Assembly (NCBI GenBank): GCA_021827865.1
Contig: JAKAUC010000009.1
Coordinates: 558,001 to 622,000 of the forward strand
Direction: 5' to 3'
Origin: an archaeon
Lineage (GTDB): Archaea > Thermoproteota > Nitrososphaeria > Nitrososphaerales > Gagatemarchaeaceae
DNA length: 64,000 nt
A program made the position numbers and the translations under genes. Position 1 is the stretch's first letter. Every line of letters starts with the position of its first letter. Shown here piece by piece: positions 1 to 64,000 of the stretch. Below the pieces are notes generated by a model. The model ran no database searches, had not been told where the DNA came from, and worked only from the letters and a program-made list of their open reading frames with translations.

Positions 1-635
1 GTCTCGTAGCCCACCTTGCGGCCGGTCCCGGGATGCCCCCGCGGAAGGAACCGGGCGACGACGGCGAAGAGTACCAGGCTGAGGATGAAGGCCGAGTGGA
101 AGGCCCACTGCCAGCCGAAGTCCTGGATGATGTAAGAGCCCCCTATGAGCCCTGCGGCAGCCCCGATGGCGAAGGTCGCGCTTACCACCCCCTGGGCGGT
201 CGCAATCCTTTCGTTCGGGAATGTCTCCGCGATAATGGCGAGCGCGAGCGGGACTATGGCGAACCCAATCCCCTGGATAGCCCTGGCAGCTATGAGGAAG
301 TAGATCGTGGGGGAAAAGCCAGCCATCCCGACGCCGGCGGTGTAGAAGACCAGGGCGATCAGGAACATCCTCTTCTTGCCGTAGCTGTCACCCCACTTCC
401 CGAACAGTGGTGAGACGGCCGAACCCACGATCAGGAAGGCGGAAGTGATCCAAGCCACAGTCCCCTCGGTGGTCGAGAAGAACGTCTGGATTGTTAGTAT
501 TCCAGGGATAATCATCGTCTCTACATAGTTCAGCAGCAGCGACACGCCCACCATCGCGAGTAACGCCCTGAGCTGATGGGACGTTGTCCCATTGGGGATC
601 CCAGGTTGAGCGGCGTCGGTCGACTGAGGCTGCAT
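1..635 (-). CDS. MFS drug exporter, N-terminal part (cut by window start)
   Basis: The reverse strand reads as a protein beginning MQPQSTDAAQPGIPN and continuing for 211 residues to the window edge. It has the hydrophobic helices of a major facilitator transporter, the loop-2/3 motif GKWGDSYGKKR and the helix-4 arginine segment AARAIQGIG, typical of 14-helix drug:proton antiporters (EmrB/QacA type). The protein sits in the membrane and probably exports small molecules; the substrate cannot be told. The ATG at 635 lies about 28 nt downstream of an AT-rich box (661-670), so a leaderless start is likely. The C-terminal half is outside the window. Confidence 0.85.
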   Translation of the reverse strand, partial: MQPQSTDAAQPGIPNGTTSHQLRALLAMVGVSLLLNYVETMIIPGILTIQTFFSTTEGTVAWITSAFLIVGSAVSPLFGKWGDSYGKKRMFLIALVFYTAGVGMAGFSPTIYFLIAARAIQGIGFAIVPLALAIIAETFPNERIATAQGVVSATFAIGAAAGLIGGSYIIQDFGWQWAFHSAFILSLVLFAVVARFLPRGHPGTGRKVGYE

Positions 636-773
636 CTTTCGCAGGCCCCTTCGGGGGTTCGTTATAAAATGCCCTGAGTCCTTTTCCGTGTTCCCGGCCC
701 CCGAGAATCGGGCCTCACTCCTGGATGCTAATCGGAGCCCGCTTCCGCCGGAGCTTTAGAGAAGAGATGTGCC

Positions 774-863
774 ATGACCGCGGGGACGGGTGACGACCTC
801 CCGAAGATGCGGACGGCCGACGACGAGACGGACAAGAAGGTGAGAGCGGAGCTCGACCAGTAG
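774..863 (+). CDS. Possible 29-aa charged small ORF
   Basis: An ATG-to-TAG frame encodes 29 residues rich in Asp, Glu, Lys and Arg, within the 371-nt gap (636-1006) between the MFS gene and the acyl-CoA synthetase operon. It has no recognised family and no clear TATA box at the right distance, so it may be chance or the tail of a decayed gene. I see nothing else in this gap apart from the MFS promoter. Confidence 0.15.
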   Translation: MTAGTGDDLPKMRTADDETDKKVRAELDQ

Positions 864-1006
864 CTCAGTAGGGTGCAACCAAAAAGGGGGAGCCTGTCCT
901 GGCCTGCGCCACCAAACTGGTCATCGGCCGGGGGCCCCCCGGTCCACCCTGAGGCCAGGCCATGCGAAGGAGACCCGGGCGGAATGGGTTGCAGGGGGCC
1001 GGAGAT

Positions 1007-1738
1007 TCACGTCGATTTTGCATCCTTCCTCAGCACTATCCTGACGTCCACCGCCAGCGTCCCCCTCGGATAGACGAAGAGCGGGTTGATGTCGATGGAG
1101 TCGATCTCAGGGACGTCCGTGATGAGCCTCCCAACCGCGACCAGCGTCTCGGCTGCCGCACCGACATCCAGTGGGGGCGACCCCCTGAACCCGGCCAGGA
1201 GCCTGGACGCCTTGGTCCCACCCATCATGTCCAGGGCCTCCCCCTTCGTGAGGGGGGCGAGGCGGAAGGACACGTCCCTGAACAGCTCCACGTAGACGCC
1301 CCCCAGGCCGAACATCACGGCGGGACCGAATTGGGGGTCGCGCGTAGCGCCCGCCACGAACTCGTGGCCCCTGGGCGCCATGCGCTGCACCAGAATCCCT
1401 TCCACGACGGCCTCGGGCTCCGCCCGCTTCACGTTGCCCAGGATTTCGGCGTAAGCCGCCCTGACTCCTGCCGCGGAGCTGACCCCCGCCTTCACTCCCC
1501 CCACGTCGGACTTGTGGAGGATGTCCTTGGAGACCACCTTCAAGACGACCGGGAACCCGAGAGCCTTTGCCCTGAGGACGGCCTCCTTTCCGGACCGAGC
1601 CAGCGCCGACTCGGCGACCCGGATCCCATATGCCGCGGCCACCCTGTCGGCCTCGGACTCCAAGAGCCCCCGCCGGCCGGACCTCGCCGCGGCAGCGACA
1701 ACCCTCGACACCGTTTTGTGGGCGTCACGCCGGGTCAT
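1007..1738 (-). CDS. acdB: Acyl-CoA synthetase (ADP-forming), beta subunit
   Basis: This 243-residue protein is the ATP-grasp subunit of an ADP-forming acetate/acyl-CoA synthetase, which converts acyl-CoA, ADP and phosphate into acid, CoA and ATP. Family signatures are LGFPVVLKVVSKDILHKSDVGG near residue 60, followed by the ATP-grasp core (VQRMAPRGHEFVAGATRD) and the C-terminal SIDINPLFVYP. Its ATG overlaps the stop of the alpha-subunit gene by 4 nt (ATGA), so the two are co-translated. Split subunits are the classical archaeal Acd arrangement, unlike the fused hydroxypropionyl-CoA synthetases of ammonia oxidisers. The substrate acid is unknown. Confidence 0.9.
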   Translation of the reverse strand: MTRRDAHKTVSRVVAAAARSGRRGLLESEADRVAAAYGIRVAESALARSGKEAVLRAKALGFPVVLKVVSKDILHKSDVGGVKAGVSSAAGVRAAYAEILGNVKRAEPEAVVEGILVQRMAPRGHEFVAGATRDPQFGPAVMFGLGGVYVELFRDVSFRLAPLTKGEALDMMGGTKASRLLAGFRGSPPLDVGAAAETLVAVGRLITDVPEIDSIDINPLFVYPRGTLAVDVRIVLRKDAKST

Positions 1739-3129
1739 CGCAGCTCGCCTCCGCCTTTGAACTTCTCCAGTTGCCTGTGGCGGGCCATGAGTGCGTACAT
1801 GGCGTCCACCGCCCGCTCGGCGCTTGGATAGACCGCGAACCTCTTCTCGAGCATCCTCGAATAGGCGACCTGCGAGAGGTGTCCACCGACGAAGGCGGCG
1901 GTGATCGGCTTCTCCAAGATGTCCCTGTCCCTGGCGTCCAGCATCGCCTGGGCTACGAGAATGGGGTCTATGTTGGCCGTCTGGCAGAAGAGGGCGATTA
2001 CGCAGTCGACGTCCCTTCGCCTGAGGACGATGTCCAGGACCTTGCCGTAGAGGACGTCATCGGCGTTCGCCGTCAGGTCTATGGGATTCTTCACTGACCC
2101 GAAGCTCGGCGTTATCGCCTTGATCTCATCCTTCAGGTCATTGGGGAGCTCGGCCAGCTTCAGGCCGAGCCCTTCGCACTTGTCTGTCGCGAGCACCCCG
2201 AGCCCCCCTCCGTTCGTCACGATGACGACGTTCTCTCCCTTCGGGACGGGGTTCTCGTTCAGCGCCTGTATCCAATCGAAGGCCTGGGTCATCCCTTCAG
2301 CCCGCATGATCCCTGCCTGCTCGAAGGCGGCCGTGAAGATCGTGTCCTGGCCCGCTATGGACCCGGTGTGTGAAGACGCTGCCCGGGCCCCGCGGGCAGA
2401 CCTGCCCGCCTTGATGACCACGATGGGCTTCTCTCTGACTGCTCGCCGGGACGCCTCGAAGAACTTCCGGCCGTCCCTGAGGCCCTCCATGTAGATCAGG
2501 ATGGAGCTGGTGGAGGGGTCCCGGGAGAAGTACTCGACCAGGTCGGCGTCATCGACGTCAGCCTTGTTGCCTATGCTCACGATCGAGGAGACCCCGTACT
2601 TCTCTTCGGTGGTCCAGTCCATGAGGGCGAGTCCGAGGGCGCCGGACTGCGTGATGAAGGCAGTCTTTCCCCAAAGCACCTTTCCGGGGCCGAAGGTGGC
2701 GTTCAGCCTGCTCGCCGCGTAGAAGACGCCGAAGGTGTTCGGGCCGATTATCCTGAGGCGCCGACGGGCGATGGAGACGACCCTCTCTTCGAGCTCCTTG
2801 TTACCTACCTCGGAGAATCCGGAGGTGATGATTATTGCGGCCTTGACCCCCTTCTCGATGCAGTCTCGGACGACCCCTTCCACCAGCCCCGCGGGCACGG
2901 CGATCACAGCGAGGTCGACCTCGGCCCGGATGTCTGAGAGCCTGCCGTAGCATTTCAGGTCCAGAACGTTCTCGGCGTTCGGGTTGACGGGGAAGACGCC
3001 CCCGGAGAACCCCGACAGCTTGATGTTTCTGACTATCTCGTGGCCGATCTTCCCCGGGGTCTGGGACGCCCCGACGATGGCGACGCCTTTGGGGGAGAAG
3101 AATGAGGAGATGTCGTCGCTCTTGTTCAC
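1735..3129 (-). CDS. acdA: Acyl-CoA synthetase (ADP-forming), alpha subunit
   Basis: A 464-residue protein with an N-terminal CoA-binding Rossmann domain (FFSPKGVAIVGASQTPGKIG) followed by two succinyl-CoA-synthetase-like ligase domains (NGGGLGVLATD, about residue 308). The phosphorylated catalytic histidine is seen as H254 in SSHTGSIAG. It works with the ATP-grasp subunit encoded directly downstream (4-nt overlap) to make ATP from acyl-CoA thioesters, a common last step of amino-acid and acid fermentation in archaea. The cytoplasmic complex is normally alpha2beta2. Start ATG at 3129; the 227 nt upstream to the arginase gene hold nothing else I can name. Confidence 0.92.
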   Translation of the reverse strand: MNKSDDISSFFSPKGVAIVGASQTPGKIGHEIVRNIKLSGFSGGVFPVNPNAENVLDLKCYGRLSDIRAEVDLAVIAVPAGLVEGVVRDCIEKGVKAAIIITSGFSEVGNKELEERVVSIARRRLRIIGPNTFGVFYAASRLNATFGPGKVLWGKTAFITQSGALGLALMDWTTEEKYGVSSIVSIGNKADVDDADLVEYFSRDPSTSSILIYMEGLRDGRKFFEASRRAVREKPIVVIKAGRSARGARAASSHTGSIAGQDTIFTAAFEQAGIMRAEGMTQAFDWIQALNENPVPKGENVVIVTNGGGLGVLATDKCEGLGLKLAELPNDLKDEIKAITPSFGSVKNPIDLTANADDVLYGKVLDIVLRRRDVDCVIALFCQTANIDPILVAQAMLDARDRDILEKPITAAFVGGHLSQVAYSRMLEKRFAVYPSAERAVDAMYALMARHRQLEKFKGGGELR

Positions 3130-3356
3130 GACGCGTTCAGGCTCCGAGGAGGCGAGGGGGGCGACGGAGGGGGGGAGGAAGCGTCCAAAGCGGGCCGCGC
3201 CCCGCCCTGTCCGGACGCGCGCTGGAAAGCTGGCGACGCCGTCAAGCTCGTTCCACCCGCGGTCCGCTGTGCTGGGGGCTTTTAACGGCGGCAGACAGTT
3301 CTCGCGGTTGACGCCGACGCTCTGCCCGGAGGGCTCCCATACGCTTCAGGGTCGCG

Positions 3357-4253
3357 CTAGCCGATTATCTTCTTCCCGAACAGGGAGAGGGCGAGCTCGA
3401 CGGCGAGTTCTGCGGTCTGGTTGGTCAGGTCCAGGATGGGATTCACCTCGACGAACTCTGCGGAGGTCACCCGGCCGGACTCGTAGAGCATCTCCATGGC
3501 CAGCTGCGCTTCGCGGTAGGTGAGGCCACCCCTCACTCTCGTCCCAGTCCCCGGGGCCTCCCTGGGGTCGACCGAGTCCACGTCGAAGCTGAGGTGGACC
3601 TGGTCCAGGCCGGTCCCGGCGACCTTTATGGCCTCCCGCATTACTCCCTTCATGCCGAGCTCGTCGATCTCCTTCATGGTGAAGACAGTCATCTTAGAGC
3701 GGGATATCGCTTTGGCCTCCTCTTGGTCGAAGTCACGGCAGGCGACGAGGACAGTGTTCTTCTCCACCGCCTTGGGGGATGCTCCGCCGAGGCCCACAAG
3801 CCTGGGATGCCCGTAGCCCAGGATGGCGGCCAGCGCCATCCCGTGGATGTTCCCCGTGGGGGTCGTCTTCGGGGTGTTGAAATCGCCGTGCGCGTCGAGC
3901 CAGACTATCCCACGCTCTGTCCCGTAACGCGCGAGCCCTGCCAGCGTCCCGACGGACACGCTCTGGTCTCCGCCGAGCACCAGAGGGAAAGACCTCTGTT
4001 TCACGCATGCGGAGACCTTGTCCGCGAGGAGGCCGCACTGCCTCACGACGTCGTCTAGGTACCGCACCCTCCGGTCCCCCATGGGAGCCGTGGCCATGTC
4101 GGCCGCGGGGATGTTCCCGTGGTCCTTCACCTTGTGCCCCAGGGCTTCGAGGCGCTCTTCTAACCTGGCAATCCTGATGGCGCTGGGCCCCATGTCTACG
4201 CCTCGCCTCTGCTGGCCCAGGTCGACGGGGGCGCCTATGATGCCGATGTTCAA
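3357..4253 (-). CDS. Arginase/ureohydrolase family enzyme
   Basis: A 298-residue ureohydrolase, closest to arginase (arginine to ornithine and urea). Manganese ligands are visible at D120, H122, D124 (WLDAHGDF) and D224, D226 (SFDVDSVDP), and the catalytic H137 in GNIHG. The first Mn ligand, normally His in GGDHS, is Gln97 here (GGDQS). The open frame runs far upstream, but that extension is low-complexity antisense of the next gene. I chose a TTG at 4253 because it begins the family's first strand (NIGIIGAPVDLG) and lies 28 nt after the box TTAATAA (about 4278-4285). Agmatinase activity is an alternative. Confidence 0.85.
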   Translation of the reverse strand: MNIGIIGAPVDLGQQRRGVDMGPSAIRIARLEERLEALGHKVKDHGNIPAADMATAPMGDRRVRYLDDVVRQCGLLADKVSACVKQRSFPLVLGGDQSVSVGTLAGLARYGTERGIVWLDAHGDFNTPKTTPTGNIHGMALAAILGYGHPRLVGLGGASPKAVEKNTVLVACRDFDQEEAKAISRSKMTVFTMKEIDELGMKGVMREAIKVAGTGLDQVHLSFDVDSVDPREAPGTGTRVRGGLTYREAQLAMEMLYESGRVTSAEFVEVNPILDLTNQTAELAVELALSLFGKKIIG

Positions 4254-4338
4254 GCTGCACGGTTCGGGCGGAGCCTGGTTATTAATCGGTCGGAGGGGAA
4301 GCTTCAGAGGATAAATAACGCCGCCAGGGCGCCGGCCT

Positions 4339-4560
4339 ATGCACAGGTCCCAGGTCGCCGGGGCGCTGATGATACTCCTGGGGGCGGCCATCCTCATACT
4401 CCTAGCCAGCTTCGTCGTGAGCATCATAGTCGTAATCCTCCAGCTCGTCGCCGTCATGCTGGGCATAGTCCTCGTGCTTGGCGGCATCGCCATGCTCATG
4501 TTCGGGAGGCGGTTCTGGCGCCGCGGCGGCTGGGGCGGTGGGCGCCCGGCCGGCGCGTGA
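4339..4560 (+). CDS. Small two-helix membrane protein
   Basis: This 73-residue protein is almost entirely hydrophobic, with two predicted membrane helices (about residues 7-30 and 33-54) joined by a very short turn, and a basic Gly/Arg-rich tail (RRFWRRGGWGGG). A TATA-like box (GATAAATAA, about 4309-4317) stands at leaderless distance from the ATG, and the gene is divergent from arginase. It precedes an ABC exporter pair that has its own promoter. No family recognised; it could be a small membrane modulator. Confidence 0.6.
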   Translation: MHRSQVAGALMILLGAAILILLASFVVSIIVVILQLVAVMLGIVLVLGGIAMLMFGRRFWRRGGWGGGRPAGA

Positions 4561-4603
4561 AGCGTCATCATCATTTATACCCGGCCCCCGCGCCGGCATC
4601 CTG

Positions 4604-5524
4604 ATGCCCGCCATAGAAGTGAACGGACTCAAGAAGAAGTATGGCGACATTCAAGCCGTGGGCGGGACTACCTTCACGGTCGAGGAGGGCGAGGTGTTTT
4701 CGCTGCTTGGGCCCAACGGCGCGGGGAAGACCACCACCATCGAGATTCTTGAGGGGCTGAGGAACAAGGACGCTGGGACCGCCAACGTCCTCGGGCTGGA
4801 CCCCTGGAAGTCAGGGTATGAGCTGCACCGGAAGATAGGGGTAATCCCCCAGGGGTTCAAGTTCCTGGACTACCCAACTCCGAGGGAGGCCATATCATAC
4901 TATGGGGCGCTGTTCGGCAAGAAGGTCAACCCCGATGAGCTCCTGAAAAGGGTCATCCTCGACGACGCATCCAACGTCTGGTTCCAGAACCTCTCAGGAG
5001 GTCAGAAGCAGAAGCTCGGGATGGCCCTCTCTTTGGTCAACGACCCCCAGGTCGTGTTCCTGGACGAGCCGACGACCGGGCTCGACCCCCAGGCGCGCAG
5101 GGCGGTCTGGGAGGTCATCAGGAAGCTGAAGGAAGAAGGGAGGACGGTGATGCTCACCACCCACTACCTCGATGAGGCCGAGGAGCTGGCTGACAGGGTG
5201 GCGATTATGAATCATGGAAGGATCGTGGCCATGGGGACGACTGAAGAGATAGAGTCCAGGTTCGGGTCTGGGCGGCGGATGGTCGTGAAGGGGGGGGAGG
5301 ACCTCCTGAAGTACCTCAGGGAGAACACCAGGCTGCGGGTGGAGGGGGACGGGGACGAAGTGGTCATCTTTCTCAGGGATAAGGCCGACGCCATGGCTGC
5401 GCTGGGAGCCATAGAGGAGTCGGGCGCCGACTGGGGAGATCTCACAGTGAAGGGGGACAGTCTGGAGGACGTGTTCCTGAAGCTAGTCGGGGAGAGCGGG
5501 ACCATCGAGAAGGGGGCCGAGTGA
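4604..5524 (+). CDS. ABC transporter ATP-binding protein (ABC-2 exporter type)
   Basis: A 306-residue ATPase of the DrrA/CcmA class that energises export through the membrane partner encoded next. Walker A is GPNGAGKTT, the signature is LSGGQKQKLG, Walker B is VVFLDEPTTGLDP, followed by the switch histidine (TTHYLDEAEELAD). A C-terminal extension of about 80 residues is usual for drug/polysaccharide-type exporters. The frame is open further upstream, but the ATG at 4604 gives MPAIEVNGLKKKYG, the normal family start, and follows the box TTTATAC (4574-4580) by about 27 nt. The stop overlaps the permease start. Confidence 0.9.
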   Translation: MPAIEVNGLKKKYGDIQAVGGTTFTVEEGEVFSLLGPNGAGKTTTIEILEGLRNKDAGTANVLGLDPWKSGYELHRKIGVIPQGFKFLDYPTPREAISYYGALFGKKVNPDELLKRVILDDASNVWFQNLSGGQKQKLGMALSLVNDPQVVFLDEPTTGLDPQARRAVWEVIRKLKEEGRTVMLTTHYLDEAEELADRVAIMNHGRIVAMGTTEEIESRFGSGRRMVVKGGEDLLKYLRENTRLRVEGDGDEVVIFLRDKADAMAALGAIEESGADWGDLTVKGDSLEDVFLKLVGESGTIEKGAE

Positions 5525-6648
5525 TGAGGTTCAGCCTCGGTAGGATGCTTTCTGACCTGAAGATATACGGCAGGTCGAGCCTCAGGAGCAGGGAGGGGTT
5601 CTTCTTCACCCTCATCTTCCCCATCATCCTCATCCTCCTCTTCGGCGCAATCTTCTCTGGCGGGGGGGCGAGCCAGGCCACGGTCTACGTGCAGAACCAC
5701 GACGCCGGGCCGGTGGGGTCGGCCTTCGTCTCTGCCCTGAACAGCACTTCGAACTACTGCAGCAACAGCAGCGGCGCCGGGCTCTGCCTGCGGCCCGTCC
5801 CCACGGACCTTAACTTCTCGCGGTACCTCTCTTCCAAGTCGGCCTCCGATGGGGTAGTCATCCCTACCAACTTCAGCCTCGCCTACGAGTCGGGGCAGAA
5901 GGTGAACGTGACGGTGTTCGGCAACCCCTCTTCGACGACCAGCGCACTCGTCTCTGGGATAGTCGCCGAGGTGGTCAACGGGTTCAACGTCCACGGTGCC
6001 ACAGGGGTGCACCAGGTGGGGATAGCCCAGCGCACGGCCGTGGCTTCGAACTACAAGTACATCGACTTCCTGATCCCCGGCCTCGTCGGCTTCGCCGCCC
6101 TGACCAGCCCTATGTTCGCCTTGGTCAACATCAGCTCCACCTACCGGCGCGACAAGGTGTTCAAGCTGCTGTCCCTCACGCCCCTCACCAAGACGGAGTG
6201 GCTGCTGTCTAAGATAATCTGGTACATCGGGACCACCGTGGTCTCCTTCATACTGATGACCGCGGTGGGGGTGTACGCCTTCGGCGCCCACATAACGCTC
6301 AACTGGGGGATAGGAATATTCCTGCTGCTGGGCCCGTTCTTCTTTGTCTCCCTGGGGATGCTGGTGGGGACAGTCTCCAACAGCCCCGAAGCTGCGTCGG
6401 TCGTGGGCAACCTCGTCACGTTTCCCATGATGTTCCTCTCCGGGACATTCTTCCCGGTGAGCTCCATGCCCAAGTACCTCCAGGCAATTGCCCACGTCCT
6501 ACCCCTCTACTACATGATCGAAGGGCTGAACGACGTGATGATCTACGGCAACTTCGGCGCTGCGTACTTCGATATGGCGCTCCTCCTCGCGATCTCCGTC
6601 GTGGTGTTCGCCCTGGCGGTGAAGTTCTTCCGCTGGCGCGAAGACTGA
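5524..6648 (+). CDS. ABC-2 type transporter permease
   Basis: This 374-residue membrane protein is the partner of the preceding ATPase. It has one N-terminal helix (about residues 20-40), an extracytoplasmic loop of about 130 residues rich in Asn/Ser, and five or six C-terminal helices with the ABC-2 pattern (GLVGFAALTSPMFALVNISS ... SGTFFPVSSMP). The ATG overlaps the ATPase stop by 1 nt (TGATG); a GTG three bases earlier is also possible. ABC-2 systems export drugs, lipids or glycans; the substrate here is not evident. Its end faces the nucleotidyltransferase gene, 4 nt away. Confidence 0.88.
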   Translation: MRFSLGRMLSDLKIYGRSSLRSREGFFFTLIFPIILILLFGAIFSGGGASQATVYVQNHDAGPVGSAFVSALNSTSNYCSNSSGAGLCLRPVPTDLNFSRYLSSKSASDGVVIPTNFSLAYESGQKVNVTVFGNPSSTTSALVSGIVAEVVNGFNVHGATGVHQVGIAQRTAVASNYKYIDFLIPGLVGFAALTSPMFALVNISSTYRRDKVFKLLSLTPLTKTEWLLSKIIWYIGTTVVSFILMTAVGVYAFGAHITLNWGIGIFLLLGPFFFVSLGMLVGTVSNSPEAASVVGNLVTFPMMFLSGTFFPVSSMPKYLQAIAHVLPLYYMIEGLNDVMIYGNFGAAYFDMALLLAISVVVFALAVKFFRWRED

Positions 6649-6652
6649 TCCT

Positions 6653-7405
6653 TTACCGGCTCAATCCGACGTAGCTGAGCGGGTGCTTCGCTAGCTCCTC
6701 GTCGAGCTTCACGAAGCTCGAGACGGTGCCGACGTCGAACCACTCCTTCTCGGTGTAGAAGGCCCCCACCTTCCCGCCCCTCCGGATCATCTCCGGGACG
6801 AAGTCGGTCATCAGGTCCGGCTTGCTCCGGCCCGCGAACTTCTTCATCAGCGCCATGGCGTCCGGGCCGACGACCATGGGACCGGTGGTCACGCTCAGGG
6901 CGATATTCGGCTTCTCCCTGAAGGACGTCACCAGCCCTTCCTTCACCTCGGCCACCCCCACAGGGAGGGAGTAGCCCCTGTCCAGGACAAGGGTGACGTC
7001 CGCCCTGGTCTTGCGGTGGGTCTCGAGCAGGCCGGTCACGTCGAGGTCAGTAAGGATGTCGCCGTAGTAGATCAGGAGCTCGTCGCAGCGTACGGCCCCG
7101 TCGCGCAGGGCGTGGGCGACAGCATTCAGGCTCCCCTTGAACCCCTTCTGATCCTCTGAGTAGGAGAGCTTCACCCCGTGCTGCGAGCCGTTGCCGAAGT
7201 AGCGCCTGATGTCCTCAGACCTGTATCCGGTGAGCAGGGCGACGTTGGTGACCCCGTGGCGCTTCATGATGGCTATTGTGTAGGCTAGGAGCGGGAGCTT
7301 CTTCGGGCCGATGGGGATCATCACCTTCTGGAAGTAGTCGGTCAGGGGCTTCAGCCGCTCACCCCTCCCCCCGCAGAGGATGGCGGCCTGTGTGGTATGT
7401 CTCAC
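6653..7405 (-). CDS. Sugar-1-phosphate nucleotidyltransferase
   Basis: A 250-residue single-domain NTP transferase that activates a sugar phosphate to an NDP-sugar. The nucleotide loop is AAILCGGRGERLKPLT, the lysine segment is KVMIPIGPKKLPLL, and the metal aspartate lies in IYYGDILTD. It lacks the C-terminal left-handed beta-helix of longer archaeal GlmU/RmlA relatives, so it is a minimal RfbA/GMP-type enzyme. The GTG at 7405 is about 26 nt after a TATA-like box (TTTATACAG, about 7426-7434), which fits a leaderless message. The product sugar (glucose or mannose) cannot be distinguished. It may supply glycosylation precursors. Confidence 0.85.
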   Translation of the reverse strand: MRHTTQAAILCGGRGERLKPLTDYFQKVMIPIGPKKLPLLAYTIAIMKRHGVTNVALLTGYRSEDIRRYFGNGSQHGVKLSYSEDQKGFKGSLNAVAHALRDGAVRCDELLIYYGDILTDLDVTGLLETHRKTRADVTLVLDRGYSLPVGVAEVKEGLVTSFREKPNIALSVTTGPMVVGPDAMALMKKFAGRSKPDLMTDFVPEMIRRGGKVGAFYTEKEWFDVGTVSSFVKLDEELAKHPLSYVGLSR

Positions 7406-7527
7406 GCCGGGCCTCGCAGCGCTTTCTGTATAAACCGTTGGCGGCGGGTTGGCCCTGCAAGCGGACGCTGGTCTGGCGCGCTCGCTGCCTAGGCGGCCCC
7501 TGGCGCCTTTGGCCGCGCCTAAACCCC

Positions 7528-8487
7528 TTATCTCCCCATGGCCTGTTGGAAGGGCGGCGCCTCCGTGGGGCTCACGTCAAGCGTCCCGGGCCGGCCGACC
7601 CTGTTGATCTCGAGCCTCACGCGATTCCCCGCGGACGATCCGGCGATCGCAAGCAGGAGGTCTTTCGTGTGCTTCACCGCCTCGCCTTCGGCGCCGACTA
7701 TGACATCGCCGGTTCGAAGCCCCGCGAGGTGGGCAGGACTGCGTGGCACGACCTCAGCCACGAGGAATCCCCGTTCGGTCTGCAGATTGTACCTGCGCGC
7801 CAGCTGAGGGGTCACGTCGACCCCCGAGATGCCGATCCAGCGCCGGCTCACCCTGCCGTTGTCGAGTATCTCTTGGGCAATCTTCTTGACCGTGTTGATT
7901 GGGATGGCGAAGCCCATCCCCTGGGCGTAGGGTATCATCATGGTAGTCATCCCTATGATCCTGCCGTCCAAGTCTGCCAGCGGACCCCCGCTGTTGCCCG
8001 GGTTCACGGCAGCGTCCGTCTGGAGAAGGCCTTCGAATATGAAGTCGGTCCCCGGGAGCGGCCTCCCCTTGGCGCTGAGCACGCCCATGGAGACTGTGGG
8101 GCCGCCGGGGAGCGCGAGTGCGTTGCCTATGGCGAGAACGAACTGGCCGACCCTCACCGCCTCGGAGTCTCCAAGGTCTGCGGCGGGGAGGTCCGAGGCT
8201 TCGACCCTGATGACCGCGACGTCCGTTGCCTCATCCGACCCGACCACTTCCCCGGTGAAGGTGCGCCCGTCCCCGAGGCCTACGTTGACCTGGCTTGCCC
8301 CGTCTATGACGTGGTTGTTCGTGACGATGAGCCCGCGCCTGTCAAGGACGATCCCAGACCCCTGCCCTTCTAGAGGCACCACGCCACGGAGCCTTCGCTC
8401 CAGCCTCATGCTGGCGACGCTGACTATGCTCTCGCTTACCTTCCCGACCGCACCCGTCACCTGGCTCTCGAACCCTGATACTGCCAT
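7528..8487 (-). CDS. HtrA/DegP-like serine protease with PDZ domain
   Basis: A trypsin-like S1C protease with a complete triad: His in VTNNHVIDG, Asp in ATDVAVIRV and Ser in NPGNSGGPL. A single PDZ domain follows (about residues 210-305: RRYNLQTERGFLVAEVVPRSP). It degrades or refolds damaged proteins. No signal peptide or membrane anchor is visible, so it appears cytoplasmic, unlike most HtrA proteins. The ATG at 8487 sits at leaderless distance from AACAATAGG (about 8512-8520); a TTG two codons upstream (8493) is also possible. Confidence 0.9.
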   Translation of the reverse strand: MAVSGFESQVTGAVGKVSESIVSVASMRLERRLRGVVPLEGQGSGIVLDRRGLIVTNNHVIDGASQVNVGLGDGRTFTGEVVGSDEATDVAVIRVEASDLPAADLGDSEAVRVGQFVLAIGNALALPGGPTVSMGVLSAKGRPLPGTDFIFEGLLQTDAAVNPGNSGGPLADLDGRIIGMTTMMIPYAQGMGFAIPINTVKKIAQEILDNGRVSRRWIGISGVDVTPQLARRYNLQTERGFLVAEVVPRSPAHLAGLRTGDVIVGAEGEAVKHTKDLLLAIAGSSAGNRVRLEINRVGRPGTLDVSPTEAPPFQQAMGR

Positions 8488-8675
8488 GGTCAACCCCCGC
8501 CCCCTTGGCCCCTATTGTTGAGTGCCTTTGCTAGGTTGTCGCTCACAGCCTGCCCGCGCGCGGCGAGGCCCCGCCTGCCGTCGAAACTCCCTGGCCGAGC
8601 GCCAGCCGGGGGGGCCGCTGAGGAGAGCCAGCTCTAGCTACACTTTAAAGCCAAGAGCCCCAGCAACGGCCAGCC

Positions 8676-9059
8676 ATGGCCAGCCTTACCAGGTCGGAGC
8701 AGCTTGACCGGAGGGTGCTTGATTCGTGCGCGGTCGTGCATCAGACCTGGAACGAGATCACGAGAACATGGACCCTGCCGACCATCCACATGCTGGGGCA
8801 GATCGAACCCACGAGGTTCAACGAACTCAAGCGGCACATCGTCGGGATTAGCGCCACCTCCCTGGCCGAGCGCCTCTCGCAGCTCGAGAAGTTCGGCGTG
8901 GTCCAGAGGAAGGTCTATGCAGAGGAGAAGCCGAGAATCGAATACTCGCTCACGGTGAAGGGGCACGAGATCTACAAGATACTCTGCGAGCTTGCATCCT
9001 GGTCGAAGCGCTGGGCAGGCAAGGAGCCCAACAGCAGAGAGTTCGTCGTCCCGAAGTGA
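8676..9059 (+). CDS. HxlR-family transcriptional regulator
   Basis: A 127-residue winged-helix protein of the HxlR/MarR-like type. The N-terminal CAVVHQTWNEITRTWTLPTIHML and the wing (LSQLEKFGVVQRKVYAEEKPRIEYSLTVKG) are diagnostic. It binds DNA as a dimer, usually near its own gene. A TATA-like box (CTTTAAAG, about 8642-8649) precedes the ATG by about 30 nt. It is divergent from the HtrA gene, which might be a target, but nothing in the sequence proves that. The cysteine near the N-terminus could be redox-sensitive, as in HypR-type members; that is speculation. Confidence 0.85.
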   Translation: MASLTRSEQLDRRVLDSCAVVHQTWNEITRTWTLPTIHMLGQIEPTRFNELKRHIVGISATSLAERLSQLEKFGVVQRKVYAEEKPRIEYSLTVKGHEIYKILCELASWSKRWAGKEPNSREFVVPK

Positions 9060-9207
9060 GAAGGGTTTCGACTGGCCGCCCGGGGCGGCTGCGCTGCGTC
9101 TTGCTTGAGGCGTCAGATGTCCACCATGTCATCCATGGCTCGGGTTTCGTGGAAACGGAAGGGGATATCCCGACAGCCGTATTAACTGGAGAGGGCGCGC
9201 TTTCACC

Positions 9208-9648
9208 ATGGAGAAGTTCACGGTCAATCCTGTCGATGTCATGAAACAGTACAAGACGATAGCCGTGGTAGGCGCCTCGAAGAACCCTGAGAAGGAGGCG
9301 TTCACGGTGCCGGCGTACCTTCAGGCCCAGGGCTACACCATCATCCCCGTCAACCCCACCGCCGACGTGGTGAACGGAAACAAGGCGTATCGTGCCCTCG
9401 CCGACATCCCCATGGAACTGGCCGCGAAGGTGGAGGTGGTGGACGTGTTCAGGCCAGCCGAGGAGTTTCCCGAGGTCGCAAAGCAGGTCGCGGAGATGAA
9501 GAGGAGCACCGGGCGACCCTTCGTCTTCTGGGGACAGCTTGGCCTGGAGAACGAGGAGGCGAAGAAGATCCTTTTGGACGCGAGGGTCGACTATGTGATG
9601 GACAAGTGCATGAGGGTGGAGCATCGGGTCATGGTCGGTTGGAAGTGA
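9208..9648 (+). CDS. CoA-binding domain protein (YccU-like)
   Basis: A 146-residue stand-alone CoA-binding Rossmann protein. The nucleotide loop is TIAVVGASKNPEKEAFTV, followed by IPVNPTADVVNG and the C-terminal VDYVMDKCMRVEHR, as in the YccU/CoA_binding_2 family. Such proteins bind CoA or CoA persulfides; the physiological role is not established. The conserved Cys near the end is present. A TATA-like box GTATTAAC (about 9179-9186) lies 25-29 nt before the ATG. The 148 nt upstream hold only this promoter. Confidence 0.85.
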   Translation: MEKFTVNPVDVMKQYKTIAVVGASKNPEKEAFTVPAYLQAQGYTIIPVNPTADVVNGNKAYRALADIPMELAAKVEVVDVFRPAEEFPEVAKQVAEMKRSTGRPFVFWGQLGLENEEAKKILLDARVDYVMDKCMRVEHRVMVGWK

Positions 9649-9907
9649 TGGGCCGCCGTCTGCTCCCCCGGAAGCCCTGATTGAGGTACCTTGACCGAGG
9701 CGCATGACCCCCTCGGGCGATATGGTTCCATCGGATGACGGCATCAGCGCACTTCGGCCGCTTCGATTTTCTACCGCATGGAGGCCAACGACGGCGGTCA
9801 ACGAGAGGTAACCGCACCGGGCCAGGTGGTCTCGCCCTGTGTGACTTGGTTTTCCGTCGGCCCTTCCTTCCAGGGCCCGTCGTCTTGGCGATCACCACCC
9901 GCAACGC

Positions 9908-11419
9908 ATGGGACAACCTTATCCGAACCTCGTATGGAAGGCGCTGAAATTGGCCATTCCGTACAAGTACGTCGTACTCATCAACACCACCATAGGCGCG
10001 TTCATGGCCATCCTGGACTCCAACATAGTCCTCATAGCCCTCCCCACGATAACCCACGACCTCCACGCGAGCCCCTTCGAGGCGGTCTGGATCATAATGG
10101 GCTACGTCTTGGTGACGGCGTCCCTCCTCATGACGTTCGGCAGGCTCTCAGACATCTTCGGGAGGGTGAAGCTCTACATCCTCGGTTTCGCCCTATTCAC
10201 CATAGGGTCCGCCCTTTGCAGCATCGCTCCCAACGGGCTGTCCCTGGTGGCGTTCAGGCTCGTGCAGGGGGCGGGCGGGGCGCTGATATTCTCAAACGCC
10301 GCCGCGCTGCTCACCGACGCGTTCCCAGCAACCGAGAGGGGTAGGGCCCTCGGGCTGAACCAGGTAGCTGGAACCGTGGGCTCGGTACTGGGACTGGCGC
10401 TTGGTGGGATTCTCGCTGGCTCGTTCCTCGGCTGGAGGTCGATATTCTGGATCAACATCCCCTTCGGGACCTTCGCGACGGTCTGGGCGTACTTCAAGCT
10501 CAAGGAGCTCTCCGAGCCGCGCCGGGGCGAGAAGCTTGATTCTTTGGGGAACGTGCTGTTTTCAGGAGGCCTGACGATCTTCCTGGTGGGGCTGATGCTC
10601 GGAGCCCTGATTGGCTGGGCGCCCCTCTACCTTGGCGTTATGGCCATAGGCGTCGCCATGGTGGGGAGCTTCGTGTTCGTCGAAACGAGGGTGAAGTATC
10701 CCCTGATGGACCTGTCTCTGTTCCGGATCAAAGCCTTCGCCACCGGGATGGCGAGCAACCTGCTCGCATCCATCGCAAGGGGGGGCGTTTCCCTCGTCCT
10801 GGTCTTCTACTTCCAAGGGGTGCTGCTCCTGGACGCATTCACGGCCGGGCTCTGGCTCATCCCATTCTCAGTCGCTTTCGTGACGTTCGGACCCCTGAGC
10901 GGCTACCTCTCTGACAAGGTCGGGTCCAGGGGGTTGGCCACCGCAGGCCTGCTCGTAACCTCGCTGGCGCTGTTCTGGTTCGGGATTTTCCCGCTCGGCA
11001 CCTCGTCGGACTACCTTGAGCTGCTAGTGCCAATGGTCCTCGCCGGCGCAGGCGGCGGCTTGTTCGTCGCGCCGAACGTGGCCTCGATAATGAACGCGAC
11101 CCCTGCGCCGAGGAGGGGGATAGCCTCGGGGATGAACTCGACCATCGTGAACGCAGGGTTCCTGCTTAGCCTGGGGCTAGCCTTCGCTGTGATGGCGGCC
11201 AGCGTACCCACCACGGTGCTCCAGGAGATATTCGCGGGCACCGCTTCGTCCATCTGCCCCACGATCGGACCCTGCGCGATCCTGGAGCGGTTCGTCGGGT
11301 CTCTGCACGGTCTTTTCCTCATCATGGGATTCATCAGCCTGTTCGCAGCCGTCCCGGCCTACATGACGAAGAAGCAGAAGGCTGAGTACAAGGCGGGGCC
11401 GGCCGCCGGCATTGACTGA
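9908..11419 (+). CDS. MFS transporter, 14-helix drug exporter (DHA2/EmrB type)
   Basis: A 503-residue membrane protein with the DHA2 pattern: MAILDSNIVLIALPTI in helix 1, the motif GRLSDIFGRVK between helices 2 and 3, RLVQGAGGALIFSN in helix 4, and motif C GSVLGLALGGIL in helix 5. Length and helix count fit a proton-driven multidrug exporter. It is the second such protein in the window. The 259 nt upstream (9649-9907) show no gene, and I could not find a convincing TATA box, so the start (ATG at 9908) is less certain than the family. Confidence 0.88.
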   Translation: MGQPYPNLVWKALKLAIPYKYVVLINTTIGAFMAILDSNIVLIALPTITHDLHASPFEAVWIIMGYVLVTASLLMTFGRLSDIFGRVKLYILGFALFTIGSALCSIAPNGLSLVAFRLVQGAGGALIFSNAAALLTDAFPATERGRALGLNQVAGTVGSVLGLALGGILAGSFLGWRSIFWINIPFGTFATVWAYFKLKELSEPRRGEKLDSLGNVLFSGGLTIFLVGLMLGALIGWAPLYLGVMAIGVAMVGSFVFVETRVKYPLMDLSLFRIKAFATGMASNLLASIARGGVSLVLVFYFQGVLLLDAFTAGLWLIPFSVAFVTFGPLSGYLSDKVGSRGLATAGLLVTSLALFWFGIFPLGTSSDYLELLVPMVLAGAGGGLFVAPNVASIMNATPAPRRGIASGMNSTIVNAGFLLSLGLAFAVMAASVPTTVLQEIFAGTASSICPTIGPCAILERFVGSLHGLFLIMGFISLFAAVPAYMTKKQKAEYKAGPAAGID

Positions 11420-11441
11420 CAGCCGGCCGCCGGGCGGGCCT

Positions 11442-13241
11442 TCACTTCTTCAGGTACTGGTCCAGGATTTCCTCGTTGTTCTCCGCGTGGAAGAAGACGG
11501 GGACGTTCTGAGTGGCCGTAGCCTTGAAGCTGGTCAGGAGCCAGTCCCCGTTCTGGAAGGCGAGGGTCCGCTCCATGAAGGCGTCGTCTATGGCGAATGT
11601 GTCGGAGATCAGCTGCCTGTCGTAGGGCCTGGGCATCGTGGAGACGAAGTAGCTGTGGAGCTGCTGCAGGGCGTTCGTGTTCAGGTGGGCTACCCTCTGG
11701 GTGCTCACCCAGCAGTTGAGATGGTACTTCCTCCCGTGCCTGAGCAGCCTCTCCAGGGCCCTGCTTGACTGGTCCGTCCCGTCCTCCTTCCTCGTGTTCT
11801 GGGGTATGAACTCCTGGGCTTCGTCGACGATGAAGAGAACCCTTGGTGATAGGGTGAAGCTCCTCTTGCGCTTCCTGAAGACCTCGTTGATGACGTTGGC
11901 TGTTTCGAGCCTGGCGTCTTCGGCCTCGGGGAGGTTGATGACGAATACCCTCGGCGAGTCCTTGTCTGTGGAGAGTATCTCGTCCGCCATCCGGTTCCAG
12001 GTGTAGCCCGTCTCTTCCTCCTCGTCACCTGTCATCTTGACGACCGTGCCGAGGCTGTCGAAGGTCTTCTTCAGTGAACTCCGGTTATCCAGGTCCGCGA
12101 GGAGGGGCTGCACCTTCGCGAGCAGGTCCGAGGTCCTCGAGTCGAACCTGGTCTCGATGTCCAGATTCCTGTCCTTCAGGAACTGCTTGATAGTGTCTAT
12201 GACCTGCGGGATGAGGATCTTTTGCTGTATTGCGCCGTACTTGTCGGCCAGCAGGGAGGAGAGGACGTCTATCAGGCCCTCGTAGGTGCTGAACTTTGCG
12301 ACGTCGTCCTCACCGGCGATGTGGGTCTGGAGAAACTCGACCTTCCCAGCGGCGAAAAGCTCTGAGATTTTGGCGTAGAAGTCGGTCTCCCTCCCGGCGA
12401 GGGCCTCGGGGGTGGCGTGGCGCCTGAAGTATTCCCCCTCCGGATGTTTGGGGTCCTTGAACGAGTCGGTGAAAAGGACGCGGCTGGGAAGCTGGTTCAG
12501 GACGTCTATGATGTGGATGCCATACTCGGCCGACACGTCGAAGATCACGACCTTGAGGTCGGGGATTGCTTTCAGGGCTTTCCGAATGACGGTCGCCGTG
12601 AGGTTGGACTTGCCGCTCCCGGTGAAAGCGAACGTTCCGCTCATGTAGTGTATCAGCTGCTCCAGGTTGACCGAGAATGGGATGGACCCGTCGGTGAAGC
12701 CGTGTAGCCTTCCCAGTGAGTAGTCCTCTGTTTCGCCTCCGGGCGGCTTGAAGCAGATGAGCTGTTCTATTGCCTCCCTGCTGAGGAGCCTGACCTGGCT
12801 GCCCGTCAGGGGCGCCATGGCCATGCGCTCGAAGGCCGCCCCATGGTCGTCGGTCTTCATCACGTAGCTCAAGGGAGCAGCGACTATCTCTATCCAGGTG
12901 CTCTTCGAGCCCTTCTCCCATTCCTTTTGGATCAGGTCCATGAACTCCGTCCTGATGGCCGCTGGCTGCGATCGGTCGAGGGTGAGCATCGAGTAGTGCA
13001 TGGGGTAGACGTCGGCGATCTCGTAGAGCGAGTAGCAGCTGTTCGCCCCCAGCGCCTGCACGTTGGGGATGGCGACAAGCTGCCCCATGGCGAGGCGCTT
13101 GATCACCTTGGGCGTGTACTCGCAGTCAATCCTCGCGGTGCGGAAGGTGACGGTCGAGTTGTCGACCGTGGAGCGGGTGGTGGTCGCTATCTCCCGGAGC
13201 CGGGCCTTGAATTCGCCGTCGATGTCGTCGAAGAGCTGCAT
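11442..13241 (-). CDS. herA: HerA-like DNA-translocating ATPase
   Basis: A 599-residue P-loop ATPase of the HerA/FtsK class. Walker A is TGSGKSN (residues 207-213), Walker B is LFIVDEAQEF, and the downstream STQR segment matches sensor residues of HerA. An N-terminal beta-barrel-like region precedes the motor. HerA forms a hexameric ring that drives the NurA nuclease in archaeal DNA end resection. The ATG at 13241 (MQLFDDIDGE) is 2 nt after the stop of the NurA-like gene, so the two form an operon. The frame is open further upstream but that stretch lies inside the nuclease gene. No mre11 or rad50 is adjacent. Confidence 0.85.
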   Translation of the reverse strand: MQLFDDIDGEFKARLREIATTTRSTVDNSTVTFRTARIDCEYTPKVIKRLAMGQLVAIPNVQALGANSCYSLYEIADVYPMHYSMLTLDRSQPAAIRTEFMDLIQKEWEKGSKSTWIEIVAAPLSYVMKTDDHGAAFERMAMAPLTGSQVRLLSREAIEQLICFKPPGGETEDYSLGRLHGFTDGSIPFSVNLEQLIHYMSGTFAFTGSGKSNLTATVIRKALKAIPDLKVVIFDVSAEYGIHIIDVLNQLPSRVLFTDSFKDPKHPEGEYFRRHATPEALAGRETDFYAKISELFAAGKVEFLQTHIAGEDDVAKFSTYEGLIDVLSSLLADKYGAIQQKILIPQVIDTIKQFLKDRNLDIETRFDSRTSDLLAKVQPLLADLDNRSSLKKTFDSLGTVVKMTGDEEEETGYTWNRMADEILSTDKDSPRVFVINLPEAEDARLETANVINEVFRKRKRSFTLSPRVLFIVDEAQEFIPQNTRKEDGTDQSSRALERLLRHGRKYHLNCWVSTQRVAHLNTNALQQLHSYFVSTMPRPYDRQLISDTFAIDDAFMERTLAFQNGDWLLTSFKATATQNVPVFFHAENNEEILDQYLKK

Positions 13242-13243
13242 CG

Positions 13244-15067
13244 TTAGCCCCCCCTCCTGCGTCCCTCTATTTGGCTGCGGTAGTCTCTGAACCTGCGGGA
13301 GAAGAGCACCTGCTGGTCGAGGTCTGACTTCGCCATCTCTATGGCCACCGCGCCGAGATAGGCCTGGCGGGTCTCTTCGAGGATTGACTTTGCTTTCTTG
13401 TCGGCGAGGAAGAGAGGGTAGTTGTGCCCCAGGGCCTCGGGGATGACCTCCTTCCCCATCTCCGTCAGCATGGCCATCACCATGTTGGTGAGACCTGAGC
13501 CCCTCAGGAAATGCAGCACGGGGTGTATCTTGACCTCTGCCGGACCGTCCTTGTTGAAGAGGGTGACCTCGTCCCAGTGGTCGTATCCAGGGTAGACTGG
13601 CCTGTCGTAGGTGAAGACGTGGCTCCTCACGCTGGGGGTGGACCCGCTGCTCCACAGCTGGATGTAGGACTTCAGGTAGACCCTCTCCTGGTAGATGACG
13701 TTCTCGAAGGCCCCGTTGACGCGGACCCCTGCCGCCGCCAGGTCATGGCCGTCCAGTGGGGCCACGGTCCTGAAGGCAGCGTCGATTTCAGGGGTGTACC
13801 ATGGGGTAGGTATGTCTGCGGCGTTGACCACGCTGTTCGTCTGGAGGAGCATCTTGTCGCTGTTGAAGTTGGGGAACCTCCCGGCCGACTTGATCAGCCC
13901 GGCCTGGCCCAGGATGGGGACGACCGCTTTGACCAGCTCGAATGCGTTGGTATCTTTTATGAAGCCAAGCGGGAGGATGCCATCGGACCAGGCCTTTCGA
14001 GTTAGGGCCCTTATCAGGACGAGGACCATGAAATCGAGGTCGTCCGCGGTGACCCAGCGCTCGGAGACCCCCTTCTTCACCCGGAGCGGGTGCCCTTCTT
14101 CAGGGGCGAACACGTGCTTGGCGACCGCGAGGGTGGCCCCGAGGACTCGCTCCCAGTATGCGGAGGTCCCCGGCTTGAGCCTGAAGCCAGGAGATGTCTG
14201 CTCGAAGCCACCGAATCGCTTGTCAAGCTCTATGAGGTCGTCGTTCAGCCTGTCGGTCCACTTGGGGTCCGCGCCCAGACGGTCCACAAGTTCGGCCGCT
14301 GTCAGCGACTCGCCGCTGAAGAGCGCGAGAACTGCGGCGAACTTCAGCAGCTGGCTCCTCGGCGCGGGGGTGGCAAGCTCCAGGTTGGGGAGGAGCATCC
14401 TCGCCAGCTCGAGGTCGAGCGCGGTGACCCTGCCGGAGGGCGTGTCGATCCCCTCGAGGACGCACTGCCGGTCCCTTATGAAATCCCTGGTGCTCCAGAC
14501 CAGGTGGGCGACGTCCCCCGCCAAGGTCCTGTCCAGGAGGACGATTTTCATGGTGGAGTCGCCTGAGACCCCCCTGTAGGCCAGGTAGTACTCGGCCACA
14601 TGCATCAATGCGTTCGGCAGACGCTCCTGGTCGACCTCCACCCCCGACTCGCGCTTCTGGCCGAAGACCTGTGCGGCGTCCTCCTCGGACAAAGGGATCG
14701 CCGCTGAGGCAGAGAGTCCGTCGTCCGCGGCGTGCGGGGCGCCCACCTCGACCCCCCCTTCGCGGAAGGTCACCGTCCCGGAGTAGGCGAAAGCGCCCAC
14801 GTAGAACACGATGAGATCGAGCTGCTGGTCGACCGAGTTGGTGCCGTCGATGGCCAGGTACCCGATCGAGTCCGTGCCGAAAAAGCGCTCGGCGGTCGAG
14901 GCGGCGGCATTGAGGTCGACCCCGAACCTGAGCAGCGCCATGATTTCTGGGCCACAGTCCTTGAGCGCTGCCATCTTGGCTTTGAACGATTTCAGAAGGA
15001 AGCGAGTGGACGCCTGAACCTCCGCGATGGTCCTCGACTCGACCCCCGAAGCGTCGACCTCAGACAA
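13244..15067 (-). CDS. Large NurA-like nuclease, partner of HerA
   Basis: The protein has NurA-family landmarks: YLAIDGTNS with the metal-binding Asp (D74 from the chosen start) and a C-terminal HNYPLFLADKKAKS like the closing NurA motif. At 607 residues it is much longer than usual NurA proteins (roughly 350-450), with a central insert of about 200 residues. The longest frame begins at 15208 and would overlap the divergent gene at 15188. A TTG at 15067 lies about 29 nt downstream of AGTTTAAAC (15093-15101), so I place a leaderless start there. It should act with the downstream HerA in DNA end processing or possibly in defence. Confidence 0.7.
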   Translation of the reverse strand: MSEVDASGVESRTIAEVQASTRFLLKSFKAKMAALKDCGPEIMALLRFGVDLNAAASTAERFFGTDSIGYLAIDGTNSVDQQLDLIVFYVGAFAYSGTVTFREGGVEVGAPHAADDGLSASAAIPLSEEDAAQVFGQKRESGVEVDQERLPNALMHVAEYYLAYRGVSGDSTMKIVLLDRTLAGDVAHLVWSTRDFIRDRQCVLEGIDTPSGRVTALDLELARMLLPNLELATPAPRSQLLKFAAVLALFSGESLTAAELVDRLGADPKWTDRLNDDLIELDKRFGGFEQTSPGFRLKPGTSAYWERVLGATLAVAKHVFAPEEGHPLRVKKGVSERWVTADDLDFMVLVLIRALTRKAWSDGILPLGFIKDTNAFELVKAVVPILGQAGLIKSAGRFPNFNSDKMLLQTNSVVNAADIPTPWYTPEIDAAFRTVAPLDGHDLAAAGVRVNGAFENVIYQERVYLKSYIQLWSSGSTPSVRSHVFTYDRPVYPGYDHWDEVTLFNKDGPAEVKIHPVLHFLRGSGLTNMVMAMLTEMGKEVIPEALGHNYPLFLADKKAKSILEETRQAYLGAVAIEMAKSDLDQQVLFSRRFRDYRSQIEGRRRGG

Positions 15068-15187
15068 TACGCCCCGCGAGCGGGCTGTCAGGAGTTTAAA
15101 CTTTGGAATGAGGCAGGGGAGAGCCTGAGGGTGCTCGACGAAAGTGATGAGGCAACCCTTATTGGGAAAGAGGCTTCGCTCTGACCG

Positions 15188-15496
15188 ATGAAAATCGTCC
15201 TGGAGCACAGGCTACCGAGGAGGCTGAGGTATGCGAAGTTCTACTTCCAGGCGGGTCCGACTTCAGTCCTCTTCTCCTTGGACGGCACGAGCGCAGACTG
15301 GCACGCCACCATTGGGAAGGGGAGAAGAGCGGTCATGACCGACCCCGAGTATTCGAGGTTCAGGGCCAAGGTCCCTGCGGTGGAGCTGCTGGACTGCGAC
15401 GATGGTAAGGTCCTTGTCAGGGACGCCGCGGGGTACGAGGAGCTCTGGGAGAAGCCCCGCTGGACCCTAGAAAGGGCCCGCAAGAGGAAGGACTGA
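15188..15496 (+). CDS. Conserved-looking hypothetical protein, 102 aa
   Basis: A basic 102-residue protein beginning MKIVLEHRLPRRLRYAKFYF, divergent from the NurA-like gene. It alternates hydrophobic and polar residues as beta strands would, ends in a basic helix (LERARKRKD), and has no membrane segment or recognised motif. The box CTTATTGG (about 15155-15162) is at the right distance for its own promoter. Its position suggests a link to the nuclease/ATPase pair, but that is only proximity. Confidence 0.55.
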   Translation: MKIVLEHRLPRRLRYAKFYFQAGPTSVLFSLDGTSADWHATIGKGRRAVMTDPEYSRFRAKVPAVELLDCDDGKVLVRDAAGYEELWEKPRWTLERARKRKD

Positions 15497-15656
15497 GTGA
15501 GAGGGGAACGAGTCCGGGTTTCGTGGTCGACCCGCCCAAGCCGGCTCTGGGGGACTCCTGGCGTCGTCCCCTGCGCAGGTTTCTCATTTCTACTCGGGTT
15601 CAACACGTTGATGTAAAAGACATCTTAAATCAGAAAGCGCGTGCTTCGCCGCTTGC

Positions 15657-16421
15657 ATGGAGAGCGTAGTCTTGCTTCCGACTGACGGGCTGGAGGCGGC
15701 GGCGCAGATTATCGAGACCGCCGAAGCCAAGGGGGTCCGCCTCAGGCTCTTGGGAGGGCTCGCCTTCAAGAAGCTCTGCCCCAGCACCAGCGACCCGCGC
15801 TACTCCAGGGAGAACAAGGACATCGACCTCATGGGGAAGAGGGAAGACTCTCGGGCGATAATGAAAATCATGGAAACGCTAGGTTACAAGCCCAGGGAGC
15901 TCTTCAACAAGCTGAACATGGGGCAGAGGCTGATTTACTATGACATGGCGAACAAGAGGAGGGTAGACCTATTCCTCGACGAATTCGTCATGTGCCACAA
16001 GTTCAACTTCAAGGAGAACATCTTGGCTGGCACCTACACCCTGCCGATCACGCAGCTTCTGATGACGAAACTGCAGGTGGTGGAGAAGACAGACAAGGAA
16101 TACAAGGATTTGGTGGTCGCGTTCCGCGACTTCGACGTGACGGGGGGGCCGGAGGGCATCCGAGGGGACGAGATAGCCGAGCTCAGCTCCAAGGATTGGG
16201 GGATTTACACGACGTTCTGGAAGACACTGGAGGCGGTGATGGCCAAGGCGCCTGAGCTTGCCGGAGGGGAAAGCGACATTGTCTGCTCGAGGATTCGCAA
16301 GCTCATGTCCACGATGGAGGCGGCTCCGAAGAGCATCGGATGGAAGATGCGGGCCAGGGTCGGGGAAAGGACGCGCTGGTACGACCTCCCCGACTCTGAC
16401 GGCGACCCGATGCTGAAGTAG
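15657..16421 (+). CDS. Nucleotidyltransferase-fold protein (AbiEii-like)
   Basis: A 254-residue protein whose first 90 residues look like a minimal nucleotidyltransferase fold: RLRLLGGLAFKKLCP followed by NKDIDLMGK, i.e. the GG and DxD positions, and later RRVDLFLDEF as a third acidic site. This resembles AbiEii/DUF1814-type NTases, which transfer nucleotides to RNA or protein and often act as toxins. No AbiEi-like antitoxin is adjacent, so a toxin role is unproven. A TATA-like box TCTTAAATC (about 15623-15631) stands 27-30 nt before the ATG. It may be a housekeeping NTase instead. Confidence 0.55.
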   Translation: MESVVLLPTDGLEAAAQIIETAEAKGVRLRLLGGLAFKKLCPSTSDPRYSRENKDIDLMGKREDSRAIMKIMETLGYKPRELFNKLNMGQRLIYYDMANKRRVDLFLDEFVMCHKFNFKENILAGTYTLPITQLLMTKLQVVEKTDKEYKDLVVAFRDFDVTGGPEGIRGDEIAELSSKDWGIYTTFWKTLEAVMAKAPELAGGESDIVCSRIRKLMSTMEAAPKSIGWKMRARVGERTRWYDLPDSDGDPMLK

Positions 16422-16423
16422 GA

Positions 16424-16795
16424 TCAGGTCTTCCTCAGCCGGAGGACGGCCCCGCCCTCTCTCCCAACGCCATAGTAGACTCTCGGGTCGGATATTCTAG
16501 GCCGCCCGCCCACCCCGGCCACGGTGAGCTCGACCGCTTGGTTCAGGCCTTCTTCGAGCGCGAGAGTCACCCTTGAGCCTTTCCCCACCTGGAGGCGGGT
16601 CGCCATCTCGGAGGTGAGGAATAGACCCTCGCCCTCGTCGTCGAACTCCAACTCCACCCTGCCACCCTGGTATTCGGTGGCGCCCATGAAACCGTTCTTG
16701 GTGAAAGAGGAGACGTCGACGACGAACACCAGCTCCGTCTGCTCGGAGGCGGCGACGCCGCTAGGACTCTTCTTCGGACCCCTCGCCTTCGTCAA
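16424..16795 (-). CDS. Hypothetical protein, 123 aa
   Basis: A 123-residue soluble protein with a strand-rich central part (VELEFDDEGEGLFLTSEMATRLQVG) that looks like a small beta-barrel. It overlaps the preceding gene on the same strand by 35 nt, so the true start may lie inside (for example at a later Val or Met codon). Its stop lies 3 nt from the stop of the convergent nucleotidyltransferase-like gene. No family recognised. Confidence 0.5.
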   Translation of the reverse strand: MTKARGPKKSPSGVAASEQTELVFVVDVSSFTKNGFMGATEYQGGRVELEFDDEGEGLFLTSEMATRLQVGKGSRVTLALEEGLNQAVELTVAGVGGRPRISDPRVYYGVGREGGAVLRLRKT

Positions 16796-17054
16796 GCTCT
16801 ATCGGTATCTCTTCCTCCACTATCTTCTCGCCATGCTCCCCTGCGAGGTCCTCGATGGGGTACCAGTGGTTGTGACCGTCGAGCTTCTTCATTTCGACTT
16901 CGCAGAACCCGACGAGGGCTCTGCCCGTCATGACTCCCTCCCTGGCACCGTTGTCTATGTTGACCTTCTGAACGTTTACCGACTCGTCCCCGAAGATTGC
17001 CTCGCGTCGGGCGTTGACCTTGACCACGAGCCCCTTCGTCGGCTTCAGCTCCAT
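16761..17054 (-). CDS. Hypothetical acidic-tailed protein, 97 aa
   Basis: A 97-residue protein starting MELKPTKGLVVKVNARRE and ending in a highly acidic tail (IELDEGEGSEEES). The body contains a short strand-rich region, no membrane helix and no recognised motif. It is the middle gene of three co-oriented small genes (17401 down to 16424). The acidic tail suggests a binding partner that is basic, such as a nucleic-acid-binding protein; this is a guess. Confidence 0.5.
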   Translation of the reverse strand: MELKPTKGLVVKVNARREAIFGDESVNVQKVNIDNGAREGVMTGRALVGFCEVEMKKLDGHNHWYPIEDLAGEHGEKIVEEEIPIELDEGEGSEEES

Positions 17055-17080
17055 CTAGAATGCGGCGAGCCCTCGGTTAC

Positions 17081-17401
17081 TTAAAGTCTAAAGGACTGGA
17101 TTTCGCGGAGTAGCTTCCTTGTCTCCTCGGCGATGTCGCCGATCTTCGCTGGCTCTTTGCTCTTCATGGCGAATGACGTGGCGAGTAGGGCCACCCCCGC
17201 CACGCCGGTCACAGGGTCGGGTGCCGCTATCAACGCGATCCCGGCTTTCTTCATTGTCGATGAAGGGGACTTGGGTTTGGTGAGGCCTTCGACATTTCGG
17301 CATAGGGCGGACGCGTCTGCCCTCCTCGCGACCTCGGACTTCGCCTCCGCGACTCGGGCTAAAGACTCCGCTGCGCTCTGGAGGACCTTCTTCTCCTGCA
17401 A
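17081..17401 (-). CDS. Small helical protein with one membrane segment
   Basis: A 106-residue protein: an N-terminal amphipathic helix rich in Ala/Glu/Arg (residues 1-40), a hydrophobic stretch of about 28 residues (KKAGIALIAAPDPVTGVAG to ATSFAM), and a charged C-terminal helix. It may be a single-pass or hairpin membrane protein. First of three small same-strand genes. Function not recognised. Confidence 0.5.
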   Translation of the reverse strand: MQEKKVLQSAAESLARVAEAKSEVARRADASALCRNVEGLTKPKSPSSTMKKAGIALIAAPDPVTGVAGVALLATSFAMKSKEPAKIGDIAEETRKLLREIQSFRL

Positions 17402-17499
17402 GATTTCGTGAACATCCGGGAAAGGCCAGATTAACGCACGTTGTCAAATCGCATTGCCGGTTCGCTAAATTAAAGACCAAGGCAGTGTCAAGCGTGCCT

Positions 17500-17865
17500 A
17501 TGCCCAGGCTCCTGAGCCGTGCTGAGGTTGACGCCAGACTGAAGAGATTGGATGGTTGGAAGAAGGAAGGGAGATTCATCACCAAGGCCTACGACTTCGA
17601 GGAGTTCATGGACGGCATCCTCTTCGTCAACAAGGTCGCGAGGGTTGCCGAGAAGCAGGAGCACCATCCGGACATCCACGTGAGATACACGGCTGTCACA
17701 CTTTCCCTGCAGACCCATTCATCCGGAGGGGTCACGGCATGGGACTTCGGCCTCGCCAGAGCCATCGAGAAGGCAATCCGGGGTCGGGGCAAGACCAAGA
17801 CGAACCAGAGCAGCCTCGGCGCTGATGGTTCGGCGACTCCCCCCAGAAGAGGGGCCCACAAGTAA
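17500..17865 (+). CDS. Pterin-4a-carbinolamine dehydratase
   Basis: A 121-residue PCD/DCoH family protein that dehydrates 4a-hydroxytetrahydropterin, recycling pterin cofactors. The active-site motif EHHPDIHV is intact, followed by the second histidine region ([12 protein letters not shown]) and the closing [13 protein letters not shown] Ser/Lys/Arg-rich tail of about 25 residues extends beyond the usual end. I chose the ATG at 17500 because TATA-like CTAAATTAAA (about 17464-17473) is 27-31 nt upstream; a GTG at 17485 is the longer option. The archaeal pterin-dependent partner enzyme is not in the window. Confidence 0.85.
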
Positions 17866-17867
17866 TT

Positions 17868-17894
17868 CTAATATACCACCGGTTGTATACCGGT
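17868..17894 (+). promoter_or_regulatory. Thermosome promoter with palindromic repeat
   Basis: A TATA-like stretch (TAATATACC, about 17869-17877) is followed directly by two ACCGGT hexamers, themselves palindromic, separated by five bases (17878-17894). The repeat lies between the TATA box and the expected transcription start at about 17899, a position where a bound protein would block or time initiation. Heat-shock control of archaeal chaperonins often uses such sites; the factor is unknown. Confidence 0.5.
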
Positions 17895-17906
17895 TCCAGA
17901 TTCCAT

Positions 17907-19577
17907 ATGTCGACGACCGCTATTCCAGCCGTCACACAATCCGGGCAGCCCGTCCTGATTCTTAAGGAGGGGTCGAGCCAGAGCCGAGGAAGAGAAGCGC
18001 AGCGGAACAACATATCCGCCGCGAAGCTGATTTCGGAGATCGTGAGGACGTCCATCGGCCCGCGGGGCATGGACAAGATGCTCGTGGACTCCTTGGGCGA
18101 CGTCACCATAACCAACGACGGCGCGACAATGCTGAAGGAGATAGACGTACAGCACCCGGCCGCCAAGATGCTCGTAGAGGTCTCAAAGACCACCGACAAC
18201 GAGGTAGGCGACGGGACCACTTCGGCGGTCGTGCTTGCCGGAGCCCTGCTCGAGAAGGCGGAGGAGCTCCTGGACAAGGACGTCCATCCGACCGTGATAG
18301 TCGACGGCTACTCGAAGGCGTCGAGGAAAGCCATGGAGGCGCTGGAGGCCGTGGCAGAGAAGGTCAGCCCTGACAACAAGGAATGGCTCACGAAGGTCGC
18401 ACGGACCAGCATGCAGACCAAGCTGGTCTCCAAGGAGGCGCAGGACCTAGCCGAGCTCGTGGTAGACGCTACCCTCGCGGTCGCTGAAAAGACGGAGAAG
18501 GGGTTCCGTGTCGACATCGACAATATCAAGGTCGAGAAGAAGCCGGGCGGCTCGCTCAAGGATACGAGGCTGATCAAAGGAATCGTCCTCGACAAGGAAG
18601 TCGTCCACTCCGGGATGCCGAAGTCGGCCGACAAGGCGAAGATAGCCCTGGTGAGCGCACCCTTCGAGATAGAGAAGACCGAATTCGATGCGAAGCTGAA
18701 CATCAACGACCCCACCATGATGAAGAAGTTCCTGGACGAGGAGACGAAGATGCTGAAGGGGATGGTGGACAAGATAGTCGCCGTCGGGGCGAACGTCGTG
18801 ATATGCCAGAAGGGCATCGATGACATCGCTCAGCACTACCTCGCCAAGGCAGGGATCATCGCCGTGAGGAGGGCGAAGGAGTCAGACATGACCAAGCTGG
18901 CGAAGGCCACAGGCGGAAGGGTAGTGAACAACTTCGAGGACCTCTCGGCGGCAGACTTGGGCTACGCGGGCCACGTCGAGGAGAGGAAGGTCGAGGAAGA
19001 CAAGTGGGTGTTCATCGAGGACGCGAAGAACCCGAAGGCTGTGACCATCCTGGTGAGGGGCGGCACCCAGCGCATAGTGGATGAGGGAGAGAGGTCCCTG
19101 CATGACGCGCTGATGGTGACCAAGGATGTCATCGAGAGGCCGGCCGTGGTCGCCGGCGGAGGCGCTGCCGAGGCGGAAGCCGCGTCCCAGGTCCTGAAGT
19201 GGGCTGACAAGTTGTCTGGAAGGGAGCAGCTTGCTGCCCAGAAGTTCGCCGAGGCGCTCGAGGCCATACCGCTCGCCCTCGCCCTGAATGCAGGGATGGA
19301 CCCCATCGACGCCCAGGTAGAGTTCAGGGCCAAGCATGCCACCGAGAACGGGAAGTGGTACGGCATCGAGGCGGCGGACGCGAAGATCAAGGACATGTAC
19401 CAGCGCCAAGTCTTCGAGCCCCTGGCTGTCAAAATCCAAATCATCAGGTCGGCCACTGAGGCGGCATCGATGATACTGAGGATTGACGACGTCATAGCCG
19501 CAGGTAAGTCGAAGGCCCCTGCCGGTCCCCCAGGTGGAGCGGGTGGGATGGGCGGCGAAGGCGGCGACTTCGACTAA
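17907..19577 (+). CDS. thsA: Thermosome subunit (group II chaperonin)
   Basis: A 556-residue group II chaperonin subunit that forms a double-ring ATP-driven folding chamber in the cytoplasm. Signatures: [22 protein letters not shown] near residue 45, the ATPase loop [17 protein letters not shown], and catalytic Asp in the C-terminal GMDPIDAQ region. The Gly/Met-rich tail ending GGEGGDFD is typical. The frame opens at 17883 but the ATG at 17907 gives the usual N-terminus and follows the promoter repeat. Only one subunit gene is seen here; other paralogues may lie elsewhere. Confidence 0.96.
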
Positions 19578-19625
19578 AGGAAGCTTCGTCAACCCTTAAT
19601 AGCCAACTGGGCTCTTCGCGTGACG

Positions 19626-20210
19626 ATGCAATCTGAGGGGCACCCCGCGACCGCGGAGAAGATCCTCCAGGTTGCCTCCCGGATGTTTGCGGAGAAGGGA
19701 TTCGCCAACGTCTCAGTGCGAGACATCTGCAAGGATTCCGTAACCACAGCCCCGGTCATCTACTACTACTTTGGGAGCAAGAAGGGGCTCTTCGATGCCG
19801 TCGCCCGCAGGCAGATCTCCATGGAGGACTTCATCGGGGAGCTGTCGCATACCTCGAAGGCTTCAGACCCCAGGAAGGGGCTCGAATCGTTCATCGCGAT
19901 GTATCTCACCACCTTCCCGGAGCACACTTTCGACATAGGCCTCTACATGCGAGACTCGGCGACGCTCGACAAGCAGAGCGCGGATAGGGTCTCAGAGGAC
20001 CTTGAGAAAATCAAGGAGATTGCGGCCACGCTGGTGGAGAGGTCCATATCCAAGGGGTACTTCCGCAAAACCGATGCGAAGCTGGCCGTCGACTGCCTCC
20101 TGGGGATGCTCAACCGGGTCATCTTCCAGCACATCCACTTCGCGAAGAGCCAGGACCGGGAGACCTACAGCCGTTTCGTGACTGACTTCTTCTTCCGCGC
20201 GATGAAGTGA
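19626..20210 (+). CDS. TetR-family transcriptional regulator
   Basis: A 194-residue one-component regulator. The TetR helix-turn-helix is clear (ILQVASRMFAEKGFANVSVRDICKDS ... VIYYYFGSKKGLFDAV, first 65 residues), followed by an all-helical ligand/dimer domain. The ATG at 19626 lies about 28 nt after CTTAATAG (about 19595-19602); a GTG at 19620 would add two residues. It follows the thermosome gene by 48 nt with its own promoter. TetR proteins are rather uncommon in archaea and often acquired from bacteria. The ligand and target are unknown. Confidence 0.88.
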   Translation: MQSEGHPATAEKILQVASRMFAEKGFANVSVRDICKDSVTTAPVIYYYFGSKKGLFDAVARRQISMEDFIGELSHTSKASDPRKGLESFIAMYLTTFPEHTFDIGLYMRDSATLDKQSADRVSEDLEKIKEIAATLVERSISKGYFRKTDAKLAVDCLLGMLNRVIFQHIHFAKSQDRETYSRFVTDFFFRAMK

Positions 20211-20211
20211 C

Positions 20212-20610
20212 CTAGAGGTCGACCACCACCCGCTCCGGGAGAATCTCTATGGAGGCCCGGGGCTCATTCCAGAACCTCGTCCTGGCAGCTTTCATCCCCG
20301 CCCGCTTGCCCGTGTATCTGATGGCAAGCTTCTCGATGTCTTTCATCCTATCACGCTCCCTGGCGATCCTCGCCTTGCCGAATAGGATCACATATGGATA
20401 GCCGTCGTCGACGAGGAAGCAGACCCTCCCGTCGCGCTCGATGTTGCGATACTTCACCCTGGTGGTGGTTGTGTTGATGACCACCCTGTCCCCTTCCCTC
20501 ATGTACCAGATGGGAGTGACGTGGGGCGAGCCGTCGTCCATGACCGTGGCCAGCTTGCCGATGTGCTTGCCGTCGAGGAACTTCCTGACCTTTGGGGGTA
20601 GAGCGACCAT
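20212..20610 (-). CDS. Pyridoxamine-phosphate-oxidase-fold flavoprotein
   Basis: A 132-residue PPOX-fold protein: KVRKFLDGKHIGKLATVMDDGSPHVTPIWYM is the typical N-terminal FMN/F420-binding strand pair, and a second core strand follows (YVILFGKARI). Such small proteins use FMN or F420 to reduce diverse substrates, or bind heme; the substrate is not predictable. I chose the ATG at 20610 rather than 20625 because the box GATATAG (about 20633-20639) then stands at leaderless distance. Its end abuts the TetR gene (2 nt gap, convergent). Confidence 0.8.
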   Translation of the reverse strand: MVALPPKVRKFLDGKHIGKLATVMDDGSPHVTPIWYMREGDRVVINTTTTRVKYRNIERDGRVCFLVDDGYPYVILFGKARIARERDRMKDIEKLAIRYTGKRAGMKAARTRFWNEPRASIEILPERVVVDL

Positions 20611-20637
20611 GGGCCCGCAGCCCACCCTAGGCTATAT

Positions 20638-22125
20638 CTAGTTCGCGACGTCGAGCGGCTTGAACTTCTCGACCGTCTCCCTGAGTTCGCTCCCGAGGCG
20701 CTTCTGCCATCCCTCGAAGCCTTGCGGGGTCGACGGGTAGGCAAGGTTGATCTCCACGAGCGCCGCGCTCTTCTTGACGGTGTATCTCAGCCCCCTGGCT
20801 AGTGACAGTTGACCGAGGACCCGGTACCACATGGCAGGGTTCATGAAGCGGGCCTGGTTGAACTCGGGGTGCTTCCTCTCCGTGATCGCGTTCACGTCCT
20901 CCTCTGAGAGGAAGTGCTTCATGCCGTAGTTGATCTGGTCGTCGGTGACGGTCTGGAGGTACCTCCTTAGGACCTCGAAGCTCGCCATGGGGTATCCGTG
21001 GGTGTTCATGTACTCCACGTTGTACTTCCAAAGCCCGGCTTCGCCGGTGTCTCCGGCTTCGAGGGCCTCGGCCACCACTTTGCCTAGGATGGTACCGCCG
21101 TAGATGGAAGGGCTGATGCCCCCGGCGTCGATGGGTCTCGGCATCCAGGCCGCGTCACCCACCACGGCGAAGCCGTTGGCCACCATGCAGTCGTTGTGGC
21201 GCCTAACCGGCACCTGCCAGTTGCCCTTCGTGTTGCCGGAGTTCGCGTCGTCCGAGGGCTGCGCGTAGTTCTTGATCACCGGGTTTTCGGCCAGGTACCT
21301 GTCGATGAGGGACTGGAGGTTGTCGTCGAGCCCGAAGCGCCTGTTCCTCCTGGCAAGCCCTGAGTGAGAGACCCCGAGGCCTATGTTCACTTTCTTCTTC
21401 CCCTTCGGGAACACCCAGGCGTAGCCCGCAGGGGCGATGAACTGGTCGAGGTGTATGATGCAATAGTCAGGAGAGAAGTACGACGGCTGGTCCGCCGCGG
21501 GCTCGAAGTCGAGGATGTACCTGCCGGTCCCCACGACGTCGTCCGGGTCGATTTCCTTCTCAATCTTCGAAGATATCGGCATGAACCGTCTTAAAGTGGA
21601 TGAGGCGCCGGTGGCGTCGATGACGACCTTGGCGGTCAGGCTGAACGCTGAGCCGTCCGACTTCCTCCCTGAGACTCCGGTGATCTTCCCGCCCTCTGCA
21701 AGCAGCCGTTCGGCCGTGGCCCCATACATGAACTCCGCCCCGGCCTTTTTGGCGTCGTTGACCTGCCTCCGGGGCGCCAGTTTCCTGTTGAAGAGGTACC
21801 CCTCCCCTTCGAACAGGACCTTGGTCTGCCTGTCGGGGGAGTAGACATAGACCCCTTTCACGGGGTGCTCGAGCTCGGGGGACTCGTAGCGGATCCCGAT
21901 GTGCTCCGCGAGATAGTCCAGAGAGCGCTTGCTTGTTGCGTCGCCGCAGGTCCACCCGTTGTGGGTCTTCTTTCCCGGTTCGTCCTCTTTGTTCCTGTCG
22001 ACGATGAGGATTCGTGCTTTGCCCTTCGAGTGGTAGCCGATCGAGGCGGCCGTGATCAGGCCGGACATCCCTCCGCCTGCGATGATCACGTCGTAGTCGT
22101 GGTTCCCTGGCAAAAGTAGTCGCAA
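20638..22125 (-). CDS. Geranylgeranyl-reductase family flavoprotein
   Basis: A 495-residue FAD-dependent reductase of the geranylgeranyl reductase family, probably saturating isoprenoid chains of archaeal membrane lipids. The FAD loop is DVIIAGGGMSGLITAASIG, the middle motif is VVIDATGASSTLRRF, and the C-terminal FAD site is VVGDAAWMPRPIDAGGI. The PxxYxWxFP-like motif is seen as APAGYAWVFPKG. The C-terminal 130 residues are longer than in minimal members. Start is TTG; either 22125 or 22113 is possible, the latter better spaced from the shared TATA at 22141-22148. It is divergent from a TrmB regulator, which may control it. Confidence 0.87.
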   Translation of the reverse strand: MRLLLPGNHDYDVIIAGGGMSGLITAASIGYHSKGKARILIVDRNKEDEPGKKTHNGWTCGDATSKRSLDYLAEHIGIRYESPELEHPVKGVYVYSPDRQTKVLFEGEGYLFNRKLAPRRQVNDAKKAGAEFMYGATAERLLAEGGKITGVSGRKSDGSAFSLTAKVVIDATGASSTLRRFMPISSKIEKEIDPDDVVGTGRYILDFEPAADQPSYFSPDYCIIHLDQFIAPAGYAWVFPKGKKKVNIGLGVSHSGLARRNRRFGLDDNLQSLIDRYLAENPVIKNYAQPSDDANSGNTKGNWQVPVRRHNDCMVANGFAVVGDAAWMPRPIDAGGISPSIYGGTILGKVVAEALEAGDTGEAGLWKYNVEYMNTHGYPMASFEVLRRYLQTVTDDQINYGMKHFLSEEDVNAITERKHPEFNQARFMNPAMWYRVLGQLSLARGLRYTVKKSAALVEINLAYPSTPQGFEGWQKRLGSELRETVEKFKPLDVAN

Positions 22126-22132
22126 ACGCTAC

Positions 22133-22148
22133 TAAAATACTATATAAG
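22133..22148. promoter_or_regulatory. Shared TATA region between GGR and TrmB genes
   Basis: An AT-only run (TAAAATACTATATAAG region) separates the two divergent start codons by only 32 nt. Both transcripts must initiate from this short segment, so the two polymerase complexes would compete, and a TrmB dimer bound here could regulate both. With TATA at 22141-22148 the TrmB mRNA may begin at a GTG (22170) inside the annotated frame. Confidence 0.5.
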
Positions 22149-22157
22149 AGCTTTGCC

Positions 22158-22868
22158 ATGCCTTTCTGCGTGCACAGGAGCGACGTGCTAGACGAACTCC
22201 AGAATCTTGGGCTCACGAGGTACGAGGCGAGGTGTTACGTCTCACTGGCGGCCCTGGGGCCGGCGGACCCGGCGAAGGTCGCGGACGACGCAGACATTCC
22301 GAAGCCGAGTGCGTACACGGCGCTGAGGGGTCTGGCTTCGAAGGGGTGGGCAGATCTGGTGGTGAAGAAACCGGCGACCTACCGGGCGAAGGAGCCGTCC
22401 GGCATCAAGTCGATGGTGGAGGCCAGGGTCGAGGAGACGTTCGACGCCCTGGACAGGCTGTACAGCCCGCAGCCCACCCTGGAGGCCGAGCTTGTCTACA
22501 CCATCCGTGGAGGCGAGAAAGTCCTTGCCAAGATCTACGAGTTGCTCAGGGGGGCCAAGGAGACCGTGATGCTGGTGGCGCCCGCCATGGGGCTGGAGGA
22601 TGCCAAGACCATGGAGCTCCTCTCAGAGGCGTTGGAGAGGGGGGTGAGCGTGAGGGCGATATGTGACGAGGGAGGGGTAGGGCTCCTGCCGCCCGGAGTG
22701 GACATCAGGACAGGGAACCAGGTGGCCTTCGACCTTCTTGTGGACGACAAGGTGGCGCTCATCGGCCTGCCAGACCACTCTGCCTGCGGGTGGATAGACA
22801 GCCCCGCCGTCGCGAGTCACTTCAAGCAGTTCATTGAGCTGCTCTGGAGCACGTCTTCCCCTCCATAG
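22158..22868 (+). CDS. TrmB-family transcriptional regulator
   Basis: A 236-residue TrmB-like protein: an N-terminal winged helix (LGLTRYEARCYVSLAALGPADPAKVA ... PKPSAYTALRGLASKGWADL) and a C-terminal phospholipase-D-like ligand domain (RGAKETVMLVAPAMGLED ... GWIDSPAVASHFKQFIELLW). TrmB proteins sense sugars or other metabolites and act as repressors or activators. The ATG at 22158 is close to the TATA box (22141-22148), so translation could start at GTG 22170 or 22185. Its placement suggests control of the divergent isoprenoid reductase; this is inference. Confidence 0.88.
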   Translation: MPFCVHRSDVLDELQNLGLTRYEARCYVSLAALGPADPAKVADDADIPKPSAYTALRGLASKGWADLVVKKPATYRAKEPSGIKSMVEARVEETFDALDRLYSPQPTLEAELVYTIRGGEKVLAKIYELLRGAKETVMLVAPAMGLEDAKTMELLSEALERGVSVRAICDEGGVGLLPPGVDIRTGNQVAFDLLVDDKVALIGLPDHSACGWIDSPAVASHFKQFIELLWSTSSPP

Positions 22869-22992
22869 CGGTCGCCCGGGGGATCAGACCGATGTCACGG
22901 CCGACAAGCTGGCACCGCGAGCCATGTACCGGGCGCGGGGGGCACAGGAATGGGGTTTCGAGACCGCCTGCGCCAGACGCCCTGAAGCCCGC

Positions 22993-23634
22993 TTACTCGC
23001 TAGTGAAGATAGACTGGCCGGTGTTCGGGACCTCGGGGAGGGAATCGGCCATGCGCTTTTCCGCCACCGCTGAGGCCTCCGCGAGGATCCTGTTGGCCTC
23101 CTCGCTGTTCTCCGCCTGGTAGAAGGTCGTCCCTGTGATCTGGCCGACGTCCACCATTATGGAGTTGAGCTGCGCCCCTATCTCGCCGAGGGTTCCCTGG
23201 GCGTCGGGCATCGCTTCACCGAGCGTGGCGCGCACGTTCTTGATCACTCCAATCGCCGGGGCGATGGTGGATGCGAAGTCTCCGATTTCAGTGACGGTCT
23301 GTAGCCTGGTGTTGATCTGCTCCAGGGCAATCCTCGACTGGGTGACGATCTTCTCCATCTTGCGGACTTCGGCGAGCTCGTTGGAGTAGGCCTTGCTGGA
23401 CTCCTGATCGTGCGCCTGGACGGCTGTGACCGTCTTCTTGAAGATGGAATTCTCCCGCTGCTTCAGCCTGCCCATCGCCTGGTCCAGCCGCGTGATCTCG
23501 TTGCCCAACTGCTGGGTCGCCTTCTGGATCTGTGGGCGCATCGCCTGGGGCCCCCGGACGGTCTCCCGGACCATCTTACCGAAGGGCTCCTTCTCTTCTG
23601 TCTTCCAACCTTTCTCGAACTTACTGCTGCTCAA
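22993..23634 (-). CDS. cdvB: ESCRT-III/CdvB-like protein
   Basis: A 213-residue coiled-coil protein of the ESCRT-III (Snf7) family. It has the basic N-terminal helix (MRPQIQKATQQLGNEITRLDQAM), a long second helix (AHDQESSKAYSNELAEVRKMEKIVTQ), and the acidic C-terminal region with GEIGAQLNSIMVDVG. CdvB polymers constrict the membrane in cell division or vesicle budding of TACK archaea, remodelled by the CdvC ATPase. No wing helix at the C-terminus is seen and neither cdvA nor cdvC is adjacent, so this is a stand-alone CdvB paralogue. The TTG start at 23634 follows a CCTCGG/CCGAGG inverted repeat (23641-23663). Confidence 0.88.
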   Translation of the reverse strand: MSSSKFEKGWKTEEKEPFGKMVRETVRGPQAMRPQIQKATQQLGNEITRLDQAMGRLKQRENSIFKKTVTAVQAHDQESSKAYSNELAEVRKMEKIVTQSRIALEQINTRLQTVTEIGDFASTIAPAIGVIKNVRATLGEAMPDAQGTLGEIGAQLNSIMVDVGQITGTTFYQAENSEEANRILAEASAVAEKRMADSLPEVPNTGQSIFTSE

Positions 23635-23727
23635 CGTAATCCTCGGAGGTTACTCTGCCGAGGTTGGACATGACTGACTGAGGCAATTACACTTGACACT
23701 ATGCTTAACGATTCACACTTCGGGGCG

Positions 23728-23738
23728 GGATGAAAAAA
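23728..23738 (-). terminator. U-tract terminator after mscL
   Basis: On the reverse strand a TCTTTTTTC run begins 13 nt beyond the stop codon of the channel gene. Archaeal RNA polymerase terminates on such U-tracts without a hairpin. It would separate mscL from cdvB. Confidence 0.45.
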
Positions 23739-23750
23739 GATGGGAGAGCT

Positions 23751-24140
23751 CTACTGAATCTTGTAATGGCTGGCGATCTTGACGATGAGGAAGATCACGA
23801 AGGCGACGATGATGAATGTGATGACTGCTATGAGGAAGCCGCCGATTAAGAAGTGCTGGTTCGCGAAGGTCACCGTGAGTGTGCTCAGGTTGCCTATGCT
23901 GCTCAGCGGGATGCCGATCGCTGGGAGTAACAGGTCAGACACCAGGGCCTGGACCAGGCCCCCCAGATAGACGCCTAGGATGAAGGCGACGGCGAGCCCG
24001 AGTACCTTGTAGTTGATGAGGAACGCCTTGAACTCCGCGGAGATGCCCTTGGGAGGAGGCGGGGCGGGCGGGGCTGGCTTTGGTGTGAGGAGCTCTCTTA
24101 TCTTCTGAAGCTCGGTGATGATCTCCTTGTCGGAGGACAT
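23751..24140 (-). CDS. mscL: Large-conductance mechanosensitive channel (MscL family)
   Basis: A 129-residue membrane protein. The first helix FKAFLINYKVLGLAVAFILG matches the MscL pore helix after the N-terminal amphipathic segment, then VQALVSDLLLPAIG and a second membrane helix (FLIGGFLIAVITFIIVAFVIFLIVK). A Pro-rich linker (PKPAPPAPPPPKG) precedes the channel, which is unusual; in bacteria the extra helix is at the C-terminus. MscL is a pressure-release valve for osmotic downshock. The ATG at 24140 lies 26-34 nt after ACTTAAGT (about 24166-24173). The longer open frame upstream is antisense of the DMT gene. Confidence 0.87.
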   Translation of the reverse strand: MSSDKEIITELQKIRELLTPKPAPPAPPPPKGISAEFKAFLINYKVLGLAVAFILGVYLGGLVQALVSDLLLPAIGIPLSSIGNLSTLTVTFANQHFLIGGFLIAVITFIIVAFVIFLIVKIASHYKIQ

Positions 24141-24278
24141 CGCAGGGCCAGGGCTGCCCGCCGAACTTAAGTGTTGATTCCCTAAGCGTCCACGACCGAA
24201 CTCCCGCCAAGGGCGGCCGCGGTCGGTGGCGCCCTCACGGTTAACTCCCGAACATCCCTGCCCTGGTACCGAGAACGG

Positions 24279-25211
24279 TTGGAACGGAGCGGCAGGGATT
24301 CGGAGACCAGGCGGGGCTACCTCTACGCGATATTGGGGTCCATCTGCGCCGGTTCGGTGTCGGCCCTGACAAAAATCTCGCTCGTGACGAACGGGCCCCT
24401 CGTGGTCACCGGCGTCACGTTCCTCCTTTCGGGGCTCATCCTGCTGCTGTATCAGCCCAGGAGGAGGCCCGAGCCCGGGAGCTACCGGTACCTCGTGTTC
24501 TTCGGCCTCGTGGGCGCGGGCCTCGCTCCTCTGATGTACACCCTGGGACTCGACCAGACCACCGTCGTGAACGCCTCCCTCCTCGCCAACGGAGAGGTGC
24601 TGTTCACGACAGTGATCGCCTTCGCTGTATTCGGGGAGAGGCTCCGCCGTGGACAGGCAGCCAGGGGGCTCTTCATCGTGGCTGGCCTGTTGGTAGTCTC
24701 CACCAACCTGGATCTCTCCCACATCGCGTTCTTCCAGGGGCTGACCGGGAATCTTCTGATCCTCGGCTCCGTGGCTGGGTGGGCCGTAGAGAACAACATA
24801 ATCGTCCTCGCCACGAAGAGGTTCGACACCACGCTCCTGAGCAAGTTCCGTAACCTCATCGGAGGCTGCGTCCTGACCGCCCTCTTCCTCGTCGGGCGGT
24901 TCCCCTTCGGATTCTCTGCATACTCTTCGGCCATCATGGTCCTCCTGGCGCTCGCTGTCTCGGGGGCGACGATTATGTTCATTGCCGCGGTCAAGCGGCT
25001 GGGAGCGATCAGGATGCTCCTCGTGTGGTCCACCTCCACTTTGTTCGGGGCGTTCTTCGGGCTCGCAGCCCTGGGGGAGCAGATTACCGTGGCTCAGGTC
25101 TTCGGCGGGGTGCTCATCTTGTTCGGGGTGTATCTGTTCAGTAGGGGGGATAGGGCCCCAGAAGCCGAGCCATTCGTGGCGCCCGCGGGGGGGCCCGCGA
25201 AGCGTCCCTAG
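24279..25211 (+). CDS. EamA/DMT-family transporter
   Basis: A 310-residue membrane protein with ten hydrophobic helices in two EamA repeats (first about residues 14-140, second 155-290). Repeat ends show the DMT signature: ANGEVLFTTVIAFAVFGERL and TSTLFGAFFGLAALGEQIT, each with the conserved Glu. DMT proteins export or import metabolites such as amino acids; the substrate is not predictable. The start is a TTG at 24279, about 32 nt from GGTTAAC (about 24239-24245). The C-terminal tail is Pro/Ala rich. Confidence 0.87.
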   Translation: MERSGRDSETRRGYLYAILGSICAGSVSALTKISLVTNGPLVVTGVTFLLSGLILLLYQPRRRPEPGSYRYLVFFGLVGAGLAPLMYTLGLDQTTVVNASLLANGEVLFTTVIAFAVFGERLRRGQAARGLFIVAGLLVVSTNLDLSHIAFFQGLTGNLLILGSVAGWAVENNIIVLATKRFDTTLLSKFRNLIGGCVLTALFLVGRFPFGFSAYSSAIMVLLALAVSGATIMFIAAVKRLGAIRMLLVWSTSTLFGAFFGLAALGEQITVAQVFGGVLILFGVYLFSRGDRAPEAEPFVAPAGGPAKRP

Positions 25212-25316
25212 AGAGCCCCGGGCGGTTGACCCGGTTGTGGACGGTCAGGTTGGACGATGGGTGCCCTTGTAACACCCTGAACCTGTCTGCGTCTCAAAAG
25301 CAGAGCTCAGAGTGAG

Positions 25317-26435
25317 CTAGCGGTCTGCCTCTACGGGCCAATAGTTCAGGCCCCAGTATATCACCGGGATGTCTGCCACGTGGACCCCTTTCAGAAGGTG
25401 CGGCAAGACCCTGAGGTTCTTCGCAGAGGGCACCCCGATCTTCAGCCTGTAGGGGCGCGGCGAGCCGTCGCTGATTATGTGGTACGACATCTCTCCCCTG
25501 GCGGCCTCTGTTCGAGCGTACACTTCCCCCGCCGGGACCCTGGGCTGGGGTCCGAGCTTGAGACGCACCGGCCCCTGTGGGAGCCCCTTGAGCGCCTGCC
25601 TGATTATCTTGACCGACTCGCGCATGTCAAGCAGCGCGACGTAGGCACGGGCCCAGGAGTCCCCCTGGGTAAGCACCGGCGTCTTGAACTCGAAGTCGGA
25701 GTAGGAGCTGTAGGGCTCGTCCTTCCTCACGTCGAAAGTGAGGCCGGAGGCCCGAGCGACGGTCCCGGTGGCGCCGAAGGCGACGGCGTCGTCCCCGGTC
25801 AGGACACCCACGCGGTCTGACCTCTGGTGGACCATAGGGTTTTCGAAGAATATTTTCTCGTACTCATCCATGCGTTTCTCGAACCAGTCGCAGGTGTTGA
25901 GCCCCTTCTCTATGGCGAACTCCGGGATATCGTTCCTCACCCCTCCTGGAATGATGTAGGCGAAGGTCACCCTCGCGCCTGCTATCCTTTCGGCGAGGTC
26001 GATCCAGAAGTCCCTGTCACCCATGCACCAGGTGATCATCGTGGTGTGGCCCAGGAAGAGCCCCTGGATGGCAACGAAGTACATGTGTGAGATGATGCGG
26101 TTGATCTCGGACATTATGACCCTGAGGTACTGGGCCCGAGGGGGGACCTTGCTGCTCATGAGCTCGTCGACCGCCAGCGAGTAGGCGAAGAGTATGTTCG
26201 AGCTGTCGAGTATCACCGGCCGCTCGAGGTGCGGGACGTTCTGGGTGTAGTTCCTGTACTCCGCCATCTTCTCCTCCCCCCGGTGAACGTACCCGGGGTC
26301 GGGCAAAGCCTTGACCACGTAGTCTCCATCCAGCCAGAGCCTGATGCGGAAATGACCGGCCCCAGGATGCTGCGGGCCGAGCGAAACGGCCATGATCCTG
26401 TCGGCGTCGGGCGAGTACTCCGCTTCGAGGGTCAT
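25317..26435 (-). CDS. nuoD: NADH dehydrogenase-like complex I subunit D
   Basis: A 372-residue 49-kDa-type subunit of the complex I peripheral arm, which helps form the quinone site facing cluster N2 of NuoB. Landmarks: SLGPQHPGAGHFRI, the strand DPGYVHRGEEKMAE, YLRVIMSEINRIISHM and the C-terminal NLRVLPHLLKGVHVADIP. The first His pair is present as QHPGAGH; the second His of the usual HP(x)THG pattern is shifted (GAGH). It is the last gene of the nuoABCD unit, 4 nt after nuoC. Subunits H, I, J, K, L, M, N are not in the window. Confidence 0.92.
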   Translation of the reverse strand: MTLEAEYSPDADRIMAVSLGPQHPGAGHFRIRLWLDGDYVVKALPDPGYVHRGEEKMAEYRNYTQNVPHLERPVILDSSNILFAYSLAVDELMSSKVPPRAQYLRVIMSEINRIISHMYFVAIQGLFLGHTTMITWCMGDRDFWIDLAERIAGARVTFAYIIPGGVRNDIPEFAIEKGLNTCDWFEKRMDEYEKIFFENPMVHQRSDRVGVLTGDDAVAFGATGTVARASGLTFDVRKDEPYSSYSDFEFKTPVLTQGDSWARAYVALLDMRESVKIIRQALKGLPQGPVRLKLGPQPRVPAGEVYARTEAARGEMSYHIISDGSPRPYRLKIGVPSAKNLRVLPHLLKGVHVADIPVIYWGLNYWPVEADR

Positions 26436-26439
26436 CGGC

Positions 26440-27036
26440 TCATCTCCCCGGCGATACGTAGTCCTTGCGGAGGGGAGGGAGGTCGTTCCAGTCTTCGGGG
26501 AGGAAGAGGTGGCTCTGGTCGGGGTGCCCCTGGAAGTTTATCCCGAACATCTCGTGCGTCTCCCTCTCCTGGTACTCCGCGCCCTTCCATACCCCGATCA
26601 GGGTCGGGACTACGGGGTTGTCCCGGGGGATCCTCTCGGAAACGGCAAGGACGAAGTCCTCCTGACCGTGGGTCGTGGATCCCACGAAGTAGATCACTTC
26701 CAGCTCATTCTTCGCGATCCAGTCGACTCCGCTGACCGCGCTGATGTGATTGAATCCGAGCGAGTCCCGGGCGAAGAGGGCCACGTCCTTGATCGTGTTC
26801 GGAGAGGCGGAGACCTTCAGGCGCCGTGGCTTCATCCACTCGACCTTCGCTGTGGGTTGACTCGACGTTATCCTTGTGGCGAGGGCCTTCGCCCTGTCCA
26901 GATCCGGACTCGGCGCGGGGGCGGAAGCCGCAGCGGGGGGAGACGGGGTCGCAGGCTTAGCCGGCTGCGTGGGGGCGGAGAGCGGAGGTGAAGCTGGCTT
27001 GGCAGGCTCGCTCTCTTTGCTCATTTTGTGCTTCAC
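26440..27036 (-). CDS. nuoC: NADH dehydrogenase-like complex I subunit C
   Basis: A 198-residue 30-kDa subunit. The diagnostic [20 protein letters not shown] motif is complete and is followed by [17 protein letters not shown], the family end. The first 50 residues are a Pro/Ala/Ser-rich linker not seen in most NuoC proteins and probably disordered. The start overlaps the nuoB stop by 4 nt, so translation is coupled. It binds NuoB and NuoD in the connecting module of complex I. A shorter start at Met5 is possible. Confidence 0.92.
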
Positions 27037-28787
27037 CGGCCGCCAAGGGTCGGCATCCGTCTGATCTTCTCTTGCAAAAGCACTATCCCCTGAATCAGTG
27101 CCTCGGCCCTCGGAGGGCAGCCTGGGACGTACACGTCTACCGGTATGATGTCGTCGATGCCCCTGAGGACGTTGTAGGAGTCGAAGTAGAGTCCGCCGGT
27201 GATCGAGCAGTTGTGGACCAGCTCACCGTTGGCGAAGTAGTTGTGGTGGCCCTCCACCTCGATGTCGTAGACCTGCTCTCTTCCTCGGGGGATGATAGAG
27301 GTGACCCTCTGGAGGGCGATTCCTGGGTGATTGGTCTTGAGGAGAGATCTGCCGTCGAATGAACGGGAGCCACGCTTTGTCCGACTTTGGTAACCAGGTC
27401 TGTGCAGTGGGAGCTTCGCCACAGTTTCGGCGGGGAATGAAACTGCGTATTCTTTCGCTTCGAGGTACCTTTCTTTCAGGATATCCCCTTTCTCCTTCTC
27501 GAAGACGCCGCCGACGCGTATGCCGCGGTAGTGGCAGAGTTCGACGACGTCACGCATCAGATCGTAGTTGTCTGAGCTTAGTTGGGCGGAACCCTGCTCC
27601 TCCACGCTGCCATCGGATTCAATCAGGCCGGCGAGGAAGCCGTAGACAGAAGTCGAGGGCAGGGGGTAGACCCAACCGGGGACGCGCTTGGAACGGACAC
27701 CGCCGCGAGGGAGAAGCGACTGCTCGGACGCTCCAGAGGCCGCCTCGGGCTGAGTCTCGGCCTGGCGAGTCGCCCAGGCACCCACTGCAAACGACCCGTT
27801 CGCTCCCTGAGAGAGATGCCGCCTTGACAAGTCTTCCCCCGTTTGGGAGGAGGCTCCTCGTGGCCCCGCGCTCCAGCCGTCTCCAGGGTGGAGGCCCGCA
27901 AGCCACGCGAGATTATCGTCCGCGGACCGTGAGACTCTGACCTTGTTCCTCAGCCCTCCATCGTGTGAGCGATTGATATTGTAGGGCGTATCTATGACGG
28001 GCGCGGCGAATGTTCCCAGCAAATCGCCTTCCTTCACCTGATTGAAGCGCTTCCACACTATATCCAGCCCGAATTGGGCTGGGGGATGCCGTCTCCAATT
28101 GGAGAGAGTCTTGGCACTTTCTCCCACCAACGGAGCGATTTCTCGCAGTGTGAATCCCTCTTCGAGCAATCCGAGTACAGACTGGTAGGTGATCCACCTC
28201 CGCGAGAGCGTCCGCTCGTAAACCGCGAAGGGATGGTCCTCCGTGGCCACCAACTCATAGGCACCTGCGCGGAGCCTCCACACGTCCTTACTCCCCTGGT
28301 CCTTGTTGGCCACCACCTGGCCGGTGATCACCCTCTTGCGTTGCTCGTCGTAGGTAAGAACGAGCTCCCCGGGACCCACGCCGTCGATTCGTTTGACGCC
28401 GTTGGGTGTGTAGACCAGCGAATCGCCCCGAAGACAAGCGCCCATGGCAATGGTCCACTTCGGCTCCGCCATCTGGTCGTAGATGAGCTTCAGTCTCGGG
28501 GCCAGCTTCCTCGTCACGGTCCCCATGACTATGATGAGGTCGCAGGCGCGGAGCGAGCCGAACGCCTCCAGCGTGCCGAAGCGCTCTATGTCGAATCTCG
28601 AACCGGCGGCCGCCCCGACCTCGACTGAGCAGCAGGCCGTTTCGAGGTGCACGGGCCAGAGGGAATAGAGGCGTCCCCAGTTGGCAAGGTAGCGCAGCGG
28701 GTCTCCGATGGCGTACTGGAGTACGTCGTCTATCTTGCCTACGAGGACCTGGAAGCTCCCGGTCTTCTGTTGCTGCGCGGCTACCAA
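27033..28787 (-). CDS. nuoB: Complex I subunit B interrupted by an intein
   Basis: The 584-residue frame is NuoB (PSST subunit) split by a 409-residue intein. Exteins are residues 1-117 and 527-584, giving a mature 175-residue protein. NuoB carries [4Fe-4S] cluster N2, the last electron carrier before quinone. Its ligands are C52 and C53 (tandem pair in TACCSVEV), C527 (first residue after the intein) and C557 (VPGCPPR). The intein therefore breaks the protein directly before the third ligand. The N-extein has the normal family length and the downstream extein reads straight into [11 protein letters not shown]. It overlaps nuoA by 7 nt and nuoC by 4 nt, so splicing is needed for complex I assembly. 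Confidence 0.95.
27210..28436 (-). mobile_element. Intein with LAGLIDADG endonuclease domain in NuoB
   Basis: The intein begins [10 protein letters not shown] (C118) and ends GELVHN (H525, N526) before the extein Cys, a complete class 1 splice set. Block B is ATEDHPF (T182, H185); block F is [15 protein letters not shown] homing endonuclease is inserted: first motif [11 protein letters not shown] (residues 295-305), second [11 protein letters not shown] (384-394), both keeping the catalytic Asp. A helix-turn-helix-like segment (residues 200-233) precedes them. The stretch between the two motifs (305-370) is Ser/Gly/Ala-rich and unlike a normal LAGLIDADG fold, so the nuclease may be decayed while splicing residues stay intact. 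Parts of the DNA look less GC-rich than the exteins. Confidence 0.93.
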
Positions 28788-29152
28788 AGCTCCCTCTTCC
28801 CCGCGAGTACGAGGGCGAAACCCATGGGGATGAAGAGCATACCCATGAAGAGCGTCACTGTCCAGTCGGACGTCAGTCCAAGGGCGAGCGGCTTGTAGGC
28901 CGACGCCCAGGCATAGAGGAACATCGAAAGGACGTCGAACACTATGAACATGAGTAAGTAGGCGTAGTACTGCATCATGAAGTGCATCTTCCCGGCGCCC
29001 TGGGGGACCTGACCAGCCTCAAAGGGGAGGCTCTTGATGGGGTTGGGCCGCCTAGGCGCGAAGAGGCGCGGGAGGATTATGACCATCCCCGTGAGCCCTA
29101 CGGCGACGAGGGCCATGACGAAGATTGTCCCGATGTCCCCGAAGAGAGCCAT
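28781..29152 (-). CDS. nuoA: Complex I subunit A
   Basis: A 123-residue three-helix membrane subunit. Family landmarks: an N-terminal helix ([19 protein letters not shown]), the loop with [17 protein letters not shown], the helix [21 protein letters not shown] and a third helix. The conserved loop Glu and the intramembrane Asp in FDV are present. I prefer the ATG at 29152 because TTATTTAAG (29178-29186) lies about 28 nt upstream; a GTG at 29164 is the longer choice. First gene of the nuoABCD transcription unit. Confidence 0.9.
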
Positions 29153-29186
29153 TTCAGGGTTCACGACCTCTTTACGTTATTTAAGA

Positions 29187-29698
29187 TTGGTGGGGTGGCG
29201 GAGACATCTCCGGGGCGCCCAATGGAAATGCATGCCCGAAGACGTCTCTCCTGGTTGCGCAAGCCATAGAGGCTCAGTCTCTTGCCAAGGCGTACGGGGG
29301 ACGGAGGCGGTCAGCGACGGGTGTCTCATGGTCGAGAAGTGGGAGGTCTTCGGACCCCTCTCGCCGAACGGTGCGTGAAAGGCGACCTCTTCGGCATACC
29401 GACCACGGCGATCCAACCTACGCGTGGAGGGATCCGAGTGCTGGGATTCGACTCCCTCCATGTCTGGTGGAGGTCCCGGCTCTCGCGGTCGAGGCGGCTG
29501 TTGCCTTCGCCCTCGCCCTTACATCCATCAGGGGGGTCAGCCTCAGCGGCCCTGGGCGCGCTGAAGGTCTTCTCGCGGGCTCGGGCTCACCTGCCCTGGC
29601 TCCCCTGACGAAGGAACTGGACGCCGCAGGCTCCCTCGGCCTTCCGGGGAATCTCCCTTGGACTCCCTGCGGCGGAAGAACCATGCCCGCCCTGGGGC
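29187..29698. other. Long gap without a recognisable gene
   Basis: Beyond the nuoA promoter about 510 nt hold no frame that I can support on either strand. The only open frames are short, compositionally biased and without promoters or motifs. I looked for tRNA, RNase P and SRP RNA signatures and found none. An unrecognised non-coding RNA or gene remnant is possible. Confidence 0.4.
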
Positions 29699-30124
29699 CT
29701 AGTCGACGCCGTGGACCTCTTCGTCTTCTTCCTTGAGAAACGCGTTGATGAGCTTGTTTTCGCGGAAGAAGTCCTTGATGGACAGCACACCAAACAGGGT
29801 CCCATCGTCGTTCTCCACCACGAGATGCCTTATCCCGTTGTCCGTCATCAGTCTCACTGCGGTCGATGGCCTGTCCGAGCGTTTGACGCTGATTAGCTTC
29901 TTCGTCGACACGGCGTCCAGTCGCCCCGAGAGGGCGACCCCCTTGGCGACCGCCCTGACCACGTCCCTTTCTGAGAGGACGGCCTGGGCTCGGACCGGGC
30001 TGACCGAAGACGCGACGACCAGCAGGCCGATCTTCTCCCTGGCGAACACTTCTGCAGCCTGCTTTATGGTGGCGCCGGGGCTTATGGTCACCGGACTGCG
30101 CTTGACCAGGGCCTCGACCCTCAA
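29699..30124 (-). CDS. Tandem CBS-domain protein
   Basis: A 141-residue protein made of two CBS motifs: VKRSPVTISPGATIKQAAEV with LLVVASS...AVLSERDVVRAV, and RSDRPSTAVRLMTDNGIRHLVVEND with FGVLSIKDFF. CBS pairs bind adenine nucleotides (AMP, ATP, SAM) and regulate partners. The TTG start at 30124 overlaps the stop of citrate synthase (TTGA), so the two proteins are made together. This suggests, without proving, that it senses energy charge for the citrate synthase step. The long open frame upstream of 30124 lies inside the citrate synthase gene. Confidence 0.85.
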   Translation of the reverse strand: MRVEALVKRSPVTISPGATIKQAAEVFAREKIGLLVVASSVSPVRAQAVLSERDVVRAVAKGVALSGRLDAVSTKKLISVKRSDRPSTAVRLMTDNGIRHLVVENDDGTLFGVLSIKDFFRENKLINAFLKEEDEEVHGVD

Positions 30125-31362
30125 GTTCTCGACCTCTTGGGGCTTCGGGTCTCGATGGGGGCGTAGGCCGTGAGCTGCGGCCCGACGTAGTCCGAGATCG
30201 GCCTGATTATCCTGTTGTCGGCGTACTGCTCCAAGACGTGTGCGAGCCAACCGGGGGCACGGCCCACGGCGAACACGGGGGTGAACAGATATGCGGGCAC
30301 CCCTACATGGTTCAGCGCCAAGCCCGAGAAGAGGTCGACGTTGGGGTGGAGGTTCTTCTCCTTCAGAAGTATGGCCTCGGTCCCCTTGATAATCTCCAGC
30401 GACTCCTTCTCCTTCTGTGTCCTGACGAAGTGCGCCGCCATGTCGCTGAGTATCTTCGCCCTCGGGTCCATGGTCTTGTAGACCCTGTGGCCGAAGCCGT
30501 TGATCTTCACCTTGCTCGCAAGCTTTCCGCGGATGTACGCGTCTACGTTGGCCGGGGAGCCGATCTCGGCGGTCATCTCGACCACCTTCTCATTGGCGCC
30601 CCCGTGGAGCGGGCCCTTGAGCGCCCCCACCGCGCCGGTGACGGCAGAGTAGATGTCTGAAAGAGTCGAAGCGATTATCCTTGCGGTGAAGGTCGACGCG
30701 TTGAACTCGTGGTCGGCGTGGAGTATCAAGAGTACGTCCATCAGCCTCGCATCCTCCTCAGACGGGACCTTGCCCGACACCATGTAGAGGAAATTGGTCG
30801 CGAAGGAGAGGTCTTCGCGGGGCGCGACCACCGCCTGCCCGTGCTTATGCCTGTGGATCGCCGCCACTATGGTCCCCATCTTGGCCGCTATCGACATAGC
30901 CCTCTCCTGCTGCGAGTACATCGGGTCGTCGAAGACTCCCAGGGCGGCTACCCCGACCCTCAGCGCGTCCATCGTGTCGCAGTTCTGCGGTAGGGTGGTG
31001 AGGATCGAGACCAGCTCGCGCGGTATCTCGCGCTTCGCGCCGAGCTCCTCGCTGAACGACTTCAGGTCGTTCACGGTCGGGAGGTGGCCGTTCCAGAGCA
31101 GGTACGTCGTCTCCTCGTAGTTGGAGTGGGCCGTGAGGTCCGCGATGTCATAGCCGCGGTAGAGCAGTCGCCCTTCGTGGCCGTCGATGAAGGTGATCGA
31201 GCTCTTCCCGGCGACGACGTCTTCAAGCCCCTTCGCCTGAGTCGCCAGCCGGGCTATGACGTTATCCATGGTCTCCTGGTACTTCGCCATTGCCTTCAGC
31301 TTCCCGTGTGTTTCTTCAGAGACCTTTACCATCTTAGTTTCCTTGGGGTTTGCCTGTGACAT
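30121..31362 (-). CDS. gltA: Citrate synthase with N-terminal antitoxin-like segment
   Basis: A 413-residue type I citrate synthase (oxaloacetate + acetyl-CoA to citrate). Catalytic residues sit in GPLHGGANEKV, NGFGHRVYKTMDPRA and PNVDLFSG; the substrate segment ITFIDGHEGRLLYRGYDI begins at about residue 55. The preceding 45 residues are not part of the normal enzyme: VKVSEETHGKLKAMAK followed by ETMDNVIARL matches the ribbon-helix-helix-like pattern of VapB-type archaeal antitoxins. The ATG lies at leaderless distance from TACTAAATAT (31386-31395). A perfect palindrome lies between. Downstream a CBS protein gene overlaps by 4 nt. Confidence 0.93.
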   Translation of the reverse strand: MSQANPKETKMVKVSEETHGKLKAMAKYQETMDNVIARLATQAKGLEDVVAGKSSITFIDGHEGRLLYRGYDIADLTAHSNYEETTYLLWNGHLPTVNDLKSFSEELGAKREIPRELVSILTTLPQNCDTMDALRVGVAALGVFDDPMYSQQERAMSIAAKMGTIVAAIHRHKHGQAVVAPREDLSFATNFLYMVSGKVPSEEDARLMDVLLILHADHEFNASTFTARIIASTLSDIYSAVTGAVGALKGPLHGGANEKVVEMTAEIGSPANVDAYIRGKLASKVKINGFGHRVYKTMDPRAKILSDMAAHFVRTQKEKESLEIIKGTEAILLKEKNLHPNVDLFSGLALNHVGVPAYLFTPVFAVGRAPGWLAHVLEQYADNRIIRPISDYVGPQLTAYAPIETRSPKRSRT

Positions 31363-31364
31363 TC

Positions 31365-31381
31365 GGTAAACCTGGTTTACC
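31365..31381 (-). promoter_or_regulatory. Palindromic operator in citrate synthase promoter
   Basis: GGTAAACC and GGTTTACC form a perfect 8-bp inverted repeat with one central base. It fills the gap between the TATA box (31386-31395) and the expected transcription start at about 31364. A further related half-site (GTATTTACC) is at 31393-31401. The position is typical of archaeal repressor operators. Confidence 0.65.
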
Positions 31382-31402
31382 AGGCATATTTAGTATTTAC
31401 CA

Positions 31403-31683
31403 TGACGTGTAGCTTCTGCGGCTGACGGACCAAGCACGGCCCAGGCGCTGGCGGTTGAACCGCTTTGTTCACGAATTAATCGCCCTGCCATCCCTCCATC
31501 CATCCCCCGGTTCGCCTATGAGTGGTCAAATGGGCCCCATGACTTTCGCCGACGAGCAAACAGCGTCCTATTTCGGGAGCGGACGGACTTTGGCCAATTC
31601 ATGGGAGAGAAGAAGGCTGCCACACCCCGCCTGGGCGATAGGTAGAAAAGCGCCGAACTTGTCGGTGAGGTCAAGGGTCAGAA
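31403..31683. other. Gap between gltA promoter and GGR-like gene
   Basis: Nearly 300 nt after the citrate synthase promoter contain no frame I can support. A seven-codon frame at 31402-31425 (MTCSFCG) is probably chance. I see no clear TATA box for the gene that begins at 31684. Confidence 0.35.
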
Positions 31684-32694
31684 TTGAGACTTGCCGTGGT
31701 CGGCACAGGGGTGGCAGGTGCGTATCTGCTCAACCGCCTCCCAGGGGACGTGGAAGCCGAGGCGTACGAAATGCGGACGCAGAAGAACTGGTACACGGTC
31801 TGCGCCTGGGGGACGAGCCAGCCCTTCATCACAGACCTGGTGAAGCAGGCGGGGTTCAACTTCGACGACTACGTCCTCCACAAGGGGAAGAGCATGCGCG
31901 TCGACCTCGGCACCGAGGAAATCAGCATCCCCCTCAGGGGGCTGGTCACCTACGACAAGCACAGGCTCACCGAGGACATGTTGAAGGGGAAGAAGGTGCA
32001 CTGGGGTGCCCAGATCAAGGAGGCCAACGGGAATTTCCAGGGCTTCGATAGCGTGGTGGACGCCACTGGGTTGCACAGGTCGCTCCTCCCGAAGGTCTCA
32101 GAGGACCTGGTGATCCCGTCGCTCGAGTACCAGGTGAAGTCCAAGGAGCTCCCCTACGACGACTTTGTGATCAAGCCCTACCCCGGGCTCACGGGATACT
32201 GGTGGTACTTCCCCCTGGGCGACGGGTTGGCCCATGTGGGAGCCGGCGACCTTCATCACAGATACCAAGGAGATCTCGATGAGTTCGTGAAGAAGTACCA
32301 CTGCGAGGTCGTCAGGAAGATTGGGAGGCCAGTCAGGGTGACCCCGCCCAAGCTCATGGAGCCATTCTTCGATGGGAAGGTCACGGGGGTGGGCGAGTCC
32401 ATCGGCACCGTTTATCCGATGCTGGGGGAAGGTATAATCCCGAGCATGCAGTGCGTCAACATCTTCGTGGACCACCTGGGCGACAGAGAGGGGTACAGAA
32501 AGGCGGTCCTGGATCACTACGCGGCCTACGCCAAGGTCTACGAGTTCATCAAAGCCAAGGCGGAGGACAGGTTCAGCCTGATGAAGATGTGGCCCACGCT
32601 CCTGTCTGTCTTCTTCTACATGAGGGGGAACGAGAGACGCTTCGGCCTGCAGACGAGGCTGAACGACTTCTTCAAGGTAGTCATGAGGCTCTAG
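31684..32694 (+). CDS. FAD-dependent GGR-like oxidoreductase
   Basis: A 336-residue flavoprotein starting MRLAVVGTGVAGAYLLNRL, an FAD Rossmann loop, followed by VDATGLHRSLLPK and GESIGTVYPMLGEGIIPSMQ, the geranylgeranyl-reductase/UbiH-like second FAD site. It is much shorter than the reductase at 20638-22125 and has a Trp/Tyr-rich substrate strand (GLTGYWWYFPLGDG). Likely acts on isoprenoid chains (lipid or quinone tails), but the substrate is inferred only from family. Start TTG at 31684. The alaX gene follows with 0 nt gap. Confidence 0.75.
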   Translation: MRLAVVGTGVAGAYLLNRLPGDVEAEAYEMRTQKNWYTVCAWGTSQPFITDLVKQAGFNFDDYVLHKGKSMRVDLGTEEISIPLRGLVTYDKHRLTEDMLKGKKVHWGAQIKEANGNFQGFDSVVDATGLHRSLLPKVSEDLVIPSLEYQVKSKELPYDDFVIKPYPGLTGYWWYFPLGDGLAHVGAGDLHHRYQGDLDEFVKKYHCEVVRKIGRPVRVTPPKLMEPFFDGKVTGVGESIGTVYPMLGEGIIPSMQCVNIFVDHLGDREGYRKAVLDHYAAYAKVYEFIKAKAEDRFSLMKMWPTLLSVFFYMRGNERRFGLQTRLNDFFKVVMRL

Positions 32695-33147
32695 TTGAGC
32701 GCAGAAGAGCTCAAGACCCACTCCGCCGTTCACGTCCTCAAGGGGGCGGTCCAGAGGGTGCTGGGCGCGAAGTGGACGGCGTCGGTGCACGTCTCGGAGA
32801 GGCACGGGAGGCTGACGGTCAAGTTCGACAGGGAGCCTACCGGCGAGGAGCTGTCAGCGATAGAACGGCTCGCCAACGAGGAGATTGCCGCAGGGGCCGA
32901 GGTGCTGGAGTTCGAGATGGAGCGCCAGGAAGCTGAGGGGCACTTCGGGGACGCGATCTACGACCTCTTCCCCGTCCCACCTGAGGTGACGCTGCTGAAG
33001 ATAGTGAGGATACCTGACTGGAACATCAACTGCTGCAACGAGCCCCACGTCGACAGCACCCTGCGGATTGGGGGGATCAGCCTCGGTAAGCCCAGGTTCA
33101 GGCACTCCCGGGGAGAGCTTGAGCTGGAGTTCGACCTGGCAGAGTGA
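32695..33147 (+). CDS. alaX: AlaX-like alanyl-tRNA editing protein
   Basis: A 150-residue free-standing editing domain that hydrolyses mischarged Ser-tRNA(Ala) or Gly-tRNA(Ala). Zinc ligands are seen as H9 and H13 (THSAVH) and C114 and H118 (CNEPH), the complete HxxxH/CxxxH set. The usual Gly-rich closing strand (LRIGGISLGKPRFRHSRGELELEF) is present. It has the size of the short AlaX type. The TTG start follows the stop of the flavoprotein gene without a gap, so it is translated from the same message. A tRNA-Arg gene begins 41 nt downstream. Confidence 0.87.
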   Translation: MSAEELKTHSAVHVLKGAVQRVLGAKWTASVHVSERHGRLTVKFDREPTGEELSAIERLANEEIAAGAEVLEFEMERQEAEGHFGDAIYDLFPVPPEVTLLKIVRIPDWNINCCNEPHVDSTLRIGGISLGKPRFRHSRGELELEFDLAE

Positions 33148-33188
33148 ACAGGAACAGGTAATATCATGGTTCTTTTCGGGCCCTGGCT

Positions 33189-33277
33189 GGGCCCGTAGCG
33201 CAGTACGGATAGCGCGGCAGCCTCCTACACGCCGTGGAGCGAGCTGTAGGTCGTGCGTTCAAATCGCACCGGGCCCG
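33189..33277 (+). tRNA. tRNA-Arg (CCU) with 14-nt intron
   Basis: The acceptor strands GGGCCCG/CGGGCCC, D arm (GCGC stems) and T arm (GTGCG-TTCAAAT-CGCAC) fold normally. The anticodon loop reads CTCCTA with CCT at 33224-33226. Fourteen extra bases (33228-33241) lie between positions 37 and 38, the standard archaeal intron site, and can form a small hairpin (CAC-GCC-GTG) as in a bulge-helix-bulge. The discriminator is G33277; no CCA is encoded. Confidence 0.9.
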
Positions 33278-33349
33278 TCTTCAACCGATTTTCTGGTGCC
33301 GTTCAACAACATAGGTTTATTTCGTCAGCGAAGAACGCAGCCTTGCGAA

Positions 33350-34138
33350 TTGAATAAAGTCATAGCGGTTTCGACTCTGGCGTTGTTGGCGATCATCGGG
33401 TTGTCGGCATATGCGTACACGGTCTACCTTCCGAGCCTTTCGAACAGCTCACAGGCCGGGCCTGGATCTGGGACTTTGAACATCTACCTCTCGGACCCCC
33501 CGCCCGCCAGCCCCAGCCTCAAGTATCTCCTCGTCAACGTGACGAGCGTCACCATCAAGTATTCTTCGAACGTCACGGCGGCCACCACCGCCCAGGCGAC
33601 CACAGACACCTCCAGCTCCAGCAGCACAAGTACGACTACGAGCACTGCCACGTCTGTCAGCTCTGCCTCATCGGTATCGAGCTCCGCGTCGTCCGCCACC
33701 AGCTCCTCCACCGCGGCCGCGTTCGTGAACAGATATGTCTACAACGTGTCTGCGAGCGTCGGGACCAACGTCAACCTCACGAAGCTCCAGGGCAGTTCGA
33801 TCCTACTCGGGACCACCAAGGTGCCCTCTGGGAACGTGACAGGCATCATCTTCCACATCACAGGAGCCAAGGCTTTCTGGACCAACGGGACGTCGACCCA
33901 GCTCAGGGTAGTAGCCAGCGGGAAGCTGATGGTCAATGTGCGCTTCACCATCCAATCCAGCGGAGCGACGGACCTCACCCTGAACATCTCGCCAGGGACT
34001 ATCCACGTCAGCCCCGGACAGGCGGCTGTCCTCAGGCCCGTGATTCAAGTGACCGCAGTCAGCTCAGGGGCCAAGAGCACCCAGACCGTGGAGACCACGG
34101 TAACGGAGTCCGAGAGCTCGTCTTCGAACACATCCTAG
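33350..34138 (+). CDS. Secreted DUF4382 protein with Ser/Thr linker
   Basis: A 262-residue exported protein. A single N-terminal hydrophobic helix (VIAVSTLALLAIIGLSAYAY) acts as signal or anchor. A DUF4382 domain (GTLNIYLSDPPPASPSLKYL ... VTSVTIKY) is split by a Ser/Thr/Ala run of about 55 residues, then resumes (VNLTKLQGSSILLGTTKVPSG). The run would be a site for O-glycosylation, and many N-glycosylation sequons (NVT, NVS, NGT) are present. It probably lies outside the membrane as a surface protein. The TTG at 33350 is about 31 nt from GTTTATTT (about 33315-33322); no start lies closer to the helix. Confidence 0.75.
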   Translation: MNKVIAVSTLALLAIIGLSAYAYTVYLPSLSNSSQAGPGSGTLNIYLSDPPPASPSLKYLLVNVTSVTIKYSSNVTAATTAQATTDTSSSSSTSTTTSTATSVSSASSVSSSASSATSSSTAAAFVNRYVYNVSASVGTNVNLTKLQGSSILLGTTKVPSGNVTGIIFHITGAKAFWTNGTSTQLRVVASGKLMVNVRFTIQSSGATDLTLNISPGTIHVSPGQAAVLRPVIQVTAVSSGAKSTQTVETTVTESESSSSNTS

Positions 34139-34186
34139 AGCCAAGATTCAGCCCACCCTCGACCTTCTTCTTGTAGCTCGGGACGT

Positions 34187-35695
34187 CTAGAACCCAGCGG
34201 GTGTGCCGTCTCCGCGGACGTCGCACACGGCCTTCCTGTACCCTTCTGACACCTCGACCGCCTGGCAGACGCCGGTCCGCCCTGGCATGGGAAGGCTCTC
34301 GATGTCGTAGTCGCTGCCCGGGGGGAGCTCGTAGCCGGCCTCGACCAGCAGGTTCCGCCCGCCTCCCCAGAGGAACCTCGGATGCGCTACGTTCTTTTCG
34401 GCTGGCATGGAGTAGTCCACGGAGTTCGTCACGAAGAGCGCGTGCTGCAGCGGACGGTAGTCCGCGCCGCTGGCGCCGATGGCGAGGTAAGGGCGCCCCT
34501 GCCGCTCGAGGATGAGTGAGGAGAGGGTGTGCAGCGGCCGCTTGCGCGGTTCGACCTTGTTCGGCCCCTCGGTGCGGAAGGCCGACGCCCTGTTGTTCAG
34601 CGCTATGCCGCACTCCTTGACGAACACTCTAGACCCGAAGTGGTGGAACAGGCTCTGGATCCCGGAGACGATGTTGCCCTCGGGGTCTGCTATCGAGAAG
34701 GCAGTGGTGTCACCCTTCCTCACTGTCCCTCCTGTAGGGTGCGTCCCGCTCCTGGTCGACATGAACGCCTCCATGTCGATGGCCCCGAAGCGCGGGTCGC
34801 CGAGCATCTCGTCGCGCCGGGCGTAGGCGACGAGGACCGCCCGCATGGTCTTATCGATCCTCTCCCGCGAGAGCGGGCCAACAGCAGAGAGGTCGGACTC
34901 GGTTAGTTGCTTCAGGATCAGCAGGCTGGTGGCGCCCATGCTGTTGGGAGGGACCTCGTAGACCGTGGTGCCTCGGTAGTCCAGCTTCAGTGGGTCGACC
35001 CACTCGGGCCTGAAGTCTGAGAAGTCGCTCTTGCTGCAGGGGACGCCGAGGGACACCAGGGTCGAGGCGATCTCCTCTGCGGGCCGGCCGGAGTAGAACG
35101 CGGATGGACCGCCTTCAGCCACCTCCGCTATCACCCTCGCGAGCGCTCCCTGCCTGACGCGCTCGCCCGGGACCGGTACCCTGCCGCCTGGGGCGAACAC
35201 CTCCTTCGCGTCATCAGTGAGACCGGAGTAGGTCCCCTCTATGGACCTGCACATGGCTCCGCCTATCGGGAACCCTTCGGCGGCGAGCCTGACGGCGGGC
35301 TCGAGAAGCTCCTTGAACTCGAGGGACCCGAATCTCCTGTGCATCTCCCAAACTCCCGCGGCCAGCCCAGGAACGACGCAAGTCAGAGGGCCGTAGAGGG
35401 GGACCTTCCCGCCCGCCTTCTCCCTGATCAGTTCGAGCGTGAGCCCTGAAGGAGACCAGCCGCTGGCATTCAGGCAGTGCACCTTGCCTGTCTTCGCCTC
35501 GTAGAGCATGCCGAAGTAGTCGCCTCCCAGCCCTCCAGCAGGATGGAAGGTCACGGCGAGGGCGAAACTCGTCGCTGCGGCGGCGTCGAAGGCGTTCCCG
35601 CCCTTGCGGAGCACGTCGTAGCCCACCATCGACGCGAGGGGCTGCTCGCTCGCGACGGCCGCGCGCTCGCCTATCAGGGTCCTGCTTAGCGCCAT
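34187..35695 (-). CDS. ggt: Gamma-glutamyltransferase
   Basis: A 502-residue Ntn-hydrolase that cleaves or transfers gamma-glutamyl groups of glutathione-like or other gamma-glutamyl compounds. The precursor self-cleaves before the nucleophile Thr at about residue 330 (KGDTTAFSIADPEGN); the common TTH(Y/F)S reads TTAFS here. Other landmarks: KGGNAFDAAAATSFAL and PNSMGATSLL. No signal peptide is visible, so it may act inside the cell. I use the Met at 35695; an ATG at 35716 is also possible. No clear TATA box is seen. Confidence 0.88.
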   Translation of the reverse strand: MALSRTLIGERAAVASEQPLASMVGYDVLRKGGNAFDAAAATSFALAVTFHPAGGLGGDYFGMLYEAKTGKVHCLNASGWSPSGLTLELIREKAGGKVPLYGPLTCVVPGLAAGVWEMHRRFGSLEFKELLEPAVRLAAEGFPIGGAMCRSIEGTYSGLTDDAKEVFAPGGRVPVPGERVRQGALARVIAEVAEGGPSAFYSGRPAEEIASTLVSLGVPCSKSDFSDFRPEWVDPLKLDYRGTTVYEVPPNSMGATSLLILKQLTESDLSAVGPLSRERIDKTMRAVLVAYARRDEMLGDPRFGAIDMEAFMSTRSGTHPTGGTVRKGDTTAFSIADPEGNIVSGIQSLFHHFGSRVFVKECGIALNNRASAFRTEGPNKVEPRKRPLHTLSSLILERQGRPYLAIGASGADYRPLQHALFVTNSVDYSMPAEKNVAHPRFLWGGGRNLLVEAGYELPPGSDYDIESLPMPGRTGVCQAVEVSEGYRKAVCDVRGDGTPAGF

Positions 35696-35810
35696 ACCGA
35701 CTCCTCGACGCCCCATGTCCGAGCCCCAGCGGACAAGCTCAACGCAAGGGAGTGTGCGGGAACCTATTTATAGAACAAACAGGGCGTATACAACCGTTGG
35801 TCGATAACCG

Positions 35811-36479
35811 ATGAGTCAGGCCGAACTCGATGCCGTCCTTGGGACCATGGAGAACCCGATTCGCAGGAGGATAATATCCAGGATCAGCGAAGAGCCCAAC
35901 TACCAGCTCCAGCTGTCGAAGGAGTTGAAGATCAGCCAGCAGCTCGTGGCGAAGCACCTGACTACGATGGAGAAGGCTGGCCTGGTGAGGAACGTCTCGC
36001 AGGACAGCCCCAGGGGCCCGCAGAGAAAGGAATACCTGCTGAAGAGCAGTTTCTCGGTCACCGTAGACCTGGCCCCCAACTTGTTCAGGACGAGGATCTT
36101 CTCATTCGGGGCGCTGCCGGGGGTCGATGAGGCCGATGACCACGCCCAGGTGATGACTCAGATCAGTGAGGTTCTGCGATACCCCGACGGCGCGTCGCGC
36201 ATTCGCCCGCTCACCCATGTGGTGGCAGAAGTTGACAGGAAGCTGAAAGAGATGGAGGAGGAGAGGGCGGTCCTGCTCTACATCCGGAGCCTTGCCCTGA
36301 GGGAGGCCGCGCGGATAGGCACTTCGCTCTCCATGGCCGACCGAAAGAGGGTCCTCAGGTACCTCGTGAGGGAGGAGGGGGACGGAGTTGGAACCATATG
36401 CGCCTCGCTTGGCTTGCAGAAGCAGGTGGTCGGCGGCATACTGGAAGAGATGGAAAGAGAAATAGGAGCCACTGACTAA
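35811..36479 (+). CDS. ArsR-like winged-helix regulator
   Basis: A 222-residue regulator. The N-terminal winged helix is clear (ENPIRRRIISRISEEPNYQLQLSKELKISQQLVAKHLTTME). The middle (residues 75-130) has predicted strands, and the C-terminal 80 residues form a second helical domain (LVREEGDGVGTICASLGLQKQVVGGILEEM) that also looks like a helix-turn-helix. Two TATA-like boxes precede it (TTTATAG at about 35766 and GTATACA at about 35784); the second fits the ATG at leaderless distance. It may regulate neighbouring amino-acid genes. Confidence 0.8.
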   Translation: MSQAELDAVLGTMENPIRRRIISRISEEPNYQLQLSKELKISQQLVAKHLTTMEKAGLVRNVSQDSPRGPQRKEYLLKSSFSVTVDLAPNLFRTRIFSFGALPGVDEADDHAQVMTQISEVLRYPDGASRIRPLTHVVAEVDRKLKEMEEERAVLLYIRSLALREAARIGTSLSMADRKRVLRYLVREEGDGVGTICASLGLQKQVVGGILEEMEREIGATD

Positions 36480-36492
36480 GTAAAAAAGGAAA

Positions 36493-36509
36493 GAGGAGCA
36501 GAGCTCCTC
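36493..36509. terminator. Hairpin between convergent genes
   Basis: GAGGAGC and GCTCCTC form a perfect 7-bp stem with a 3-nt loop between the convergent regulator and the 58-residue gene, and the stem touches the latter's stop codon. It may end or protect both transcripts. There is no U-tract directly after it, so the role is uncertain. Confidence 0.35.
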
Positions 36510-36685
36510 TATATTCCGAGGTTCGGAAAGCTCGCCTGAGGGACGCCGAGCTGGCCCTGGAGGGTCTTGATGCGCGTGGCATACTCCCTCATCCGGGCGT
36601 TGTCGCCCTGGACCTTAGCTATGCGGTAGCCCTTCCACGCCTTGCGGAGGGCTCCCCAGACTTGCCCCTTTTGATATTCGGCCAT
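36509..36685 (-). CDS. Small basic helical protein, 58 aa
   Basis: A complete short frame, ATG to TAG, encodes MAEYQKGQVWGALRKAWKGY and continues RIAKVQGDNARMREYATRIKTLQGQLG, a basic helical protein without membrane segments. Codon use resembles the neighbouring genes and an AT-rich box (CAAAATACC, about 36715-36723) lies 30-38 nt upstream. It looks like a genuine small protein, perhaps nucleic-acid or ribosome binding; no family recognised. Confidence 0.6.
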   Translation of the reverse strand: MAEYQKGQVWGALRKAWKGYRIAKVQGDNARMREYATRIKTLQGQLGVPQASFPNLGI

Positions 36686-36785
36686 TTTGTCTGACCTGCC
36701 GTGTTCAGGCCCCGTCCGGTATTTTGCGGGCGTAGTCTATGTTAGTTGAGCCAGTAATCAAAGGAGGCTACCGCCGAAGCGGGCC

Positions 36786-37631
36786 CTAGAGCACGGAGCG
36801 GAGGATGAGCCAGATGTTGCTCGGGTGCTCCCGTATCCTCCGCTTTGAGTAGGCCCACCACCTGTCCCCATAGGGGAGGTATTCGGAGACCACGTATCCT
36901 GATTTCACGAGGTCGCCCTTGAGATCGTCCCTGATGCCCTTGAGGAACTCAAAACGGAACTTCGCGTGGCTGGACTCTGCCAGGGCCTTGGCGCGCTCTA
37001 CGAGAGCCCCGTCGTGGGTGGCGATGGCGAACCCGTCCCCCCTCTCGAAGAGAGACGCCATCAGTTTCTCGAAGTTCTTGTTTATCTCCGGCTTGGTGGG
37101 GAAGACGAAGTCTGGGCCCTCCCTGTAGGCCCCCTTGACCAGCCTCACCATCCCTCCTTGGTCCAGTATCGCATTCACGTCTGACTCGCTGCGCCTGGCA
37201 TAGGCCTGGATTGCCACGCCGAGTCTCGGATGGCGACCGTGGGCGTCGAGGTAGGCGGCGACCGTCTTCTCCGTGAACGCGGAACCTTCCATGTCTACCC
37301 AAAGGAGCTGCGACAACTTCTCCGCGTTGGCCATTATCCTGTCGAACCTCCTCCGCATCGCCTCGTCGTCCGCTCCCATCCCCAGCTGCGTCAGCTTGAC
37401 CGAGGCGAACCCTCTGACCCCGCCGTCGGCCAACGCCTGCTGAAGCCTGAGATACTCTTCAACCTGGGCGTCAGCTGTCGCCGGGTCCATGATCTCCTCT
37501 CCGAGGAAGTTTACGACCACCCCCATCCCCCTGGAGTTCGCCCCCTTTGCGTCGTCCATCGCAGCGCTCAGGTCTGCCCCTGAAATCCACCTCTTCGCCA
37601 TCGGCAGGACGACCTTCTCCTTCACCCCCAA
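36786..37631 (-). CDS. putA: Proline dehydrogenase
   Basis: A 281-residue FAD-dependent proline dehydrogenase (proline to pyrroline-5-carboxylate) with a TIM-barrel core. Family motifs: MGVVVNFLGE near the start, LLWVDMEGSAF, GVAIQAYARRSESD, LVKGAYREGP, and the substrate-binding end YLPYGDRWWAYSKRRIREHP. It is the single-domain form, without the P5C dehydrogenase. I place the start at TTG 37631, 28 nt from the TATA-like TTAATATG (about 37656-37663); longer frames begin inside the palindrome at 37665-37680. Electrons would go to quinone or complex I's pool. Divergent from prolidase. Confidence 0.9.
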   Translation of the reverse strand: MGVKEKVVLPMAKRWISGADLSAAMDDAKGANSRGMGVVVNFLGEEIMDPATADAQVEEYLRLQQALADGGVRGFASVKLTQLGMGADDEAMRRRFDRIMANAEKLSQLLWVDMEGSAFTEKTVAAYLDAHGRHPRLGVAIQAYARRSESDVNAILDQGGMVRLVKGAYREGPDFVFPTKPEINKNFEKLMASLFERGDGFAIATHDGALVERAKALAESSHAKFRFEFLKGIRDDLKGDLVKSGYVVSEYLPYGDRWWAYSKRRIREHPSNIWLILRSVL

Positions 37632-37664
37632 GGCGTCCCTGCGCCTAAGGAACCACATATTAAC

Positions 37665-37680
37665 GGTGCACATGTGCACC
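37665..37680. promoter_or_regulatory. 16-bp perfect palindrome between putA and prolidase genes
   Basis: GGTGCACATGTGCACC reads the same on both strands. It adjoins the shared TATA-like element (37656-37663) and ends one base before the prolidase start codon, so it covers that gene's transcription start. A dimeric regulator bound here could control both proline genes. Confidence 0.6.
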
Positions 37681-37681
37681 G

Positions 37682-38791
37682 ATGCCGAGTATGAGACCTG
37701 AAGCCCTCTACGCAGCCAGGATGAAGCGGCTCAGGGAGGGGCTCGCCAAGCGAGGGCTGAAGGGAGCGGTCGTAGTACCCGGGCCGAACATGCGCTACCT
37801 GACCAGTGGCACATCCCTCATGCTGGAGCGCCCGTTCGTGCTGCTCATCCCTTTGTCAGGCGAGCCGCAGCTGGTGGCGCCAGCCCTGGAGTCTGGGCCA
37901 TACCGGAGCTTGCCGGTCGCCATCGGGGTCCATGCGTGGACAGACTCGGAGGGGCCCGGGGGGGCCATCAGCCAGGCGGTGAGGAGCGCCGGGGTGGAGG
38001 GAACCTGGGGCGTAGAGGGCAGGGCGCCGTTCCAGTACGTGAACAGGCTGGCGAAGGTCGCACGCCTGAAGCTCGCCGACGCCGAGCCCGTCCTCCAGGG
38101 GATGAGGGAGTCCAAGGACGAGGTTGAAGTCAGGCTCCTGAAGAAGTCAGGGGAAACGTTGAGCAAGGCGTTCAGGAGGTTCCCTGAGCTCATCAAAGAG
38201 GGGACCACTGAGCTCGAGCTGTCCAGGGCGATGACGGATGCGATCTACGCCGAGGGAGCCGAGAGGGTCGACGACATGCTTGTCCAGGCTGGCCGGACGG
38301 CGGCGGACCCGCATCACCTCCCCTCTGGCAGGAAGGTCCAACGGGGAGAGAGCATAGTGGTGGACGTGGGTTCGACCTACGGCGGATACTACGCTGACAT
38401 CACCAGGACGTTCTGCATTGGACGATCATTGGACGTCGAGAAGGTGTACTCCAAGGTCCTCGAAGCCCAGGAGGCTGCCGTGGCCGAGTCGAGGGCGGGC
38501 GCGAAGGTCGGGGATGTCGACGCTGCCGCCAGGGGGGTGCTCGAGGGGGCAGGGTTGGGAAGGTATTTCTTCCACAGGACGGGGCATGGGCTAGGGCTGG
38601 AGATCCACGAAGCGCCCTACATAGTCGAGGGTGGGGGGGAGAGGCTGGGCCCTGGCATGTGCTTCACGATAGAGCCTGGAGCCTACATCAGGGGGAAGCT
38701 CGGGGTCAGGATAGAGGACGACCTCCTGATTGAGGGCAGGACAGGAGTGGGAATCACCGACGTCCCCAAGGAATACGGCTGGTGGAGCTAG
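37682..38791 (+). CDS. pepQ: Xaa-Pro peptidase (M24 family, prolidase-like)
   Basis: A 369-residue M24 metallopeptidase that cleaves Xaa-Pro bonds and so releases proline. The creatinase-like N-domain (about 1-130) is followed by the pita-bread domain with all five metal ligands: Asp in VVDVGSTYGG and YADITRTF, His in HRTGHGLGLEIHEAP, Glu in FTIEPGAYI and Glu in VRIEDDL. The ATG at 37682 follows the shared TATA element; an ATG at 37691 is possible. It is divergent from proline dehydrogenase, which would oxidise its product. Its stop overlaps the convergent RAM gene by 4 nt. Confidence 0.9.
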   Translation: MPSMRPEALYAARMKRLREGLAKRGLKGAVVVPGPNMRYLTSGTSLMLERPFVLLIPLSGEPQLVAPALESGPYRSLPVAIGVHAWTDSEGPGGAISQAVRSAGVEGTWGVEGRAPFQYVNRLAKVARLKLADAEPVLQGMRESKDEVEVRLLKKSGETLSKAFRRFPELIKEGTTELELSRAMTDAIYAEGAERVDDMLVQAGRTAADPHHLPSGRKVQRGESIVVDVGSTYGGYYADITRTFCIGRSLDVEKVYSKVLEAQEAAVAESRAGAKVGDVDAAARGVLEGAGLGRYFFHRTGHGLGLEIHEAPYIVEGGGERLGPGMCFTIEPGAYIRGKLGVRIEDDLLIEGRTGVGITDVPKEYGWWS

Positions 38792-39063
38792 ACCTTCTTG
38801 ATTCGCGAGAACTGAGACACCATCGTGTTCGTGTCTTCGATGTGCTTGACCTTCTGTATCTTGCTCATGACAAGCCTGTACACCTTCTCGTCGCTTGGGA
38901 CGAGGACCTCCTTCTGGGCGTTGAGAACGACCAGGATGTCCCAGTCGCCGGGGACGATGTGGGTCTCTACGATTTCTGGGACCTTCATCAGCTCGTCTAT
39001 GACTTCTTCCTCGTGACCGGGGGTGACCTTGAGCAGGACGAAGGCCCTCTGATATACTGGCAA
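38788..39063 (-). CDS. Stand-alone RAM (Lrp/AsnC ligand) domain protein
   Basis: A 91-residue RAM domain (PVYQRAFVLLKVTPGHEEEVIDELMKVPEIVETHIVPGDWDILVVL), the amino-acid-sensing part of Lrp/AsnC regulators without the DNA-binding domain. Such SraM-type proteins bind amino acids and may modulate full-length Lrp proteins. The TTG at 39063 lies 27-36 nt after TTTTTAAAAG (about 39089-39098), a box shared with the divergent PolX gene. Its nearness to proline genes invites a role in amino-acid sensing, which is inference. Confidence 0.85.
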   Translation of the reverse strand: MPVYQRAFVLLKVTPGHEEEVIDELMKVPEIVETHIVPGDWDILVVLNAQKEVLVPSDEKVYRLVMSKIQKVKHIEDTNTMVSQFSRIKKV

Positions 39064-39121
39064 CCGCTTCAGGTGGCCGGCCGTACTGCTTTTAAAAACG
39101 AATCGCCGCCAAATGACCATA

Positions 39122-40810
39122 TTGAGGAATGCCGAGGTCGCCGAGCTCCTAGACAGGCTTGGGGAGCTCGTGGAGGCCGCCGGAGAGGACAGGTTCAAGG
39201 TGATTGCCTACCACAGGGCGGCTGCCAGCTTGAGGAACATGGACGAAGACGTCGAGCAAGCCTGGAAGGAGAGGCGACTGGAGGACATCCGGTATGTGGG
39301 GGAAGGCATAGCCAGGAAGATCGACGAGTACCTCAGGACAGGGAGGCTCGAGCTCCTGGAGCGGATGAAGGCGAAGGTTCCTCCGGGGGTGCCGAAGCTC
39401 ATGAAGATCCAGGGGATAGGGCCGAGGACCGCGTACCACCTCTCCCACGACCTTGGGATAGCGAGCGTCGAAGATCTGAAGTCAGCCCTGGAGTCAGGGA
39501 GACTCGACTCAGAGTTTGGGCCCACGGCCAGGGGGTCGTTCGCGGTTGGAATCGAGAAGCTCGCAAGCTTCGAGAAGCGGATGCTCATCCCCGAGGCCGA
39601 GGGGGAGTTCCAGAAGCTGGCATCCTACTTTGGGGCCCTGGGAATCGAAGTGAGGATGGCCGGGAGCCTGAGGCGAGGGAAGAGCACGGTCGGGGACATA
39701 GACCTGCTCTCCACCGACCAGAGGGCGGTCGACGCCTTGGCCGAGTGCCCGGGCGCGGACCAGGTCCTTGAGAGGGGCCCAAAGAGGACGAGCGTGAAGC
39801 TCGGGAGCGGGGTGCAGGTGGACGTCAGGCTGTTCGCGCCTGAAGAGTACGGCGCTGCGCTGGTCTACTTCACCGGCTCGAAGGACCACAACATAGCGCT
39901 CAGGAGCCTGGCGATGGGCAAAGGGTGGAAGCTGAACGAATACGGCCTCTTCGACAAGGATGGGAAAAGGCTGGCGGGCGGCACCGAGGAGGAGGTATAC
40001 AGCAAGCTCGGGATGCGGTACATACCCCCTGAGATGAGAGAGAACAGGGGGGAGGTGGAGGCCTCGCTCAGGGACGAGCTCCCTGACCTCGTCGCCTTCG
40101 ACGACATCAAGGGGGACCTGCAGATGCACACGACCTGGAGCGATGGGTCGGTCGACCTGGGAGGGATGGCGAAGGCGGCAAAGGAGAGGGGGTACGAGTA
40201 CATCGCTGTCACCGACCACTCGATGTCGGTGAGGGTGGCAAACGGGCTGTCCGAAGAGCGGTTCCGTAGGCAGTGGAAGGAGATTGACAGGCTGAATGGC
40301 GAGCTGGCGCCCTTCAGGATACTCAAGGGCGTCGAGGTGGAGATCAAGAGCGACGGGTCCCTCGACTTTGACAGGAGCTTCCTCGACGGGTTCGACATCG
40401 TCGGGGCGTCCCTGCACCAGAACTTCAGCCAGAGCCCCGACAAGCTGACCGCGAGGGCGCTCAGCGCCCTGAGCCACCCCTCCGTGGACTTCCTGTGCCA
40501 CCCCACCAACAGGCTCATCGGGAGGAGGGAAGGGAACCCCATTGACCTCCGCAAGGTCTTAGCGGCGGCGAAGGAGAATGGAAAGATGCTCGAGGTGGAC
40601 GGGCAACCTAAGAGGCTGGACCTCGACGACGTCTGGGCGAGGAGGGCCATGGAAGAAGGGGTCCCCGTGCTCGTGGATTCGGACGCCCACTCCGTGGGGG
40701 AGCTGGACAACATCGGGTACGGGGTGACGGTGGCGAGGAGGGCCTGGATGAAGGCGGGGGACGTCGCGAACACGAGGAAACTGAAGGGCTTCCTGAGATA
40801 CCTCAGCTGA
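39122..40810 (+). CDS. polX: DNA polymerase X with PHP domain
   Basis: A 562-residue family X repair polymerase. Order: helix-hairpin-helix lyase domain (MRNAEVAELLDRLGELVEAAG; KLMKIQGIGPRTAYHL), nucleotidyltransferase palm (GSLRRGKSTVGDIDLL with both metal Asp), thumb, and C-terminal PHP phosphoesterase (DLQMHTTWSDGSVDLGGMAK; AVTDHSMSV; LDSDAHS-like VDSDAHSVGEL). PHP metal residues look complete, so 3'-5' exonuclease activity is likely. I use a TTG at 39122 because the divergent TTTTAAAA box (about 39090-39097) is about 28 nt upstream; an ATG at 39113 adds three residues. Confidence 0.92.
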   Translation: MRNAEVAELLDRLGELVEAAGEDRFKVIAYHRAAASLRNMDEDVEQAWKERRLEDIRYVGEGIARKIDEYLRTGRLELLERMKAKVPPGVPKLMKIQGIGPRTAYHLSHDLGIASVEDLKSALESGRLDSEFGPTARGSFAVGIEKLASFEKRMLIPEAEGEFQKLASYFGALGIEVRMAGSLRRGKSTVGDIDLLSTDQRAVDALAECPGADQVLERGPKRTSVKLGSGVQVDVRLFAPEEYGAALVYFTGSKDHNIALRSLAMGKGWKLNEYGLFDKDGKRLAGGTEEEVYSKLGMRYIPPEMRENRGEVEASLRDELPDLVAFDDIKGDLQMHTTWSDGSVDLGGMAKAAKERGYEYIAVTDHSMSVRVANGLSEERFRRQWKEIDRLNGELAPFRILKGVEVEIKSDGSLDFDRSFLDGFDIVGASLHQNFSQSPDKLTARALSALSHPSVDFLCHPTNRLIGRREGNPIDLRKVLAAAKENGKMLEVDGQPKRLDLDDVWARRAMEEGVPVLVDSDAHSVGELDNIGYGVTVARRAWMKAGDVANTRKLKGFLRYLS

Positions 40811-40853
40811 CTCCATTCCAACGTTAATAACTCAAGCCTGATGCGCGGGCCGT

Positions 40854-40953
40854 GCGGGGGTAGCTAAGCCTGGCCAACAGCAGGGGACTTAAGCGACCTT
40901 TCGTGGAGATCCCCTCCCTCAGGGGTTCGTGGGTTCGAATCCCATCCCCCGCA
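40854..40953 (+). tRNA. tRNA-Leu (UAA) with 15-nt intron
   Basis: Acceptor GCGGGGG/CCCCCGC, T arm with GTTCGAAT and a long variable arm (TCCC-TCA-GGGG) identify a leucine tRNA. The loop CTTAAG has anticodon TAA at 40890-40892. Fifteen bases (40894-40908) interrupt at the standard position 37/38. Discriminator A40953; CCA not encoded. Confidence 0.92.
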
Positions 40954-41089
40954 TCCACAGCGTGAGCCCAGGGGTGATGGCACTTCGTGTTTGGGGGCCT
41001 GAAGAGCGCGAACCGAGGCCGGGTCTGAGCAGCGTCTGGACCGCCCAACCAATCTTAAATCGCCAGAGGATGCTGCTCCAAGAGGAGCC

Positions 41090-43120
41090 ATGACTGACTC
41101 GCGGTCAGACGTCGCTGGTGGGCACATAGCGGTACACTGGAAGGAAGAGCCGCTCCTGGACCCGCCCGCTTCCTTCGTCGCCCAGGCGAACATGAGAGAC
41201 AGGAGCATCCTGGAGCGCTTCTCTGAGAGGAACTTCCCCGAGTGCTTCAGGGAGTACGCGGACCTTCTGACATGGGACCAGGGCTGGCACACCACACTGG
41301 ACGCGTCCGACCCCCCATTCTGGAAATGGTTCGTCGGCGGGAGGCTCAACGCATCGTACAATTGTGTAGACAGGCACCTGCCGAAGTACGGGAACAAGGC
41401 GGCCATAATCTGGGTCCCAGAGCCCGAGGACGAGGCGCACCGGGTTGTCACATACCAGGAGCTATACAGGAGGGTCAACGAGTTCGCCCTCGTACTTCAT
41501 GGCCTGGGACTCCGGGCGGGCGACAGGGTCACCTTTCACCTCCCCATGGTCCCCGAGCTCCCCGTCTCCATGCTCGCCTGCGCCAGGCTCGGCGTCATCC
41601 ACAACCAGGTCTTCGGAGGGTTCAGCGCCAGGGCTTGCGCGGAGCGGATTGAGGACTCGAAGAGCACCGTCCTGGTGACCATTGACGGCTACCACAGGAA
41701 CGGGGGAGTCATCGACAAGAAGAAGGAGGCCGACATCGCGGTGGAAGAGGCGGCGAAGCTCGGAGCGCAGGTCGAGAAGGTCCTCGTCTGGCGACGTCAC
41801 GCGGGGAGGTATCTCTCGAATTCGCCCATGATCGAGGGCCGTGACTTCTTCGTCGACGAGCTGTCGACACGGTTCCAAGGCAAGACGATTTCTCCCGTCT
41901 CCATGGACTCGGAGGCGCCACTCTTCCTGATGTACACCAGCGGCTCCACCGGGAGGCCAAAGGGGGCCCAGCACAGGACCGGTGGGTATCTGGCTTACGT
42001 CGCCGCCACTTCGAAGTACGTCCAGGACATCCACCCGGAGGACGTCTACTGGTGCTTCGCAGACATAGGGTGGATCACGGGCCACTCCTACATCGTATAC
42101 GGCCCCCTCGCCCTGGCGGCGACCACCGTGATGTATGAAGGGGTGCCGCTCTACCCGGACGCCGGGAGGCCCTGGAGGATCGCGGAAAGGCTCGGGGTGA
42201 ACATATTCCACACGGCGCCTACCACCATCAGGATGCTCAGGAAGTCCGGGCCTGGTGAGCCCGAGAAGTACGACTATCACTTCAAGGCGATGACGACGGT
42301 GGGCGAACCCATAGAGCCGGAGACCTGGAGGTGGTTCCACGAAGTGGTCGGGAAGAGGGAGGCGGTGATCACCGACACCTGGTGGCAGACGGAGACCGGG
42401 GGGTTCCTCTGCTCGACCCTCCCGGCGGTCAGCCCCATGAAGCCCGGGAGCGCCGGGCCAGGGATGCCGGGCATCTACCCGGTGATTCTCGATGAGGACG
42501 GCGCCGCAATCCCTGCAGGCGAGAACAGGGCCGGGAACCTCTGCATCCGCAACCCCTGGCCTGGCATAATGCAGACCGTCTGGGGAGACCCAGACAGGTT
42601 CGTCAGGACGTACTACTCGAAGTACAACAGGGACAAGGAGAGCAAGGACTGGCGGGACTGGCCTTACTTCGCTGGTGACGGAGCGGTGCTTGCTTCTGAC
42701 GGGTACCTCCGCATACTCGGCAGGGTGGACGATGTGATCAAGGTCGCAGGCCACAGGCTCGGGACGAAGGAGCTGGAGAACGCGGTCCTGACCACCCCGG
42801 ACGTGGCCGAAGCCGCGGCCATAGCTATGTCCGATGAGCTCCGCGGCCACGTCCCGGTAGTCTACGTTGCGCTGAAGCCAGGGAGCTCCCCCGCCAAGGG
42901 AATTGAGGATCTCGTCAAAGAGAACGTGGTGAAGCAGCTGGGGCCCATCGCGAGGCCGAGGTTCGTCTACATCGTCCCCGACCTCCCGAAGACGAGGTCG
43001 GGAAAGATCATGAGGCGCGTCCTGGTCGCTATCTCGGACCGGAAGGACTACGGGGACATCACCACCCTGGCGAACCCGGACGTCGTCGATGCCATCAGGA
43101 AGCAGGTGCAGTCAGCCTAG
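41090..43120 (+). CDS. acs: Acetyl-CoA synthetase (AMP-forming)
   Basis: A 676-residue AMP-forming acyl-CoA synthetase of the acetyl/propionyl type, turning a short acid, ATP and CoA into acyl-CoA. Motifs: MYTSGSTGRPKGAQH (about residue 281), TDTWWQTETGG (the acetate-pocket Trp follows family pattern), GRVDDVIKVAGHRLG and the acetylatable Lys in PKTRSGKIMRR near residue 635. The N-terminal region (FWKWFVGGRLNASYNCVDRH) is the ACAS_N domain. TATA-like TCTTAAATC lies about 30 nt before the ATG. Together with AcdAB it gives the cell both directions between acetate and acetyl-CoA. Confidence 0.92.
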   Translation: MTDSRSDVAGGHIAVHWKEEPLLDPPASFVAQANMRDRSILERFSERNFPECFREYADLLTWDQGWHTTLDASDPPFWKWFVGGRLNASYNCVDRHLPKYGNKAAIIWVPEPEDEAHRVVTYQELYRRVNEFALVLHGLGLRAGDRVTFHLPMVPELPVSMLACARLGVIHNQVFGGFSARACAERIEDSKSTVLVTIDGYHRNGGVIDKKKEADIAVEEAAKLGAQVEKVLVWRRHAGRYLSNSPMIEGRDFFVDELSTRFQGKTISPVSMDSEAPLFLMYTSGSTGRPKGAQHRTGGYLAYVAATSKYVQDIHPEDVYWCFADIGWITGHSYIVYGPLALAATTVMYEGVPLYPDAGRPWRIAERLGVNIFHTAPTTIRMLRKSGPGEPEKYDYHFKAMTTVGEPIEPETWRWFHEVVGKREAVITDTWWQTETGGFLCSTLPAVSPMKPGSAGPGMPGIYPVILDEDGAAIPAGENRAGNLCIRNPWPGIMQTVWGDPDRFVRTYYSKYNRDKESKDWRDWPYFAGDGAVLASDGYLRILGRVDDVIKVAGHRLGTKELENAVLTTPDVAEAAAIAMSDELRGHVPVVYVALKPGSSPAKGIEDLVKENVVKQLGPIARPRFVYIVPDLPKTRSGKIMRRVLVAISDRKDYGDITTLANPDVVDAIRKQVQSA

Positions 43121-43330
43121 ACCCAGGGGGAGCTGGGCTGAGGATATGCACGGCATCCGAGTGAAGGCAGGACGACCGCCCTCCCGCGTCCCGTCTGCAA
43201 GGGCCGAGCCCGGGGGGACGAGAGACAATGAGGTAGAGAGTCATGGCAGCGGCCCCTCGGGAAGACCGAAGCGAGATGCAGAAATCACGGACGTCGATTC
43301 CTTTTATCCATCCCCCTCGGCGTGCTCCCC

Positions 43331-44521
43331 ATGGACTTCCTAGCCGAAGCTAAGAAGATCGAGCCCGAGATTATCAGGACCAGGAGGGCGCTTCACCAGC
43401 ACCCGGAGCTGTCGTACCACGAGGTCTGGACATCGAAGTTCGTCTCCGACAGGTTGGAGGCGCTGGGCATCCATGTGCGGAGAGGGGTAGGAGGCAACGG
43501 AGTGGTAGGCACCCTGAAGGGGGGCGTTGACGGGAAGGTTGTCGCCCTAAGGGCCGACATGGACGCTCTCCCCATCACCGAGGCTGCCGACGTGGGCTTC
43601 AGGTCGAAGATCGACGGGGTGATGCACGCCTGCGGCCACGACACGCACATGGCGATGCTGCTTGGGGCCGCAGAGATCTTGGCCCGGGCCCAGGCGGAGC
43701 TGCACGGAACCGTGAAGTTCCTTTTCCAACCTGCCGAGGAGCACGGAGGGAGGGGCGGCGCGCTCCCCATGATAGAGGACGGGGCCATGCTCGACCCGAA
43801 GGTAGACTACGTCTTCGGGCTGCACATCGATGGAGACAGGAAGGCGGGAGAGTTTGGGGTAAGAGGGGGACCGGTGATGGCTGCCCCGGACACCTTCAAG
43901 ATCAGGATCGAGGGCAGGGGAGGCCACGGGTCTGCCCCCCACAAGACCATAGACCCCGTCTACATCGCGGCCAACGTCATCCTCGGCTTGCAGGGTATAT
44001 CTTCAAGGATGATGGACCCGGTCCGCCCCTTTGTCATCACAGTCGGATCAGTCCACGCAGGGACGAAGGAGAACATCATCCCCGACTACGCTGAGCTCGA
44101 GGGTACCATCAGGACCCTAGATGAGGCGACCAGGAAGTCGGCCAAGAGGAAAGTGGCCGGGGTCGTCGGCGGGCTCTGCAGGTCATTCGGAGGTTCGGCC
44201 CACGTCGAGTTCGAGGCCGACGCCTATCCTGTGACAGTGAACGACCCCAAGACAACGGAACGGGCCGTCAAGGTCCTTCAGAGGATACGCGGGACAAGGG
44301 TGAAGAGGATGGAGCCCATCCTCGGGGGGGAAGACTTCTCCAGGTTCCTGCAGAAGTCGCCCGGGACGTTCTACTTCCTGGGGGCGGCGAACCCGGCGAA
44401 GGGATGCGTCTATCCGAACCACAGCTCGAAGTTCAAGGCCGACGAGGACGTGCTGAAGTATGGCGCCGCGTCCCTCGCGATGCTCGCCTTCGAGTTCGGC
44501 AGCCAAGGCACGCCCAGGTGA
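43331..44521 (+). CDS. M20 amidohydrolase (hippurate/IAA-amino acid hydrolase type)
   Basis: A 396-residue metal-dependent aminoacylase of peptidase family M20D. Metal and catalytic residues: MHACGHDTHMAMLLGAAEIL, FLFQPAEEHGG with the catalytic Glu pair, GLHIDGD, and GRGGHGSAPH in the dimer domain. It removes acyl groups from N-acyl amino acids; other M20 substrates are possible. The ATG at 43331 gives the best distance to TTTTATCC (about 43301-43308); a GTG at 43322 is an alternative. The stop TGA immediately precedes the MBL gene. The 210 nt upstream contain no gene. Confidence 0.88.
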   Translation: MDFLAEAKKIEPEIIRTRRALHQHPELSYHEVWTSKFVSDRLEALGIHVRRGVGGNGVVGTLKGGVDGKVVALRADMDALPITEAADVGFRSKIDGVMHACGHDTHMAMLLGAAEILARAQAELHGTVKFLFQPAEEHGGRGGALPMIEDGAMLDPKVDYVFGLHIDGDRKAGEFGVRGGPVMAAPDTFKIRIEGRGGHGSAPHKTIDPVYIAANVILGLQGISSRMMDPVRPFVITVGSVHAGTKENIIPDYAELEGTIRTLDEATRKSAKRKVAGVVGGLCRSFGGSAHVEFEADAYPVTVNDPKTTERAVKVLQRIRGTRVKRMEPILGGEDFSRFLQKSPGTFYFLGAANPAKGCVYPNHSSKFKADEDVLKYGAASLAMLAFEFGSQGTPR

Positions 44522-45430
44522 ATTGGCGCGTACGCAAAGAAGGTCTCCGAACGAGTCTACCTGCTTGACACCTACGCGCTTGGGATACCAGGGACGGTAG
44601 GAGCTTACCTGCTGAAGGGTCAGAAGCCTGCGCTCATCGACTGTGGCTACGCTACCTCCCACGAGAGCGTCCTGAAGGGGTTGGCCGAGGTCGGGGTCAT
44701 GCCCTCGGACGTGAGGTATGTCATCCCGACCCATGTACACCTGGACCACGCGGGTGCCGCGGGGAGGCTCCTGAGGGAGATGCCCAACGCAGAGGTGATA
44801 GCCCATGAGAGGGGGGTCCCCCACCTGGTCGACCCCGCGAAGCTCATCGAGAGCTCCACCAGGGTCTTCGGTGAGTCCATCATGGCCCTATACGGCCGCC
44901 CTGACCCGGTCCCCGCAGAAAGGGTGAGGGGGGTCGGGGAGGAGGAGCACCTCGACCTCGGGGCCGGCCTCAGCGTCACCATAATACACGCCCCCGGACA
45001 CGCGCCCCACCAGGTGTCCGTCCTCGTGGACGGCAGCCGCTCCCTTCTGACTGCTGACGCGGTCGGGATCGTGTACCCGGGGCTCAGCGCGCTGATACCA
45101 ACCACGCCCCCTCCCAGCTTCAACCCGTCGCAGCTGGTGGCCACCATAGGCGCGCTGAGGCAGATGTCCCCCGGGGAGCTGCTCGTCCCGCACTTCGGCG
45201 CCAGGAGCGATGTCGACTGGGTGTTCGACCGGACGGCGGAGCTGGTGGAGTCCTGGGTGGACCAGGTGAGCCGCATGCGGAAGCTGAAGATGGGCCTCGA
45301 CCAGGCAGCCGAGTCCATGGAGAAGGCGGTGGCCAGTGACGCGGGGGTAGGAGATCTCCCCATCTATGCGAAGGTGTCGGTGAGGACCTCAGTGATGGGG
45401 ATCATGCATTATCTCGACAAGAACCCTTGA
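44522..45430 (+). CDS. Metallo-beta-lactamase-fold hydrolase with ATT start
   Basis: A 302-residue MBL hydrolase. The metal motif is THVHLDHAG, with further ligands in HAPGHAPHQ and the aspartate in LLTADAVG. The usual MBL opening (RVYLLDTYALGIPGTVGAYL ... PALIDCGYA) is encoded upstream of the first standard start (TTG 44681). In that frame no ATG, GTG or TTG exists between the preceding stop and this region; the first codon after the TGA (44519-44521) is ATT, so I propose an ATT start at 44522 coupled to the stop. The substrate (thioester, ester or other) is unknown; a frame error is the alternative. Confidence 0.75.
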   Translation: MGAYAKKVSERVYLLDTYALGIPGTVGAYLLKGQKPALIDCGYATSHESVLKGLAEVGVMPSDVRYVIPTHVHLDHAGAAGRLLREMPNAEVIAHERGVPHLVDPAKLIESSTRVFGESIMALYGRPDPVPAERVRGVGEEEHLDLGAGLSVTIIHAPGHAPHQVSVLVDGSRSLLTADAVGIVYPGLSALIPTTPPPSFNPSQLVATIGALRQMSPGELLVPHFGARSDVDWVFDRTAELVESWVDQVSRMRKLKMGLDQAAESMEKAVASDAGVGDLPIYAKVSVRTSVMGIMHYLDKNP

Positions 45431-45455
45431 ATAACGTGGGCGGCCGCCGCGCGTT

Positions 45456-46283
45456 GTGCCTCTGGTCTACGCGTGCATAGCACCCCACGGAGGAGAGACG
45501 GTCCCTGCCCTCGCGGGCAGGAAGCTCCGGTTGTTCCGACCGACCAGGGACGGCATGAAGTCGCTTGCATCGAGGATGGAGCGGTCAAAGCCCGACACCA
45601 TAGTGATTGCCAGCCCCCACAACCTCAGGCTCCACAGGCATGTCGGGGTGGTGACGGCAGAGAATTCCTCCGGGTCCGTTACGGAAGGGAGGAAGACCAT
45701 CAGGCTCAGGGCCAAGTGCGATGTAGCGTTCGCTCGGACGCTGGTCGAGGAGGCCGAGAGGGCAGGGCTCCCTGTCGCCGGAGCCACCTATGGGGTAAGC
45801 GAAGGTCCCCTCTCTGACCTGGCGATGGACTGGGGGACGCTCATCCCCCTCTGGTTCTTCCTCAGAGGGACAGGGCTGAAGAGCAAGATCGTGATAGTCG
45901 CTCCATCGAGGGGACTGCCCCTCCGCCTGAATTTCGAGTTCGGCAGGGTGATGGCGCGCGCAGCAGAGGCCGGGAGCAAGCGCGTAGCCTTCGTCGCCAG
46001 CGCGGACCAAGCTCACGCCCACAGGAGGAGCGGACCCTACGGCTACAGCCCCAGCGCGGCGCGGTATGACGAATTCGTGGTCGCTGCGGTCAATGGGGGA
46101 AGGCTCAGCTCGATTCTCGACCTGGAGCCCGGCTTCATAGACGAGGCGAAGCCCGACAGCCCCTGGCAGATGTCCATGCTCGCCGGAGCCCTTTCAGAGG
46201 TCCCGATGAAAGGGGAGGTGATCTCATACCAGGCACCCACCTACTACGGGATGCTCTGTGCGAGCTACTCCAGGAAGTCGTAG
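45456..46283 (+). CDS. LigB-type class III extradiol dioxygenase-like protein
   Basis: A 275-residue protein of the LigB/MEMO superfamily. Candidate metal ligands are His in ACIAPHGGE and in VIASPHNLRLH, with a later His pair in DQAHAHRRSGPYG and Glu/Asp near the end. True LigB enzymes open aromatic rings using Fe(II); many archaeal members are uncharacterised and MEMO proteins lack the activity. The GTG start at 45456 is 25 nt from the MBL stop, with TTGAATAA (about 45429-45436) as possible promoter. Its 3' end overlaps the convergent HAD gene by 19 nt. Confidence 0.75.
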   Translation: MPLVYACIAPHGGETVPALAGRKLRLFRPTRDGMKSLASRMERSKPDTIVIASPHNLRLHRHVGVVTAENSSGSVTEGRKTIRLRAKCDVAFARTLVEEAERAGLPVAGATYGVSEGPLSDLAMDWGTLIPLWFFLRGTGLKSKIVIVAPSRGLPLRLNFEFGRVMARAAEAGSKRVAFVASADQAHAHRRSGPYGYSPSAARYDEFVVAAVNGGRLSSILDLEPGFIDEAKPDSPWQMSMLAGALSEVPMKGEVISYQAPTYYGMLCASYSRKS

Positions 46284-46966
46284 ATCCCTTCGAGGCCGCT
46301 GATCTTCGGGCAACCCATGTCCCCGTAGCTACCGTACCTGTCGAGGAGGATCCCTGTCACGCCAGCGTTCCTCGCCCCCTTCACGTCGGCGTCATAGAGG
46401 TCCCCTATGTGTACCGCTTCGCCCGGTTCGGCGCCGGTCCCATGGAGCGCTATCCGGAATATGTCAGGGTTGGGCTTCGAGACGCCGACCACCCCTGAGA
46501 CAACTACCACTGGGAAGTACTTCTCGAGGCCCAGGTCGGACACCGTGCCAGCCACGTCAGGGGGCGCGTTCGAGACGAGGGCCAGCTTGAAGCCGGCGTC
46601 GCTAAGTCGGCGGAGGGTCGGCTCGGCGTCGGGGTAGAGCTCCAGCGGTATTGACTCCTGGACTTCGGGCCACATCTTACGCATCAGATGGGAGAGCCGT
46701 TCAGCCTCGGCGTCGGACGACCCGGGGAAGAGGTGCCTGAAGACCAAGGCGTCGAGCTGGCGGTAGGACTCCTCCGACTCCTCTGGGGTGAACCTCCTGT
46801 GCCCGTAGGCGAGGAGCCAGCCTGGCTCGACGGCGAAGTAGGCTGAGCGCACCTCGTCGGCGGTGGCAGAGTAGCCGCTGCCTGTAAGTATCCTGCTTAT
46901 GATCCGGTCTCTCCTCATTACAAGGAGCGTCCCTCCTAGGTCGAAGAAGACGGCCCTTTTCTTCAA
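46265..46966 (-). CDS. HAD-superfamily hydrolase
   Basis: A 233-residue haloacid-dehalogenase-like phosphatase. Motif I is FFDLGGTLL (the second Asp is replaced by Gly), motif II LALVSNAPPD, motif III Lys in GVSKPNPDIF, and motif IV IGDLYDADVKGARNAG. A helical cap follows motif I (residues 20-90). The missing second Asp of the usual DxD(G/T) suggests a phosphotransfer or dehalogenase variant, or loss of phosphatase activity. Substrate unknown. AAGTATTTAG (about 46991-47000) lies at leaderless distance from the ATG. Confidence 0.8.
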   Translation of the reverse strand: MKKRAVFFDLGGTLLVMRRDRIISRILTGSGYSATADEVRSAYFAVEPGWLLAYGHRRFTPEESEESYRQLDALVFRHLFPGSSDAEAERLSHLMRKMWPEVQESIPLELYPDAEPTLRRLSDAGFKLALVSNAPPDVAGTVSDLGLEKYFPVVVVSGVVGVSKPNPDIFRIALHGTGAEPGEAVHIGDLYDADVKGARNAGVTGILLDRYGSYGDMGCPKISGLEGIYDFLE

Positions 46967-47021
46967 TCTGAAGCTTGATGCGCCAGGCGGCTAAATACTT
47001 TCGGCGGGAACCAGCGCCGTG

Positions 47022-47432
47022 CTACCCCCCGAAGATGGGGATGTAGGGGGTCACAAGCATGCTGAACAGGAGGAGCGCGAGGACGGTCAGCGTGATGTAG
47101 ACGTAGGTCCTGTTGTGCTCGGCCGCGAAGAGGAAGATGGAGAAGAGCACCCTCGAGACGGGAGTCGCAAGAAGGAGCAGCACTCCCAGCTCTATTATCG
47201 CCATCGGCGCACCCGAGGCGAGGCCGGCAGTGAGGCTGTTGAAGGTGACCGGGAAGGAGCCGTGGGGCACCTGATTGGGGTTGTAAGTGAGGAAAGAGCC
47301 AGACTGTGAGAAGGCCGCGTGGGCTGCGAGAAGGGCTGTTCCGACCACGATGACTGCGCCAGAGAGCAACACGCCATACCTTAGCACCTTGCTGATGACG
47401 GTGTTCATCGAGTCAGGGTCGCTCAGGTTCAT
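47022..47432 (-). CDS. DUF1634 membrane protein
   Basis: A 136-residue protein with three membrane helices (about 18-40, 78-95, 105-130), matching DUF1634: MNTVISKVLRYGVLLSGAVIVVG and GAPMAIIELGVLLLLATPVSRV. Such proteins are typically encoded next to TauE/SafE permeases, as here (30 nt downstream of one), and probably form a small accessory subunit. No soluble domain. Confidence 0.82.
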   Translation of the reverse strand: MNLSDPDSMNTVISKVLRYGVLLSGAVIVVGTALLAAHAAFSQSGSFLTYNPNQVPHGSFPVTFNSLTAGLASGAPMAIIELGVLLLLATPVSRVLFSIFLFAAEHNRTYVYITLTVLALLLFSMLVTPYIPIFGG

Positions 47433-47462
47433 GGCCGCACCCTCCGCGGGGCACCGAGCAGC

Positions 47463-48299
47463 TCAGATGCCAAGGGCCCTCAACACCATCTCCAGCCCCG
47501 CTATGGCGAGGACTAGGGCGAATATCTTCCTGACGGTCGGGTTCCTTGCCCTGGTGAGCACCCGGGCCCCCATGGAGGCGCCGATGAGTATCCCAATGGC
47601 GACGGGCGCCACTATGATCGGGTTGACGTCTCCCCTGACGAAGTAAATCCCGGCGCTGGCGGCAGCGGTGACTCCGATCATGAAGTTAGAGGTCGTGGTC
47701 GACACCTTCATGGGGAGCTTCATCGCCAGATCCATGGAGAGGACCTTGAATGTCCCACTCCCTATGCCCAGGAGCCCAGAAATCAGCCCGGCCACCACCA
47801 TGCCGGCGAGCCCCTCGGCTGGGCGGGTGGCGTTGTAGTTCACCGTCGAGCCGTCCGTCTCCACGTATGAGCCTGTGAGCTTGAGCTTCTTCGAGAGCCC
47901 CGTCAGCTCGGGGGGGACGGGGATGTCCTCGCCAATCTTGCGGACCAGCGGGAGGAGGGAGACGAGGAGGATGACGCCGAAAATGAGCTCAAGGGCGACG
48001 GAGTTTACGTAGGTGGCGATCAGCGCGCCTGTGATGGCCCCCGCCGTCGTCCCCAGCTCGAGGAACATCCCGACCCTCAGGTTGGTCATTTTGTCCTTGA
48101 CGTAGGTAGCCGCGGCGCCGCTGGAGGTCGCTATCACAGACACGATGCTCGCGCCTATCGCGTAGTGGATGTTCACTCCCAGCCCGATGGTCAGCATTGG
48201 GATGACGACGACGCCCCCTCCGAGCCCCACGAGGGAGCCGATGACCCCGGCGACGATAGAAGCCAGGAATAATATGACCATGAGTTCTAGGACAAGCAA
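47463..48299 (-). CDS. TauE/SafE-family sulfite/organosulfonate exporter-like permease
   Basis: A 278-residue membrane protein with eight predicted helices in two homologous halves, each starting with the TauE pattern: GSLVGLGGGVVVIPML near residue 25 and GLLGIGSGTFKVLSMD near residue 195. A soluble loop of about 30 residues links the halves. The family moves sulfite, sulfoacetate or other small anions; the substrate here is unknown. Start TTG at 48299. It leads a two-gene unit with DUF1634. Confidence 0.85.
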   Translation of the reverse strand: MLVLELMVILFLASIVAGVIGSLVGLGGGVVVIPMLTIGLGVNIHYAIGASIVSVIATSSGAAATYVKDKMTNLRVGMFLELGTTAGAITGALIATYVNSVALELIFGVILLVSLLPLVRKIGEDIPVPPELTGLSKKLKLTGSYVETDGSTVNYNATRPAEGLAGMVVAGLISGLLGIGSGTFKVLSMDLAMKLPMKVSTTTSNFMIGVTAAASAGIYFVRGDVNPIIVAPVAIGILIGASMGARVLTRARNPTVRKIFALVLAIAGLEMVLRALGI

Positions 48300-48369
48300 G
48301 CTTGCTCCTCCCCTTTTGCGAAGGTAGTTACGCGTTTTTCTCGGTCACAAAAGGTGACATGAGGGCAGG

Positions 48370-49563
48370 CTACCGGCCCTCAAGGGCGGCTACAATCCTC
48401 TCGTGGCTCGCATCTATCCCTTCAACCCCTGTGTTCAGTATTATGCATGGGATCTTCCACTTCTCGAACATGAGTCTGAAGTAATGGGCCTGCCGTTCGC
48501 TGTCTGGCTCGAGCAGGTATGGGTTGTACCATGGTTCGTAGGACGTCGATCCCCACTTCTCCTTGGGTCCTGCCCCCGGGAGTACCATGTACTCCCCCCT
48601 CTGGAGTATGCTGATGGCATCGTCAGGCGTCAGTCTGACCTCTGCGGGGCTGTGGTCGTCCCTGCGCAGGAGGACGACGAGGTTGATTGGGACCTCATCG
48701 ACGACCTTGTCCGGTCCGAGGATGCCCTCCCTCCTGACCAGAACCCTAGAGTTGCCGAAGGCGTAGTAGCACCACCCCTTGCCGTCGTTGAAGACGCACC
48801 TCCGGTGGGTTACGGAGCACCCCGCGGCCCCTTCGGTGAGCTCGCAGTCCTCCTTGCTGGTGGTGATGTTTTCGCTCAAGGACCGGTCGAAGACGGCGCG
48901 GAGCCACTCCTGCTCCTTCTGTGACTCGGACCGCATGTAGAGGGCCTTCTCGGGCTGCCTGGCGATCAGAGGGGTTGAAGGGATGTCAGGGACGGGGTTG
49001 GGGAAGCGGACGTAGGCCCAGTCGTCGCCGCATATCTTTCCGTACTCGCTGGTGAACATCTGGAAGGACTGGGTCGTCTTCCCGGTCCCGGTGGGTGCGA
49101 CTATGACCACCCCCTTGCCCCTGTAGAGAGCAGTTGCGCCATGGATCGAAAGCGTGTTTGACTCGCGCTCGAGTATGGCCGCGGCGATTCCGAGGGCCCA
49201 AGACTTGCACTGGCCGTAGTACTCGGTGTTCACGAACAGAGCCGTACGCAGTTCAGGACAGTAGTAGGCGGAGGGCTCGAGTCCCTCGACCCCAATCGCC
49301 GAATAGATCCTAGCCCTCGGGGCCGCCCCTGCGTCAGCCTGAGTCCAGTTGTTCGCCCAGAACTCCGCTTGGTGCGGACTGTTAGTCTCGAGCTCGATGA
49401 TGATGCCGTTCAGGTTCGCCTTCAGGGAGCGCACGCCAGGCCCTGAGAGGGCAGGCCGAGCCATGACGAGGAGGCGCTGGAATTCTGAGGCTGGAGTCTT
49501 CTTGTCTCCGTTGACCCTTGCCCGCGACTTCGTCGAGTAGGTGTTCAGTGTTTCTGTGGTCAA
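48370..49563 (-). CDS. HPr kinase/PEPCK-like P-loop protein
   Basis: A 397-residue protein whose core resembles the HprK/PEPCK nucleotide-binding fold: SIHGATALYRGKGVVIVAP, then TGTGKTT (residues 158-164) and an Asp pair GDDWAY (179-183), as in the P-loop and metal site of HPr kinase. N- and C-terminal parts (residues 1-130 and 200-397) are not recognised and contain several Cys (CELTEGAAGC, RRCVF, GWCYY). Archaea have no PTS, so the protein is not a classical HprK. It may phosphorylate a protein or small molecule. GGTTTTAAG (about 49589-49597) fits a leaderless ATG at 49563. Confidence 0.6.
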   Translation of the reverse strand: MTTETLNTYSTKSRARVNGDKKTPASEFQRLLVMARPALSGPGVRSLKANLNGIIIELETNSPHQAEFWANNWTQADAGAAPRARIYSAIGVEGLEPSAYYCPELRTALFVNTEYYGQCKSWALGIAAAILERESNTLSIHGATALYRGKGVVIVAPTGTGKTTQSFQMFTSEYGKICGDDWAYVRFPNPVPDIPSTPLIARQPEKALYMRSESQKEQEWLRAVFDRSLSENITTSKEDCELTEGAAGCSVTHRRCVFNDGKGWCYYAFGNSRVLVRREGILGPDKVVDEVPINLVVLLRRDDHSPAEVRLTPDDAISILQRGEYMVLPGAGPKEKWGSTSYEPWYNPYLLEPDSERQAHYFRLMFEKWKIPCIILNTGVEGIDASHERIVAALEGR

Positions 49564-49682
49564 GTCCGATTCGGCGCCGATTCCGAGCGCTTAAAACCGT
49601 TGGTCACAACGAAGTGAAGTTATTCAAATGTCGAAGCAAGCTCGACCCATCGCGGCAGGCCGTCGGCTCCGGGCGCTCGTCG

Positions 49683-51359
49683 TCAGCGGGTGACCAGGAG
49701 GGAGGGGGTGGAGCGTCGCTCCGAGAGACCGTGTGTCGCGGCCTTCTCGAGGTCCAGGCCGCCCTTCTTGCAGATGGCCTTCACCTGATGGAACATCACC
49801 CAGCCCCCCAGACCGATCATGGCCCCCGTGGCATACCTCGAAACCGGATTCGCATCGCCGGAGGCTCGTGTCGCGTCCCTGACGGCTATCTTCGCCAGGT
49901 GCCTGTAGGATGCGAAGTACACCGCCAGCTGCGACTGGTCCAGCTTGAGCGAAGTGAAGTCCCTGCTCTTGAGGAGACCGAGGGGGACGTGTTGCATCGG
50001 CGTCACCGTGAACTCGAAGGGGAGGCCGGTCTCGAGGGTCGAATTGCTCATCCTATTGATCAGGGCCACAGTATCCCAGTTGTCTTCTGGCGTCTCTCCG
50101 GCCTGCCCCACCTGGACAGTGAAGGCTGGCCTCCAGTAGTTCTTGTTCATGACATAGGTGCCTCGCCAGACGATGTCGGACCATGACCCGTCGGGGCCGA
50201 CTTTGAGAGGGAGAGTCTTGTTGGGCATGTGCTCTGCGGCGAGGCGGTCGCTCCCCGTCTCGATGCCCACCTGCAAGCCGATCCAGTTGTTGGGCCCCGC
50301 TCTCATGATCGAGGAGACCTTCCGCATCAAGTCCGGGTAGGCGGCAGGGATCGAGATCCTGCCGTGGGTGGGATTGGAGTGGGTGATCCCCGGCGTGCCC
50401 ATGACCCCCTTCATCAGGTCGATGAGTGCGTCTTCGTTGGGGACGTAGTTCCGTCCGTGCTGGTATGCGAAAAACTCGTCGGTGTGGAGCCAGGCGTTGT
50501 GCTGTCCGGAGCGGACGTTCACCTCGAGCTCCCGCCGCACCCTTTCGGGGGTGTAGTATCTGAGCGGCCTGAGGGTGACCTCGCAGAAGTCGCAGCCTAT
50601 CCCGCACCCGCGCATGACCTCCACCATCCCCTTCACCGAGGGGTTGACGATGTCAGGTATCCCTTCCAGGGTCGGGAACTGCCTCGAGAACTGATAGCGA
50701 CTGATGAACTTGGGGTTCGGCTCCCACTCCTTCCTGAAGTCCGCGTTGAATGTCTGATACCCCCTGAAGAACCCGGTCTTCTCGCCAGAGTCGTCCGAGA
50801 CGTACCGGAACAGGTCGCCGGCGATGTCGTCTGCCTCTCCCTGGAAGGCGAAGTCGATCTTGTTCCTTTCGAGCTCCTCGGGGCGGACGGTAAGCTCCCA
50901 CACCCCTGGGCCCCCTACTAGGAGCTTCGCCTTCTTTCCAGCCCGCGCCTTGTTGATCCTGCCGAGGAGGGACTCGAACTCCCTCTGTACGTAGGCGGAC
51001 GCCCTCGTCTCGAAGAACACGGCGTATGACATGGTCAGCGGCCCCAGGCCGAGCGGGTCCATGGTCGAGACGCCGATCACTTCGGTGTCATCATCGACGA
51101 ACTTGGAGATGTGGTCCTCGTGGGCTACGACCACTTCATCCCTGGCGGAGTCCCTGAGCAGGGCGGCCTCCAGTTTCCTGATGGCATAGGGGGCGAGCGC
51201 CGCCCTCCCTTCCGTGTCCGGCGGAGGCGGACCCTTCAGGAAGGAGTAGATGGCACCAGGGAGGGCGTCAGTGGGCGCGCTGGCTAGGAAGTCGAGCAGG
51301 GGGACGCTTCTGTAGGTGCGAGAGAGGGTCGTGTCCGACACAAGTACGATCCGGGCCAT
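49683..51359 (-). CDS. B12-binding-type radical SAM protein
   Basis: A 558-residue radical SAM enzyme. The cluster motif is CGIGCDFC (CxxxCxxC) near residue 253, followed by PERVRRELEVNVRSG and GLQVGIETGSDRLA, the SAM-binding strands. The N-terminal 180 residues form a cobalamin-like domain (VIGVSTMDPLGLGP; KLLVGGPGVWEL). The enzyme should cleave SAM to start radical chemistry (methylation, ring contraction or similar); the substrate is unknown. A TATA-like TTTTTTAAC (about 51392-51400) is upstream. The gene stands alone. Confidence 0.85.
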   Translation of the reverse strand: MARIVLVSDTTLSRTYRSVPLLDFLASAPTDALPGAIYSFLKGPPPPDTEGRAALAPYAIRKLEAALLRDSARDEVVVAHEDHISKFVDDDTEVIGVSTMDPLGLGPLTMSYAVFFETRASAYVQREFESLLGRINKARAGKKAKLLVGGPGVWELTVRPEELERNKIDFAFQGEADDIAGDLFRYVSDDSGEKTGFFRGYQTFNADFRKEWEPNPKFISRYQFSRQFPTLEGIPDIVNPSVKGMVEVMRGCGIGCDFCEVTLRPLRYYTPERVRRELEVNVRSGQHNAWLHTDEFFAYQHGRNYVPNEDALIDLMKGVMGTPGITHSNPTHGRISIPAAYPDLMRKVSSIMRAGPNNWIGLQVGIETGSDRLAAEHMPNKTLPLKVGPDGSWSDIVWRGTYVMNKNYWRPAFTVQVGQAGETPEDNWDTVALINRMSNSTLETGLPFEFTVTPMQHVPLGLLKSRDFTSLKLDQSQLAVYFASYRHLAKIAVRDATRASGDANPVSRYATGAMIGLGGWVMFHQVKAICKKGGLDLEKAATHGLSERRSTPSLLVTR

Positions 51360-51500
51360 ATCCGCACATCAGGAAAGTGGTGACGGTGGTTAAAAAATCC
51401 TACAGGTAGTTGCGCTCTCAGAGAGGTCCCTTGGCGGCATGCGTCCCTGCGCTTGTGCACTACGAAGAGCACTGGGCCTGGCGCGAATCCCCCGACCGGC

Positions 51501-52358
51501 TTAGCCCGCAGTGTCCCGCCAGCTGTGTTCGGGAACGAAACCAAGCACCCTCCTCGCCTTCTCGATCGAGAGGAGGGTCTCGTTCCCCTCAAGCCTCTTC
51601 TTCCTGGGGACGTTGGGGAAGACCTTGCCCAGCAGTTCATCGTCGCCAGAAGTCATCACCGTGTCAGCGTTTGCGATTATGAAAACTTCCGCGCCCCGGA
51701 TTTTCGCCTCGAGGGCCCTGCGTACCGCCTGGGCGGCATCCCTGACGTCGATGTACCCCCAGAGGTTCCACTTGCGGAGCGCCGGGTCGCCCTGGAAGTC
51801 CCTGAAGAGCTCGTAGTCCCCGGGCTCGATTATGTTCGAGAAGCGGAGGCCCACTATCTTCAGCTCAGGGTCCCACCTGCAGTACTGCTCGGCGATTCTT
51901 TCGCCCACAATCTTGCTCAGCGAGTAGGCGCTCTCGGGCCTCCCGGCGTACTCCTCGTCCACAGGCACATAGGGAGGCGGGACATCGAATGGGAGGCCCA
52001 GGACTGTCTCACTGGATGCCCACACCAGGTTCTTGATTCCGAGCCTGGCCGAGGCCTCGAACACGTTGTAGGTGCTCATCACGTTGTTCTCGAAGGTCAC
52101 GGAGTTGGTGAACAGCCTGGAGTCAGGGATGGCAGCCAGGTGCACCACGCCCTCCACCCCGTGGGGGCCACGCTCAACCGCAGCGAGGGCGTCCAGGGCC
52201 TGGCCGTAGTCAGCGAGGTCGGCCTGTATGGAGGGGCAGAGCTCTTCGGCCGGCCTCGTCCTGTCCACACTGAAGGCTTCGTACCCATGCGCCTTGAGGT
52301 CCCTTATGCAGGCCCTGCCCGCCTTCCCGCTCCCCCCGGTGACCACGACCTTTGCCAT
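51501..52358 (-). CDS. NAD(P)-dependent sugar epimerase/dehydrogenase (SDR)
   Basis: A 285-residue extended short-chain dehydrogenase. The cofactor loop is VVVTGGSGKAGRACI, the catalytic Tyr-Lys is in AYSLSKIVGER, and VVHLAAIPDS-like text (GVVHLAAIPDSR) marks strand 4. It resembles uronate dehydrogenases and UDP-sugar epimerases. I use the ATG at 52358, giving the family start; the longer frame overlaps the serine hydrolase gene. Third gene of the operon that begins with the dipeptidase. Confidence 0.85.
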   Translation of the reverse strand: MAKVVVTGGSGKAGRACIRDLKAHGYEAFSVDRTRPAEELCPSIQADLADYGQALDALAAVERGPHGVEGVVHLAAIPDSRLFTNSVTFENNVMSTYNVFEASARLGIKNLVWASSETVLGLPFDVPPPYVPVDEEYAGRPESAYSLSKIVGERIAEQYCRWDPELKIVGLRFSNIIEPGDYELFRDFQGDPALRKWNLWGYIDVRDAAQAVRRALEAKIRGAEVFIIANADTVMTSGDDELLGKVFPNVPRKKRLEGNETLLSIEKARRVLGFVPEHSWRDTAG

Positions 52359-52362
52359 GCCA

Positions 52363-53805
52363 TCAGCTCGGCCACGTGGTCTCAGCGCGCGGCGCCACGG
52401 GACCAGACCTCCGGTACCTGTACCTCTCGAAGAATAGCTCCACACCGTGCTGGTCGAGCTTGAAGACTACCTCCATCCTCGCGGCCCCTTCGAGGGTGAA
52501 GAACCGCGCCTCGTCCCCCTCTTCGCCCTCCGGGACCAGTATGATGTTGTTGCCTATGTCCTCCCCCGAAAGCATGAGGAAGCTCCCGACCCTCTTCACC
52601 TCGGCTACGAGCGTGTCCTTGTATGTCCTGTACTGCCCCTCCAGCTTCTTGAGCAGCCCTTCCAGCTTGACTGCCCTAAGCTCGCCCGGGTCGACCCCTA
52701 GTAGTAGGGACACCGCGGACATCCCAAGAAGACCCATGCTGTAGCCGGTGCCGTTCGACAGGAGGACGACTCCTGACCCGATGTCCCGGACATACTCCAT
52801 GTCTGAGGTGTAGACGTCCAACGAGCCCCCGTGTCGGACGACCTTGTGCCCGTGGAAGTCTGGGATCACCTGGAACCCGTAGCCATAGGAGTCCCCCCCA
52901 TAGTTTTCGATGGGCCACTTCGCGTAGGGCGCCTCCATCTTCGAGAGGGTGTCCATGGAGACCACCCTCTTCCCCCTGAACTCGCCCCCGTTGATTAGCA
53001 TGGACACGTAGTTCGAAAGGTCGGCGGCGCAGCTCATGATCCCCCCTGCCGCGTCGCTCCCGTAGGGGACAGGGGTGGGCGTCATCTTCGCGCCTCTTAT
53101 GGCGTAGGGGGTGGCTACATCGATGTCTGCCGAGATGTCCGACTTGTGGAGGAAGGTCCTCTTCATTTCCAGCGGCGCCAGGATTTCGGACCTGAGGTAG
53201 TCGAACCAGTGGCGGCCGCTGGCCTTCGAGACTATCTCGCCAAGGAGGACGAACCCCTCGTTGAGGTAGTGCACCTTCTCCCCGGGCCTAGACACGACCC
53301 AGCCGTCGACGCCGTCCAGGAACGAGGCCATGTCGTCGAGGCTGGCTATGGGGAGCCAGTGGTGGTACTCCCTGAACGCGCTGAACAGGATGACCTCCAG
53401 GGAGCCTAATCCCGGGATCCCGCTTGTGTGGGAGAGCAGGTGGTGGACCTCGACTCCTTCGAAGGCCCTTTGTTTGAGCGGGATGAACTTGGTGACCGGG
53501 TCGTGGAAGCTCACCTTGCCTGACTCGACGAGCTTGCCGACGGCGAGGGCGACGAACGACTTTGTGACTGAGCCTATGCCGTAGAGGGTCTGCGGGGTCG
53601 CCGGGGTGGCGCCTGCCGCGTCTTTCCACCCGAACCCCCTGGCGTGCACTACCCTCCCGTCCTCCACCACGGCCGCGGACATGCTGGGAATCTTGGTCTC
53701 GCTCATCTTCGCGAAGACTAGGTCGTCGAACCTTCTGGCGTCGAAAGCTACCACGGGAGATGCCAGAGGCCTCAGGTTAAAAGAGGTGCCGCGGTCGCGC
53801 TTCAC
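52363..53805 (-). CDS. Beta-lactamase-family serine hydrolase
   Basis: A 480-residue class-C-like serine hydrolase. Catalytic SxxK is in GIGSVTKSFVAL, YxN in HYLNEGFVLLG, and the third box is RHGGSLD. After the catalytic domain about 120 residues form a C-terminal strand-rich domain (YRTYKDTLVAEVKRVGSFLM). Relatives hydrolyse D-peptides, esters or short peptides. It has no signal peptide. The start overlaps the dipeptidase stop by 4 nt, and the pair suggests peptide degradation. Confidence 0.87.
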   Translation of the reverse strand: MKRDRGTSFNLRPLASPVVAFDARRFDDLVFAKMSETKIPSMSAAVVEDGRVVHARGFGWKDAAGATPATPQTLYGIGSVTKSFVALAVGKLVESGKVSFHDPVTKFIPLKQRAFEGVEVHHLLSHTSGIPGLGSLEVILFSAFREYHHWLPIASLDDMASFLDGVDGWVVSRPGEKVHYLNEGFVLLGEIVSKASGRHWFDYLRSEILAPLEMKRTFLHKSDISADIDVATPYAIRGAKMTPTPVPYGSDAAGGIMSCAADLSNYVSMLINGGEFRGKRVVSMDTLSKMEAPYAKWPIENYGGDSYGYGFQVIPDFHGHKVVRHGGSLDVYTSDMEYVRDIGSGVVLLSNGTGYSMGLLGMSAVSLLLGVDPGELRAVKLEGLLKKLEGQYRTYKDTLVAEVKRVGSFLMLSGEDIGNNIILVPEGEEGDEARFFTLEGAARMEVVFKLDQHGVELFFERYRYRRSGPVAPRAETTWPS

Positions 53806-54794
53806 CAGCGAGACGAGCGCTCGAGGATAAACCTGTAGGCATTGCCGTGCATGATCCCATCAGCCTGGTCTGTAGGCACGCCTGCTCCGACCAGGGCTTT
53901 CCTGAACTTCCCCACCCTGGATATGTCGCCCATCCCCTCGGGGGCGCTCGACATGCCCAGGAAGTCGGTCCCCAGGGCTGGCGCGGCAGGGCCGCCGAGC
54001 CTGACGAAGCGCTTGGCATGGTCCACGAGCCGGGCGGCGGTAAATGGGCGGCCTATGCAGCTCCGGATGAAAGTGAGGCCCACAATCCCCCCCCTCCTCC
54101 CGGTCTCGCGTATCAGGTCGTCCGAAATGTTCCTCCGATTGGACTGCACGGCTGCCGAGTCAGAGTGGCTGAAGAAGGGGGAGAGGGCGGCTGCATTCAG
54201 CACGTCGGACGACGTCCTCGGCGAAGCGTGCGAAAGATCGAGCATCACGCCCAGCTTGTCCGCAAGCGCGACCAGAGCTTCGCCTTCGCCGGTGAGCCCG
54301 TAGTCCTTGGACGAGAGGCACGAGGCCGCGAACTTATTGTCGTAGTTCCAGGTCAGCCCGATGGAGCGGACCCCGAGGTTGAAGAAGACTTCGAGATCTT
54401 CGGGCTCCCCGAGCGCTTCGCACCCCTCGATGTGGAGGACGATTCCGACCCGATTTCCGAGCGACTCGATGTCCTCCCTGGTCCTGACTATCTTGAGGTC
54501 CTTCGGGTGCATCTTCTCAAGGGCGTAGTATATCTTGATTAGCTCGATGGCGACGTCGCGGGGGGACACGAGGGCGGAAGAGGAGGACCAGTGCCCGTAC
54601 ATCTCCTCCATCGCGGCTATCTTCCTCAGGTTGAGGCTCCCGAGGAGCGGGAATACGGAGCCCAGGACAAGGGTCATGTCAGCCTTCTTGTACTTTGGAA
54701 TGTCCGCCTGGCGGCCCGGCGCATCTTCGGAGAATGGGGTTGCTCCGCCCATCAGATAGTAGTAGCCGATGTCTTCGTGAAGATCCACTACCAT
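53802..54794 (-). CDS. Membrane-dipeptidase family (M19) hydrolase
   Basis: A 330-residue M19 dipeptidase. Binuclear zinc ligands: VVDLHEDI (HxD form), Glu in LHIEGCEAL, His in LDLSHASPRT and FFSHSDSAAV. The family hydrolyses dipeptides, including those with a D-residue at the C-terminal side. No membrane anchor is present, so it is cytoplasmic despite the family name. It heads an operon with a serine hydrolase and an epimerase-like protein. The ATG at 54794 is the first of the frame. Confidence 0.88.
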   Translation of the reverse strand: MVVDLHEDIGYYYLMGGATPFSEDAPGRQADIPKYKKADMTLVLGSVFPLLGSLNLRKIAAMEEMYGHWSSSSALVSPRDVAIELIKIYYALEKMHPKDLKIVRTREDIESLGNRVGIVLHIEGCEALGEPEDLEVFFNLGVRSIGLTWNYDNKFAASCLSSKDYGLTGEGEALVALADKLGVMLDLSHASPRTSSDVLNAAALSPFFSHSDSAAVQSNRRNISDDLIRETGRRGGIVGLTFIRSCIGRPFTAARLVDHAKRFVRLGGPAAPALGTDFLGMSSAPEGMGDISRVGKFRKALVGAGVPTDQADGIMHGNAYRFILERSSRW

Positions 54795-54982
54795 GGCTCC
54801 AACGGATTTGCCAGCCGATATAACTGTCTCTGGCGTTCAGTTGCTTGCGCTTGACGCGCATCCGGGCCCTCCTTGAGGGACGGAACGCGCTTCGTGGGGC
54901 GGCCCCCTGCCCGGCCGGCTGGACGAAGACGAAGGCGACCCGATGAGGGAGCCCCTTGGACCCGTCTAGACGGACGCCCGGG

Positions 54983-56830
54983 CTACCTGCCCCTGAGGCG
55001 GTGCTTCCTTCTGGGGCCCAGTGCGACCACGTCGAAGAGTATCTTCCGGAAGTTGACAGTCACCCCTCGGGCGTAGAACCTGTCTTCGATGATGAGGTTC
55101 CTAAGGTCGTATCCACCCTTCTCGCTGAAGTCGTACCTCTCGAAGGAAAGGGAGTCCGACAGATAGGACTCGAGGAAGGCCGGGTCCGGGTCCGCGATGA
55201 CATCAGGCGGAATCGGGTCTTTCTTCGAGGCGATGAGCAGGTCGTTGAGAGAGTCTCTTGCGGCCCCATAGTTCTTCCAAGCCTCCTCCACAAAGCGGGG
55301 GAAGATGCCGTTGACAGTCATCCTCTCCTTGAATGAGCCGTCAGCGTCTTCTGAGTATCGCTTCAAGAGATGCGCCTTGATGTTGAGCTCGTTGGATCGG
55401 TCCATCCTGTAGAGGAACTGTCGGGCAGAGTGTTCGTAGTCGACCCTGTAGGCGTGGTTGAGCGAGTCGCCGAAGGCCCCGCAAGCCAGAAAGAACCCCG
55501 CCATCTCGTAGTCGTTCGAGATGAGGGCGTCCGAGATCAGGTGCGCGAAGTCAGGGTCGTAGGGGATTTCGCTCATCAGCAGGCCCTTCCTGGTGATGCC
55601 GCGCGGGCTGAGCCTTATCGCCCCGATGTCTGCCAGCCAATCCTCGGCGAACCCCACCTCCTTGTGGTTCACCCTCGACATGAACTCCAGGCTGGAGAGG
55701 CCGAGGCCGTACTTGGACATCAGGAGGACCAGGTCGAACGGGGTCTCGGTTTCAAGGTCCTTGTGGACAGGCGCCGGGTCGATTCTCTTCGGGACGGGGG
55801 TGCTGGTGAGAATGACCGCCCGGCCTGGCTTGAACCGGCCGATCCTCCCCATCATCTGGAGGAGCGAGTTGTTGTCCAGCTTGCCGTATTTGAGGGTCTT
55901 CCGGCCCAGGTTGTCTTTGCTGCTGATGATGTCGTTGAATATCAGCGCGTTGTCCACGTAGATGTTGACGGACGAGGCGATGACATTGGTGGCGAAGATC
56001 CTCAGGTTCCTGTCGCGCTCCGCCCTCCGCTGGATCTTGTTCACTTCGGACCCCTCCAGCCCCCCGTGGATGTACACGCCCCCGTAACTGCCCGCGTACT
56101 TCTCGACCAGCCGCCTCGTGGGTAGGAAGACGAGCCAGGACTCGTCTTTGGGCTGGGCGTACAGGTACCTTGAGAGGGTTTCGAACATGGCGTCGAGGCT
56201 GCGGACCAGCTCCACCTCGAGGCGCACCGGGTACCTCCTGCCGCTGACCGAGTGCAGCTTTGAAATCCCGAGGAAGCGCAGGAACTCCCCTGGGTCGATG
56301 GTGGCGCTCATCACCCTGAACAGGTTCTTCGCCTCCTTCTCGCCCTTCTTCGCAAGGGACATGCAGAGCTCCAGTTGGGAGGTCATCTGATGGCTTTCGT
56401 CGAAGTAGATGGAGGTATCTGTGAGAGAGCGGTCAGCCAGCATCCTGATGAGGACGCCGTCGGTGACAATCTTGATCTTCCCCTCTACGTTGACCTTCGT
56501 GTCCTTCGTTATGATCGCCAAGTCCCCCTTGACCTCCGGGTGCAGCGCCTCGAGGGAGTAGTACAGCGCGTTGCACGAGGCTCTAGACGGTTCCCTGATG
56601 ATGACCTGTCGTGACCTCCCCGACCTCTCGAACTCGTGGATTGGGACCACCGTGCTCTTCCCTGTCCCCACCTCCCCAAGGAGTACGAAGTGATCCGAGA
56701 AGTCGATGGAGTCGAGCACCGAGAAGATGGGCAGGTCCGGTGCGGCCTTTGGATCCCGGAGCCCGCTGCTCCCGTCTGACTCTTCTGGGATAACCTGCTC
56801 GAATGTATCGTCCACGCCAGACTCGCTCAA
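54983..56830 (-). CDS. DEAH/HrpA-like helicase (DESH variant)
   Basis: A 615-residue superfamily 2 helicase. Motifs in order: LLGEVGTGKST (I), VIIREPSRASCN (Ia), TDGVLIRML (Ib), FDESHQM (II), MSATID (III), WLVFLPTRRLVEKY (IV), FATNVIASSVNIYVD (V) and QMMGRIGRFKPGRAV (VI). This set is closest to DEAH-box RNA helicases such as HrpA, but motif II is DESH and motif VI lacks the first Arg (QMM for QRx). The C-terminal 200 residues resemble a helicase-associated helical bundle. DEAH proteins are rare in archaea. Role: RNA or RNP remodelling, inferred. Confidence 0.8.
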   Translation of the reverse strand: MSESGVDDTFEQVIPEESDGSSGLRDPKAAPDLPIFSVLDSIDFSDHFVLLGEVGTGKSTVVPIHEFERSGRSRQVIIREPSRASCNALYYSLEALHPEVKGDLAIITKDTKVNVEGKIKIVTDGVLIRMLADRSLTDTSIYFDESHQMTSQLELCMSLAKKGEKEAKNLFRVMSATIDPGEFLRFLGISKLHSVSGRRYPVRLEVELVRSLDAMFETLSRYLYAQPKDESWLVFLPTRRLVEKYAGSYGGVYIHGGLEGSEVNKIQRRAERDRNLRIFATNVIASSVNIYVDNALIFNDIISSKDNLGRKTLKYGKLDNNSLLQMMGRIGRFKPGRAVILTSTPVPKRIDPAPVHKDLETETPFDLVLLMSKYGLGLSSLEFMSRVNHKEVGFAEDWLADIGAIRLSPRGITRKGLLMSEIPYDPDFAHLISDALISNDYEMAGFFLACGAFGDSLNHAYRVDYEHSARQFLYRMDRSNELNIKAHLLKRYSEDADGSFKERMTVNGIFPRFVEEAWKNYGAARDSLNDLLIASKKDPIPPDVIADPDPAFLESYLSDSLSFERYDFSEKGGYDLRNLIIEDRFYARGVTVNFRKILFDVVALGPRRKHRLRGR

Positions 56831-57224
56831 TGCGCTTCTGACTGACCGTCCACTTAGGCCGATTTGAACCTAAGGCAGGGGCCGCCCACTGGCAGGCTCT
56901 TCGCGCTCAGCAGGGCTTCCGGAGGTTGCGCTACCGGGCTCCCCCTGGCCGCGTTGAGCCTGTTCGTTCCTCCGGTCGACTCTGCCTCTTCCGATGCTCA
57001 GATAAGCAGAGGCTGGCATCGGGTCGGATTGCCTCTTGGCACCCATGGTATTCCACGTACGAGCTTTTGTCGAAGACCAGGAGGGCTTGGGGTCCGCCCC
57101 GGGGGGCCCGGTGGGCACCATTGGGACCTCGTAACCCGCTCGGCGCACCGGTCTCGTGTCTTCTGCAGAACCTCCGGACATGTGCTTAGGGACCGGCGAC
57201 TGACCCGTGCCGAGCAACGGAAGG
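56831..57224. other. Gap without a recognisable gene
   Basis: About 390 GC-rich nt between the helicase and the Cys-rich transporter-like gene contain only compositionally biased short frames. A fragment near 56900 recalls the SRP RNA tip but lacks the conserved opposite strand. I see no promoter pattern beyond that. Confidence 0.35.
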
Positions 57225-57935
57225 TTATCCCAGGCTTCCAATCTCCCTATATGACTCGGCTCCTTCCCTTACTACAAAGACGAGGATTACCGCGGTGGCG
57301 AGGTAGTCAGCCCACCACAGCCCGAGGAGGTACTCTGCAAGAAGGCCCGCGAGCAGAGCTAACGACATGAAGAAGCACGTCGCCGAGGCAACGGCGTCGA
57401 TGGAGAGAGGGAGGCATCTTGTCTCCCGTCCGATTTTTCTTTTTTCCAGCCAAAGGTATGGCATGACCAGAACCGCCCCTGCAGCTATCGCCACCCCGAA
57501 CAGCGAGCCTTCAGGTCTGAGCCCCGACGCGTAGGAGTAGACCGCGCCGATGCTTACCGCAGGTACCAAAGCGAAGAGCAGGGCGGTGGCTGTCAGCGCT
57601 GTCCTTCTTCCTAGCCCAGCTGAGCCGGCCATGTCCCCTTTTAGGTGGCTGTACACGACGAACGCAGACAAGAGCTCTACCACGCTGTCCCCCCCAAAGG
57701 CGAGGAGCGCGAAGCTCCCTGAGACGACGCCCACCCCGATAGAGCCAGCGACTTCGGCCACCATCCAAAGCGAACTGAAGTATTCGATGGAGAGGGCCCG
57801 GCTGAGCCTCCCCCTCCTCCACTCCACGTGGCTCGCCGGGCAGCAGCATCCGACGCAGTTTGTACACTGGTCCGGCGTGGAACAGCCCTGGCATGAATCC
57901 TCCGCGCAGCCACAGGAGCTGCAAGGTATGGCCAT
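57225..57935 (-). CDS. Cation-diffusion-like membrane protein with Cys-rich N-terminus
   Basis: A 236-residue protein. The first 35 residues carry 12 cysteines (CSSCGCAEDSCQGC, CTNCVGCCC), a likely metal-binding segment. Six membrane helices follow with the CDF/TMEM163-like pattern: LLAFGGDSVVELLSAFVVY (helix 2, Asp and Glu) and SIDAVASATCFFMSLALLAGLL (helix 5, Asp). A compact metal exporter or sensor of thiophilic metal is the best guess. The short C-terminus lacks the usual CDF cytoplasmic domain. I chose the ATG at 57935; the frame is open for 17 more codons. The next 260 nt contain no gene. Confidence 0.75.
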   Translation of the reverse strand: MAIPCSSCGCAEDSCQGCSTPDQCTNCVGCCCPASHVEWRRGRLSRALSIEYFSSLWMVAEVAGSIGVGVVSGSFALLAFGGDSVVELLSAFVVYSHLKGDMAGSAGLGRRTALTATALLFALVPAVSIGAVYSYASGLRPEGSLFGVAIAAGAVLVMPYLWLEKRKIGRETRCLPLSIDAVASATCFFMSLALLAGLLAEYLLGLWWADYLATAVILVFVVREGAESYREIGSLG

Positions 57936-58249
57936 CGCTGCCAAAAATGAACGCCTACCCGCAGACCGGGCGGCGCGCCTTATCAAGCTGGTTCACGATC
58001 GGGCTCATAAGGTCCAAGGTTGTTGAAACTAATCCGCTCTTGGGATTGAATCGAGGTTGAGCGCATCCATGGCAAGACAAGCGGTGGGGCACGCCTGCCC
58101 CCTGCCGGGACTCGGGCACCCGTTTGGTTGCTTAAGCACGCATGGTTGGCGTTCTGTTGAGCACGGTACACCAGGCATCGAATGAAGTTCAGATGGCGCG
58201 AGACGCGCGGGACTCGAGGGCCTATACTCCGCAAGTTCTGGAGCTGCTG

Positions 58250-58956
58250 TCAGGGGGACGATGCCAGCAGTTTCTCACCGCGGATTGTCGTCCGCTCAAC
58301 ATGGAAGCCGAGAGCTTGGTTAACCTTCACAATCGGCTCGTTCAGGGAGTCGTTATCGGTCGTGAGATACCGATAGCCCCGGGATTTTGCATATTCGATC
58401 GCCCTACGCTTGAGCTCCGTGGCAAGACCCTGCCCCCTGAATTCCCGCAATGTACCGGTATAGCTGACGTGGAGGGTGTCACGTTTTCCGTTCACCGTTT
58501 CGAGGGATGTCGTCGCGACGTAGCGGTCCCCGACTCGCGCGACGTAGGTTGCCTCGGGAAGAAAGCCAGAGTGCCTGAAAGTGGCATCGAGGAACTGCTC
58601 GAATGTGTACCCGCTAGGCGTCCCCATGGAAGGGGCGTCCCTGCCGGATTCGTTCCGAAGTCGATAGAGCCGGTCGCGGACCTCAGGTCGTTCCGGCCCT
58701 TCTTCGGCGAGCGAAGTTAGGAAGACCCCCTGGGGAAGCGACGACGCCAAGCCGTGTGCGGGGGAAGCCTCGACCAGGTCCAGGCGGGAAGCCCAGCTCC
58801 GGTGTCGCTCTACGAACCCAGATTTGTCGAAGAAGCGGACGCTTCTTCGGTCTTCGGCCCGCACCGAAGCCCAAAGCACCGTAGCTCTCCTCCCCAGCGC
58901 AGCAGCTTCTAGGGTCGCGAAGAGGAGTCGACCCAGGCCCCGACCCTGACGATGTC
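58250..58956 (-). pseudogene. Tandem GNAT acetyltransferase, 5' end lost
   Basis: About 235 residues encode one truncated and one complete GNAT domain. The frame begins meaningfully at HRQGRGLGRLLFATLEAAAL, the acetyl-CoA-binding loop, so the first 60 or more residues of domain 1 are missing. The second domain is whole (YVARVGDRYVATTSLETV ... REFRGQGLATELKRRAIEYA ... ALGFHVERT). Upstream the DNA is the start of an unrelated SRPBCC gene in another frame. No start codon with promoter is seen, so this is probably a remnant produced by deletion. Confidence 0.7.
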
Positions 58957-59166
58957 CCAGACGACCCTCTCCCCTGGTACGAGCTCCGTCACCTTCTGCC
59001 TGGAGCGATGGAAGTCTCCGTATTGGTAGGTGAACACGCCGCCGACCTTGTCCGTGCTCCTTTCGATCTGTCCTTTCCACCACGCCCGGACGTTGTTGAT
59101 TGCTGTGAAGGCGTCCTCGGGTGTGCTGTCTACAATGAAGGAAACGGCATAGTCTTGGTTGCCCAT
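58909..59166 (-). pseudogene. SRPBCC/AHSA1-like protein, 3' end lost
   Basis: The frame starts with ATG at 59166 and encodes the first 70 residues of an activator-of-Hsp90-ATPase-like START-fold protein (YAVSFIVDSTPEDAFTAINN, WWKGQIERSTDKVGGVFTYQYGDFH, VTELVPGERVVWDIV). Family members have about 140-150 residues; here the match stops at WDIV and the frame ends 16 residues later inside the GNAT sequence. It is 46 nt from the AlkZ-like gene on the same strand. Confidence 0.7.
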
Positions 59167-59212
59167 GGTTCTCCTCTAGCTGGGGTGCTGTCGCAGGCAG
59201 GGTCCGAGCGCT

Positions 59213-60424
59213 TCATCGTATATTCACCATGACGTCGGGGCAGCCTAGAAAGGCTCCAAGTTCCTCTGCCTCTTCGCGAGCTAGGGTTGAGACCTGCGCC
59301 AGAAGCCTTGAGAACGGTTTGATTTCCACTTCGAGGCGGCCCTTCCGTCTGACATGGGACCACACTCCTGCCGCCCGGCCGTCCACGAGTAGCACGGGCG
59401 AGACCCATCCCTGCGGCCTGTAGACCTGCCTGTGTTCAACTGGCCCGACAATATTGCGGTGTGATTTATGTCCCAGCAGAAAGGAATCGAAGAAAGGCAA
59501 TAGCTTTACCACTGTTCCGCTCAAATGCGCTTTCACCAGTTCCGGAAGGTCGCTCCGGAGCACCGCGGCGTTCCAACCTTCGACGTCCACCGGGACGATG
59601 CCATCCTCACCGAGGGACCAGATCCTTCTCGCGTCTCCGGCGGTCATCCCGGTCCAGATGGCGAAGTCCGAAACGGTAGAAGGCCCGAAGGCCATGAGGT
59701 ATCTCCTCAGCAACTCCCTCTCCGCCTTGGCCTGTGAGACGTCTTTCCAGTGCGGGACCCACCTGTCCGCACGTACGAAGGTCGATTCGTTACCTTCACT
59801 CGGACCAGAACAATAGACCCCTCTGGATCCGGCGAGATGCAGGAGGTAGTTAGCCGGGAGGGCGAGCTCGCCGAAGTCCACCCATGGAACCTTCTTTCTG
59901 TTCCCCCACCCCACGCCGCCGGCTTTGTACCTGACGTTGCAGCGCATCGACTTCGACACCTTAACGGCAAGGGCAGCTTGAGTGGTAGGGTCGTCCAGGG
60001 CGTTCAGGACTGCCCCTACGAGGCGCTCGAGCTTCTCTTTCGGAACTCCTCTCCCCAGGACCCAACGCATCTCACGCTCGGCTCGCAGGGCGCTCCCCCG
60101 TACAAAGGTCGCCAGTTCGTCCGAAGGGAGAATGAACATGGTCCTTCTCATGCACCAAGCTTTCGCCAAGCTACGTTTGCTCCAAAGGGCGGCCTCCAAG
60201 TCGGGAAGCTTCACGCCTCGGACGCGGGCCCAAATCGACAGTTGGCCAGCCAGAAGCAGCTGCGCCTGCGCTCCGCAGATCTCTCCCGGAAGGGAAGTCA
60301 GCGAGCTCGGAGGTGCCCTCCGGGTGAGATGTTGCCTGGCGAGTCTGAAAGCCTCGACCTGCTTCCAGGTAACCCGCTGGACGCCATCGCCATTTGAGGA
60401 GCGCCTAACAGCGTCCCGGCTCAA
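59213..60424 (-). CDS. AlkZ/YcaQ-like winged-helix DNA glycosylase
   Basis: A protein of about 400 residues in the HTH_42 (DUF1006) family. The catalytic QxQ motif is seen in CGAQAQLLLAGQLSIWARV, the signature where AlkZ and its relatives act on alkylated or cross-linked DNA bases. Middle and C-terminal winged helices (MAFGPSTVSDFAIWTGM; LLPFFDSFLLGH) and the closing strand are present. Start is unclear; I use TTG 60424. It could protect DNA or remove specific natural-product adducts. The two downstream genes on this strand are broken. Confidence 0.8.
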   Translation of the reverse strand: MSRDAVRRSSNGDGVQRVTWKQVEAFRLARQHLTRRAPPSSLTSLPGEICGAQAQLLLAGQLSIWARVRGVKLPDLEAALWSKRSLAKAWCMRRTMFILPSDELATFVRGSALRAEREMRWVLGRGVPKEKLERLVGAVLNALDDPTTQAALAVKVSKSMRCNVRYKAGGVGWGNRKKVPWVDFGELALPANYLLHLAGSRGVYCSGPSEGNESTFVRADRWVPHWKDVSQAKAERELLRRYLMAFGPSTVSDFAIWTGMTAGDARRIWSLGEDGIVPVDVEGWNAAVLRSDLPELVKAHLSGTVVKLLPFFDSFLLGHKSHRNIVGPVEHRQVYRPQGWVSPVLLVDGRAAGVWSHVRRKGRLEVEIKPFSRLLAQVSTLAREEAEELGAFLGCPDVMVNIR

Positions 60425-60739
60425 CTGATTCCCTTCGTATCTTATCGTCAAAAAACTTCCCTGAGTCGGGTGAACGGACCCGGCGCTGCCGACCATGCCG
60501 GGACTGGCGCCTCCCCCTGGAGTCTAATTCCTCCCACCCGGCTCCAAGAGCACGCTGGCTGCCCACACACTTCCGCCAGCCGTTGCCATGTGAACGCAAT
60601 TGATTAACGCATAGCTTTCGGCCACGAAGCGCGGCTTGGGCCCGGAAAAGCATGCCCAGGCCTCAGGTCTCTCTAGCAGGAGCCAGGCGACCGCACAGCA
60701 GTCAGTCTTTTCTAGTCCGTCCAAGAGTTCACTGAGTTC
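60425..60739. other. Gap between AlkZ-like and methyltransferase genes
   Basis: About 315 nt hold no gene that I can support. A reverse frame ending at 60524 reads like a protein tail (ERPEAWACFSGPKPRF) but most of it is antisense to the methyltransferase. An AT-rich stretch near 60598-60608 (AATTGATTAAC) may be a promoter. Confidence 0.35.
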
Positions 60740-61315
60740 ATGGAAAGGGACGAGTTCGCACGCATCCTCATGTCTGAGGAAAGAAGGAAGCGGCAGGACC
60801 CGCTGAAGCTCATGGAGGCCGCGGGAATCAGACCCGGAATGACCGTTGCCGACCTGGGGTGTGGGCCGGGCTTCTTCACCCTCCCCTTGGCGTCCCGTGT
60901 CGGCAGCAGAGGTCTGGTATACGCAGTCGACGCAGACCCAGTTATGCTGAAACACCTGCGCAACAACATCGAGGAATCGAAAGCGGATTTGGGAAGAATC
61001 AAGATCTTGGAGGCGGACGTCTCAGAGACTGGAATTCCCGCCAGGTCTGTGGACGCAGTGCTGTTCGCCAATGTCTTGCACGACATCGACGACAAGAAGG
61101 CGTTTCTTGGCGAGGTGACCCGGATCTGCAAAGCGCGAGCTATGGTCATCGACGTAGACTGGAAGAAGATCAAGCAAGAGATAGGCCCGCCTTTCGGAAT
61201 GCGCCTTGCGGAGGCCGAAACGAAGAAAATAATGTCGGAAGCGGGTCTTGAGGTTACGAAGGCCTTGGACGCCGGCCCGCATCATTATGGCCTGGTTTCC
61301 GTCTTCGCTGTATAG
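60740..61315 (+). CDS. Class I SAM-dependent methyltransferase
   Basis: A 191-residue methyltransferase with the SAM loop VADLGCGPGFFTLPLA, acidic residue in VYAVDADPVM, and motif NVLHDIDDKKAFLGEV. Residues 1-30 match the Methyltransf_11/ubiE-like start RQDPLKLMEAAGIRPGMTV. The substrate (small molecule, arsenite-like or RNA) is unknown; no cysteine trio for arsenite is present. Start ATG at 60740; no clear TATA box at the expected distance. It stands next to a tRNA-Glu gene on the other strand. Confidence 0.85.
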   Translation: MERDEFARILMSEERRKRQDPLKLMEAAGIRPGMTVADLGCGPGFFTLPLASRVGSRGLVYAVDADPVMLKHLRNNIEESKADLGRIKILEADVSETGIPARSVDAVLFANVLHDIDDKKAFLGEVTRICKARAMVIDVDWKKIKQEIGPPFGMRLAEAETKKIMSEAGLEVTKALDAGPHHYGLVSVFAV

Positions 61316-61450
61316 ACTGGCGGTCAGGGGTCTGTGAAGTCCCGGCGACCGCAGACTTCCACGTTCGTAGTCGGAAATCCGGGGGCCAATGGAAATAGCT
61401 TTCGACGGAAAACCTGAATCAGCCTCATTTTACTAATCTGAGCTTAGAAT

Positions 61451-61560
61451 TGCCCCGGCCGGGATTCGAACCCGGGTCGCCGACTCGAAAGGCCGGCATA
61501 CTCTCGACACTTTGGGTTTGACCGGGCTTTACGCCCTTGCGGACTCTATACTACCGGGGC
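61451..61560 (-). tRNA. tRNA-Glu (UUC) with about 36 extra bases in the D arm
   Basis: Reverse strand: acceptor GCCCCGG/CCGGGGC, anticodon arm CCGGC-CTTTCGA-GTCGG with anticodon TTC, T arm CCGGG-TTCGAAT-CCCGG and discriminator A. Between D-stem halves (GTAT/GTAT) lie 46 bases instead of about 10, including a GGGC-GTAAA-GCCC hairpin. The normal D loop AGCCCGGTCA can be found within. This is best explained by one or two non-canonical introns in the D loop; exact boundaries are not resolved. No intron is in the anticodon loop. Confidence 0.8.
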
Positions 61561-61596
61561 TGGCCGAGGCCAGGCGGGTCTGCAATTAGAGCTTTC

Positions 61597-62307
61597 TCAT
61601 GCCGCCGGCTCAAAGAAGCACCACTCTCCAGCCTCCTCGGCGAGTTCTGTAGCGCACTTCGTCGCGAGGGAGGGGGTGAAGCTCGTGAACACGCCGTCCT
61701 TTGGGACGTAGCAGTTCCTGGGCCTTCTCCCCCCTACTTCCCTGAGCGTCGACCCCGCCTCTGTCCCGGACATGATCGACTGGAAATACATCCTCCGCCC
61801 TAGGATCAGGGGAGACGATCCGTCAGTGGGGAAGTCCGCCACCACCGGCCCGGCAACATCGGCTGAGCCCATTAGCATGGCCGCTGTCAGGCGCTCGTCC
61901 GGGGTCAGACCACAGTCGCCGGACGCTCTGAGCCGCTCCCAGTTCGAAGCCGCTTCCAGCCGCGGTCGTAGCTTGACAGATGGGACGCCCTCGGCGAGGA
62001 ATTCCGCGAAGTACATCTGGGCGAGCGACTCGGCTGAGACTCTCTCCCGGGAGAAAGCGAGGAGGTCTGGGACGAGCGGGACCACCAGATCCACGGGGTC
62101 CTTCGAGCACCAGCAATACCCCGCCTGCTCGATGTGCACCCTGAAATCCCTCGACGTCGCTGTTAAAGCCCCTACCCGCTCACTCACCGCAAAGCCTCTC
62201 TTCCCTATCTCGGCAGCCAGAAATCTAAGCTGGGAGGCGTTGAGCTTGGGGAGGGGCAAGACGTGCCTGTTTCCGACCAGCAGCCGATGCACCTTGAAAG
62301 GAGTCAA
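61597..62307 (-). CDS. Hypothetical protein, 236 aa
   Basis: A 236-residue soluble protein beginning MTPFKVHRLLVGNRHVLPLP. Two Cys pairs (CWCSKD; CYVPKD ... KCATEL) and several conserved-looking Pro/Arg segments (SRERVSAESLAQMYFAEFLAEG) are seen, but no family that I recognise. No membrane helix. Divergent from the GGPP synthase gene; the intervening 58 nt contain AT-rich TATA-like sequence (CATTATATAACG, about 62330-62341). Confidence 0.6.
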   Translation of the reverse strand: MTPFKVHRLLVGNRHVLPLPKLNASQLRFLAAEIGKRGFAVSERVGALTATSRDFRVHIEQAGYCWCSKDPVDLVVPLVPDLLAFSRERVSAESLAQMYFAEFLAEGVPSVKLRPRLEAASNWERLRASGDCGLTPDERLTAAMLMGSADVAGPVVADFPTDGSSPLILGRRMYFQSIMSGTEAGSTLREVGGRRPRNCYVPKDGVFTSFTPSLATKCATELAEEAGEWCFFEPAA

Positions 62308-62365
62308 CGCCCTGAGCGATTAGGAGAACTCATTATATAACGAGCCTAATCCATTCATCACTATC

Positions 62366-63232
62366 ATGGGGGGAGGGAGGGAGGATAGGGCTTTGTCGCT
62401 CGAGTCGCTTGAAGAGCGCATGAAGTCGTACGCCGTACGCGTCGACTCTGCGCTGGCCCGCGAGCTCAAGCTCTACGCCCATTCTAGGTTCCACGACCCG
62501 CTGGCGTATGCCACGGAGGGAGGGAAGCGCGTCAGGCCCGTGATGCTGATGCTGTCGGCGGAAGCTCTCGGGTGCAAGGACGACAGGGTCCTCGGCGCGG
62601 CTGTCGCGGTTGAACTCCTCCATACCGAATCGATCATACATGACGATGTCATCGACGAAGAGAAGGCGAGAAGGGCGAAGGTCCCCTTCCATCTGAAGTA
62701 TGGCTACAGCGCTTCACTACTCAGCGCCGACTTCGTCTTCGCCATGATACTCGCCATCGCGGCTAGATATGACGACAAGAGGATCGCCGAGGAGGTCAGT
62801 AGCGCGGCGCTTCAGATGTCCGAAGGAGAGTATTCAGAGCTCACCATCGACCCCCAGATCTACAAGCTCACCTGGGATGAATACATCAGGATAGTCACCG
62901 AGAAGACAGCGTCGTTGTTCGAGACGTCTGCTAAGCTGGGGGCCCTGATCGCCGGGGGCGACGAGAAGGAGGTCCAGGCGCTGGCCGACTATGGCAGATG
63001 TATTGGGATCGCGTACCAGCTCAAGGACGACCTGCTGGACTGGAGGTCCAGGGACAAGGTGTCGCTCGGCCTTCTGAAGACCCATAGCGAGAGCGAGGTA
63101 GTTGGGAAGATGGCGGCCCAGGCGCAATCCTACGCAGAGGAGGCTAAGCGAATGCTCATACACATCCCACGGAACGAAGCCACGGTCCTGCTGGAAGACA
63201 TTTCGGACTTCTCAATCTTGCGTCAGCGCTGA
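62366..63232 (+). CDS. Geranylgeranyl diphosphate synthase (polyprenyl synthase)
   Basis: A 288-residue all-helical trans-prenyltransferase that builds the C20 chain for archaeal ether lipids. First Asp-rich motif is SIIHDDVIDEEKARR, second is YQLKDDLLDWRSRDK; the substrate GKRVRPVMLML segment is present. The residue pattern before the first Asp motif (AVAVELLHTES) fits a short (C20) product but does not prove it. The ATG at 62366 follows TTATATAAC (about 62332-62340) at leaderless distance. The lipid reductases elsewhere in the window act later in the same pathway. Confidence 0.9.
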   Translation: MGGGREDRALSLESLEERMKSYAVRVDSALARELKLYAHSRFHDPLAYATEGGKRVRPVMLMLSAEALGCKDDRVLGAAVAVELLHTESIIHDDVIDEEKARRAKVPFHLKYGYSASLLSADFVFAMILAIAARYDDKRIAEEVSSAALQMSEGEYSELTIDPQIYKLTWDEYIRIVTEKTASLFETSAKLGALIAGGDEKEVQALADYGRCIGIAYQLKDDLLDWRSRDKVSLGLLKTHSESEVVGKMAAQAQSYAEEAKRMLIHIPRNEATVLLEDISDFSILRQR

Positions 63233-63243
63233 GCCCAAGCGGA

Positions 63244-64000
63244 CTAGGTCCCGCGCTCCGCGACCGCCTTCGCGCTCCTGGTTCCCGTGGTGTAGAACCT
63301 TGGCCCCTTGAAAGGAGTGAACTGCCTGCCCCCTCCGTGGAGATACTTGGAGAAGTGCTCCACGAAGATGAGCCTTGCCCCCTGGATGCCTGGTTCGAGG
63401 ATGCTCAGGATCACGTTGAAGACGTGCACCGTGACAAGGAGGACCACCCCAAGTATCACGTAGGCGACCCCTCCGTATAATATACCGGGAGACCCGGTGG
63501 AAGTAGGACCAACGACCACGCTGTCGATGAGGTACGCCAGCACGAAGGTCGCGAGGAGGATGCCAAGGAGCCTGGTGTACGAGATTATGTTGCTGACTAT
63601 GGACGGGAGCTCGATGAGAGCCTGGCCACCCTCTCCGTATATCACCAGTCCGATCCCGACTACGATGAGGATGATCAGTGGGTTTGAGAGCGGGTTCAAC
63701 AGGCTGGATAGGCTCTCGTGATGCAGGAGTGCCAGCCCCGTAAGGGCGATGCCCAGGGCTCCGCAGAGCCAGCCAAACTTCCCAATCGCGTGCTTCACGC
63801 TGCGCATCCAGTAGGCGTTGACCATGCCCAGCACTAGGCCGAAGGAGACCATGAAGAGCCCTATGTACCCTGAGTAGAGCAGGAGCGTCTTGAGCCCCAA
63901 CGTCGATATCGGGTCCAGGAAGGTCCCGTTGGCCGGGAGGCCTGCATGGAGGTTAGAGTTGAGGTACGAGAACAGATACTGGTTCGCGTGGAATCCGAAG
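63244..64000 (-). CDS. atpI: A/V-type ATP synthase subunit I (a), C-terminal part
   Basis: The frame enters from the window end (reading FGFHANQYLFSYLNSN first) and runs 251 codons to a stop at 63244. It is the membrane half of the A/V-ATPase a subunit, with about seven helices. The essential half-channel arginine is in IISYTRLLGILLATFVLAYL, and the family's closing EHFSKYLHGGGRQFTPF is present. The protein carries protons or sodium past the rotor ring. The N-terminal stalk domain and other ATPase subunits are beyond the window. Confidence 0.92.
   Translation of the reverse strand, partial: FGFHANQYLFSYLNSNLHAGLPANGTFLDPISTLGLKTLLLYSGYIGLFMVSFGLVLGMVNAYWMRSVKHAIGKFGWLCGALGIALTGLALLHHESLSSLLNPLSNPLIILIVVGIGLVIYGEGGQALIELPSIVSNIISYTRLLGILLATFVLAYLIDSVVVGPTSTGSPGILYGGVAYVILGVVLLVTVHVFNVILSILEPGIQGARLIFVEHFSKYLHGGGRQFTPFKGPRFYTTGTRSAKAVAERGT

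Follow-up and report, generated by a model that had tools for sequence, protein, structure and literature searches.

Inteins at predicted Fe-S ligand cysteines of archaeal complex I: a class 1 intein directly before a presumed cluster N2 cysteine of NuoB

Complex I is central to respiration. In the window (the whole 64,000-nucleotide stretch of archaeal DNA analysed here), the frame of its subunit NuoB is interrupted by 409 residues resembling an intein, which raises the questions of whether this is a genuine intein, whether the cell depends on its removal, and whether it is a parasite or a control device. An earlier reading, made without database searches (the sequence-only reading), had placed the intein at 27210-28436 with C118, T182/H185, H525-N526 and C527, and these boundaries and residues proved exact to the base. 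The features of the locus are listed below; G, C and L numbers denote genomes, contigs and loci.

27033 to 28787, minus strand: nuoB precursor gene, 584 aa, TTG start
28437 to 28787, minus strand: NuoB N-extein, residues 1-117 (117 aa), with the predicted tandem N2 cysteines C52-C53 (28629-28634)
27210 to 28436, minus strand: NuoB-b intein, residues 118-526, 409 aa, class 1 with LAGLIDADG homing endonuclease region
28422 to 28436, minus strand: block A, intein N terminus CLRGD, nucleophile C118
28233 to 28244, minus strand: block B TEDH, T182 and H185 (TxxH)
28095 to 28163, minus strand: helix-turn-helix-like insert between block B and the endonuclease, given more broadly as intein residues about 87-117 (28086-28178)
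27876 to 27902, minus strand: first LAGLIDADG motif, LAGLHPGDG, acidic residue kept
27699 to 27869, minus strand: endonuclease middle, intein residues 190-246, diverged, in frame
27609 to 27638, minus strand: second LAGLIDADG motif (10 residues), acidic residue kept
27207 to 27272, minus strand: blocks F and G, C-terminal splicing region ending H525-N526, with +1 C527 (codon 27207-27209)
27036 to 27209, minus strand: NuoB C-extein, residues 527-584 (58 aa), with C557 (VPGCPP), predicted fourth N2 ligand
28781 to 29164, minus strand: nuoA, upstream neighbour, best matches NuoA, below their cut-offs
26440 to 27036, minus strand: nuoC, downstream neighbour, overlapping the nuoB stop codon, best matches NuoC, below their cut-offs
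25317 to 26435, minus strand: nuoD, PRK06075 403 bits (cut-off 360)

The nuoB frame scored 183.1 bits with PRK06411 (cut-off 116) and 181.5 bits with TIGR01957 (cut-off 142.7), in two stretches each, and was matched by Pfam Oxidored_q6 (2.6e-20); its start codon is not certain, since the open frame (661 aa) extends farther upstream. It was assigned to complex I on a score above the family cut-off and the presence of all four N2 cysteines. The best matches of the neighbouring nuoA, nuoC and nuoD were all Nuo or Fpo subunits, nuoD alone passing its cut-off. When the genome was searched in six frames, the two halves of NuoB were found separately with 109.6 and 76.8 bits, each below the family cut-off, a warning for annotation by DNA search. 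Using phmmer, residues 31-120 paired with residues 24-113 of Thermus thermophilus Nqo6 (2fug_6). Since these stretches are of equal length, C52, C53 and C118 correspond to Nqo6 residues 45, 46 and 111 if the pairing is ungapped. We take residues 45, 46, 111 and 140 of Nqo6 to be the N2 ligands. C527, which would occupy the place of C118 in spliced NuoB, is therefore by homology the probable third N2 ligand, in agreement with the sequence-only reading.

The interrupting segment has the N-terminal cysteine, TxxH motif, His-Asn end and +1 cysteine of a class 1 intein, and its site is empty in orthologues. Model TIGR01443 (intein_Cterm) matched residues 506-527 of the window NuoB with 32.8 bits (cut-off 15.6), and TIGR01445 (intein_Nterm) matched residues 118-188 with 21.6 bits, below its cut-off of 24.5. 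When the intein was scanned alone, Pfam LAGLIDADG_3 (23.2, cut-off 22.5; the match is the second LAGLIDADG motif) and Hom_end (21.7, cut-off 21.1) both passed, and Intein_splicing (35.5) fell narrowly below its cut-off of 35.8. The intein also matched by sequence the models PRK07773 and PRK08332 and solved inteins (Spl DnaX mini-intein, 7cfv; PI-PkoII, 2cw7). Single-sequence structure prediction of the lone intein gave a mean pLDDT of 36.5, and so its Hint fold is inferred from sequence alone. Only two cysteines, C118 and C418, lie within it. Its C-terminal block was 72-82% identical to those of four relatives. Its endonuclease middle showed 25-33% identity to four relatives, compared with 30-46% among those four, and an odd codon-position G+C, which suggests decay of the endonuclease. 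A frameshift in this region was rejected, frame 0 being best in every 12-residue step of intein residues 151-310. The helix-turn-helix-like insert stayed below the Pfam HTH_23 cut-off in all six b inteins scanned (E-values include 0.037 in the window, 4.6e-4 in G004 and 0.13 in G035), and the aligned sequence is kept in the 203-aa NuoB-b mini-intein of G035, which has lost the endonuclease.

The sequence-only reading had proposed that the same insertion be sought in NuoB of related archaea. In 46 genomes of the same archaeal family, NuoB was readable in 38, with an intein in 21 and without one in 17; G002 and G036 are represented by contig-end fragments, and G032 by two copies, of which only one contains an intein. 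Two sites were found. Site b, directly before the third N2 cysteine, was filled alone in 6 genomes; site a, between C52 and C53, where the intein splits the tandem Cys-Cys of N2, alone in 12; and both together in 3, in one frame in G034 (L118) and G035 (L119) and on two contig ends in G002. The b inteins lie at the identical codon in G000 (the bin of the window), G012, G024, G004, G033, G042, G034, G035 and the contig-end fragment of G002, and four complete ones are 50-53% identical to that of the window. In a sample of 400 genomes of the class, no match at E <= 1e-8 was found outside this family. In a sample of 398 genomes of the phylum, site b was also filled outside the class, in G511 (43%) and G461 (37%, endonuclease degenerate by eye). 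Site b is thus occupied in other genera and classes.

The distribution of the NuoB inteins was patchy. A NuoB DNA tree (501 columns, 38 rows) grouped the window NuoB and two identical copies with six relatives (100/96). These six are its nearest relatives, 94.9-97.7% identical to it in protein, and belong to the 18 of the 38 rows in which both sites are empty. The tree requires a minimum of 6 changes at site b and of 9 at site a.

Further inteins were found in NuoI of the same organism, in a double-intein locus (L240, G000:C13:637655-639301) of the same contig, some 16 kb past the right edge of the window:

C13:638786 to 639301: NuoI-c intein of the window's organism, 172-aa mini-intein, endonuclease-free
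C13:637655 to 638767: NuoI-d intein of the window's organism, 371 aa

This intein-split NuoI is situated between nuoH and nuoJ-nuoM, neighbours named by best matches that are each below cut-off; the joined NuoI extein had NuoI as its best family, at 103.6 bits (cut-off 113.05). In the second 4Fe-4S motif, site c immediately precedes the first cysteine (DYGR, then CVFC) and site d the third (CGL, then CVDACP). We take the first three cysteines of this second motif to hold cluster N6b, following the usual 8Fe-ferredoxin pattern, and N6b to be the donor to N2. NuoI was readable in 36 of the same 46 family genomes and not readable in 10; it was not found in G012, which is 62% complete. Inteins were present in 28 of the 36 and absent from 8, with c in 14 genomes, d in 8 and both in 6 (in G044 a contig end truncates the d intein). 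Inteins extracted from sites c and d keep C1, TxxH at 63-66 and the terminal Asn, d ending mostly in SN, not HN. In other families of the phylum sample (398 genomes), c was found in G541 and d in G496, G686, G707 and G731. Both genes were readable in 32 genomes; one or more inteins occur in 26 of these, and the other 6 (G010, G011, G014, G015, G018 and G031) have none. The window's organism has three complex I inteins (NuoB-b, NuoI-c and NuoI-d), and G035 has four (NuoB a and b, NuoI c and d). The account given by the sequence-only reading therefore held for NuoB-b itself and was incomplete in that relatives use a second NuoB site and the same organism carries two NuoI inteins. Intein C-terminal motifs were seen in 45 of the 46 family genomes, 1 to 12 in each, and the window's bin contains other inteins, in hosts identified by eye as an AAA (MoxR-like) ATPase, AdoMet synthetase, IF-2 and RadA (L160, L162, L163 and L164), and a further one at G000:C20:60145-61224. 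Archaeal 16S was looked for in this bin and not found.

Several states that resemble stages of a homing cycle coexist in these genomes: complete inteins, an intein with a diverged endonuclease, the mini-inteins NuoB-b of G035 (203 aa) and NuoI-c of the window's organism (172 aa), and empty sites. An intein tree of 60 rows and 20 site types, midpoint-rooted and with clades that depend on the rooting, required 19 changes of site type, the minimum. This points to a single origin of each site type, as expected of site-specific homing alleles, 9 of the 20 being single rows and as such uninformative here; the alleles thus appear to have kept their site while their hosts changed. Of the inteins of the family, six of type a, six of c and six of d were included; the tree omitted the Hel308 loci L157 and L324 (pattern not matched), L318 (contig end), L323 (host unclear), L304, L132, L138, L154, L155, other weak matches, and the identical copies of G012 and G024. 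A virus as recent donor was rejected, no close donor being found among IMG/VR loci or 50,697 phage records. Of 58 IMG/VR loci that matched the window intein, 57 did so only within residues 306-409 and one, L201, over residues 1-409 (E = 3e-5); nine of the phage records matched, the best by score with 25.7% identity across the whole intein.

These results are best explained, with a probability of about 0.86, by a class 1 homing intein, allele NuoB-b, in the single complex I nuoB of the organism, which would be spliced out and which, like its relatives, would be a parasite spread by homing. The intein would be co-translated with NuoB in this Thaumarchaeota-type archaeon; C118 would form a thioester after A117, C527 would receive the N-extein, and N526 would cyclise. 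Splicing would yield a 175-residue NuoB with C527 as the third N2 ligand, and the same cell would also remove two related inteins from NuoI at sites c and d, so that N6b and N2, the two clusters at the end of the electron wire, would depend on three splicing events. The inteins would persist as molecular parasites whose endonucleases home into highly conserved complex I codons, and at these cysteine codons they may be retained because imprecise loss would destroy respiration.

Other explanations have to be set against this one. The locus could be an artefact of assembly or binning: its bin G000 (1.94 Mb, completeness 99.24), in which the window lies on a 771,837-bp contig (C13), has a contamination of 7.47%, and a second species is the source of one of its other contigs. 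However, the locus is a single open frame and recurs with 100% DNA identity in L006 of G012 (JAJZOO010000002.1, MAS5.bin16) over 10,938 bp and in bin G024 over 4,752 bp, although the three bins may stem from common samples. Allelic inteins also occur in other genomes, including the single-contig G004. Since identical DNA was recovered in three bins and homologous inteins fill this site in further genera and classes, it is confirmed that the window intein is neither due to chance nor a lone assembly error. An artefact, including the chimeric assembly that the sequence-only reading had named as a refuting outcome, is thus barely conceivable. It had also named a second intact nuoB. Contig C9 of the bin does carry a NuoB with a different intein; this region is 99.9% identical to G006 over 19,144 bp and matches the window in nine colinear blocks of 70-85% identity, which indicates that it is a co-binned orthologue from a second species, and it was rejected as a back-up copy. 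The NuoB of C14 was rejected likewise: it is a fragment in which the final 29 residues of an a-type intein are followed by NuoB from C53 onward. The NuoB-like match on C20 is a distant homologue (30-34% identity, below cut-off). No intein-free complete complex I nuoB of the window's organism was found in a six-frame search of bin G000. In G024 (contamination 1), which also has a distant homologue like that of C20, and in G004 (single contig, completeness 100), the intein-bearing gene was the only close NuoB found. The proposal that N2 depends on splicing is consistent with this lack of an intact alternative in G000, G024 and G004. Very improbable, too, is a decayed intein that does not splice or merely cleaves, so that the locus yields no functional NuoB or two fragments. 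The diverged endonuclease middle with its odd base composition and the sub-threshold TIGR01445 match would agree with it, but the catalytic splicing residues are present, the C-terminal block is conserved, the frame is open, all four N2 cysteines and the flanking nuoA, nuoC and nuoD are intact, and the organism has no other complete complex I NuoB that we could find.

Splicing of NuoB and NuoI could also be conditional on redox state, iron or temperature, complex I being held back until N6b and N2 can form. At all four complex I sites the +1 cysteine is a predicted N6b or N2 ligand, at NuoB site a the residue preceding the intein is an N2 cysteine as well, and endonuclease-free mini-inteins persist. 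Redox-sensitive inteins are known, according to the reports on DnaBi1 of Mycobacterium smegmatis (PMC6195587) and SufB of M. tuberculosis (PMC8529194). Against such a gate, the window intein's own cysteines are limited to C118 and C418, and the patchy presence of inteins among close hosts leaves no common circuit conserved; that the closest relatives, with NuoB 95-98% identical, have no intein argues against a conserved regulatory role. Moreover, inteins generally favour conserved sites (PMC2814812), so that their placement is explicable without regulation. The coincidence is also mild: among invariant C, S or T residues, ligands account for 4 of 13 in NuoB and, within the stretch of NuoI examined, for 8 of 10, so that two sites drawn at random per gene would all fall on ligands with a chance of about 0.05. 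A regulatory gate is accordingly improbable, and the switch of respiration suggested by the sequence-only reading is so far unsupported, the absence of the intein from the closest relatives fitting a mobile parasite.

A broader proposal would combine homing with Fe-S proteins: a lineage of homing inteins in this phylum specialised on Fe-S ligand cysteines (NuoI, NuoB-a, ABCE1, OFOR beta, IscU and radical-SAM), with a separate lineage at NuoB-b, the two making assembly of N6b, N2 and several other Fe-S proteins splicing-dependent and possibly redox- or iron-gated. We consider this unlikely, and given the chance of about 0.05 noted above, specialisation is not claimed as shown. In the starred 43-row clade of the intein tree, predicted Fe-S ligands are the insertion point in 39 rows and for 8 of the 12 site types. 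This is suggestive and amounts to no test, since NuoI-c and NuoB served as queries in collecting the inteins and the root was placed at the midpoint. For relatives of the NuoI inteins, ligands were presumed from motifs and from hosts assigned by eye, the insertion points being CPG/CGDF in OFOR beta, GCGI/CVKKCP in ABCE1, GNP./CGD in IscU and CCDF/CWRP in a radical-SAM enzyme. Such relatives also occur off Fe-S ligands, in hosts identified by eye as AdoMet synthetase, a thymidylate-synthase-like enzyme, topoisomerase I, a zinc-finger-like protein, phosphomannomutase and Top6B. The NuoB-b lineage is separate on the intein tree, its nearest neighbour being an archaeal SufB intein (93/86, not starred).

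Several of these inteins were recorded individually. ABCE1 is a ribosome recycling factor; inteins in the Fe-S domain of ABCE1-like proteins lie before the third cysteine of CxxCxxCxxxCP (L305, L306, L308, L313, L314 and L329, in G447, G419, G440, G516, G433 and G461, respectively) and adjoin NuoI-d on the intein tree (83/76, weak). Inteins of IscU/NifU-type Fe-S scaffolds (L309 and L312; G430 and G535) precede the cysteine of GNPxCGD, and radical-SAM inteins precede the third cysteine of CxxxCxxC (L158 in G014; L315 and L320 in G473 and G556). In the beta subunit of 2-oxoacid:ferredoxin oxidoreductase (OFOR), inteins lie at CPG/CGDF (L302, L303, L316, L317 and L321) and at a different site, EAYMN/TGIQ (L238 and L239).

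The results confirm the intein as genuine. Its class is known; for its host protein we found no intein described, and with it the inteins in complex I of this organism number three. What is surprising is the place and the number of the complex I inteins: self-splicing elements are placed exactly at predicted metal ligands, with up to four of them on those of the last two Fe-S clusters of complex I, gained or lost repeatedly within one family. The matched pairs that nature provides, with NuoB 95-98% identical and with or without intein, offer a means to distinguish neutral parasites from conditional switches.

As the sequence-only reading had supposed for NuoB, no NuoB or NuoI intein was found in the literature, subscription papers and intein databases lying outside the scope of the search; none is mentioned in the available parts of PMC10640624, PMC10833072, PMC2814812, PMC4853749, PMC4465626, PMC3655853, PMC4104785 and PMC13405050. 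Among known systems, the window intein has blocks A, B, F and G and two LAGLIDADG motifs in common with class 1 LAGLIDADG inteins (PRK07773 DnaB, PRK08332 ribonucleotide reductase, 7cfv and 2cw7), but its host is a respiratory Fe-S subunit instead of a replication or nucleotide enzyme, and it has a helix-turn-helix-like insert before the endonuclease. SufB inteins (of M. tuberculosis, from PMC8529194, and of an archaeon, G526/L237, host by eye) likewise reside in an iron-sulfur protein; SufB, however, is a cluster-assembly scaffold with no electron-transfer role, and the +1 residue is serine in L237. DnaBi1 of M. smegmatis belongs to a protein with two inteins, like NuoB of G034 and G035. Unlike NuoB-b, it uses a class 3 mechanism with an internal cysteine, and the effect of redox state on its splicing is reported as demonstrated in PMC6195587, whereas for NuoB-b such an effect is only possible.
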